NCBI GenBank assembly: GCA_905221615.1
Contig: CAJNDT010000003.1
Coordinates: 346,640 to 410,639 of the forward strand
Direction of reading: 5' to 3'
Length of the DNA stretch: 64,000 nucleotides
Source of the DNA: Symbiodinium sp. CCMP2592
Taxonomy: Eukaryota; Sar; Dinophyceae; Suessiales; Symbiodiniaceae
The notes beneath the pieces were generated by a model. It was not told where the DNA came from and ran no database searches. It saw only the letters and a list, made by a program, of their open reading frames with translations. Both the position numbers and the translations under genes were made by a program. Shown one piece after another: positions 1-64,000 of this stretch. Each line of letters opens with the position of its first letter. Within the stretch, counting starts at the first letter, position 1.

Positions 1-466
1 CAACGCTAAAACCTAGAACTTGCGCATAGGCCTCTTTGGAACCTATCTAGATTTGTCCAATCGGGTTGTGGGGTGCGAAATATTGTACTATATGCTTATT
101 CTTCAAGAAGCTTGAGGAACGCTTGAAGTTATCCCTAAAGCACGCTTGACCCCTAAACCCCAAACTCTAAACCCTACGCTCCTAAACCCCAAACCCTAAA
201 CCCGAAGTAACTATGGAGACCCCTACAACAGGAGCCCTAATAAACCTTCTCGAACTCTGAAGTGAAACTTGCACAGCCACCCCGCCCCTCAGTGGTTCAG
301 GGTTAACGATTTAGGGCCTTCTTGGGTTTAGGGCTTAAGGTCTAGAACCCGTATTTGATTTATGTAAACGAACAAGACCGCTATAGAGCCCGCATATTTA
401 CAGCCCCCATGAAGCCCTTACGGAATCTAGAACTCCCCTTTTTCCCAGCGGCCCTTCTCCATCCCC

Positions 467-577
467 TTATAAAACCCTATAGAAATCTTGAACCCTCACT
501 GATTCTGTGGGCCCGGCCGAGAGATATCTCTCGGCATCCAGCGCGGCCATTGCGCCGGAGCCGGCAGACGTGATCGC
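467..577 (-). CDS. Thioredoxin reductase terminal exon, with stop
   Basis: Acceptor GTCCAG^GCGATC. It reads AITSAGSGAMAALDAERYL, then about 17 further residues and a TAA at 467-469. The AxTAxGxGxxAALDAERYL pattern is the C-terminal helix of thioredoxin reductase, and the stop ends the gene without a thioredoxin domain. Confidence 0.88.
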   Translation of the reverse strand, partial: AITSAGSGAMAALDAERYLSAGPTESVRVQDFYRVL

Positions 578-1270
578 CTGGACGTTGCTGACTGGTTCTT
601 TCTTTAAAGGATCCATGTACCCAAATAGTATATACTTTGCTCCCAAAGTACCAATATAGAGACTACTTTAAGGCTTAAGTATCTACTATTTGGGTACATG
701 GAGCCTTTGGGTTAGTAGGGAATGGGGGAATGGGCGATTAGGACGACTACTATAGGGGACCGTCTCGGGACTACCATGGGGATCCATTCCCCCATTCCCT
801 ACTGAGAACCGGGAAGGTTGGCGGGCTCCGGCGGCATCTCAGGCGCTTTCTGGATTTGATAAGGATTATTAAAAAAGCTTTCTGGACTTTGGTGCAGGTT
901 TTGTTGTTAAACAATGTTTTAATACGTTAAAGCGTCTTGTCAAGCTGTTTATTAATTAAGAAACATCTTGCTGCAGAGTTTTATAGGGTTCTACAACGGG
1001 TTTCAAAGTAAGGGGTTTGGGAATGAGGCTTAACCCGCTTGCAGCTTAGGGCTTATGGTGTAAAGAGTTCTTGTGTGGCTCTTCTAGTATTATGAAAGGG
1101 TAGTCTTCAATATTGTGTAGGTTCCATAAGACTTCGAGAAGGCTGCATAAGAACTGTGCGCATGCGTTGGGAATTGGTGGGGAGGTGGAGGTTGGGGTGG
1201 GGTTTCAGCACACATATATGTATATAGATATGCTTGATATATATATATATACATATATACATATATATAT

Positions 1271-1320
<50 letters not shown>

Positions 1321-4300
1321 GTACAGGAAAGGCAGCTGCTGTAGGTTAAGGGTTGCCGTAAGAGCTTACTATAAGGATTTAAGGTTTAGCTTCTACTGTG
1401 TTAACCCTATTGTGTAGAATAGGGCTTCGGTAGAACTTCTGCAAGGAATAGTATTGCTACTTATTCAAGCTTCTATGCTAAGCCAGCCGAAAGGAAACTC
1501 TGGCCGATCTCGACCCGAAGCCCCTCCTGAAGGAACAACAGAAATCCCCTCAGTTCAACCCTAAACCCTAAATCCCTCAACCCTGCACCCTGACGGCAAA
1601 AGAACGAGCGCATGGATGACCTGCCGGTAGACATTGTCTGCAACGTCCCCTGCGGCGAAGAAGCCGGGAACCTTGGACATGCCAGGGTCGCTTTGGGACA
1701 CAACTTCCGTTCATGACGGTTTAGAGTTTAAGGTTTGGGGTTGAAGGTTCAGACGGGTTTCGGGTTTAGGGTTTCGGGTTTAAGGCTTAGGCTTTAGGGT
1801 TTGGGGTTTCGCGTTTAGGAATTCGGGTTTCGAGCTTCGGGTTTGGGCTTTAGGGTACCCGTGCTCTCTGGACATCGCATTTGCTGTCCAGAAGCTGACG
1901 TCTTGGTCGGGCCATTCACGTGGATGTAGCCGGTCCTGGGTGTGGGGGGGAAAGATATGGGAGATTCCGAAAATCAGGGATGCCTTATTTGGGGTCCTCA
2001 TAATAAGGATCCTATTATGCAGTGTAGTTTTTTAAGGTCCCGCATCTTTGGAAACTGCCATATGGAAGCCTTAACAACTAGAATCGGGTTCGGGAGCAGC
2101 TTTCTAGCATAGCCATGTAGGGGCTGTAAAGAAAATTACACTCATTTGGAGGGCTTGAGCTTTGCTGCTTAGGATTAGGACTTCATCGGGTTCAGGGCTT
2201 AGGGTTTGGTCTTGAGGCCCAATACCGGTGCTAAACAACTGATTTGAGTAGGATGTCGGAGGATTTACGGTTAATGATATAAATCCTGCACTACCTTAAG
2301 GACCCTAAAACTATGGGAATTGTGGTATGTTCGTTTATATGGGTAATGCAGGATTTATATCATCAACCGTACGATGCTAGACTGCCAGACTTTTGTAGCT
2401 TGCATACTAAAGGAACTGGATGGCGGTGTCTTGATACTCCTGTCTTCAGCCAATTGCCTCCGCATTCAATCTACTGAATCGGCTGGACCTGGACCCTAAA
2501 AGCACGTAAAATAATAGCGTTTTGCAGGCATTGTGCCATTATGTAACCTACTTTTGGGGGTTTCAAGACCAGAAGCACGCGAACAAGAAACACCGATGGC
2601 CTCTGCATCTGAAATACCAAAGGCAAGACATACACTGCTTTGCAATGGTGCCTGAAATGAACCAAGACCAAGAAAACCAAGACCAAGAAGAACTCAACCC
2701 CAAAACGGAAGCAAACAAGAAGATTAATCATGAAACAATCCAGCTACGGTATTTTCCAAGGGGGCTTATACCTTTGTGCGTCTGGTTTGCGAGTCTGTTT
2801 ATTTGTACTAAATATGATAATGCGCAAAAGCATTGTACTGTACTCCGAAATCCTTTTTCTGAAGGCTCTCACCCCGAACCAGCCCCCCCCCCCACTTACG
2901 TTACGGTGGCTAAGGGTTAAGGGTTCCCTGTATGGTTTCTCCAACAGTGCTTTAAGCTTCCTAGAACAAGAAGACTAAGCCTTAGGGTTTCGGGTTCATG
3001 GATGTAGGGCTTGGAGCCAGGTTGAACGGCTTGAGGCGCTGAAGGCTTGCTGTGTTCATCCGCTTCGTGTCTGCCTTAACCAGTCCCGACGAACCCCGAT
3101 GCTCCTGACACCAACCTCAAACCTAATGTCCTGTAACTATTTCATCTGTTGCCAGAATGAAGTCCATCGCCAAGGCTCTCGTCCATGTCCACCTGCACAT
3201 GCATTGGGTTTCTGGCAAGCCGTCATTCCGATAGGTCCGGTCAATGTGAACAGAGATATGACGGTTTCTACTACAGTGGTTCTACTCAGGCTCTTCCTGT
3301 AGCTGAGCAATTGGGGGGCAGGTGAGTGTAGAAAAAGAGTGCATCGCCCTCACTCTCGCTGTATATGAGGGGCATCCTGTTGCTGAGGTTTCTCGTGACA
3401 GGTGGGAGCTGTGTATGGAGCTGCTTCTGATGGGACTTTCTTTCGTAGGTCCACCCCCTCGCCACGTATGGCCGTGAACTGTCGCCGCAGCTTCTCCGGC
3501 AAGTAGAAGCGTGCTCTGCCGCCCTCGTGGAGCTCCATCAGGTTGTCTGCCCAATGTCGGCCACCTTGAGAACTGCCGTCAGCACCTTGCCGGGCTCTAT
3601 CCCGTAGAGCTCGGCCTCGTATTGCAAAGGCTCCATCGAAATAGCTGCGATCCACACCCAAATCATGCTAGATGCTAGATCCCAACGCCTAAGCACGACC
3701 CCCACATGCACCCGCGAACCCTCAAGCACAACACTGAACGCCGCCGCTGACCTGGTAAGAGGAAGTAGAACCTCTGTATGAAGGCTTGTTTGAAGCCTCG
3801 ACAAGTTTAGAACACCCCGGCTTCTTGTACGGATCCCCGCGCCCCTTGTCCGCGGCTTAGGGTTTAGGCCTACCCATATAGTATCCGTTGCAGTTCCTTG
3901 TGTCCTGCTTCCCCGAAGGACCCTAAAGACAAATGGGTTAGACGAAAAAAGACGAACTAGAAGGAAGGTAGGCCTAACCCCTGAAATCTGAAACCCTGCA
4001 AACCTCGTCTACTCGAGCTATGGGGTCCTTATACGCTTCCCATAGTGCTTTTGGCTTTAAGGCTTAAGGCTTAAGGGTTACAGGGCTGTTTATACCCTTC
4101 TTAACTTCTTTTTGGGTTTAAGGTTTAGGGTTGTGGGCTCGGGTCTCAGGTGAGGGCTTGAGGCTTACAGGCGAAAGTCTTCGGATTCACCCACATGGGC
4201 GGTGGTCCAAATTATGGTCCCTGGGGTCCCTAACATAGTACGGCACCTAATATTCAGGGTACCCAAAAAGGGTCCATAGTTTTGACAACCACCCACATAA

Positions 4301-7300
4301 AGCTACTAGTTGACATTCATGTCATTTCGACTAACCCTGGTCCTAATCATGATCGTAACAACACACCCTAAACTAGTTTCTTCAATATCCGGGCACAAAA
4401 CAAGCTCAAACGTTCTAGAACAGACCAAACATACAGGACCAAAAAAAGTTGAAAAAATCTCTTATTGGCTCAGTTTAACCCTAAGCCGTGGACCAAAAAC
4501 CCTAAATCCTGGACCCTAAACCCGGAATCCTAAAGCCTGAACCCTCAACCCTAAGTAATTCAACGTGCCAGGGCCTGCCTGCCCCTTGAAGAGTCGGGTG
4601 TTGGGATCGTGGCCGATGGCGATGAAGGCGGCGTCGACCGGTAGCTGCCACTCCACGGAGCTGTCCTTCAAGGGTTCAGGCTTTAAGGTTTCGGGTCCTT
4701 TAGAAGATCCTTTAAGGGTCCCTTTAAGGGGTCCTTTGAGGGTGCCTTTAAGAGTTCCTTTAAGGGTTCCTGTAAGGGTGTGTTGAGGGTTCCTGTAAGG
4801 TTTCCTGACAGGGTTCCTTTGAGAGTTCCTCTGAGGGCCCCTTTGAGGATGCCTTTAAGGGTTCTTCTAAGGGCTCCTGTAAGGGGTCCTTTAAGTGGTC
4901 CTTTTGAGAGTTCCTCTGGGGAGTTCCTTCAAGAGTTCCGTGATTGTGATGGTGATGATGACAATAATGTCAACGGCGTTGACGACAATGACGCCAGGCA
5001 AATGAAGTTGGCATGGAATGACATGAAGTTGGCAAGTGAGATGGAATGAAAGGAAATGCAATGGCACGAATCAGCGTACCGCAAAGCAGTGAAATCCTAT
5101 ATGGATATGGCCATGTACATGGAAATGGACTGAAGTTAAGAAACGGAATGATGATGACATGATACAAAAAGAGACAAATCTGAAATGCTGACGGCGAGAT
5201 GCCTGATGATTCTGGTGTTGATGATGTTGATGATGATGATGGTGATGATGGTGATGATGATGATTTCGACGGCGATGGTGATGGTGATGCTACTGCTAAT
5301 GCCGATGCGTCATGGCTACACAGACTATCTTGATGCCGAAAACTATGTTGTGCAAATTGATGACGAACATGATGAGGACGATCACAAACGTCGCGACTAT
5401 GATCCAACCAGGATTCTGCAAATGATGCGTCCTTGGATGATGCTGACGACATTGATGACTGCGGGTGCCGACTATGACGACTATGACCCTAAACCCTAAA
5501 CCCTAAACCTATGACGAGGAAAACGAGGGTGCAAACCTGCAACCTAAAATCTCCGCCCCAGGCTGCCCCAGAAACCGAAAGCTGCCCGAATCATCCCAAA
5601 CTGCCTCAGGTGTTCTAAACGAGCCTGAACCACCCTAAACTGACCTTTCAAAGGGGATCCCAATAAAGTACCCTTAATAGTATGATAAGGACCCCCAAAT
5701 AAGGTGCCCCTAATTTTAAATCGAAGCTGTCCAAAATCAAGGCTGCAAGCTGCGCAGAACACTGTCATCAGTATCACTGTAGGAGCTCCGAGCCCCCACC
5801 CCCACATTGCCTGTGTGTCGGCCAACTCCAAGTGGGTCAGCTCTTTCCGCTCGTCGCCTTCTTAGAATCCGATATATTCGCGGCGTGGGCCGGTAGACTT
5901 GGTATACCAACTATTATACGACTAGCTGACTGGATGTTCTTGCCATCAGTGCAAGTTAATTCTCCTGCCTGGGCTCTGGCTGGGGGCTTTGGGGCTTCGG
6001 GGTTCGGTTTCAGGGTCGCGATTTGGGCCTTACGAGGTTTGGGACAGGTGGGGGCTCAGCTTCGGTTCAAGGGATTTTTAAAAACGGTGCCCCTGAACGA
6101 GCCTTTTAACCGAAAGACCCCAAGCCCTAAACCCCACTAACATCCACTGACCCTAGAATGCCTAACAATGCCTAAAAATGCTGGAGCTTCGATTTGCTGC
6201 GTTGAAGGTGGATGCCGTTTTGATCCATCTCGGTGAGCTCCAAGGTTCGGCCGTTAACGGCTTATAGGATAAAGGGCACCTTTTGTGTAAGGGTTTAGGG
6301 TTTAGGGAACACTTCCTTCCAAAACGGCTTTTCAAGTTTAACGCTCGAGGTTCAGGGTCCCGTCTTTGAGCAGAGCTGCGAATAATAGTCGCCGCTGGAC
6401 CCATTATACTATATAATTATAGCAAGGAGCCGCAAAATAGTATAGGTAATATTGCAGGAATCTTTCGTAAGCTTGCCCACTGCGTACTCGTTTTACTCTC
6501 ACACGGCTTGGACATGAGACCTGTCTTGCTCTGAAGCTTGCAGCTTTCAACGGGTTCAAGGTATCCAGGAAAATAGTCCCGTACTCCGCCATGAAGACGG
6601 ATCAGAACATATTGGAATGTCTACACATGGGCATACGCATAGCTTGGCATTTGAAGCTCCCGCCACGACCCCCGCCCCCCCCCCAACCGAACGAACAGTG
6701 ATGCTAAACCTTGAAGGGCGTTGAGTTTAGGGCTGAGCACTTGAGGCAGAAGCTCTCGGCCCTGAACCCTACAAGCCTTGCACCCTGCAAGCTCTGAACT
6801 TAACAGAATCGACCTGGAGAGAACCGTCCAAGATATGTCCGAGTTCAGGGCTGAAGGATTTCAGGTTGTAAGGGATTTTTAAGGGTTCCTGTAAAGGAGT
6901 ATTATAGGAGCTTTAAGGGCTATTTTAGGGGTTCCTTTAAGGGGTATCATGGGGTTTTACGGTTCAGGGTCTAGGGCTGTGAGGCCGTGGGCTTAAGCTT
7001 TAGGTGCTTTGGGCTTCGGGTGGTTAGCTTTCTCGGGCTTAGAGTGATAGGGTGACAGCAGACTCACGTTCCTTGCCATTGGACTTTCTCAAATTGTCAA
7101 AGAGCTTCCATGAAAAGTCACAAATACCAAACCTATGTCGTGTATGATGGCTACAATAGCCACCTGAACTTGAAACACAAACCCAAGCCTAGAACCGAAA
7201 CCCTGAAATCCTAACATATGTGTCCGAACAACGGCAAAGCACATGTATGTATATAACATCTATACCCAGATCTAGATCTAGACCTAGATGCATATATATA

Positions 7301-10300
7301 TATATATATACACACACGTGTGTATATATATATACACGTGTGTGTGTGTGTGTGTGTGTGCGTGTGTGTCGCTGTAGGGTCCCCATTAATTAGGTCTTAC
7401 AATGTCATACTGTTACCATAATGTACCTCAAAACTTTGTTGAAAAGGATTACGGCCCCTACATCAAACCCAGCTAGAGAAACTTGAACGCCTTCCCCATC
7501 GCTTGCCGTTTGGCCAGCGAAGCGCTTAACCGCTGTGTTCCTTGGAGCTCGGTGTCTATAGCTTAGGCTTTAGGTTGGAGTTTCGCAGCGGAGACATATC
7601 TCCGTCCGGGTTTGGTGCTTGTGGCATTTAGGGTTGAGATTTAGGATTTAGGAGGGGGAGGGGGGCAGGAGTTTGTCAGTGGCATATTGTACATACATCG
7701 TGCAGCTTTGCTATGTTCACTTGTCCCCACTACAGGTTCCTGCACTTTTCATGGATCGGTGCCTAGGAGCAACCTACCCTCGCCCGTACTTATTGACAGG
7801 TTGTAGGTTTCGGATTAGAGTTTGGCTCTGGGTTCATGAGTGGAAGGCTGGGAGCTCAACAGGACAAGCACCTGAAAGGAAGAAGGAAGGATCGATCAAA
7901 GGACGAAGAGAAGCACGCCAGGGCGGGGATCTAAGGACTTGGGCAGAAGTGTGAATGATGCAGGTGGTGCGGAACCGCTTCTCCAACCCTAAAAGCTCGG
8001 TCTCTGATAATAAGCATGTTAATTTACATGACACGCTCATGCCTGTAACCACAATCATGCTTCCGTCGCTACTGCGCCGGCCCTGCTCCTCACCACCGGA
8101 AGCCGCTCCAACGTTCCCATCAAGTACTGTACCTGTACCTCACAGACCTACAACTACAAGCCTATCATTTCGTGTACCTAAACCCTCAACCCTCCCTCAG
8201 AATCGCTGAACCCAAAGCCCCAAACCAAAAACCAAACTTCCCCGCCACCCGCCCCCCTCCCGCCCCACGGCGGTTCCCAGACTCTCAAAATCCAGGTGCT
8301 GATATCTGATATGACTACTCTCACAGCAGCGGCATCATTATCATTGCCATCATCACGGTTCATGTTTCGTGACGGAGTGTGGGTATGAAGGCTCATTGTA
8401 CTCTTCAGGTCTCCTGTCTTCCGGAGTAGTGACACAGTCACCACTGCAGTTCTAGACCCACAAAGCCGATGCCCTAGGCCCCCAATCTATACAGACCCTA
8501 AACCGGGGATCAGGGATTAGGGGTTTATAGGGGTTTAGGGTTTAGGGTTAAGGGTATAGGGTGTAGTGACCAGCAAGTTAGGCTCACCACACCGACAGCT
8601 GCAAGAGTTCAGGCAAGTGGCCACCGAACCTCTGCGCAGGGCTTCGGGCTTCGGCTTTAAGGTATAGTCTCCATTGTAGTCCCATTTTCGGGTATAACCA
8701 AATATATAGTTAGGATCCTAAAAGGTACGGTAACCCCAAAAAGGAACTACAATGGAGACTATAGGTAGGGCTTCACGGCTTACGCTTTATTCAGCGGCGT
8801 AGGGCTCGGAGATTCAGGGCCGTAAACCCTGCAGAGCTTGTTGGGCTCTGCAGGTTTAAGGTGGCGCAGGCTTTCAGAATCCATGGCTTTAGGGGTTCAG
8901 GGTTTTGAAAGCTTTCGGTTGTCGGACTCTGTCTTGGTGTTCAAGACTTCGTTTCCCAAATTCCTGGGTGAGCTGTGTAGGCAGTTCGCACTACATCGTC
9001 GAAGTTTGGTTTATTGTTCCTCGTTGAAGCATGTCCAGTCTTTCGACTTAGAGGCTAGTCTTGCTTTGGCGTTTAGGGTTTAGGACGATGTTGGTCGGCG
9101 CAAATCCTGAACCGATTTTTCCCTAAACCCTGCCCTCTAGACTCCAAGCCATGGACCTTGGGGTTTGGGCAAACGAGCATGAGTCTTGGGTATGGCAGTT
9201 CAGGGTGCCTTGCAAGATCACCTATGCAACATAATGTTCGATGTATGTATACCTATGCATATATGTACACATAAATGTGTCAATGTATATAAACAAATAT
9301 TCCATATGTGTATGTCTATATATGTATACATGTGTGTATTTGACAATCAACGGCTACTTGCGTCTATATATGTACACATATGCGTATGTGCGTATGTGTG
9401 TGTTTGTACATTAACATGTGTATATATATATATATATAGATGTATGCATGTATGCACTTGCATCTCGCCGAAGTATTTCTAACCTCAGCCGACATGTCCA
9501 CTGCGAGAAGACAGGTTGCGAGAGTGCAACAGGGGCACGTTTTCAGCCCTATTTTCTTCTTACGTTCCATGTCCCCTGATCCTTTAAGTAACACTGAGGG
9601 AGTGCCTATGCTGAACTTAGAACCCTGGCAAAAATCATAGTTTTAGCTGTTTCTTAGGGATTATAATAACCACAAATTAAAAAAAAAATCTAAGTACCCC
9701 TATGCTTTAAGTAACACCCAGGGAGTGCTTGAGCTCCACCCCAAAAGGGTCGGAGGCCCTAGACCCAAAAGATCGAAGTCTCGCTCCCAGAATCCCATAG
9801 TCTCCCGAAACCCCGAGGACACGTTAAGGGTTTAGGGTTTAGGGGTTTAGGGTTTAGGGTTTAGGGGTTTAGGGGTTTAGGGTTTAGGGGTTTAGGATTT
9901 AGGGGTTTAGGGGTTTAGGGTTTAGGATTTAGGGGTTAGGGGTTTAGGGTTTAGGGTTTAGGGGTTTAGGGTTTAGGATTTAGGGGTTTAGGGTTTAGAT
10001 CCCAACAACTCCTAGAGCTAATCTTCCGTCATAGGTCCCTGCATCATGATTCTAGAATGCTATGTTCCTGAAGCCCTGTTTTAAGTATTGAGGCCCTTTA
10101 CGAAGACCGTCCAAGCTGCCGTGATGTGCGGGTGGTTCAACCTTAGCTGCTCTGTTGCGGGGGAGGGACATAATTTAGGGGCCCCTTATGTAACGGTACT
10201 TACGGCAAGTGTCCTGCGACTCGGGGTCAAAATTCTCAGATGAGGGTCTTCAAGCCGTGTCGGGTTCGACTGTATTGAGGTTGAAGGGTTTGGGGGTGAA

Positions 10301-13300
10301 GGACTGTCTGTTTCGGTGGTTATTGGAAGTATTGCTAGTATTATCAGTATCCTTGATACCTTCGACCCCGTATTCAGGACCCTGAACCGGCCGCCATAGA
10401 AACACACAGTTTAACGATCAGGGGGCTCAAAAAGTGTGTAATATGTTGGGCTATAGTTAAGAAGGATCACCACAATTCGGTGACTTGTAAGCTTCGAACC
10501 CACTTGCGAAATCCTATGATCCTTTATAGGAAACTCCAGAAAGTTGGAATATGGTTTCATGGTAGGATACCCTATAATTTACCATAGAAGGTTAGGATAA
10601 TCATATTCCAACTTTCTGGCTTTTACCTTAGGTGCCGCTGTCCAGGACCCAACTAAGGCCGAACACACGGCGTTTAGCGCGCTGGCCAGAGATTGCTAGG
10701 AGGAGTTCGGATGGCTCCTTCTTCGGATACTGAGCTCCTCTCTGCAGTTTTTAGGGTTTAGGGTTTAGGGTTTAGGGTTTCAAGGTCTTGGGTGCAAAAG
10801 TCTTCGAAGAGTGGTCCGAATTTGGAACCCTCTCCACTCCCTCCCAGCACCAGCTGAAACCCCCAAACCCTCAACCCGACACCCTAAACCCCTCAACCCT
10901 AAACCCCAAACCCCAAACCCTCAACCCTAAACCCCTAAACCCCTAAACCCTAAACCCCAAGCCCAAAGTTCTTCAAAGCCCAGCGACACCCGCTGCTGCA
11001 GCACCAAGCTGGCCCGGAAAGTATCCCTCCGGTGGATGAGGTTCACTGAGCTGCAGATGCGGGCCAGCATCAGGGCCTCTCTGCAGAGTCTCAGAAGTTT
11101 CAATCAAAGGGGCCTTAGTGATTCTGCAGAGTCTCAGAAGTTTCTATCAAAGGGGTCAGTGATTGGAATCCGGTTTTGGGTAATAGATTAATTCTACGAC
11201 CTTGTTCGGCTTCGATCTTATGTCCCTCTTCCTCTGAAACTCAGGCTTGGGGTGCCTGTTAAGCCATCCGGGGTCTTCACACCAAGGACCCCGTCATTTA
11301 GGCAGTGAACCCCTCGGACCCACAATAACCACAATAACAACAATAGCAGTAATAATAACAATAATAATAATGATAATAATGATAATAATAGTAATTTTAC
11401 AAGTTCAAAATGTCAAAGACTCTCTTCGGCTTATGTTCTACCGAAAACGACAATAGTCCTCCAGGAGAGCCCAGGAAGGCTCTATACGGAGGCTGAGGGC
11501 TTCGAGGTTGTGGTGATTGGAGGCCTCCTGGGCTTCAAAAACTGCTTAACTGGTAGAATTCGGGGGTGACCTATGTACATGGTAGCTGAAAGGTTGCCGA
11601 GGTTCCGAAATTCAGGGCTTAGAGGCTTAGAGTTTGTTTCATGTTGGGAACGGTGCGATTTGCTGTGTTCGGGACTAAGGCCCTTCATAAGGTTAAAGCT
11701 TGGTGTTTTCTGGGATGGGGGGGAAGGGTGGTTTCGGAGGTTTGGGAGGCATGAAAGCTTGAGTTTTCTGGGACGCAGGTTCGGAAGTTTGGTTACAGGT
11801 AGGTGCGCGTAGACATGCCTGCATCTTCTTCCTCCGCCTGAAAAGTCCAGCCGTAAGCCACAGACACACCACGACAACTACTCCTCAGCTGGCCACTTGC
11901 ATACATCTCTTCCTCCGTCAACATGATCCCTTCCCTCGCAGAGATCGAGGGTATCCTCGGAAAAAGGTTTCGCAACGCAAAAGAAAGCAGATACAAGTGC
12001 CATAATTACTCTACCTCAATGATTCAAGATTCAACCCCTAAGTCGGGGTAGTCCTCAACACCTGGGCCGCGCCCTAAACCCCGATCACTGCACCTGCCAC
12101 AAAGATGCCGAAGACTCTACCGTCGCACAAACGTCAAACACATGCGCACACACACACACACACACATGCACCGAGCATAAACATGTTGGGAGCGCACACT
12201 CCTGTTTTGCCACCAGCCACGCCAGTAGGTTCTTGATCATGCGCACTCTAGCACAATGATCTGAGGAGGAACTCAGCAGAGCCTGTACTTAAATGCTTCC
12301 GCTGCAACCGCAGCTAATCAATCCAAATCTCGCAGAGACACCCCAACGGCCTGCACCGTCTGCCACTGCACCCGACTGGGATCGATCCGAAGCAATAAAA
12401 GAACAGAGGGCTCTCCTCCTCAACCGCTTCCAGTCGGAACTGAATCCACCGGGCGGGAAGGGTGGGCCACAAAAGCTACAAGTAAGAAACGGCGATGCTT
12501 TCAGTCGCTGCTCACAACATACAACCCGCTACGAGCCAATCTTTCAAAGATGTCTCTACACATATTTCCATGTTGGGAGCGCACACTCCTGTTTTGCCAC
12601 CAGCCACGCCAGTAGGTTCTTGATCATGCGCACTCTAGCACAATGATCTGAGGAGGAACTCAGCAGAGCCTGTACTTAAATGCTTCCGCTGCAACCGCAG
12701 CTAATCAATCCAAATCTCGCAGAGACACCCCAACGGCCTGCACCGTCTGCCACTGCACCCGACTGGGATCGATCCGAAGCAATAAAAGAACAGAGGGCTC
12801 TCCTCCTCACTTGCCCCACCTGGCTTTAGCCGTCAAGCTATACTGGACGATCTTCAGCAGACGCGGAGCTGGTTTGCAAAATAGCTGCCATATCTCTGGC
12901 CATTGACATTTGCCAGTCACTCAGCTGTAAGTGGCTCACCGTTGCCGCGGCATCTTGCAAATAAATGCGGGCAGTCGACGTACTGGACCAGCGTCCTCGT
13001 AGGAGCGTTTTCTCCATGCTTCCATGAAGCAAGAAGTTCCAAGTGGCCCCACCACGGCGCAAGCTGTAAACTGTGAGAAGTCCCTGAATCTTAAGGACAT
13101 CAATGAGTTCGTAGAACAGCTTTCGGAAGAACCTGTCGCCGCGGCCGAGTAGCTTGTCCGAAGCTCGCAAGTGACGACAAGCTTCACGCAGCCAGAACAC
13201 TGCGCACTGTGACTCCACGACCACAAGCTCGTTTGCTCCAGTGCGCTTGCCAGACTTGCTCTTGCCCAAACAAAGCACAGCTTTGTCACGTAAGAACGTG

Positions 13301-16300
13301 ATATCTTTGCGACACAAGTTGTAAAGCTCTCCCGAGCGCAACATGCAATCAAACCCAATCAGCAAAGCAGCGCCTTCTGGCAGAAAACCCATACGGATAG
13401 CCGCGCCTGCAAAAGCTCCTAGCAACAGCGGCGAAATTGGCAGAACTCTAACGGGAGGTTCCAGACGTTGCCAAACCTTTGCTAATCGCCACGATTGCTT
13501 TAACTTGCCCACGCAAGCTGGCAAAAAGAACTGTAGTCCAGCCAAAGCAAAGTTCACCAATGTTTTGTGCTCTCCTTCTGCATAGGCCGCTTCAACCCAG
13601 CAACAAACTGACTCATCAAAACTATCCCAGGAGAGCTGGCTAGTGTTCATATCCGCCAGAAAAAGCAACACATGAAGAACTGCATTGGCGTAACGAGATT
13701 GAATTTGCTCCGATACCATCTGGGCTTTCAGGCTCTTGCCTTTACGACTTTTCTGCCTATGGTCCTTTTGAGTAGTCGTGAGCGTCCGCCCCATCTTGAT
13801 GGTATATCCGATGGATTTGCGTCGGTGGCCACGTAGCCCACAGCTAAAACGACCCCACTAGCCAACACCAGCGAGTTTAGCTTTTTCAACCCTCGTTTTA
13901 AACGGGAGCTGCTGCTTCGTCCTTTTGCAAGGATGGAGCACACCACTTGATTATCAATCAGGTGCAAGATGCGGCAACGTCCATTCCCAGACTTTCTTAA
14001 ACGCCACTTGAGCCCATTAAGCACCGCCTGCAATTCAAGAACATTTATATGTGCAGGGTGCTTCCAAGAATAGCCATGGACAACTGACCAATCAAACAGT
14101 GAAGAGTTGATCCCGGCTCTAGGCCAAGCCTTTGCACGATAAGGTATACCGACATCCAGCCTAACATCAGACCCGCTCTTTTCTGCCTGTCGGCAAAAAT
14201 GTTGCACAAGTTGTTGGGCTTCCGCAGTGTTTGCACAACCTTCCACAAACCGAGGTTGTAGTAGCCATGAGGGTGGCGCAATCGATTTTTTTTCGAACAA
14301 GGTCGACATGATCACGCTTGTTGGTAATACCGAAAGCAGGCAACAATGAGTGGCATAACATCACGAGTACATGTACGCACTGGGACCTTCCTAGCATCTG
14401 CCCGCCCAGCATGAATTTCGCCTGGTTTGTCATCTTATGCGGCAGCGTCCCCTCAATATATCCCTTGTCAAAGCCCATCAAAACCTCTCGTTCGCACAAA
14501 GACGGCAGTCTTAAGGCTCCATCAGAATTCGCAACCATGTTATGCGCCTCGTAATTTTCCACCGGCACCCTGTAAGCATCCGCCTTCCAGCGATCCACGG
14601 CGGAAGGTGAGGCCTCAGCAAGATATAGAGGTTCCACAGGAGGTTTTGAGCGAGCTTTCGGTTGTGTAAGACAAGGTAGCCACCCGTCCATCGCCCCAGT
14701 CCATTTTCCGTCGGGTTCAAGCCAAGCCTCCACCTGGCCCCGACATAAGGGAAAAATCCATTCATCATAGAATTTGAATCGTTTCATGTTCTCCCCTTTT
14801 TGTAGATCGGGCATCCACGAACACCAAAAACAACGAGGACGATGACACCAAGTGAACCACTTTGCATCAATGAGGATGGGCTTCACCTGCAACGTGGAGT
14901 TGAACCACTCGAAATCCGAGTCTCGGAGACACGCAAGATTCTCAATGAAGAAGTGAACAGGGACAGTGAACCACGACTTCAAAAGGTCAATAACCCGCAT
15001 CAGCTCAGCAAAAAGCTTAGCTTCGCGTGAGTCCGGCCCTTGAGAACCTCGTTGGTAAGGGCAACTTGCTCCCACTAAAACGAGGTCCAGATGATTGCCA
15101 AACGAGCGTTGAAGATGATCAACCAACTTTTCATCCACGTTGGCAATATCACCCAATTCGATGACCCCAGGCCAACGCCTGCGAATCACCCGCTTCTTTT
15201 CACGGTTTGTTTCACAGCTCGCATAGCCTACCACCTGACATGGCAATCGAGTCAACGCCACCATCAACGAGCCTATGTCATTGAAGATAGAAATCGCCAA
15301 CACGCGGGGTCCCACACTATGCTGAACATCCATGGCTCCCGCCGGCTGAAACTGATGCACGTTTCCACAGTTCATTTGCTCCAGCATCCGCCGGCCTTCA
15401 TTGGAAAGCCCAGCTGAAGCACACAAACCACCACCTTGTGTTGATGCATCCGAGCATGTAACCAAACCCGAGAAAGGAGTCCGGAGCGAACCGACAGCAA
15501 GAGGAAGAGCACACAGAGCCCGAAGCAACTCCTGTATCGTGGTTTGATTCAAATAGCGCCGGAACCGGAATTGATCACGAGGCCAACATCCGTCCAAAAT
15601 TGATAGAAGTGGACGTCTGAACTCAAAACACCTCACCAGCCGGCCCAGTGCCATCAGTAATGGTTTCACCCCGACACAGACTTGACTTAACAGCCATACA
15701 CACAGCCATCCCGTCTCCAAGATCTTTTCCGCTGGCGGCCCAATGTAACCCGCAATACCATCAACCTCGGCCCCCATACGAATGACTCTGGGCTCCCGTG
15801 TGTGTGATTTTTCCTCAGAGACCTCAACACCAACATGACTGTAGGCCTGCCTCTGGTTTCGATGTGCGTTCGAACATGTGCCTTGCAATCGCTTCCAAAT
15901 CCTTCTGTCAACAAACTCCGGGCAATCAAAATCATCGAGATAGAACTGAACCCAGCCTCCATCCTTGATTCCAGCGGAACTTGGGATTGGGCGATCTCTT
16001 CTCCATTCTGCCCCCTCGTCGTGGCCTGCACCACCGGGCGGGCTACTGAGGCCCAGTCGCCTATGAAGATGTTGGAAGAGCCCTACAGCATTAACCCAAC
16101 CCATTGGTATCACCGCGGCAGCCACGTACACCTCTTGTTCATTTGGCAATCCCACCAAAGCTCCAGGCACCGGCCATCGAAAAGTCATAAACTTTCGCCA
16201 AACGGGCGGTAGGGCCCACGCGTAGTAAGCTCCTCGTTGATCTTCGCCCGACCAGAGCAACACCTGACTCGGGTGTAGGTGGGCTCCCACCCATGCCGAT

Positions 16301-19300
16301 GCACTGGACAATGTTGCTAAATCGCCTGCCATAAGTCGCTGCAACGCATTGCTTGGAATCATATTCATGATAAGTCGTGTAACCCGCGACTCGCCCTCAG
16401 CAGGTGTACCCTTCTTAGGCACAGCGAAAGCACCATTAAGTAGCAATGAACCTCGAACTCGGAATATTTCGGATTTCGGGATTGGCTTCAGAATGTTTTT
16501 GCGAACCAACAATGGCACAAGTTCCAACCAATCACTCCGGCTGCAGTTCATCGAAGCTTTTGGCAAAGGTTGTGGCCATTTATCTTCCGGCAGCAATGTG
16601 AGGTTGGGATCCAACAACCATTTTGCAACCTCGCCCTCAGCCACATCCGCCGCCTGAAGAGTTCCCGCAACGCCATCGGCAGGCAGTCCCGGCAATAGCT
16701 CCCCCACCTTCAAAGGAAGCGCGTGCAGTACTTCTTCACCCGTGTAATCAACACCTTTGGTCTTAAGCACCGCATCCGGGGTGAGGCCACAATTTTCACA
16801 AAGAGGATCTCTCGAGAAGTACCGGCATAACTCATCCAAATGGGCGTAAGCTTCCGCTTGGCAGACATTACCCGGGAAATCACAAAGAGCAAAACCCGGA
16901 CCACACCAGTCAGAATATTCACCATTGATCGTAACAACCACCAGCAACCTCCACAACTGGAAACAACTGGCCCGCACCAGTTTTCGGGTTTGTTGCTTTC
17001 CTAAATGGTCTAAACTCCGAGGGTCCCACACAAGTAGTCCGGATGATCTCCTCGCCAGTTGCCTGCACAGACGCAACACAGCCCCTAAAGGCGGAATAGG
17101 AAGTGGTAACAAATCCCTGTCCCGCAGAGTTGGCGTGGCTGTATTTTTCACCAGAGCTGACACTCCGGACCAAAGAGCCCCATCTCGTGGGGAAAGCAAC
17201 AGGAGCTGTAGCAGCGTAATGCCCAATTGCAACACACAGCGCTTATCCGGCAAACCTTCACGTAGGAGACCATGGAGCCTTCGATCACAAAGCATATCAC
17301 AACCCTCCAGCATAACACCTTTCAGCTCATCAAAGGCATGCGCCCTCCCGCCCGCCACCCGGCCAACACCGGGCTCTGTACAGGGCACAGGCTGGCAGCC
17401 GCCATTAAAAACCCACGGGCCAACACCCGGATCACTTCCCCCAGGGGCCAACACCCCTAGAGCTCGCCCCTCGCCGTCTTGAACACTCTGTCCTTCCATG
17501 CTCTCTTCGTCTCGTTGGCGATCCTCGGTGTCTGTTTTCGTGCTGCTGAAACTGACATCTTCATGCGGCCTGCCACCGGCTCCGTGGTCACCTCCTCCCG
17601 AAACGTCACCTTCCTCTCCTCCTTCGGCCTGGTGGGGCTCCCCCTCCTCCGAACCAAAGGTGATCTGCTGGGTGACCTCGGTGTATCGGCTGGTGCCTCC
17701 TCCGCCGATGGGGCCTCCTCCTTCGGGTGCCTGGTGTAAAGGGGGTCGCGTTGAGGGAGGCTCGTTGGCTTGAGCGCTCCCCCGCGGACTCCCTAGCCCA
17801 GGAGCTTATCTGCCTTGGCCGTCCTGTGCGCGAGATCCCTCGCAAAGAAAGTCTCCTCGGGGCTTACCCCAACCGAGTCCTCGGGGATGAGCTCCAGGAA
17901 GCGACCGCACTTCTCGGAGTTATCCCGCAAAGCCATAACCTGGGACTTAAACCGTTGCATAAGGATATCGCCTGCCGTGTCCACTTTGCCTTTGAGCAGG
18001 GCATCCATGGTTTGGCACAAAGTCCTCAACTCCCGGTACTTGCTCTCGCCTATGCTCTTCACGGGGTGGGCTGGCAAGACCATCGTCATCAAGTAACGCA
18101 CCATAATTGGGCTCAAAGTCGCCGAACCATCCTCGCCTGAGATCTGCCCCAACTGCTCCTGCATGCTTTGCAACCCCGACAGCAAAAGTTTGCCAGGCTT
18201 TTCCTCAGCAATCCTTCTGAGCTTGCGGCGCCGCTGTTCCCAGCCGCCGCTGCCACCGAAGTCCAGCTCGTCCTCTTCATCCTCGGCTTCCCCCTCACTA
18301 TCATCTGAGGAGGCCTCCTCCTTCGAGCCTCGGCTCCGGCTAGCCTTTACCAAAGCCTTCTGGATGGATCTGGCCACGGAATCTGCCTTTCTGACCTTCT
18401 TCGGCTTGCCCTTCTCAGCAACCTCCATCGCCCGCCCAGCCAACACTGAGCCGGGCTCCTTCCCTTTGACCTCCGCCTTCTTGCCCATGAGCTTCGCCCT
18501 GAGCTCCCCCAACTTCTTCTCAACTTTGTTGTCCTTGCTCTCGCCTCTGGACTCCTCCAAAGTATCGTCGAGCATTGCATCTAAGGCCGTGGGCGGTCGA
18601 TGGCCCCGCGGCAAGGCCTTCTTCCGACGCTTCGTCGCCGGCCGAGGTTCCTCAACCTCCACCTCCTCAGCCTCCCCGCCTTCTTCAAAGTTCTCCGCCT
18701 TAGGAGCTGGGAGGGCCTGAGTAGCCACCTGTCGGGAATCGCGGCGGTCTCCACTTGTGCTCGTGACGGGCTTTCGGGAAGGAATACGCAAAAGGGGCAG
18801 TTTAGGACACCCCCAGGACTCAAGTAGATCGCTTGCTGAATTTCGAGAAATAGGCGCCCACTTCTGAACATGAATCACATCTTTCATGCCAAAATTCTTG
18901 CTACAGCGTGAGGCATGACGACGGCAGAGATGATGGTACGAATCTGCAGGCAACCCACCTGCCTTTCCCTTATTGTCAATGTACCACTGATAATAAGAGC
19001 TGTCCGTCCCGCGATAGGTCAAGTCAACAAACATACCATCGCTGTTCACCTCATACTTCTCGATCACTTCTCCTACTGCAAGGCCCAATCTCTCGAAGCG
19101 ATCCCCTAGGACCTCGAACACCAAATAGTCAAACTCAGCTCCAGCTGCCGACCGGAACTGTAGTTCACCCATCATGGCTCCATCGTTCAGCTCTATGGTA
19201 AGAGCATCGGAGCCACCTCTCTGTCGGCCCTGGCCATCACCACGGGACCGCCGGGACATCAGAAACCCTCACTTCAATGCAGCCACCACCGCATCACCAG

Positions 19301-19794
19301 GGAACTGAAACCCGGGACTCTAAGATCGTCCTGTGATCCACAAAAGCTACAAGTAAGAAACGGCGATGCTTTCAGTCGCTGCTCACAACATACAACCCGC
19401 TACGAGCCAATCTTTCAAAGATGTCTCTACACATATTTCCAAACCCGGAGATCCGATATCAGAGGGCTCAAACCTGTGAACCTCAGTGGCTTAGCACTGA
19501 AACCCCAACAAAGACCACAACAAACTCCTGAACTTACCACCCTGAACTCTGCCCACGTGAAGTCACGATACTTGGGCTTCAGGAACACACCACTTTTTTT
19601 GAGATGAAGACTCCAACGTACGAAAAGAGCGAAAAGGTCTTACTTGTCCAGTATCCGGAGCATCTCAAAGGTTAACCTTTTAGAGCTTGTTGGGGATACA
19701 TAAAGATTAAAGTCCAAAAAACGTTAAAGGTCACGTACCCGACTACTAGGGATGCTGTTGGGGACCTAGATGACGCCATCAGGGGTAGGGTAGG

Positions 19795-19855
<61 letters not shown>

Positions 19856-22800
19856 CGTAGGTTGGGCTAGGTTAGGGTAGGGTGGGGTAGGTTGGGAGTA
19901 GGGTGGTAGTAGGGTAGTGTAGTAGTAGGGCCTCTTCCATGGCGGAGTCGCCTCCGCCGATGACCGCACAGGCCTCACCACATTGCGCCAAGATCTGTGA
20001 AACAAAGGGGAAAAGGAGGGACCCTTTAAGGGTCCCTTTAAAGGGATCTATAGGGATTCTATAAGGGTATAGGGTTTAGGGGTTTGGGGGTTTAGGGGGT
20101 TTAGGGGAAAAGGAGGGACCCTTAATGGGGACTCCTACCCTATAATGGGCTATATAATGGGTATATAATAGCAAAAGTAGATCCCCTAATGGGGGTTCCT
20201 ATAAAGTACCCTTAGTAGTATAGGGCCCCAAATTAAGGGATCACTTTCTAGATTTTTTTCGGGTGCCTGAGTGCAGAGTGGCAGACAGTGATTTCAACCA
20301 CTGGGTTCCACCATAAGAAACGAGCTTGTCAACCTCAGTAAGTAGCACCCTGATCACGTGAGGTCGCATATCAGCAAACCCGGCACAGTCCCCGAAAAGC
20401 CCCTGAGCCCGCGCAAGCAGCATGCAGGTTGAAGGTCCAGGGCTTAAAGTTATTAACCACACGAAAGCTGACCATCCCTATGTCTCCGTGGCCTTGCCCT
20501 TGAAGAGGTAGCCATCGCCTCAGCAAGCAAGGCAGACACTGATACAAGCTTCAAAGTTGCAGGGAATGTAATCAAAGACCTCTTCCGCATGTATGGGGAG
20601 GCCAAAAGGATTCCTATTGACATGAGGTTCTGCTAGTGAGAACCTCGCTCCTTACTCCACTCCAGGTCCTTGATGTTGTTGTTGGTGCTGGCGTCAAGTG
20701 TTGGTGTTGTTGCATGAACCCTAAACCCTAAACCCTAAACCCTAAACCCTAAACCCTAAAACCCTAAACCCTAAAAGAGGAGCCGGAGGAGTCTCAAGAG
20801 CGCGACAAGTAGCATTGGCCCCAACACCCGGACAGCAAGACCTGAGCCTGAAGACCCCAAAAAACCCCGAGCCCCAGCCCCAAATCCCCAAAAAAAGCCT
20901 TCAACCCCTAAACACTAACCCCTACGCCCACAATCCCAAACCCTGAACCAAAGGCTCTCCTTCTGCCAGGCCACATGCCGCGCAGCTGGAAACACCGAAA
21001 CCCCGGTAGTCCCATTCGCCTTTGACCTTGTCCGGCATTGGGCGTGGGGTTTGGGATCTAAGGTTTTCGAAGTTCGGGTTTTGGGCTTAAGTTTATTTAG
21101 GTGTTGAAGGTCTATCGTTGGGTTTTCTCGTCTTTTGGGGGCTTGGGATTTAGAGTTTCGGACAGTGGCGCGTAAGAACGAGTAAAAATACGACAAAACC
21201 AGGCGCGCATCAATCTGAGGTGAACGCGTGGAGCCACTTGCTGTTTGCCCCCGTGGCCGCGATCAGCCTTGGGAGACAGGGTGCTCCCCCAAGCCGTTTA
21301 ACATAGGGGCCGCAATAATTGAATTGGGGTTTTGAGTATAATTATAATCAGGAACCCCGAAAATAGTGTTGGCAATTATTTAATAGTGTTGGCAATGATT
21401 TAGAACCCTATAGGATCCCTTTCGCTTCGGTTGTTCAACTGCTGAAGGCTGGGGACTGTACTCAAACCTGAGATTCATCCTCAAAGGGTTTAGGGTTTAG
21501 GGCTTAGGGTTTAGGGTTTAGGGTATTGAAATTCAATGCTTCGGAACCTCAAGCTTCAACCCTAAATCCTGCACATTGAAGGTGCACTTTGGTGGCTGGG
21601 GTTCTATTTTGGTTTGTGGCTTCGGAACAGATGCACCGCAAGGAAAGACGAACCATACAGACCAAAATCCGGGGTCACGTCGCGAATTGGCCTGAAAACG
21701 GCTCCATACTGCCAAGCCCCAAACAGGCATGCAAAAGAGGGCTCTGAAACATGAAGCTTGGTTGCCACGGAAATCCCAATTTACACAATTCCTGCGAAAC
21801 CCGTCCCGGCCCGAACTGCAAATCTTCAGAGCGATGCTTAGCAACAACAGACCTCCCAAAGCAGGCAGGCAGCGTGTGCGCTTGAACGAGGCCCGAATTG
21901 TTGGTGTAAATCCTGAGTCTTAGGGCTTGGGGTGTATAGAGCTCGGGGTTTGGCGTACAGAGTTCCGGCTTCAGCGCTTCGGATTTATCGTTTCAAGTAT
22001 CAATCGGGGCTCGGTGTAGTGTGTAGTGTTGAGGCTTCAGGATATTTACAGGCTTCGACATTGCGATCGCCCAGCGCGTCTATGCGCCTTCTGTCAGCGA
22101 CCCTCAACATGCCTACAACCTTCAACCCGAAACCTCGAAACTACCCTCAATCTGAGCCCCGAAACACTCGACGGTTTAGGGTTTAGGGTTTAGGGTTCAG
22201 GGTTTAGGGAGCTGTAGCTGTCAGGGTTTAGATTTTGGCGCTTACAGTCTCGGCTCCGATTTGGTTTCCTTGGAGCATTCTACGACGCCTTTACAACCCA
22301 CAGGGTCCAAGTATCATCATGGGACATACTTAGGCCCCTAGAATGCCCTATAAGTATATGCCACCCTAAACCCCAAACCGTTAGGATGATACTTGGACCC
22401 TTTAGGCAAGGGTTTAAAACGGGATCTATAGTTCTGTAAAGGCTCTGGGCTTTGGGGTATGCTAAACCTTGGATACTGCCCCCATACAGTAACAGTCTAT
22501 AATAGGGCTACTATTAAGGACCTAATATAACTATATTATGAATATTATCCAACTGCTACTTAGTGGGGGCAGTATCCAAGCTAAACCCCAAACCATGGGG
22601 CCAAGGGTGTTGCAGCACCTGTAGAATCCACAAAGCAGCTCGGTACGGCTGAGCCCCGAATTAAAGCTGAGGGGAGGGTTAGGGCTTATAGGGCTTAGGG
22701 CTCAGGGAAAACAATTCCGTAATTTCCACGAAACTAGCTCGGAGTCGTCAACCCCAAACCGCGGAAAGAATCACAGCAAATTGAATGAACATACCGAGAA

Positions 22801-25800
22801 GCCGATAGAGCGACGAACACGAAGATGCAAAGCAAGGGACGCCGAATCATCAATCAAGACGTACGATCATAAGAACCGCTCTACGAATCAATGTGGTTGA
22901 GAAGATAATGAAGCAACCTCCACCCCAAACCACAAACTCTAGAAGCCCCCAGGCCCTCCACTGCCCTGAACCCTAAACCCTAAACCCTAAACCCTAAACC
23001 TGCTGATAGCCAGCAGGGAGATCATTGAACGGCCCTTGTTCGGTAGGCCCTAAGGCCTCAGGTGCAGGCTCTTCCATGAGTCCTAAAGACACCTATCGAA
23101 TTGAAATCGCACACTGTTTTTTTCCTTGAGCCACGTGTTGTCGAGCGTATTGTACATTGATGCTCACGCACACAGCTTCTGCGACATCGGAAGATCAAAC
23201 TCTCAGCACTCCTCCTCGCGCATTGGGCTTTTAGCCAAGGGGTGCCCCAACAAGCATGAGAGGCTTGTCCCGATCGCAGTAGCGGCACAAACGAAGAGTC
23301 CGAGGAGGGCCTGTGGCATTCCTTTGACCGTGACATCCTGCTATCGTATGTACACAGTCCCCATTAGGAGTAGTAAAGAAGGGCCCCTCGAAGCCCTGGA
23401 GCCGTCTTGCATCTATCCAGTTAGGACCGCGAAACTCTATCTCGGTCTGAACAGCCGTAGATCTCGAAGACACCCTCGTTGATGCAGTCCTGCCCAGATT
23501 GCCTTCAGCTCCTCGTTGCCACCCGGTCGGCGTAGGTGAAAACGTTTCTCTGCTTCCTCTAGGTCCATCTTCTTCAAACTCCCCTCGGCGTCTCCTCATA
23601 CTTGTAGGCGGTGTCATCACGGTAGGAGAAACAGCTTCGGCTTCACGTCTGCGTAGCTCCTCCTGAACTGCGTCACGGGTCCTGCTTCTCAACCTTTCGG
23701 TTCTTTGCAACCTTCGCTGCCTAATACTCCACCATGACCAAACCTTATTCTTGACATACTTCAGGAATTCCCATATTCCCACCGCCGCAATCAGAGAAAC
23801 CACTGCAACGAAGTAGAACTCCATGGATCCATCTAACGGCAAATCTTCTTTCCCTTGGACCCCTTTGACTAGGCACAGACAGATAACCACAAACAACAGC
23901 ATGCCCGACTGATTAGTCGTCCTCAAAGTTCTCAAAGCTGCCTTCGTAGCTCCTTGGATCGTGCCCGGAACAATCTGCCACAAGTCCATCAGCGTCTTGA
24001 ACTTTGGCAGGTCGAAGCCCTTGGTGCCCAAATCGGCCTTTTGCAAGCTTCCACACACATGAGAAATCACCAGCCGCTGTGCCGCAACCTCCTGCCGTAA
24101 AAAGCGGGCTCGTATACGTAGGTGCCGGGTCTTCCACGTGCCCGGCGATTCGCTCGCCAAGCCCTGAGCGGCCGCATTGTCGATCCTCAGGTGCATCACT
24201 GGATCCCAAGACAGTTCCGACAAAAGAGCACTCACTCCCAGTCCCAACTGCACTGCCGCGCACCCTTCGTAGAGCTCCGCCTCTGCAACCGACAATGTGA
24301 TTATTGGTTGCTTAGACGCCCTCCATGACACCGGCATACCACAAACCTGAGCCATTGTCGACCCAAACGAACGTCCTCCTCCCGGGGCGTAACTGGCGTC
24401 CGAGTACACGACCATCATCGGATCATCTTCATTGACCCTGTACCAAATGCCATACTCAACAGAACGTGCTAGGTACTTCAGGATCCTCTTGCTTATCTCA
24501 AGCGCCCTCAGAGGCCTTTTCAAGGCATGCGATGCCATACAGCCCACAGCATGTGCTAGCTCCGGCCTGCTTCGCGTCGATAACCACAAAGCTTCCCCCG
24601 TTGCCTTCTGAGCCAACTTCACTTCAGCTTCTTGGGGTGGTTCCGGTTCTTCGTCGGATTCTCCATCCTGCAGCCACTCTCGGTTGCATGGTACAGTGAG
24701 ACCTAGACCTGGTTCTTCAGGGACTCCATGTTGTCGTAGTAGATCACGTACGTAGCCAGTTTGGGATAGATGCACACCTTCTCCGCAAACCCGCAACTCA
24801 ATACCAAGGAACCTGAGCGACCCATCCTCAGCCCATTCAAGGTCTGAACACTTCCAATCCTTCACCAACCACTGGTAGATCGCCTCAACCAAGGCCTTTT
24901 CTCCCATCATCAAGATGTCGTCTACATACACCAAAACGAGGCCTTGTAGCTGATCCTCCCCTTGATAGGTCGCCTTCCATAGGTTCTCATCGGTAGTCGT
25001 TGCTGTCAGCACCACAACCTTGTCTCCCACATGGATCACCGCATCAACGAACTTACGATTCCTGAAGTCACCCCAAAGTCTCGGAGCCTCTCTTAAACCG
25101 TAAAGCACCCGTGTGATCTGCCATGTTTCTCCCGGGGCTGCAGCTCCGGCTAACACCACAATCGTTGGGGGAACCAGCGCATATAGAAGCTCCCTTGGCA
25201 TTGGCGCCAGCGTAAAAGCATTCGCCACATCGGTGCTGCCGATCCGCCAGCCCATTTTCACCGCGATCGCTATCGCGATGCGTAAAGTGTCGGCTGAAGT
25301 ACCCGACGCGTACACATTCTGTCCCTGCGCCGGCAAAAAGTTGCCGCAAACCACTACCCGGCACTTGCGACGAAACCGGGCAGGTCCTTGAGCTTCTGCT
25401 GGAGGTTTGACAGTGAATACTGCCTTTCCAGGCAACACCGTAAGCCCACATTTCTTCAACTCGCGTGTTTGCTCTGGAGACAGACGCGTCACTGTTCCCG
25501 AGTCCATCAACGCATTGACCTCCTTGAGGATTGCCTCCTTCCATAGGTGGATGTACTTCTTGACTTCCGGCAGGCTAACGTTATGCACTACTTCAAGGTG
25601 ACCATCTAAAGTCTTTAACAGCTCCTCCACTTCAACATCTTTTGCTTCGCCTGGCGAGACCTTCATGACTTTCTTCAATGCGCGAACCCGTTCCATTTCC
25701 AGGTCATGGACGCACTGCTCAAAGTCCCGCTGCATTGCGATGTGGTAGGCGGAAGCTGCACTCTCGTCCGTCTCCTCCTGAAGTTCACAACGTAGAACCC

Positions 25801-28800
25801 TCGCCCGGTACTCTAACTCGTCTTCATCCTCCTCCTCATCGGTGGCTACCTCAGTATCACTGACCCAGTTACTCAACGGCTCATCTTCCACATCATGTAC
25901 TTCAACTCCTGTACCTTCCAGTGGAAACCCACACCTATTGAGAAACGCTGCAGCACTCACGGGGATGGCCTCCGCGTTCAATGGGGTAAAAGCTGCTATG
26001 ATCCATCGACCTTCATCTTCTCCTTGAACATAAGAGTGGAACTTCTTTGGGTCAAACACCGCCACTTTGTTCTTGATATCAACCACTCTTCCTTCAACCA
26101 CGGTGCCATCAGGAAGCTCTTGACTTAAGTCTACACCACCGGTACCATCACCTTCACATACCTCATGAGCGTCTGACAACCACAACCCTTCTGCAGTCCT
26201 CTCGCCCACCTCCATTACGAAGTTTGGCATGCCAGGCTTATTCCGTAGGTCACGATGAGGGGGAATATCAGCTGCCTTAAAGACTCCCAGCGTTGCCCAC
26301 CTTGGCTCATACTTCGTTGTTTCCATCGTCTTTTGTCGCAGCACCATGTTCAAGTACTTGGTGAGCCAGGGTCGCCGGTAGGTGACATCAGTAGCTCCGC
26401 GCATTCCTCCATGAACGTACCCACCAAGCACTAGAGCCGAAGTTTGCGCCCCTCTCGTTTTCCTTTTGGCCTTGCCTCCAAGGTGAACATCTCGTAGCAC
26501 TTCCGCACAGGAATCCCCATCGAACTTGCCCATGTTGTAGTAATGCCTGGCCCTATCTTCTTGCTCCTTAACAAGCGTTCTCATAGTCCAGCCAGAAGGT
26601 ACCGCATCTGGATTCCCTGCCGTAGGCTTCAACATCCTCATCAACGGTGGTGGCTGCTTCCCCGTTAATCGGTGATCTGGTTCAGGTAGGTCAACGACTG
26701 GTACTTCACCCACAGGAATTTCACCAACCCCACCACCATCATCACCGTCACCTTCTTTAGGAGCTGCTAGTAGTGCATGAGGGTCAACAACGTCAGTCTT
26801 CAAGTTCAGGGTCTCCGTTAGTACACCGCTCGCCCGTAGAACAATCGCACCGCCCTTTATGGAGTCCGACAAACCCAAGTAGGTGCCCTCCTCCCACCGG
26901 TCCGTGAGGTCATACTTCTTGTTGTTGCCAAACACTTTTCGTCTGATCATCACTTTGGACCCAAAGGGTAGCAACCTTGGCTTGGATAGTCCAAGTCGCT
27001 CATACATTCGGCGGTTAGCTGCATGTTGCATAGCCAGCGTCCAAAACTTCAAACCCACCTTTGCCTCCGCCATCAACACCTTGGCCATCGTCTTAAACCA
27101 ACGAACTCCTCTCTCAGCTGCGCCATTGGTCTGCGGCACCAAAGCTTCTGAACGGGTGTGGTAGATATCGTGGTCCAACAGCCATTTTCGCAGCCCCTTA
27201 GACGCAAACTCTGAGCCGCGATCAGAATGTAACCTGGCCACCGGTAGTCCAAGCAGTTTCAACCGCAACACAGCTTCTTGTACTGCTAACATTGCATCAC
27301 CTCCTCGCCTGGCACGAACCGGGTACACCATGTAGATCGTATCCATCTCCACTGGCTTCGTCAGGTCACCAATAAGCTTTTCCCACGTTTCTTCATCCTT
27401 CTTGAGCTCCTCCTCATCCTCGGGAACCTCTGCTGTAGAAATCCGAAACATTGTCCTTCCCGTCCACAGCTTCTCTAACACGCGCGATCCCGATTGTGGT
27501 CCATGCCAATCCGACGTCTCCGTGTCCACACCGCCGCTCACATACTTCACCTCCGTCACCCTGGTGTAATCCAGCTTGCTAGGCGGCACCGGACAACCAT
27601 TCCATGACGTAGGCCTGAACAACGACATGCGAGGAGTAACGTGATGCCGAACAAGGACGCCCGTAGATTCTCGAAACTCCCACCAATCATCTGAAACTTC
27701 CTTCTTCTTTGCTGCTTTGGCTGCTGGCGAAACATTACCAACCTGCTCCAGGAGTTCCATAGGACGTTCTCGTTGCACTCGTCGAAGTTCACTTTCCTCT
27801 TCGGGTGAAAGTTGAGGGTCTGGGCCTTCATCAGGAGAGTAATCACACTCCTCCTCATCAACAGTGTTCTTGCCTAACTCCACTTCCCTTGCATCAAGGT
27901 CCCACCCATCCAGCTCATCATCAGGAATGGGTTGGTCTTCTGGAATCAACTTCTGCTTCGGGAACTGGTAAGTGAACACCACTGCATATCTTTCCCCTTT
28001 TACACCTGGTACTCTCACTGGCCCCAAAGTATCCGCACTCAACACATAGCAATCCCTGTGAAGACACTTTCGATGAGGTCGTCCTGTTGCATTGTGTATA
28101 CACTGAAGACAATCTGGACGATATGGTACATGATCATTGGCCAAATGCCTTTCCCACGCCCGTCTGTCCACCGCCTTGAGTGCTCGGACTAGTCTGGGAT
28201 GCCACCCAGGCCTTTGCTTCCACCGTTTAAGTCCCCGCGTCAGCACTCGCACCATCATAGGAGCCCACGAGGACCACGAACCAGCATGACCTTCATCCGC
28301 CCTTGCATCTTGGACACCCTTGAGCTCTGCTACATCCAGGTTGGTTGCCATCGTCGTAGGTCTCCGCATAGGATGTCCTAAACCTCCTTGGTCAAAGTGA
28401 TGAACATCCATGTGCCTTTCGGCAATCCACCTCCGAAACCACTTGAAAACCCACGCCAAAGAGGACTCATCTTGCTCCGACTCAGAAGACGCCCACAATG
28501 AGAAAGCAACGCCATCCAAGGGAACATCCACCTCAGCACACATAGCCGCTCTCCCCGCTGTAGCCACCTCACTAAGTACCACCGCCCTCAGCGTGTGCTC
28601 CAGAGCGTTGTGCCTTGGTAAACCCGACAAGACTGCCGCCACTCTTCCCGTAGCCGCACCCCAAAGTAGTAACTTCATCACGCCGGGGCCCGCCTTAAGG
28701 ATGTCCAACAGAGGAAGCCGCTGTACATCAACATCCAAAACAACCGTTCCGTTGCTCTCCACCGCCTTGAACACCTTGTCCACTGACGAACGACGACCGC

Positions 28801-31800
28801 TGCACATCTTCACCACCCAGTCCTTGCTCATCAGTCGCTTCCGCATCCTCCTGTTGAAGCCCAACATTTGCATGAGCTCCCAGGCCTCCTTCTCACCTGT
28901 GGGAAGATCCGTGATGATCCTTGCCAAGTCCTCGCGCAGCTCTTCCGTTGCCCAGGGCGCAGTCGCCATCGCGCGGAAGCCATCTTCGAACTTTCCCTTG
29001 GCAACATACTCCCGAACGCTCTTTTCCCAGCATGGATCAAGCTCAACCTCACGAGCCCTCAGCATGGCCTGCTTCGTGCTCTCCACGTTCTCCGAAAGTT
29101 GAGCTAACTTCTCCTGCTCAATCTTCGCGATCAACTCAAGCGCCGTTGCTTCGCTTACCTCAGGGCAGCCCGACGAAACCTTCAACGCCAGCTCCTTCCC
29201 ATCGGGCGCTCTCAGAACGCACTTCTTCTTGGTCCACACTAGCTCGTAGCCCAGCACAGCCACCAAGCTTCCAACCGGCAATATAGTTTGCGCTCTAGTA
29301 GTCGCCGGTTCCATAAGCAACGTGCCCGTGTCATTCTGGCGCATCCGCTTCACACCGTCCCCCGCCACCACCACGTCGACTTCGCCTGCAACACCCCATT
29401 CTTCTGAAGATGCCGTCCTCAACGGGTGCGTAGCTCCCGAATCAACCAAAGCCATCTTGCCTTCATAGTCCTTGATCACTTTCTTCAGCATCTTCATAGA
29501 GGGTCCCGGTCTACTGCCCACATGTTGCTCCGTCATCAACTTCAGCACCTGGGTAGCGTTCCGTAGGAAATCATCTACATCCCGAGCTCCCGCCGGAGCT
29601 TCTCCGGTTACTCCAGCCGCCGACGAACCAGCCGTAGAGCTCGAGTCCATTGACGCCCCCGTAGATGCCGAACCCGATGAAGCTGCTCCCGGTCCTCCCG
29701 TAGTCGCCGTAGTCGAAGCTGTAGTCGTAGGAACGGTTCCATCATCGCGCTTTCCGTCAGATCCCTTCCCCAGTGGTCGTAGTCGAGGAGGTTGTCCTCC
29801 CTTGCCTTCATCCCGCCGTGGAGGGTCCCCGGCACCTGCACGAAGCGGGCAGCTCTTTTTCATATGGCCCTTAGCTCCGCAGTTCCTGCATCGTTCATGC
29901 CGTTCTTCACGCGGTATGCTGGCCCATTCGTGCCCAAACTTGCAATTGGCCCTCTGACAACCCGACTCCGAGATGAAGAACTTGCATGGCTTGGTTGTGG
30001 TAGTAGTAGATGAAGACGCCGGAGAGGAAGCACCTTTACCAGGGCTAGCGTTGCCACCATCATTTCCCCCAGTGCCCACAGCTCGCACGGCAGGTGCCGT
30101 ACTGGTAGTGCCCTTAGAGCGCCCCCGGTATGCTATCTGCTCAAACTCGCCAAGCAAATGGGACTGATACTTCATCACAGACGGAAGGCTAGGAGCTGAG
30201 TCCAACTCCAAACCATAGCGCAGCATGTTGGTCCGGAAAGCCACTTCACCGTGCCGTTCCAGCTGAGCCTTTGAAGCTTGGTCCAAACCCCGCAACAGGA
30301 TCGAGGGGTCAGGAACTTGCAACCCCAGGTCCTGTGCCCGCTTTAGCCATCGTGCCCACCTTCGAAGAGCCTCGACGAGCTCCATGGGTGTAGACGCCGA
30401 GCCGGGCTGCTCTAAGGCCTTCAAGACTTGCTGCCTTTCCACAGACGAACCCGGCCTGTAGATCGTCAGTATCCTCGCCAAGATTGAAAGCGTCGTCTGC
30501 AACCTGTTGGCCAAGACCTCGGTGCGTATGGCTTCTGGGATCGATTGCAAGAGCATAGACGCTGCTCTTTTGTCCACCCGCAACCACTTGGCCTCCTTGA
30601 GCGTAGCATTGGCGTAGTCATCCGCCCGTAGCTGCAACTTCTTCACCGCTGACGCATTGACATAGTCCTTGTAGTATGCTTCCAAACACATGAGAACTTG
30701 TGACCACCACATAGCGCTCCCATCCGTAAGATCGCCCATGGGCCCGCTCAGGCCATGCAACCAATCCCCGACGTTGATCGCTGCCATCTCGTCCGCCTCG
30801 CTAAGCTTAGGCAACTCCGAAGCTGTGGTTCCCGGCCTTATCGTCTCTGGTTTGGCCGCATTCATTCCCATCTGCATCGCCATAGCCGCCTGCAACTGCG
30901 TCATCCCTTGCACAAGTGCCTCAAGCGGGCTGCCCGCCCCGCCAATGGAAGGACCAGTCTGATCACCTGGTGCTCCACCTCCTGGAACGCCTTGATGCTC
31001 ACCAGAAAGACCTGGAGGAGGACCACTGTAGATGCCCGGCACATTCTCATAAGGACCACTGTAGATGCCCGGCTTATCACTAAAAACACGACCCCCTTGC
31101 TCGCGACTGTGTCCCGGAAGTCCTGCAAGATTGCCTCCGAAAACACTATCACTCTGAAAACCAGCACTCCGTTCTTTACCCGCAGCACCCTGACTTGTTG
31201 ATGCCGTAGGTCCCGGTCGAACTTCATGCCCCTCCGAGTTCCCGTAGAAACCCGCAAAGCCCAGTAGATTTGACCTTGGTGGACTTTGACTCCTTGCTCT
31301 CCCAACACCCCCTTGCTCACGACTGTGTCCCGGAAGTCCTGAAAGATTGCCTCCGAGCACTCCACGGTTGCTTGAGGACTGATCACCCCAACGACCGTCA
31401 CGCCTCGGAAGTCCTTCAGGATTGCCGCCGGGTACATTAAGAGCTTGAGGTTCAAGAGCATGTTCCCGCGCTTGTCGGCTCTCATGTCCTAAAAGTCCTG
31501 GTGGATTCCCTCGGGATACTCCATGAGTGCTCAAGGCCCGATCACCGCCCTGCCCTCCATCATGTTCCCAAAGTACACCTGGATTGCCCCTAGGATCAGA
31601 AACCCGTTCCACATTCTCGTTTGCACCCCCTTGCTCACGACTGTGTCCAGGAAGTCCTGCAAGATTGCCTTCGAGACGCTGGTTGATATACTCTACCTGC
31701 TCCTGAACATAAACATCGTAGACGAGGTGCTTCATTGGGCCCCGGCATCATTGTCCCGCTTGAGACACCCTGCGCCGCCATAGCCCTCAATCTCTCCACT

Positions 31801-34800
31801 TCAAGCCGAAGGCGCTGGTTCTCTTCACTCACGCTCCTCTGCTCCTCCATCGCCTGTTCGACTTGTCTTCTCACTTCGGTCTCTAACTGCTCCTTGGTAA
31901 ACGACCTCGACGAGTCCGAACCTCCGCCCGACCGCTGCACGGTCCCATACAGCTGAGGAGCTGCCAAAGCCATGTCCCTCAACCTTCTGCTCTGCGAACG
32001 ATCAAACAATGGCTCAGTCTCCGTCCGAGTCCCGTGCCCTGGCGACCACACTGTCTCCTGGACCACTGTCGTCTGCTCGCCTGGCCGCGTCTGCTGCGCG
32101 ACTCGGCGCTGCACGAAGTCGCCCAGCTTAGACAACCACTTCATCGCCGCAGCACCTTGCTGTGCTATCACATTTCCAGAGGTCGTGGATACTTGTTCAT
32201 CTCCATTGATAGACCTTGTAGTAGGTGAAGGCAACGGCGAAGGCCACATAAAACCGAAATCTGATCCAGTAGTGGCCGCTGCCCGGCTTCCTCCTCTAAA
32301 CAACAGTCCATCACTTCTCTCACGACCTCCTTGCTCGCAAGGTCCCACGGCCTCAGGCCTATTGCTGGCCGTCAATACTCCCTCCAGACCACCATGCGTT
32401 CCAGCACTGCTCGCTCCGATGTCAGCATCGCCGCCTTCTCGAAGTCTTCCAGCAACACCAGAAAAACCATGCGTCGTCGGCGTGCCTTGTCCGGTTACGC
32501 CCGTCGCGCCAATTCCGGTAGCCCTTAAGGCTCGATCGTAGTCAGGTTCCGTTGCAGGGATCTCTCTGGCCGCCCGGTCCACGCCGTTTGGCCTGCGATC
32601 ATCGTCTGTGTGAGGTCCGATCACCCGCGCAGTCCCGCCACTTGGGCTCATCACCTGCTGATAGCCAGCAGGGAGATCATTGAACGGCCCTTGTTCGGTA
32701 GGCCCTAAGGCCTCAGGTGCAGGCTCTTCCATGAGTCCTAAAGACACCTATCGAATTGAAATCGCACACTGTTTTTTTTCCTTGAGCCACGTGTTGTCGA
32801 GCGTATTGTACATTGATGCTCACGCACACAGCTTCTGCGACATCGGAAGATCAAACTCTCAGCAAAACCCTAAACCCTAAACCCTAAACCCTAAACCCTA
32901 AACCCTAAACCCCTTAAAGCCTAAACCCCTTAAAGCCTCAACCCTATGCCAACTCCCAGTCGATGCCACCGTAGCTGCTGGAATGGGCTCACGCTAGTGT
33001 TGACCTTGGCCATGGGAGATCAGGCTTTCGGCTCGTCTAGGCTCGACTCCAGGCTTTAGGCTTTAGGAATTCGGATTTAGGCTTTAGGGTTTAGGGGCTA
33101 GGGTTTAGGCTTTAGGAATTCGGGTTTAAGCTTTATAGGGTTTAGGGTTTAGGCTTTAGGAATTAGGGTGTGGGCTTCAGCGTTTGGGGTTTAGGCTTTA
33201 TGGTTTAGGGGTTAGGGGTTAGGGTTTAGGATTCAAGCTTGTTTTGGAAGGGCCCTTCTAGCTGTGCACGGCAGTGGAAGGGGCTGAGGTTGGGTCGGCG
33301 TTAGCTACTCTACCTTCTGATCAGGCCGGCGGACTCAGCACACTTGGAGAGTGTAACGTCTTTAGGGCTTGGGATTTTGGATTTGGGGTTCTGGGTTTGA
33401 GCTTGGGGTTTGTGATAGTAAATCTCCTGAACCTCTGCACCCAAGCCCCACTGAAGCAAAGTGTGGGAGTGATGTGTAAGCAGTGTCATAAGCTACTGCG
33501 TTTCGAGAGTCACCCAGGGGCTGCAGGGTTGGAATCTTGTAGTCTCTGGGCCCCTATGCCCTAAACGACACGATCCCCTAAACCTTGAACCTCAAGGCCT
33601 AAACTCATGTTACTATTACAATTACAATTGCTATTACCGCTACTATTACTGTTACTATGGGGCATCAGTTTGGCGAATCACCAAACCGAACAAGATGCTT
33701 GGTCGGAAGCTCCTTTCAAGGATCGCAGAAAGGCTCCCGGTTCCCATAGGAGTTCCTGCTCCCAAAAGGGTTTACGGTAAGTGCCCCTTTGTTCAAGCAG
33801 CATCGGTAACTCCTCTAAAGTCTAGTCTCTTTCTCACAGGAGTAAACCACAACACAAGACTTTCGTACGGACCCATACAAAAACTCAAACATCATCTGCC
33901 TTCTATTCCACAAAAAAATCGCTCCCATCGACTCCAGGATCACTGAATTCAGGAGTCGTCCTGGAAGAAGGGCCTTTATAACACGGATTCCGATGTAAAT
34001 GACGGTTGCCCGGGTAGGCATTACTCCACCTGCTGAAAAGCGTAGGTATACACCGTATACACCCTAAACCCTGTATAAAATCCAAACGGAGCCCTGAAAA
34101 GACTCGAAAGCTATCCCCAAACCCTGAAACCTAAACATGAATACAAGACGGAACTTTTCGGGGAAGCCCAAACCACGAATGCTCCGCCCCTAATTTTAGA
34201 TTTAGGATTTAAGCTTTGGGATGGGGTTACAAGGTTCCAAGCCAAAATACCATAGATCCTAACCCCAATTCTGGAACCACTCAGATTTCGGCTGATTGGG
34301 GAAACCTTGAACCATAAACCCCACACCAATTTCTAGACCCAAGAGTAACCCAGGCATGAAAAGGATGCCCTTTTTGGTTTAAAGGGGTTTAGAAGGGAAC
34401 CTGAACCCTAAAAAAGGGAATAAGGGCCTACTCTAGGTCCTAGATTTGGGAATGTACTGCTTTGAGGCCGAAGCTGAAACCACCAAGTCGTCCCAAACCT
34501 GTTGGGACGAGCTCTTGGGGTTTTGTGGCTAAGGGCTTACTTGGAGGGTCGGGGGACTTAGTAAGTAGGTGGTAAGTAGACTTATAAGTACCCTAAAAGG
34601 GATCCTAATTGGGGTTATGGTACTTATAAGTCCCTAAAATAACCAGTTACTAAGTCCCCCGACCCTCCAAGTAGGGCTCCATGATTTAGGTGTTTGTCTT
34701 GTTGTTGTGGTTTGTTGGTTTGGGGGAGTAGAGGGATTGGGCATCGTGTAGGTTCCAGGTGCCCGCCGCTTACAAAGCTAGAAGAAGCTTTTGGGGGTAG

Positions 34801-37800
34801 ACTGCGCTGCAAGTCTCAGCAGGAACCCGAAGGAACTTTAAATAATTTCGGCCCCCTTCTGTTACAACCTGCACAGAGGCTTGCGCCTCAACTCTGCGCC
34901 TTGAGCCCCCCTTTAACCTCTAGAAGCCTTTTCGTGAAACCTCCGTTTTCAAGCACACAGAGGACTGTACAGAATCCTTAGTCCCAAGCCTCGAAACCCC
35001 AATGAAGCTCTAAGAGCACTATCCCTCGCGATAAAACACATGCTCTTGGGTGTAAGCCTAACTCAAGGTCGAATGACAGCCGAAACCCACGTAATTTAAA
35101 CCCAAAGCTTTACAGACCCTAAACCCCAAACCCCACAAACCCCCACCCCGACCCCTAAACCCCATAAACCCCCACTCAGCCTCGGCGTAGAAGCTACGGG
35201 CTTGATGCTTCATGACCTGGATCCTGGCCCCGGGCGTAGCTCTAGGTTTAGGAGGCTCGGGGCTCGCGGCTCTCGGGGTGTAGGGCTGCAAGGGCTTGGG
35301 GCGTTTTCGGTTTAGGGCTGTGGGCTATGGGCTTGTAGGACTTTGGGTCGAATATACGGGCCTCAATAATTAGCATTGAGTTTGGGGATATATTACACGA
35401 TACTTATAATATAATAAGGAACCGCAAGGAATAATGTCGGCAAGTCGGCAATTATTTAGGCCCCTATAGTAGGGTGTTGGGGGTTTTGTGATGTTCTCCA
35501 GGGTCTAGGCTGAGCTCCACAAGCTGCGGGAGGCCGCTTGCGGGTTCCTTCGCGCCAAGTTTTGGGATCTGAGGATGCCGTTGTGTCTCTGCTGGAAGGG
35601 TAGTTCTCTAAATGAGGGTCGCTTCGGGGGTCCTTTTTGTAAGGGTGCCGTACTATCTTGGGGACCTAAAAAAGAACTCTACTCGTTTAGAGAACTTATT
35701 ACCCATGTGTGTAAATACCCGTACTGCTGAGGTATCGCATGTTGATAAACCAAAACTGGTGGATCAGTTTTGGTACTTGCTGATTAGGGTGTCGCTCTTT
35801 TTGGAAATTTCGGGATAAGCGGCACTAGCAGTGGGAGGATGTCAAAATACGATTTCGGATCGCCTGGGGGGAGATGTTGGGCGCTGGTCCGAGGCCCCAG
35901 GGTCTATCACTCTAGGGCTCTAGCCGTAGGCCCCATAGTGGTCCCTTTTGGGGATAACGAGAGGATTCTAAATGTGAGCCCACCACAAAAGAACTACTAT
36001 GGGGCCTATGGGTACAGCACACTAGCACACGCTTTAACCTCGTTTGACCGGTAACGCCGATAACGATGTAGCGAAGATCTGCAGAGTCAGGCTTCCAGCG
36101 TCGAAGAAAGAATCGTCGAGATTGTTACAGCAAGGACGCTACATGGCGTGCTCGCTAGCAGCACCGTCGGCCAAATATGCACTCACCAAGGCTCCGGCAC
36201 TCACCCAAAAGAAACACTAGCATGAACGCTACCTTATGAGAAGCTACACCCCGCTACCGCTGACTTAGGGAACCTCCACATCCCTGCACCAATGCAGGTC
36301 GTTGCAAGCTCTTGCTGGAGTGGGAGCACGGACATAGCAGCCCTGAACCTCCTGAATGGCTCTCAGGGGGGAATAATGCAGAAGGCTGAACTTCCCTGGA
36401 CCTCAAACATATCACGGTTTAGGGCTTTTTAAGTTCATGCATCCGCCAGCAGTCCGCTCCCAACTAGGTGCGAGTGCCATCGGCAAAATCGGTTTAGGGT
36501 TTAGAATTTTGGGGTTGAGAGCTTAGGGTTTGGGGTTACTTACTAAAGCCCAAGCCCTGAATATCGCGACTCAGCGCACGGCATCTCACCGCCGTTTTCC
36601 CGTGGCAGACCAGGATAGTTCTCCACATCGACCTTGGGCTTTTTTCCTCTCCTATAGAGCCGAGTCTGCTGTCCTAGGTTGGCCATTTAAAAGCCTCTGA
36701 AAATATTCTTAAATAGGGTCCTATTAAGCCCAATAAGGGAAATACAATATATCCCAAAGGCCTACCTAGTGTCCTTATCTACTTTACGCCCTCGACCGTA
36801 ACACCTATAGCCCTAGCAAGATTGGCCGACTTGCCATCCTAACTCCAACCAGCTACAACTACCCGTGCGCTTTCGAGCAGGCACGGAGGCCTTGTAGCAG
36901 TGCCTCTACCCAGAGGCCCCAAAGTAGTTCCTTTTTGGGATTACCTTATAGGATTCTATATATGAACCCCAAAAAGGAACTACTTTGCGGCCTTTGCGTA
37001 GGTTTTTGGGGTTCCTTTTTCCACACCTGGGCTGACGACAGCTAGCTACCCAACAATGAAGGTGTCATGTCGCATGGCTCACAGCAGGCCGACTGCTGAA
37101 ACCCAGAATTGGGCAGCAAGCGCGCTCCTCGTACCCCAGTCCTTATCATACTTCCGTGTCGGTACTCCCGACCTTTCGGTACCCCGCAAGTCTTCACCGT
37201 AGGAAGCATTGAAAGCTACAAAAACAACACCATAAACAATCCACCGAATCCGATCAGAAGTTAGTCTTCTAGGCCATGCAGTCAACATTGCGGCAGTCGC
37301 TTATTAGCGCACTCTTTCAGACAGTACATAAAAGCAATTGCGAATATCTTTGATGGTGGCTGTATTGACAACCTAACAGTAAAATTCGCTTTGCTCTGGG
37401 GCTGTGGCTCCCTTGGCCATGAGCTGGCCGCCAATGGCCGGCGCGATCACCAGCGGGCAGAGGTTCGACTGATGGCATTTTGTCTAATCGAACTATAGGG
37501 TTTAGGGTTTAGGGACTACTGGGTGTCGATTTCAATCGTCCCCAAAATTATTGATAATGAGGGCTCTATGTTAAACAATACCGGGAATCAAGAATTATCC
37601 CAGATCATGCCTAGATTAGGGTTTAAGGTTTTGGATTCAGGTAGACCCCACAGTCCCTGAAGACCCGAACCCCAAAGTCCGAAGTCCTAAACTCCTGAAC
37701 CCGAATAACATAATACAGGGACCTCAATAATTAGAAGAGGGTCTTGGGGTGTTCCCTCATATCATTACAAAAAGAAAACTGAAATTATTCAGGCATCTGT

Positions 37801-40420: not shown

Positions 40421-40722
40421 CTAACCCTGAAAAGTAGTTGAAGTGAAATTACACAGTGCTTTGTTACCTATTGATATTAGTATTATTATTGCTATTATGG
40501 CTGAAGCAACACCAAGACAAGGCTGTTCTTCTACATACTTCTGGGGCCAGGTATTGACTTGTTGATTGAACGTCGGGGCTTCTAGCTTCTGCCTTTTTGG
40601 CAAGTGCCGAATATAGTGGTCGGAAGAACTAGAGCATGGTTTTGTGGTATTTTCTACCAGAACTATCATACTGAAACCCCTACCTTATGGTCCGGGCTTA
40701 GGGCTTCGGGTGCAAGGACCAC

Positions 40723-47628
<6,906 letters not shown>

Positions 47629-48164
47629 GTGGCTGCCCTGTCGAGCAGCAGCGCGGTTCCAAGCACGCGCAGAAGGACTCACGCAGCAGGAATTGCGCCA
47701 AGTGTGCAATGAATGTCATACCGTGGCAGTCGATCTTTCTTATTCTGTTGGTGCGAGTCACTTGACGTACCCATGAGCAATTTTGGTGTCCTTGTGGAAG
47801 CAGCTGGCGTAGGATTTGGACGGGCGCGCTGTATCAAGCTCATAAGACAAGGAGGCTGGCCGCTTGAACTGAGGCACTGCACAAGCTGGAGTTGGTCATG
47901 TCCAGGGTTGGGGTGGCTCAGACCCCGAAGCCAAGAAAGGTTAAGGGCTTAGGGCCTAGGGTTTAAGGCTTCGGGCTTGGGATGTAGGGGTCAAGGTTCG
48001 GGGTGTAGGGCTCAAGGTTTAGGGTTTTCAGGGTTTTAGCTATAGGGGTTGGGGTTCAAAAAACTAGACACAGCCCGTAGGGCATTTCTGAAAGCTTTTC
48101 TGCACACGCCGAGATGTCAAAACGTAACACTGGGTTTCATAGCAACTTACAGGTTTGATTAGAC

Positions 48165-48292
48165 AGTGACCTAGGATACCCAGTAACCTAAGAATAAAAA
48201 GGCCTCTCTTTTGGTCTTGGGTAACTTTATAAGGAACCTAGGACTACAAAAAGGGAATAAGGGTACTACTGGAGATCCTAGTGACTATTTCC
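48165..48292. repeat. Imperfect hairpin element
   Basis: GTGACCTAGGATACCCAGTA pairs imperfectly with TACTGGAGATCCTAGTGAC; the centre holds an AAGGAACCTAGGAC segment. Confidence 0.5.
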
Positions 48293-48998
48293 GGGATCGT
48301 AGTTATCATGCTCAAGGCCGAAAGCCCTTTCAGGTATCTCTACTGTACACCCTGGGCCTGGAACCATGCAGAGCCCGAAGCACTAAACGTTCTGCCCGAA
48401 GCCCTACACCCAAAATCCGAAGAGCCTACACCCCATCTACCTTGCTTCGGCTCTGAGGCCCCCCTTGAAGCTTCCTGCTCGAAGGATCTGCAAGATGAAG
48501 ACCACAAACTCTAAGTTTAAACCGTTTCTACTTGGGTGCAAGGTCTAGGGTTTCGGGTACACCTAGTCCGGCGATCGTTCCTCCTGCTACCACGAGTGTT
48601 TACATACACCATCACAGGTATGGCTTATGGTGGTTTTCTGCTGTTGTCATCATGGCGTATGCAAAGCTTTGCTCTCGTTTGGTTTAAAGAAGCCCCTAAA
48701 CCTCAACCCCTAAACCCGAAACGACCCCCCCCCCCCACACACCCGCCCCCCCAAACACAAACACCCTACAGAAATATTGCCCCGAGCTTCGGACAATGCA
48801 GGGCATTCTAGGAGCAGGGTAGTGCTTCTCGGGCGTGGGGTTTGGGAGGGACAGGGTTCGGGATCCAGTAGCCTCAACCCCAAGCCAAGACGAGAATCCG
48901 TGCGAGAATTCTATCATCGATACCCCTGACAGGGCCCTTCGGGGTGTAGGGCTTAGGGAGAAAAGCTAGTCTCACCATGCCTTCAGGGTCGGGTGCTT

Positions 48999-49068
48999 GC
49001 AGGGGGAGCCGGAGGAGGACGAATCGGGCAAGGGGTCGTTAGTAACAGTGCGGAGCCCTAGAACCAAG
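48999..49068 (+). CDS. Exon-like segment (EPEEDESGKGSLVTVRSPRT)
   Basis: Plus-strand open segment bounded by CTTGCAG^GGGGAG and AAGGG^GTAAGC, good splice words. It encodes an acidic then basic peptide. It is against the direction of all recognised genes, so it may be chance. Confidence 0.3.
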
Positions 49069-49170
49069 GGGTAAGCCCTTTTCATCCGCAAGGCAGAGTC
49101 TGTGAGTCAGAGCCATGGGAACAGGAAAGCCTAAATCAAGCCGGTACAGGCTCCTTCATAGTTAGAATAG

Positions 49171-49274
49171 GGTTTTCTGGGGTCTTGTTAAGGGACTACA
49201 ACTAAGCTACCGTAAGAAGGACCTTTTGTGAATAATATGGTTCATTAAATCCCTTAACAAGAACCCGATTTTGA
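49171..49274. repeat. Hairpin element (arms TCTTGTTAAGGGAxTxxA)
   Basis: GGGGTCTTGTTAAGGGACTAC pairs with AAATCCCTTAACAAGAACCC. Confidence 0.75.
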
Positions 49275-49344
49275 GGCAGGCTATGGTGTGATTGCGTGAT
49301 TTCCATGGGAACCCCTAAACCCAAACCCTGGAATACTCTCACTC

Positions 49345-49440
49345 TTTTTGGCGGCCCCTCTCGCAGATCTGCCACAAACTCCAGCGCCTCCCCAGAGGCC
49401 CTAGAGTCCGCCCAAAAAGGATGGCGACATCTGAAGCGAG
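49345..49440 (-). CDS. Exon-like segment (SRASGEALEFVADLREGPPK)
   Basis: Open on the minus strand and reads WADSRASGEALEFVADLREG. It may be the next exon of the dynein-like gene. No family motif was recognised. Confidence 0.35.
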
Positions 49441-49774
49441 TTGAAAGGTTTAAGACTCTTGTAGATGGGACTGAACTTTGAACGGAGCTTTATACGGTCA
49501 ATATCTCTCAATCTAACGGGATTCCCAAGACATCTCATTGTCTGCTGGTGGGTCTATATTGTATACATGTGTCAGGGGACCCTTTGCAACCCCTAAACCC
49601 TAAACCCTATGCTTCTACTTCTTCAGGTCCTTCTCTGAGCTTCGAAGTACCCAGGGAGAAAAAAGTATAGACTTTTATCTCATAGTGGCTCCCACTAAGT
49701 AACTGGCTCCCATTAAGTATCAGGTCCCAACAAAAGTCTTAAAGTATGGTACTCCACAGCCCAGTTCTTTACGC

Positions 49775-49870
49775 CGAATCGCCTGCCCAGCAGGCTTGAA
49801 AGGCCCTGACCAAGGCCGCGAAGCCGGCGCCCACCAGGGAGCATCGATTGATCTCCTCGTGCTTGAAACT
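49775..49870 (-). CDS. Exon following the dynein-like exon (EEINRCSLVGAGFAALVRAF)
   Basis: Reads SFKHEEINRCSLVGAGFAAL and VRAFQACW. In dynein heavy chains the stalk is followed by a segment of the form VxxxSxAxxxLxxWVxA, which this resembles in place and pattern. Confidence 0.45.
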
Positions 49871-49950
49871 GTCCTGGGTCGTCAGTTATGGAAGTTTAGG
49901 GGCTTATGCACCAAAGGTAGGCTAGAAGGTGCAGAAGACTCCAGAAAATC

Positions 49951-50437
49951 TTAGATTATCCCAAATTGGCACCAAGTGTCGGGGTGTTCCTCCACCATCT
50001 GCTGCACGGCGAGCTGGCTCTCCCAGCTAACTTGGTGGGGCTCGAGGGCGATGAGATTTGGCAGTTCAGGGCCACGTAGAAACTCTTGCACAGACTCCCA
50101 TGAAGGCTCTTTGTGCCCCATCAAGGCCAAAATAGCCGACAGTACGTGGAGCAAGACCCGCGGCGGGACTTTCAGAGCCGTGATCTCTTTGATGTTACCT
50201 GCGCTGAGCTCGCCAACGGTGGTGCGAGCCTCTTGCAGGCTCCTGGCAGCTGCTTCCGTCACAGTCCGCCGAACCACTTCCAGAGAGACGTCCTCTCGAA
50301 GGACATCCATGGAGGTCAGGTGAGAGCCCTGCAACACCAAGACCGGGCGGGCATCATCGCGGAGCATAGTGGCGAGATGGCCCTGAACAACTCCCACAAG
50401 ACATGGCCCTTCCTGCTGCAGCTCGGTAAGTAGCTCG
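49951..50437 (-). CDS. Exon of a dynein-heavy-chain-like stalk region
   Basis: A long exon, starting after TGCAG. It reads ELQQEGPCLVG, an amphipathic helix (TEAAARSLQEARTTVGELSA), then NIKEITALKVPPRVLLHVLSA and ILALMG..SWESVQEF. The EIxALKxPPxxVxxVxxAVxxLxG pattern is that of the dynein heavy-chain stalk leading to the microtubule-binding domain. The AAA ring motifs are not in the window. A more divergent coiled-coil protein is possible. Confidence 0.55.
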
Positions 50438-50449
50438 GCACTCCTGATT

Positions 50450-50562
50450 CTGTCTGGTTCCCAGTAGGGAGTGGGGGAATGGGTTATAGGGACTACAAGA
50501 AGCGACCCTGAAGGAACTCATATAGGGATCCTTTCCCCCTTTCCCTACTAAGAACCAGACAG
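50450..50562. repeat. Hairpin element, AGTAGGGAATGG family (outer arm CTGTCTGGTTC)
   Basis: CTGTCTGGTTCCCAGTAGGG and its near-complement CCCTACTAAGAACCAGACAG. Next to the dynein-like exon. Confidence 0.85.
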
Positions 50563-50670
50563 TATTCGTCCAGTTTCCTAGGACTGTCAAGATTCACCAG
50601 CGGGATTATGTTGGGATGCGAGCATTCCTTCATGACAAAGCGCGACCCTCATCCCGCCCCAGCACTAAAC

Positions 50671-50774
50671 TACCTATAGTCTCCATTGTAGTTCCTTTTT
50701 GGGGTTTCCTTATAGGATCCTACTTATATGTTTGGTTATACCAAAAAAAGGAAGTACAGTGGAGACTAGAGGTA
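50671..50774. repeat. Hairpin element, TAGTTCCTTTTTGGGG family (outer arm TACCTATAGTCTCCATTG)
   Basis: TACCTATAGTCTCCATTGTA pairs with TACAGTGGAGACTAGAGGTA. The core TTCCTTATAGGATCCTA matches 36911. Confidence 0.85.
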
Positions 50775-50864
50775 ACCCCCAAACCCGAAATCCCAATCTG
50801 TTCGCATATTGCCGGTGAACTCCCCGAGACCCCAAACCCTAAACCCTACCCCTAGACCCTAAAT

Positions 50865-50965
50865 GGGAGTTTCCGATAATAGGGGACCCTAATATAGTAC
50901 CCTAAATAGTAGGATCCTTACTATAAGAACCCCTAAATAAGGTACCCCTATTTTCGGAAACTCCC
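50865..50965. repeat. Hairpin element, GTTTCCGAAAAT family
   Basis: GGGAGTTTCCGATAATAGGG...CCCTATTTTCGGAAACTCCC around CTAAATAGTAGGATCCTTAC. Confidence 0.9.
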
Positions 50966-51362
50966 AAATCGCTGCCAAGTTTCAGAGCATTCCGGAGTTC
51001 CACACGGAAGGCCATGGATTTAGCACTGGAGTTTCCAACTTGAGCTGAAAGCGCCTCTGGCTCTTTTTGTGCTTCTTAACCCCTAAACCCTAAACCCTGA
51101 AACAGTGCCATGGGGCTTCTACGATGATTTCAGTTGCGGCTCAGATTCTTAACCCTAAACCCTAAACCCTAAACCTTTCGGGCTTTTGGCTTTGACCCTC
51201 TGACTGAGCCAGCAATTTGCGGTATTCGCAGAGGCAGAATCGCCCCAAAAGGATTGCAAAACAAAACATGCAAATGTAGGGCCTTGATCATTTGAATGGG
51301 GATCCTTGTAAAGGGATCCTTGTAAAAGGTGCTATACTTTGTTCCTTTGAGGGATCTCAATT

Positions 51363-51464
51363 GGGGCCTTAATAATTAGAACAGTGCTTTGGGGCCCATT
51401 CTACTATAATTAGTTATTGTAAGGAACCCCCAAAATAGTATAGGTAATTATTTAGGCCCCTATA
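51363..51464. repeat. Hairpin element, TAATTATTTAGGCCCCTATA family
   Basis: GGGGCCTTAATAATTAGAAC...GGTAATTATTTAGGCCCC around ATTAGTTATTGTAAGGAACC. Confidence 0.85.
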
Positions 51465-51588
51465 GTCGACGGCCAGATAAGGCTCGGCGTGCGAACCCTA
51501 GAACGCAAAACACAGCATCGACATCGCCAGGCTCAATGGCAAATCCGACGGATTGCCAGGAAACCCTGCAGACACTTGCTAAGAGGTG

Positions 51589-51590
<2 letters not shown>

Positions 51591-51656
<66 letters not shown>
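51591..51656 (+). repeat. (CA)n microsatellite
   Basis: About 30 CA units. Confidence 0.92.
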
Positions 51657-51657
<1 letters not shown>

Positions 51658-52544
51658 CGTGCAATCCCCAGTAAGCACCGATGGCAGTTTTTGAACAACC
51701 AGGAAGCTCCCAAACTCTCCAAGCCGTCAGCGACAACCCCAGCCTTCTTACCTTAGAGGACAAATCCTAGCAGACACCCCACTGGAATCCCACAGCCTCT
51801 GCTTCCACGGTCACACAAATTAAGAAAGGTCCTCCTCCTCTGCCTTCATTTCTGCGGCATCCTCTTCACGCCTGGATGTCGAAGGATTAGCGCTTTTGCG
51901 GTTCACGTTTCAGGACTCAGGGATTTATTGGGGTTAAGAATTTACTGGCGTCTTCTCCAGTGCAAGATTTCAGCGAGCGCGTCGTAATGTTTAATTTGGT
52001 AGTCTTATCAGAACCGTTGCTGCTAGAAGTAACGTCAAGCTAATTGAGACTGCTACCGCCGCCACCACCACCACATCGACTGCTTCTGCCGAGGGCCTTG
52101 GCTCTCGAGCCTCCCGGAAAACCCGAAAACCTTATAGTAGAAGCCAGAAAGTTGGAACATGGATTTAGGAGGATTAGTGCAACGATCCCTTATTCCTAAG
52201 CCCGAAAAGCCTGAACCCGAAAACCTCACAGCGGCGAAGGGTTTCGCAGTGAGGCTTAAACCCTAGATTTTAAATCCTTGAACTGTCCTTGAACCGTAAC
52301 CATAAGTTAACCCCCGCAACCCTAAACTCGAAACCAGACACCCCTGCACGCCAACACCCCGTAAACCCCTGAACCGTCCTAAAGCCCTAGACCCTAATCC
52401 GCGAGGAACCCTTCAAAGGAACCCATCATAGAAGCCTTCAAGGAACCCTTAAACTCGATTGAAAGGAAACCCGAAAGGGCAACCCATCATAGAAGCCTTG
52501 AAGGAAGCCCTTGTGAAAAGGGAACCTCTTTTGCAACCTAAACC

Positions 52545-52602
52545 ACCCGCCTCTCGAGCTCGCGCTTGAGCTCCTCTAATGAGGCCGCCTCCGCTGCGCT
52601 GA
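52545..52602 (-). CDS. Exon-like coiled-coil segment (SAAEAASLEELKRELERR)
   Basis: Short minus-strand open segment of strong helical, charged composition, upstream of the dynein-like exon on the same strand. It could be part of the stalk coil. Confidence 0.4.
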
Positions 52603-52850
52603 AGGATTTAGGGTTTAGCCGTTTAAAGGTTTAGGGGTCAAGACGGGTTGGGTAGGCCAAGAAGTTTGGGGGTTCGGGAATATGGGTTTTAGGGGCTGAG
52701 GGGGTTGCCGACCTGTACTGGTTACTGTTTGGGTTCCTTTAAAGGGCCACTACAAGGGTTCTATGATATAGTGGCCTTCATAGCTAGAATAGGGTCCGAG
52801 GGTCCTTCTCAAGTTTCCTTCTAGCAAGTACGTGCGCGTGAATGTATAAA

Positions 52851-52925
52851 CATATATATATATATGTATGTATACACATATCTATATATGTATACACATA
52901 TCTATATATGTATACACACACATCA
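52851..52925 (+). repeat. TATACACATATCTATATATG repeat
   Basis: A 20-bp unit TATACACATATCTATATATG repeated about twice after (TA)n. Confidence 0.85.
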
Positions 52926-53479
52926 TATTATGCTCTATTCCATTCTGTTCATAAAATATAAAAAACCATACACAAAGGCTGCCCCATCTGACCCAAGAAC
53001 GCAAGAACCCCACCAATCTGCCCCAACAGCACTGATAAATCGATTACAGAGGACCCCTCCAACGCAATGATACAGCTTAAAGTTTACAGTTTGGACCATG
53101 CGTTTTAGAGCGTCTTCAAGCACTAACCACCAAACCCTAAACCTGAAGACCAACACAAAAAAAATCGATACACCACCAAGCACTCACAAAAAAAAACAAG
53201 CAAACAATAAAATGAAGAACGCCAGCTACCAGCAGCACCAGAAGAAAGAACAAACAAACAGCCCGTGGCTCCCAGGCCTCGAGGTTAGGTCCAGCCTTGC
53301 CTTGCCCTCCTGGCCCAGGGTACGGCTTTTGGCGCTTGCTTTCTTTCCCCAAGGTTTTTGGTTTAGGGCTTGCAAGATTTCTGTGTCTTGTTGGGGTTGC
53401 TGGTTGGTGTCTTCAGAGATCTTATGGTGTCGTAATAGTTTTTTGGGGGTGTCGGCTTTGGGGCCTCCAGCATGGGAGT

Positions 53480-53655
53480 GAAGCAGATGCCGCATTCTGC
53501 CACACCTCCGCCGTGGTTTTCTCGTGGACCACGCAAAATTCCTTGAGATGGTCCGGCAGGGTCGCAGGCGCAGGGGAGAGGGCTCTCGTTCCATCTGGCG
53601 GAGGCAGTCGCTGGCTCACGAGCGGCAAGCTCCCTTCGGGCAGGTCCAAGCCTGG
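53480..53655 (-). CDS. Exon-like segment (LPDHLKEFCVVHEKTTAEVW)
   Basis: A minus-strand frame reads LPLVSQRLPPPDGT, then LPDHLKEFCVVHEKTTAEVW. A second frame over the same bases is also open (AECGICFTPM), so the choice of frame is uncertain. No function is recognised. Confidence 0.35.
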
Positions 53656-54056
53656 TCCCCGGCAAGCTGGAGCTGGCCTTTGTCGTCAGGTCGGTAGTGA
53701 AGCCAACCGGCCTGCCTGGCAGCCCGGAAGACTGGAGATTCTAACTCACAGCTCTCGCTGCATGCCTCTGGCTGCCTTCAGAATGTCAGAGGTCTGAATC
53801 CTGTACATGCAGGGTTTCTGGTGGAATTCAGACTGCAATGTTTGGACGTCGGGCACAAGGGCTCAGTGCTAGGCTTTAAAAAAATACGATTATCATTATT
53901 GTTAGTAGTATTAGTGTCATCATTATTATTAGTTTTACCGCCTTGCGGTGGGGGCCTGGGATTTGGGCCGACTCAAGTTCTTTCCGCTTGCTGCGCTGCT
54001 TAGTTTCCCAACCGCCAAAGCTTAACCCCCAAGTAACGGACGGGTCTGAAGTCTGA

Positions 54057-54152
54057 TAGGGTTTAGGGTTTAGGGGTTAGGGTTTAGGGTTTTGGCTTTT
54101 GGGTTTTGGGTTTAGGGTTTTGGATTTAGGGTTTTGGGTTTAGGGTTTAGGG
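54057..54152 (+). repeat. TTTAGGG/TTTTGGG tract
   Basis: About 13 units, alternating TTTAGGG with GTTTTGG variants. Confidence 0.8.
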
Positions 54153-54417
54153 TGGTTTGGAGCTCCGGCTCGAAGATCAAGGACTTAAGGTTTAAGATTT
54201 GAGTCACGCCGCTTCAAGGGCTTAGGATGTGGGATCTGAAAGGGTTCTTAGTCCCCCGAAAAACCACAGAAACAAAAGGCTAAAGTTTCCGATTCCTACT
54301 AAACTATAAGAGCCCAAAAAGTCTAAAGGTTGGGTAGTGGGGATCTAAGGGTTTTCCGGGGTTTCGAACTCGGTGGTCACGGCCACGTGAGCCGAGCAGC
54401 ATTGTAGAATGAGGCTT

Positions 54418-54516
54418 GGGAGTTTCCGAAAGTAAGGGGTGCCTTATGTTGGGCTCCTTTTTATAAGGATCCTACTATTTAGGGTATTAGGGTCCCCGAT
54501 GTTTTCGGAAACTCCC
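54418..54516. repeat. Hairpin element, GTTTCCGAAAAT family (inverse core)
   Basis: GGGAGTTTCCGAAAG...GTTTTCGGAAACTCCC. The core reads TTATAAGGATCCTACTATTT, opposite to 50865. Confidence 0.88.
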
Positions 54517-54591
54517 ACTTAAGACCTGCGACAAAGACATGACGAGACCGGAGCTTAGAGATCCTCTAGAACTCAAGGACATCATGTAGGG

Positions 54592-54735
54592 GCCTCAGTA
54601 GTTAGAACAGGGCTTGCGGGGTGGACTACACTATAGTCGCCAGTATGGGCCTGAATGATTAGTATAGGGTTTCGGTGGTATATATAACAAGGAACCTTCA
54701 GCAAGAATGAGTACTGGTAATTCTTCCCCTGAAAG
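54592..54735. repeat. Degenerate hairpin element, TAATTATTTAGGCCCCTATA family
   Basis: Two partial left arms (GGGGCCTCAGTAGTTAGAAC and GGGCCTGAATGATTAGTATA), then AAGGAACC and GGTAATTCTTCCCC. Confidence 0.5.
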
Positions 54736-55144
54736 GCCCAAAAGTTGGAAACCCAACTAGTTCAATCCTAACAGTCATGTAGAGGGACTCCCAGCACTCT
54801 TTGGCCGTAAACCGGAGTTTCAATTTTTACGAGGTTTACAGTAGAAAGTGCTGCCAGAGAAGGAAGGCTTAGGGTTGGATTTCTGGGCGGTACAAGCGCC
54901 TGCAAGATTGAGATGGCTTAGGGTTTAGGGATACGGTCTGTTTTGTAGGGCTTAGAGTTTCGAGTTTAGGGTTTGGAGTTTGGGGTTTAGGGCGATTTCT
55001 GATCATCGTGCACACCCGCTACTGATACTGCTGCTATGGGTACCCTGGCCCATTGCCAGCCATTCCCTAGCGAATCGCAGGCATTCGGGGATTGTTGCAT
55101 GATCCAAGTTCCTGGAAAGTTCTGAGCCCAAACCCCAAATCTCA

Positions 55145-55340
55145 AACCCCAACCCTGGGTTCAGGGTTTAGGGTTGGGTTTAGGGTTTAGGGTTTAGGGT
55201 TTAGGGTTTAGGGGTTTGGGGTTTAGGGTTTAGGGTTTAGGGGTTTAGGGGTTTAGGGGTTTAGGGGTTTAGGGTTAAGGGTTTAGGGGTTTAGGGTTTA
55301 GGGTTTAGGGGTTTAGGGGTTTAGGGTTTAGGGTTTAGGG
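55145..55340 (+). repeat. TTTAGGG telomere-like tract
   Basis: About 25 units, mixed TTTAGGG and TTTAGGGG, the longest telomere-like tract in this part. Confidence 0.9.
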
Positions 55341-56579
55341 GGTCTCAGAGTTGTTAAGGCTGACTTAGACCGTGGGGTTTGGCGTCTCGGGACTTCGATG
55401 CCTCCTGCGTTGGCGCTGTCGGCCTCCTGCAATATGACGGCAAGACAGAGTTCCTACACTGAGGATGAACATGTGAAGCTGTGTGAAGTCGGCCAAGCCG
55501 GGGATTTAGAAAGCCTAACGCTACATCTTCGAGCTCTACACTCTCAAAATTAAACTCCGGACTCCAAAATCCTATTTGAGGGCGGCGGTTCCAGCAATGG
55601 AATGAACCCAAAAGCCTGCCGTGTCTGAATGATTTGCTGCTTAGTAACCCTGATCTCATAAAGAATCAGTGGTTAGGGATTGGAGTTTAGGGTTCAGGGT
55701 TTGGGCCAGTCACGGCCGCACAATAGGCTCGCATCCAGTTTTTGGACTCGTTTCTAAGCACATGTATTTAGCTTGCGTACATTCCCGTAAGCCCTAAACT
55801 CTTAAAGCCCGAACCCGTGAAAGCTTCTTTGGGAGTCTCAATTTTGAAGACCCGCCCCAAAAAGACACAAAAAAAACAAAGGACTTGTAATGGTGGCCCC
55901 TAAACCAGGGATCCCAACTCTCTTCACCCTCCCCCTTTTCCCTTCTCCCTTTCTGTGTGCGTCCTTCGTCGGTTTCGGCTTCTGCGTCGTCTTAGGAGCC
56001 TGAAAGGAGGCGAGAGTCGACTCCACTGCGGATAGCGTAGGAGTTGCTAGGACTTGAATTTGGGGGTGTAGGATGGTGCAGGGGCTAGGAATGGCATCAA
56101 GGGTGAGTAGGAGTTGCATACGGGTTGAGCTAGGGCTTAACATGGGTCTTATCAGGGCAAACTAGGGTTTAATATGGGGTCCATCAGTGTAGCCAAGGTT
56201 GAGCCAGAGCTTGAAGATGAAGGTTTAGGCTAGCGCTGAAGCGTCACAGGTTACCGGTTCCTACCGTGCTGGTCTCGCTCTCCTGAAGACTTTACGGCGC
56301 CACGGAGTCGGTGATGTTCGAGACAGGCTGGGAAAGCCAGTAGCATCGGAGATTGAATCTGAATAGTCGTAACATGACTTGGGGCCTGAATTATAGTAAG
56401 AAACAGATAACAACTATTCAGGATGATATTACTAACGACTCCGATGACAACACTAGCAACAAGCCCCTTGAGCTCCATTTTGCGGTCTAGGCTGTGCGGT
56501 GAGCACAGCTTCTGTCCTGCAACATCGAAACTTCGAACTTCCTCCCAAGTAAACCCCACACCCACAAGCCTGTAAAGCC

Positions 56580-56689
56580 TAATGTAGGGACCTGATTAAG
56601 AAATCCTGGCCCTAAAACACCAAAACAATGGGATTCATATAAGGAACCCTAATAAAGGCCCAAGGTTTCTTAATCAGGTTCCTACATTA
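56580..56689. repeat. Hairpin element (arms TAATGTAGGxACCTGATTAAGAAA)
   Basis: TAATGTAGGGACCTGATTAA and TTAATCAGGTTCCTACATTA; one mismatch. Confidence 0.88.
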
Positions 56690-57231
56690 AAGCCCCAAAA
56701 GCCGAGAGCCCGGAAGCTCCAAGAGCTGTCCAGTGAAAGATACGGCTGAAGTACAGAAACACCCCATGCTGAAGGGGTTCTGGAGGGCTGATATAGGCTC
56801 TTACACCGGGCTGCGTTGCCCCGCGGGCCTCAATTGTCCAAATGACCCTCATACGTACTTGCATGAACTCGGGATGCTATTCACGAAGGCTAGTGTTTGG
56901 TGGATTCTCTCATGCAGTTGTAAACGGCACTTGGACCCTCGGGGAGATGCTGCATGACGATGCTAATGAGCCTACGATATGCGGGAATCATGGTATTTTC
57001 CTTGCTGTGGATACCGCCGAATTGCGTCCGTCAAACGTAGCAGAGTGTCCGACGGAGATGCTTTCCTGGACTGAAGACCCAGATGAGCATTCAATGATGC
57101 TACTATGCGGGAGTTGCAGAGACTGTCGGACCTCACGCAAACCCTAAGTGGTACGATTCGTGTTATTCGGGATACGGGTGGCCCCCAGTTCCACAGAGAC
57201 CCCTTTGTTTCTCTTATGCTATCTGCTATCT

Positions 57232-57331
57232 GGGAGTTCGAAAATGGGGACCCCAATATAGTACCCGAAATAGTAGGATCCTTTTTATAAGGATCCCAAA
57301 GTAAGGTACACCCTTTTTTCCGGACACTCCC
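57232..57331. repeat. Hairpin element, GTTTCCGAAAAT family
   Basis: GGGAGTTCGAAAATGGGGACC...CCGGACACTCCC around TAGTAGGATCCTTTTTATAA. Slightly degenerate. Confidence 0.8.
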
Positions 57332-57353
57332 TTATACTATACCACCGCCTCAC

Positions 57354-57409
57354 CGTACTTCTTCTTCAGCAGCCGGACCATGGTGGGGAAGTCCTGACCC
57401 CGCACCCCT
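57354..57409 (-). CDS. Exon (GVRGQDFPTMVRLLKKKYG)
   Basis: Acceptor CATCAG^AGGGGT and a good donor TACG^GTGAGG. The peptide resembles the LKxxYGxxxxAW-type segments common in dinoflagellate proteins. No specific family is assigned. Confidence 0.55.
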
Positions 57410-57457
57410 CTGATGCATGCCCAACGGGACGGTTCAGGGTTAGGCTTTAGGGTTTAC

Positions 57458-57560
57458 CATAGAGACCCACATAACTACCAATACTATTTTGGGGGTTCCT
57501 TAGTATAAATATGGTATAATGGGCACCCAAACCCTATTCCAGTCATTAAGACCCCTTTTT
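57458..57560. repeat. Hairpin element, TAATTATTTAGGCCCCTATA family (inverse)
   Basis: CCATAGAGACCCACATAACTACC...AAACCCTATTCCAGTCATTAAGACC with core GGGGTTCCTTAGTATAAAT. Confidence 0.6.
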
Positions 57561-57841
57561 TAGGGTTGTGGGTCAACGGCATAACCGGCTTAAGGTCGGC
57601 GGTTCAGGCTTCAAGGGGGGTATCGAAGTCTAGATCATTGTTGGGATAGGATTAAAAATGTACATCTTTATTCCTTATTGGGTTTAAGTACCCATAAAAA
57701 TGTAAAATGTTACCCAACTATGACAAAGAAGTCCTCGGAAGCATCGGGCTTCACAGCCCAACCAAATGAAGCTCATAATTACGAGCGCCTACATGACGAG
57801 GCCTTTGTCGCCTTTTTGGGGCTGCTTCTTCCTCATGACAT

Positions 57842-57925
57842 GGGGGCCTTAATCGTCAGAATAGGGGTTTGGGGGTATATGATATATTTTACTATACTTA
57901 CAATAGGGAGCCCGGAAATAGCACT
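57842..57925. repeat. Partial hairpin element, TAATTATTTAGGCCCCTATA family
   Basis: GGGGGCCTTAATCGTCAGAATAGGG... ACAATAGGGAGCCCGGAAATAGCA; the right arm is missing. Confidence 0.5.
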
Positions 57926-58335
57926 AATCGCAGAGCTCCTCCATCGAGTCCTGTGAGGTGCCTAACCAGTCCACAGTAAGGCCCCGGCTGCCAGCTTACC
58001 AGCCTGAGGACAACTCATCCCTGAATCACGTGACGGTAGCGAGCGAAAACCCCTAGACGAAGCCCTGCATCGGTTTAGGGTTTAGGATTCCTACATATTA
58101 CGATCTTTGAAGATTTAGGCCCGAAAAGCCTCAAAACACTGTCACTAGAAACCCTTAGCCCTTAAAAGCTCGATACCTTAAACCCCAAAATCCAAAAAAA
58201 ACAGATGCCCTGAATCCAACCAAGAAACCTGCGAGTGTCGAAACCTCGGTACCCAAAATCCCAAAGGCTCTCTACTCTAACCTCCAAAGCCCTAACCCTT
58301 ACGAACCCTAAACTCTTTGAACCCAGAACCCTTAT

Positions 58336-58452
58336 GACTGTCTGGTGCTTGGTAGGGACGGGGGGCTTGGATCCCTGTAGTAGCCCCTCTACGATCCCTA
58401 GTAATCGTCCCCATAATCCATTCCCCCATTCCCTACTAAGAACCAGACAGTC
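58336..58452. repeat. Hairpin element, AGTAGGGAATGG family (outer arm GACTGTCTGGTxCTT)
   Basis: GACTGTCTGGTGCTTGGTAGGG pairs with CCCTACTAAGAACCAGACAGTC (shown in part). Its outer arm matches that of 50450 and not that of 39633. Confidence 0.82.
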
Positions 58453-58574
58453 TACTAAGAACCCTAAACCCCTAAACCCCTTATAGTACAACCCTTATAG
58501 CAAACCCTGTTGTAACCCTTAAAGGAACCCTATCTAAGGACCCAGCCCTAAACCCTTTGAACCCCTAGACACCG

Positions 58575-58690
58575 TTGAACCTTCGGACTCCTTGCTGTTT
58601 TTCTGGAGGATGGTGTCCAGGCTCTCTTTGGTCGCCTTGCCGGGGTCGTGCTTCAGGTAGAACTCCTGGGGTCGAAGGAGGGGCTCCGGC
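58575..58690 (-). CDS. Exon-like segment (KHDPGKATKESLDTILQKNS)
   Basis: Reads LPEPLLRPQEFYLKHDPGKA and continues TKESLDTILQKNSKE on the minus strand. It is GC-rich against AT-rich, telomere-word surroundings. It is in line with the exons at 57354-57409 and 59650-59740; function unknown. Confidence 0.5.
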
Positions 58691-58734
58691 AGGTGCTGAC
58701 GGTTTCAGCGTTTAGGGCGTTGGGCTCAGCGTTT

Positions 58735-58830
58735 CGGGTTTAGGGTTTAGGGCGTTTAGGGTTTAGGATTTGGGGCGTTCAGGGCTTAGGGTTTGGGGCC
58801 CAGGGCTTAGGGCTCAGGGTTCAGGAGGCT
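58735..58830 (+). repeat. Degenerate TTTAGGG tract
   Basis: TTTAGGGCG and GGCTTAGGG variants. Confidence 0.7.
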
Positions 58831-59649
58831 TTGCAGGGATTTGAGGGTGGTGTAAGGATGTTCAAGTGTACTCGGTAGTTGTATAGGCCAGCGCTTTACA
58901 TGACGTTCAAGGTTAGGGCTTAGGAGTGGCTGCTTGGGGTTTCAGGGCTCAAAACCAGCTTTTGGGTTGAAGAGAGAGGACCTCGTGATCAGGGTTTCTA
59001 CTACCAAGTTTAAGAGCGTTAGGGCTGCAGCGTGTTGAGGTTTGGTAGGGGTGAAGTTTTGCGCGGCTACAAGCCGCAAACCCGTGCGTGCAGGCTCCAG
59101 GGATTTCTCTTCCGCTCTCCCGACAAACCGAAAACCGGCTGCACTTTCCATCCTGCTGTTGGACCATAATATAATACATTGCAATATATGATATATCATT
59201 ATATCATATATTATCATAATACAGTGTATCTTGATCTCCTCTGCCAGAAGCTCGCTCTGTTTGTGATAACTCTCGCTCCTGGAATCCTGCTCTGTTTCAG
59301 CCACATCACCTTCAGCATTGAAGGCCGTGCACACAACACGGCCCAGCACTTTCCTTCTGTCTGCCGACTTCCAAACCTTGCATCATCCCATCCTGCTGCT
59401 CCTGCTCATCCTCGTCCCAAGAGATGCTGAAGCGACGCCTTCACCCCATCGAACTCCCTATAACTCGCCACATCCCGGAGCCTCAATCCGCGCGCTCCTC
59501 CCCCAAAACCTAAACTACCATGTAGCCCTGAGACGACGCCGTATAGAAATCCCATAAAACCGTTCAACCCTTCTTAAATCCTGCTGTACGTCCTTTCAAA
59601 AACCAGACACAACCTTTCAGGGCATAAGGGTGAGAGGCTTTGGGGCTTT

Positions 59650-59740
59650 GAACCCCGGGTGTTCATCCTCCAGCGCTTCCCTGGTGACGATGACGTCATC
59701 CCGGTCGGCCTGTAGAGCCGAGGGTGGGATCACGAGCTGA
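59650..59740 (-). CDS. Exon-like segment (ALQADRDDVIVTREALEDEH)
   Basis: Open and GC-rich on the minus strand: LQLVIPPSALQADRDDVIVT then REALEDEHPGF. No family is recognised; it is probably part of the same gene as its neighbours. Confidence 0.5.
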
Positions 59741-59783
59741 AGCTTTAGAGAGCTTAGGGCTTAGGGCTTAGAGCTTAGGATCT

Positions 59784-59884
59784 GGGAGTTTCCGAAAATG
59801 GGGAACCCTAATATAGTACCCTAAATAGTAGGATCCTTATTATAAGGACCCCCAAACAAGGTACCCTAATTTTCGGAAACTCCC
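59784..59884. repeat. Hairpin element, GTTTCCGAAAAT family
   Basis: GGGAGTTTCCGAAAATGGGG...CCTAATTTTCGGAAACTCCC around CCTAAATAGTAGGATCCTTA. Confidence 0.9.
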
Positions 59885-59989
59885 ATATAGAGTTTAGGGC
59901 TCAGGAGCTCACGGTTTTAAGTTTAGGGCTCAGACAGAGGTTTAGAGTCTAGAGATTAGGGTTTTGGCTTTTCAGGTTAGGGGCTTCCA

Positions 59990-60104
59990 CAACCCTAAAC
60001 CCTAAACCCTAAACCCCTAAACCCTAAACCCTAAACCCTAAACCCCTAAACCCTAAACCCCTAAACCCTAAACCCTAAACCCCTAAACCCTAAACCCTAA
60101 ACCC
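59990..60104 (+). repeat. CCCTAAA telomere-like tract
   Basis: About 15 units, with CCCCTAAA variants. Confidence 0.9.
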
Positions 60105-60185
60105 GGCTGAGGGTCTGCCGCTTGCGGCGTAAGGCGCCCTGGGGCTGAGCCTTGATGCTTTCGGGTTCCACAGCCAGGGGTCTGA
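60105..60185 (-). CDS. Exon-like segment (VEPESIKAQPQGALRRKRQT)
   Basis: A GC-rich minus-strand open segment set between two telomere-like tracts. It reads PLAVEPESIKAQPQGALRRK. Function unknown. Confidence 0.4.
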
Positions 60186-60345
60186 GGCTAGGAGTTTAGG
60201 GATTTAGGGGCTTAGGGCTTAGGGGCTTAGGGATTTAGGGCTTTAGGGGTTTAGGGATTTAGGGGCTTCGGGCTTTAGGGGTTTAGGGGTGTTTGGGATT
60301 TAGGGGTTTAGGGGTTTAGGGCTTTACGGGTTTAGGGTTTAGGGG
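60185..60345 (+). repeat. TTTAGGGG/CTTAGGGG tract
   Basis: Degenerate TTTAGGGG, GCTTAGGG and GATTTAGGGG units. Together with 59990-60104 it flanks the exon at 60105-60185 in opposite orientation. Confidence 0.8.
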
Positions 60346-60430
60346 TTCGGGGTTGAAGGTGAAGGCTCAGGGGTTAAAGTTTAGGGCCCAGGGTGCCGGG
60401 CTGAGGGTTTGTTTCAGTTTAGGTCATGGT

Positions 60431-60593
60431 GTTCCCTTAACGGGATCCTTAAAGGGTTCTATGAGGGATCTATAATAGACAGTAATATATGTAGGGTTCC
60501 TTTAAAGGGATCCTTAAAGGGTTCTATGAGGGATCTATAATGGACAGTAATATATGTAGGGTTCCTTTAAAGGGATCCTTAAAGGGCTCTGTA
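60431..60593 (+). repeat. Tandem repeat of about 67 bp, 2.5 copies
   Basis: Units GGGTTCCTTTAAAGGGATCC, TTAAAGGGTTCTATGAGGGA and TCTATAATxGACAGTAATAT repeat with few changes. Each unit contains the palindrome TTTAAAGGGATCCTTAAA. Confidence 0.9.
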
Positions 60594-60880
60594 TGCGGGT
60601 CAAATGTTCAGGGCTTGGGGTGTGTCGCAGGCGTATGTCAGTTGAGATTCGAAGACTTCTGGGTACGGCTTCAATGTTCGGGGTTTGGGGCCTAATTAGG
60701 GTTGAGATTGTTGATGCTTAGGTCGTCGCCCTGGGCCTAGTCGCATTCCAAGTAAGGAAAGAACCCGGACAACCCAGTGGATGATGCTTCTGCGCCTCTT
60801 TACAAGCAACGTTTGCCGAGGGGTTTTGGGATGTTTGGCACATATTCACTATCGGACGTTTAAGGCTTGGGATTTAGGTG

Positions 60881-60984
60881 GGGGTTTCCTAAAATAGGGG
60901 ACCCTAATATAAGTGAGATATCGATAGTAGGATCCTTATTACAAGGACCCCCAAATAAGGTACCCCTAATATTCGGAAACTCCC
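60881..60984. repeat. Hairpin element, GTTTCCGAAAAT family
   Basis: GGGGTTTCCTAAAATAGGGG...CCTAATATTCGGAAACTCCC around ATAGTAGGATCCTTATTAC. Confidence 0.88.
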
Positions 60985-61085
60985 AAGTGTCGGGCATCGG
61001 CATAGGGTCTAAGTGAGGGTATGAAGTAGAATTGCTCCTCAGCCCTGAACACCAGAACTGCAGATGCTGAGCCTAAGCACCTTCT

Positions 61086-61215
61086 CCAAGGGTAAAAGGA
61101 GGGACCCTTAATAAGGACCCCTAGGTATGTACCCTTAATATAGCTATTATATACCCATTATATAGCCCATTATAGGGTAGGGGTCCCCATTAAGGGTCCC
61201 TCCTTTTCTCCTTGG
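61086..61215. repeat. Hairpin element (arms CCAAGGGTAAAAGGAGGGAC)
   Basis: CCAAGGGTAAAAGGAGGGAC pairs with GTCCCTCCTTTTCTCCTTGG. The centre has TAGCTATTATATACCCATTA. Related to 20098-20245. Confidence 0.88.
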
Positions 61216-61483
61216 ATAAGCACCTTCTGAACAGAATGCACTGAGATTCCATAGAAGTAAGCAGGCTAAAGGCCAATCAATTCTACGAACTTCATGGGTT
61301 TTACAGCGCTTGGTGTTCGGCGCTTGGCATACCTAAAGAGGATCGAAGGGGGGACATGTCTCACAGGGTTTGCGGCTACCGGGCTTGCGGGTATGCCCGA
61401 AACTTAGACCCTAAACCACCGCCCTGAACCCTGAACCGCCCTGAACCCTAAGCCCTAAAACCCCCCAGACCCTACAGAGAACT

Positions 61484-61564
61484 CCAGAAAGTTGGAATAT
61501 GGTTTCATGGTAGGATACACTATAATTTACCATAGAAAGGTTAGGATAATCATATTCCAACTGG
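61484..61564. repeat. Hairpin element (arms CCAGAAAGTTGGAATAT), copy 2
   Basis: Nearly identical to 10536-10619 including a few flanking bases; the right arm lacks CTTT. Confidence 0.88.
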
Positions 61565-61684
61565 CTTTTACCCTAAACGCTTTTACTGGAGTAGTTGTGG
61601 CCTCCTCTGCTGGCTTCTAGGTTGGGATGCAGAGTTTAGCCTTTTTTGATTTGGGCTGGTATCTTCCTTCCTAGGACTCTTACG

Positions 61685-61787
61685 GGGGGCCTTAATAATC
61701 AGAATATGGTTTTGGAGCCCATTATATACTATAATCATAATAAAAATCACAAAAACAGTATTGGTAATTGTTTTGGCCTCTATACTA
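61685..61787. repeat. Hairpin element, TAATTATTTAGGCCCCTATA family
   Basis: GGGGGGCCTTAATAATCAGA...TTGGTAATTGTTTTGGCCTC around ACTATAATCATAATAAAAATC. Confidence 0.8.
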
Positions 61788-61960
61788 AACCCCCGTAATA
61801 CCCCTTATAGTAATCCTTATAGACCCCTATAAACGGAACCCTAAACCCTAAACTAACAGCACTGCTATATCATAGCACCCTTGTAGATTCGTAGATCCCT
61901 TATAGTATCCCTTCTAGACCCCTGAAAGGAACCCTACTCTAATTATTTAGGCCACTATAT

Positions 61961-62060
61961 GAGGGTTTCCGAAAACAGGGGACCCTAATATAGTACACTA
62001 CATAGTAGGATCCTGATTATAAGGACCCAAATCTACGGTACCCCTACTTTACGGAAACTC
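61961..62060. repeat. Hairpin element, GTTTCCGAAAAT family
   Basis: GAGGGTTTCCGAAAACAGGG...CTACTTTACGGAAACTC around ATAGTAGGATCCTGATTAT. A half-copy follows at about 62132-62164. Confidence 0.85.
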
Positions 62061-62185
62061 TAAACCCTAAACTTCCCTAAACCCTTTATGGAACCACTAC
62101 AGATCCCTTTAAGGAACCCTTACAGGATCCCTTTAAAGGTACCCCTAATTTACGGAAACTCCCATATGAACGGTACTAAGGAGGC

Positions 62186-62225
62186 CTCCTGGATCAGCTT
62201 CTGGGTCCACTCTCTCAGCGAGTAC
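62186..62225 (-). CDS. Exon (YSLREWTQKLIQE)
   Basis: A 40-bp exon with acceptor TGCCAG^GTACTC and a GC donor CAGGAG^GCCTCC. A helical, unassigned peptide. Confidence 0.45.
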
Positions 62226-62254
62226 CTGGCAGAGGATCAAACACAGAATCGAAC

Positions 62255-62415
62255 GGTTTAAGGTTTAGGGGTTTAGGGGTTTAGGGGTTTAGGGGTTTAG
62301 GGGTTTGGGGTTTAGGGGCTTAGGGGTTTAGGGGTTTAGGGGTTTAGGGGTTTAGGGGTTTAGGGCTTAGGGTTTACGGGTTTAGGGGTTTAGGGGTTTA
62401 GGATTTAGGGTGTGA
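62255..62415 (+). repeat. TTTAGGGG tract
   Basis: About 20 units TTTAGGGG with few variants. Confidence 0.88.
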
Positions 62416-62640
62416 GACCCCAACATAAACTGTTCAAGGCAAGAATCTCCCCACAAACCCTCAAAATCCTGAAACCCTCAACCCTAAACCCTAAACCCTA
62501 AACCCAAACCCTAAAAATCCTGAAACCCTCAACCCAGGTTTTATGTCCCGGTGGTTTTTGAAGCCCTGGGGGCTCCGTAGGTCGAGGCACGCTTTGGTGG
62601 ATAGCGCTCAGGGCTTGAGATGTACTGAAGGGGGAATATG

Positions 62641-62743
62641 GGGGTTTCCGAAAAAAGGGGACCCTAATACAGTTCCCTAAATACTAGGATCCTTATTGTA
62701 AGGACCCCCAAATAAGGTACCCCCTTAATTTTCGGAAGCTCCC
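62641..62743. repeat. Hairpin element, GTTTCCGAAAAT family
   Basis: GGGGTTTCCGAAAAAAGGGG...TTAATTTTCGGAAGCTCCC around AAATACTAGGATCCTTATTG. Confidence 0.88.
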
Positions 62744-63140
62744 ATTTTGATATTGAGGCCTGAATAGCTGGACAACTGGCTTTGGTGCCTGGGGTTCCTG
62801 TTAACTATATTCAGGAAACCCGAAGACTAGCAATGCGAACTCAAGCACTGTTGAGTCTACTGACCCCTTTCAAGAGCAGCAACTCGCAAGCTAGGACGGT
62901 GACTTCGTAACACAAGCGACGGGCACTCGTCTGCGCCGGAGAACTGATGTCGCTTCTTCCCGCGCATCCAGAACTGAAATGTCGGCATGGATCCTGGGAT
63001 TCGGATTTCAGTAAGCAACCGACGGTTGCGCCAAGGGATGTTCATCCTACCAAGTTGTGTGTAGCTATTGTGAGAATGACAATACGATAGCACAGCATAC
63101 AAAAAAAATAATCAGAATCAAAATGAGAACTTAGTTCTGC

Positions 63141-63222
63141 CGGCGCACGGATGTTCTGCTGGTGTGCCAGCTGCTGGTTCCGGGCCACGTCCACCTTCGG
63201 TATCAGGTCGATGGAGCGCAAT
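63141..63222 (-). CDS. Exon (SIDLIPKVDVARNQQLAHQQ)
   Basis: Acceptor CTTAAG^ATTGCG and GC donor GCGCCG^GCAGAA. It reads LRSIDLIPKVDVARNQQLAH then QQNIRAP. This is the furthest upstream exon seen of the minus-strand gene on the right; the family is not recognised. Confidence 0.5.
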
Positions 63223-63529
63223 CTTAAGAAAGGATTATGTAGGCGTCTTGAGGGTTTACAGGGTTTTATATGGCGCCAAAAGGATTTTACAGCTCTCTGA
63301 CGAGCGACCCGTGCTCAGCAGCTTTCGACTGTAGGTTTTGGGGTTTGGACTTGTGGCCTGTAGGACTCTACGGTAGGGGACAGCTGTTTCAGAGGGTGTT
63401 CGCTCCACCCCAAACCCTATACAGTATACCTAAAACGCCAAGCCCTACAAATCCAGAAAGCCCTGAAACCCCTTCAGTGTCGGCTGTGGCCTTGCGGAAG
63501 TAGGCTTTGCCAGCAAACTCCTTCCGATC

Positions 63530-63790
63530 ACGCAGCCCCAAGCCACACGCACATTGCATACTTGCATACTTACATATCTCCGTACTTACATACTTCCATA
63601 CTGCCACGCTTGCACATTTGCGCACTTCCATAATTTCATACTTGCATACTTACAATTAGTTACATACTTGCATACATGCATACACAAACACATTTCATTC
63701 CATTGCGTTGGATTGCACCGCAATATACATTAAATTCGACGACATTTCATTGCCTTACATTACCTTGCCTTACGTTAAGTTGCGCTACAT
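63530..63790 (+). repeat. Degenerate CTTACATACTTGCATA-type repeat
   Basis: Words of 8-12 bp such as ACTTGCATACTTACAT, then CATTACATTGCCTTAC-type words. No gene is supported. Confidence 0.75.
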
Positions 63791-63904
63791 TAAGAGTGTC
63801 CATGCCGTCAAACAGTCTTGCTCTCCCGCTCGCTGACTCGCTCGCTCTCTCACTCTGTCTTTCTCTCACAAACTGCTTCACGGTATCAAGGAGTCAGGTG
63901 CTGG

Positions 63905-64000
63905 ACACATTAACAACCACCACCACCACCACCATCACCAGCACCACCACCACCACCACCACAACAACAACAACGACAACAACCACCAACAACACCACCA
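63905..64000 (+). repeat. (CAC/CAA)n trinucleotide repeat at the window end
   Basis: CCACCACCACCACC with ACAACAACAA; continues past the window. Confidence 0.9.

Follow-up and report, generated by a model that had tools for sequence, protein, structure and literature searches.

A DIRS/Ngaro-type retrotransposon of Symbiodinium with a DNMT3-type domain nested in its RNase H, probably kept as a structural insert after loss of catalysis

We found a tyrosine-recombinase (YR) retrotransposon of about 7.3 kb on the minus strand of the window (the whole 64,000-nt stretch of Symbiodinium sp. CCMP2592 DNA that was analyzed), in which the four acidic catalytic residues of the RNase H (D, E, D, D) are all present and are divided, one plus three, around a DNMT3-type C5-methyltransferase (DNMT) domain. 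The reading that we favor, and consider a good deal likelier than its converse, is that of a DIRS/Ngaro-type element with a DNMT3 domain nested in the RNase H and retained as a structural insert after catalysis was lost. The features of the element, in window positions, are as follows, the numbers I, IV, VI and VIII being those that we take the methyltransferase motifs to represent.

12182..19441, minus strand: whole element, A1-gag-pol-YR-B1-A2-B2, from repeat pairs and ORFs
19333..19441, minus strand: repeat A1, differing from A2 at 2 of 109 positions
17793..19268, minus strand: gag-like ORF, 491 aa stop to stop, 98-99% to sister copy L039
14167..17805, minus strand: pol ORF, 1212 aa stop to stop, with RT, RNase H N-half and DNMT
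15469..16443, minus strand: reverse transcriptase (RT) core, YLDDF at 15928-15942, from alignment to 120 relatives
15382..15468, minus strand: RNase H N-half, strands 1-2, catalytic Asp in CSDAST (15439-15456), from relatives and the P0074 model
14329..15312, minus strand: DNMT3-type C5-methyltransferase domain, with DNMT3 chains as best PDB matches
15271-15285, minus strand: DNMT motif I, FNDIG
15052-15066, minus strand: DNMT motif IV, SCPYQ
14935-14946, minus strand: DNMT motif VI, IENL
14824-14844, minus strand: DNMT motif VIII, HRPRCFW
14286..14293, minus strand: A run (T on the plus strand), site of the reading-frame change, from comparison with L039-L043
13794..14171, minus strand: RNase H C-half, strand 3 onward, with Glu in HINVLE, Asp in LIDNQV and Asp in NPSDIPSR
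12838..13857, minus strand: tyrosine recombinase ORF (LRSGEL, SLRRGG, RGRW, ARIY), from relatives P0091 and P0103
12569..12809, minus strand: repeat B1, identical to B2 (0 of 241 positions differ)
12462..12570, minus strand: repeat A2, adjoining B1, from repeat pair comparison
12182..12422, minus strand: repeat B2, from repeat pair comparison

The recombinase of DIRS/Ngaro-type elements integrates the cDNA through such A/B repeats. The order gag, pol, RNase H C-half and YR is the same in all nine loci L039-L047, and A and B repeats are present in each of the four of these that were checked. The gag-like ORF is 42% identical over 206 aligned residues to the N-terminal part of P0087, and the YR ORF matches P0103 (40% over 294 aa) and the Phage_integrase segment that Pfam assigns in P0091 (50% over 289 aa); against the PDB it returns one row (E 0.055), against phage records no match, and an IMG/VR scan with the family profile returns no relative. 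The first-pass annotation had proposed profile searches for these domains; run directly on the window's four ORFs, Pfam and NCBIfam assign none of the RT, RNase H, DNMT and recombinase domains, and profiles built from relatives were needed to detect them. That scan also returned a single WWE row at chance level. Spliced-leader and Rfam searches gave no clue to the host, probably a coral-symbiont alga. Pfam lists no N6-adenine methyltransferase in these ORFs, in which it likewise missed the RT and the DNMT.

The same annotation had placed a C5-type methyltransferase within the RNase H of a YR element with split direct repeats, and this arrangement is borne out: the RNase H N-half bears the first Asp (D1) in CSDAST, and the RNase H resumes after the DNMT, in the next frame, as HINVLE, LIDNQV and NPSDIPSR with the Glu and two Asp, the frame changing at 14286..14293. 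Among 120 aligned relatives, D1 is kept in all 114 with a letter there (six have gaps), the Glu in 87/96, the third Asp in 87/95 and the fourth in 76/84, gaps excluded. Measured by alignment column, with any letter, in the 92 relatives where both columns align, the distance from D1 to the Glu is 325-639 residues in 91 (median 480), the exception being P0087 with 89. An RNase H-directed search gave 57 proteins, 46 of which show both motifs by pattern, at a spacing of 447-533 in 45 and again of 89 in P0087; P0119 also permits a second, shorter pattern reading. The RNase H of the relatives is thus interrupted by the DNMT rather than contiguous, and judged from these motifs the nesting is common to a large family and not peculiar to the window copy. 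Both halves are the most conserved segments between the window and P0001 (C-half 92% and N-half 89% identity, against 87% for RT, 75% for DNMT and 67% for the linker), and in the 14 other loci of this genome that we examined for further copies the catalytic residues are kept wherever readable (D1 in 14/14; E, D3 and D4 in 13/13 each).

In the AlphaFold2 model of the natural relative P0074 (pLDDT 84.6), RNase H strands 1-2 (residues 107-111 and 115-124) precede the DNMT, which is matched at residues 154-483, and strand 3 onward (559-568, 600-605, 641-646) follows it. The best 50 matches listed for the full model contain no RNase H; the DNMT fills this list, which is hence uninformative. Nowhere else in the element did a complete RNase H turn up, and the C-half modeled alone forms two strands, with strand 3 unformed and the sheet incomplete. 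This bears on a highly unlikely partition in which the C-half would be a complete RNase H with the Asp of a GxDVRLD stretch as its first catalytic Asp, the CSDAST hairpin an unrelated RT connection and the DNMT between RT and RNase H rather than inside it. The Asp of this stretch, conserved as SDVRLD ahead of the C-half, indeed does not vary across the 66 aligned proteins, its distance of 44 residues to the Glu that follows comes close to what is usual in RNase H, and the structure matches to 3u3g and HIV RT begin before strand 1. However, the stretch has a pLDDT below 50 and no strand in either model (P0074 and the C-half alone), P0155 and P0156 have Ala at its Asp while retaining SDAS, the CSDAST Asp is unvarying in 114/114, and SDAS..GG corresponds to the classical RNase H succession of strand 1, turn and strand 2.

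We also sought DNMT-free relatives with a contiguous RNase H. An RT-profile search gave 21 proteins, none with the Glu motif, and is hence uninformative; among the 57 proteins of the RNase H search, short spacing occurs in P0087 only. This protein shares 89% identity with P0026 across 709 residues, lacks a counterpart of P0026 residues 719-1095 besides showing smaller gaps, and resembles a gene model with predicted introns; it was rejected as a DNMT-free relative. With P0087 an apparent gene-model artefact and the RT search uninformative, neither search yields a DNMT-free control for the ancestral RNase H.

The C5-methyltransferase match is significant, and in the P0074 model the inserted domain has a predicted DNMT3-like fold, shared with the animal DNMT3A/3B/3C and DNMT3L, which differ in being host enzymes and not parts of a nuclease. 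The claim that the insert bears a full set of C5-methyltransferase landmarks does not hold for the window copy: its motif IV reads P-Y-Q, with Tyr where the catalytic Cys is expected, and its motif I is FNDIG, and the methyltransferase of this copy is on these residues probably inactive. Activity by way of the Cys at -2 from the Tyr, or by some other route, is barely credible: this Cys of SCPYQ is also found in SCPCQ relatives such as P0006, but it is the Cys of P-C that acts as the nucleophile of characterized C5 enzymes, and motif I is altered as well. P-Y-Q is common to the window, P0001, P0002 and the sister copy L039, and the loss therefore predates the window insertion. Across the family, a five-residue DNMT signature is intact in 85 of the 108 gap-free rows (121 rows in total), and changes of the Cys occur at several distinct points on the RT tree. 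Scored on the Pro-Cys pair, motif IV is intact in 5 and missing in 9 of the 14 other loci; L024, L034 and L036 have a Cys in the motif IV column without the preceding Pro.

Between the window and L039, both P-Y-Q, the DNMT has a dN/dS of 0.17 in this one pair (26 synonymous and 16 nonsynonymous changes; binomial p 1.9e-7, taking 0.76 as the neutral share), beside 0.11 for RT, 0.14 for the RNase H C-half, 0.08 for YR, 0.13 for gag and 0.65 for the N-terminal part of pol; among the other loci a single, nearly identical pair was obtained, the remainder being too diverged at RT. This suggests that the DNMT is still preserved by selection after loss of the catalytic residue. Simple decay, in which the Tyr, the frame change and the altered motif I would be meaningless damage and the conservation a mere effect of youth, could draw on the frame changes between DNMT and C-half, which arise in the window and L039 through different differences, on the stops in L039 and on the A and B repeat pairs of the window copy, which differ at only 2 of 350 positions. 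We give it little credence, as P-Y-Q is older than the window insertion and the DNMT changes are non-neutral. A less improbable, still unlikely, alternative makes the P-Y-Q protein a selected, DNMT3L-like regulator or scaffold, bound to DNA or to catalytically active DNMT3 partners and contributing to methylation or shielding of the cDNA; DNMT3L of animals likewise lacks methyltransferase activity of its own. The purifying selection after Cys loss in that one pair, the DNMT3-like fold of P0074, the separate Cys changes on the RT tree and the nine loci lacking Pro-Cys are consistent with it, yet plain structural retention fits the same data, and the DNMT is less constrained than in intact lineages.

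The SymbioDIRS-Dnmt3 class of such elements was published in 2018 (de Mendoza et al., PMC5890265), and the window element resembles it, as described in that paper's main-text passages, in its genus Symbiodinium, in the DNMT3-type DNMT encoded with RT in one Pol ORF (here 14167-17805), in the separate tyrosine recombinase ORF (here 12838-13857) and in the A-coding-B-A-B repeats. These passages describe two Pol domain orders, report purifying selection on the DNMT and activity in yeast of isolated DNMT domains from two copies, and present the key DNMT residues as conserved, unlike the P-Y-Q and FNDIG of the window copy. An RNase H split around the DNMT goes unmentioned in them. The architecture whose earlier description the first-pass annotation left undecided thus belongs to a known class, to which the RNase H nesting and the Cys-less copy appear to be additions. 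As characterized in the pertinent passages of Muszewska 2013 (PMC3783388), Ngaro elements share gag, pol, YR and A-pol-B-A-B repeats with the window element but are without a methyltransferase, whereas DIRS proper, alike in gag, pol and YR, has inverted terminal repeats and an N6-adenine methyltransferase; the contrast drawn earlier with DIRS elements carrying a Dam-like enzyme is upheld, the inserted enzyme being C5 and DNMT3-like. KnitGypsy-Dnmt3 of Klebsormidium likewise has a DNMT3 in a retrotransposon Pol and a DIRS-like repeat layout, but its domains are of Gypsy type, an independent acquisition according to PMC5890265.

We posit that a DNMT3-type catalytic domain entered the loop between RNase H strands 2 and 3, after the RT, probably once and long ago. 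Motifs and models support the nesting, and the single origin we infer. The RNase H would assemble around the insert, the N-half supplying the first Asp and the C-half the other three catalytic residues, Glu and two Asp. Where relatives retain an intact active site, their DNMT presumably methylates CG sites of what we infer to be the new cDNA, whereas in the window lineage methylation was probably lost because the catalytic Cys is gone, and the domain may now be a structural insert, perhaps still nucleic acid-binding. It would be kept because any stop, frameshift or misfolding within it would deprive the RNase H of three of its four catalytic residues. A bolder version, to which we give somewhat less than even chances, holds that the captured DNMT3 is an obligatory part of the RNase H that cannot be shed because it is nested there, and that several Cys-less lineages keep the domain under purifying selection in a scaffolding or regulatory role, as pseudo-methyltransferases occurring naturally within a nuclease.

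If true, the nesting would explain the long-term keeping of a DNA methyltransferase by a retrotransposon, the domain lying inside an essential enzyme, and it allows one to test directly whether selection acts for methylation, as proposed in 2018 in the main-text passages of PMC5890265, or for the body of the domain. An RNase H active site divided by an insert of about 330 residues that is itself an enzyme would be useful for questions of domain insertion, and also for the study of inactive, DNMT3L-like methyltransferases.

The element belongs with SymbioDIRS-Dnmt3. It carries a cytosine-C5 methyltransferase (DNMT), very probably inside its RNase H, and is laid out as follows:

12182-19441, minus strand: tyrosine-recombinase retrotransposon, 7.3 kb
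19441-19333, minus strand: repeat A1, first in element direction
19268-17793, minus strand: gag-like ORF, after A1
17805-14167, minus strand: pol, after gag
14360-13728, minus strand: second frame with the remainder of RNase H, after pol
13857-12838, minus strand: tyrosine recombinase (YR) ORF, after the second frame and followed by repeats B1, A2 and B2

Its insertion is probably young because the repeat copies are near-identical: B1 and B2 show 0 differences over 241 bases, and A1 and A2 differ at 2 of 109 positions, the two adjacent. CpG observed/expected ratios are 0.79 for the element and 0.93 for its DNMT part, compared with 0.66 for the remaining window. The window also holds a Copia-like polyprotein with an open frame of 2838 aa (23231-31747, minus strand; RVT_2 at 5.8e-16, weak rve and zinc knuckles), which by eye displays hydrophobic stretches close to its C end and has a 370-aa frame upstream (31635-32747). 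Telomere-like TTTAGGG/CCCTAAA runs of at least 2 exact units are found at 48 places on both strands throughout the window, where arrays were also seen.

We found 193 relatives in a protein search with pol, 120 of which were listed and aligned; those with an organism name among the listed matches come from Symbiodinium, Effrenium and Prorocentrum. Among aligned rows with a letter at the position, the first catalytic Asp of RNase H (in SDAS) is conserved in 114/114 relatives, the Glu of HINxLE in 87/96, the third Asp in 87/95 and the fourth in 76/84. The column distance from the first Asp to the Glu, measurable in 92 of the 120, has a median of 480 residues and lies between 325 and 639 in all but P0087, where it is 89. 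The first-pass annotation's claim of a C5-methyltransferase nested in RNase H is supported. The split is common to the family, given this spacing, the presence of the entire arrangement within single proteins (P0001-P0005) and its encoding in one frame without a stop at three genomic loci (L040-L042). P0087, from Symbiodinium sp. CCMP2456, is a gene model in which gag, RT, RNase H and recombinase are joined and the DNMT is left out. A second search, aimed solely at its RNase H, returned 57 proteins, 46 with both RNase H motifs by pattern, spaced 447-533 residues apart in 45 and 89 in P0087 itself. The missing DNMT is probably a product of predicted introns; if real, P0087 would represent a clean loss of the insert.

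The main-text passages of PMC5890265 on SymbioDIRS-Dnmt3, RNase and Pol do not mention a split RNase H, the relevant part of PMC6338049 merely cites the 2018 result, and no title or abstract found in the open-licence literature searched describes the nesting or inactive copies.

In an AlphaFold2 model of a natural relative, P0074 (pLDDT 84.6, pTM 0.74), the DNMT is preceded by strands 107-111 and 115-124. It is followed by strand 559-568, helix 575-590, strand 600-605, helices 608-616 and 622-638, strand 641-646 and, last, two short helices (655-658, 660-664). This succession is the RNase H order, and the model places the DNMT between strands 2 and 3. Modelled by itself, the window's C-terminal half (pLDDT 71.1; residues 1-25 of the model are out of frame) forms two strands only and loses strand 3; these models support the nested reading. 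The best structural rows for this half are RNase H proteins, with a best Foldseek E of 0.11. Alternatively, the C-half could be a complete RNase H by itself, with the DNMT lying between RT and RNase H and the Asp of a GxDVRLD stretch as first catalytic Asp. This stretch is the sole candidate for a first strand belonging to the C-half; it forms a strand in neither model and has low confidence in both, and P0155 and P0156 have Ala in place of its Asp. Of the top six structural rows, four begin at chain residue 27 or 28, 4e19 is numbered otherwise and 3u3g begins at residue 1; HIV RT rows begin before strand 1. The 3u3g row slightly lowers the odds of nesting and correspondingly raises those of the alternative. 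We consider the nested reading very probable. In the window the stretch reads SDVRLD (14154-14171, before strand 3), and its Asp is invariant in 66 proteins.

Between the DNMT and the C-half, the reading frame of the window copy changes inside a run of A. Its sister copy L039 also changes frame there, via another difference upstream, and L040-L043 do not. The regions concerned are 14268-14400 in the window and 6260-6400 in L039; the causes differ, and these separate changes reflect either chance or a change-prone region.

The "full set" of methyltransferase landmarks noted at first pass is not borne out in the window copy: its motif IV is SCPYQ and its motif I FNDIG, sequences that point to a probably dead enzyme. 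At five residues of the active site (the Gly of motif I; Pro and Cys; Glu and Asn), the signature GPCEN is found in 85 of 108 gap-free rows (from 121, the 120 relatives plus the window), DPYEN in the window, P0001 and P0002, and DPCEN in P0003 and P0004. The motif IV Cys by itself is retained in 100/110 relatives with a letter there. Branch support aside, an RT tree (FastTree, 105 rows) unites the window with P0001-P0004 and scatters further Cys changes elsewhere (P0026/P0067/P0071, P0068, P0070, P0094/P0095).

The window is positions 346640-410639 of contig C3 in an assembly of 1.098 Gb and 5383 contigs, which contains at least 124 PF00145 matches and, at an E of 1e-20 or below, at least 39 to pol. 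P0007 and P0039 are both named Symbiodinium sp. CCMP2592, a strain called S. tridacnidorum in the text consulted from PMC8045281. Motifs were read in 14 loci with long frames out of 30 fetched, after setting aside the window, near-duplicates (L011, L012, L035, L037, L038) and matches that were broken or partial. The first catalytic Asp of RNase H is present in 14/14 and the other three residues in 13/13 (the L034 frame ends early). The motif IV Pro-Cys pair, whose alignment is uncertain for a distant group of loci, is intact in 5/14 (L010, L016, L030, L032, L033); L024, L034 and L036 have a Cys in the column with no Pro ahead of it, and L017, L018, L026, L027, L028 and L031 another residue or a gap. 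L043, broken and 68% identical to the window, keeps P-C-Q. L041 and L042 differ from L040 by 8 and 15 of ~7170 bases, and therefore nested elements have moved recently; these carry the motif IV Cys and have Ser in place of the motif I Gly. Contigs C267 and C2136 (L034-L037) each carry two elements ~20 kb apart; L034 and L036 differ at 1/5502 bases, and the pair is either a duplicated region or haplotype contigs.

L039 has stops and frame changes. Since both it and the window have P-Y-Q in motif IV, the changes between them postdate the loss of the Cys. For this single pair, DNMT dN/dS is 0.17 (26 synonymous, 16 nonsynonymous changes; p 1.9e-7 under an assumed neutral share of 0.76), next to 0.11 for RT, 0.17 and 0.14 for the RNase H N- and C-halves (3 and 10 changes), 0.08 for YR and 0.13 for gag. 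The N-part of pol (residues 1-450) stands at 0.65 against 0.08-0.13 for gag, RT and YR, as a relaxed or fast-evolving stretch. At RT identity 0.75-0.95, the median DNMT/RT relative divergence is 1.94 in signature-lost pairs (n=14), 1.77 in mixed pairs (n=9) and 1.21 in intact pairs (n=62); this faster divergence where the signature is lost counts against retained constraint. Together, these comparisons indicate that constraint on the DNMT after signature loss is weaker, yet still present. The main rival explanation is that the DNMT is kept in the window lineage for a DNMT3L-like role; from purifying selection we instead infer a structural need.

DIRS-like elements make their cDNA by means of RT and RNase H. 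We propose that this element would do likewise, with an RNase H assembled from two halves and the DNMT between them. In P-C-Q relatives the DNMT may methylate the cDNA: according to the portion of PMC5890265 consulted, isolated DNMT domains taken from two SymbioDIRS-Dnmt3 copies were able to methylate CG in yeast. In the window lineage, the body of the DNMT would be retained because the RNase H depends on it.
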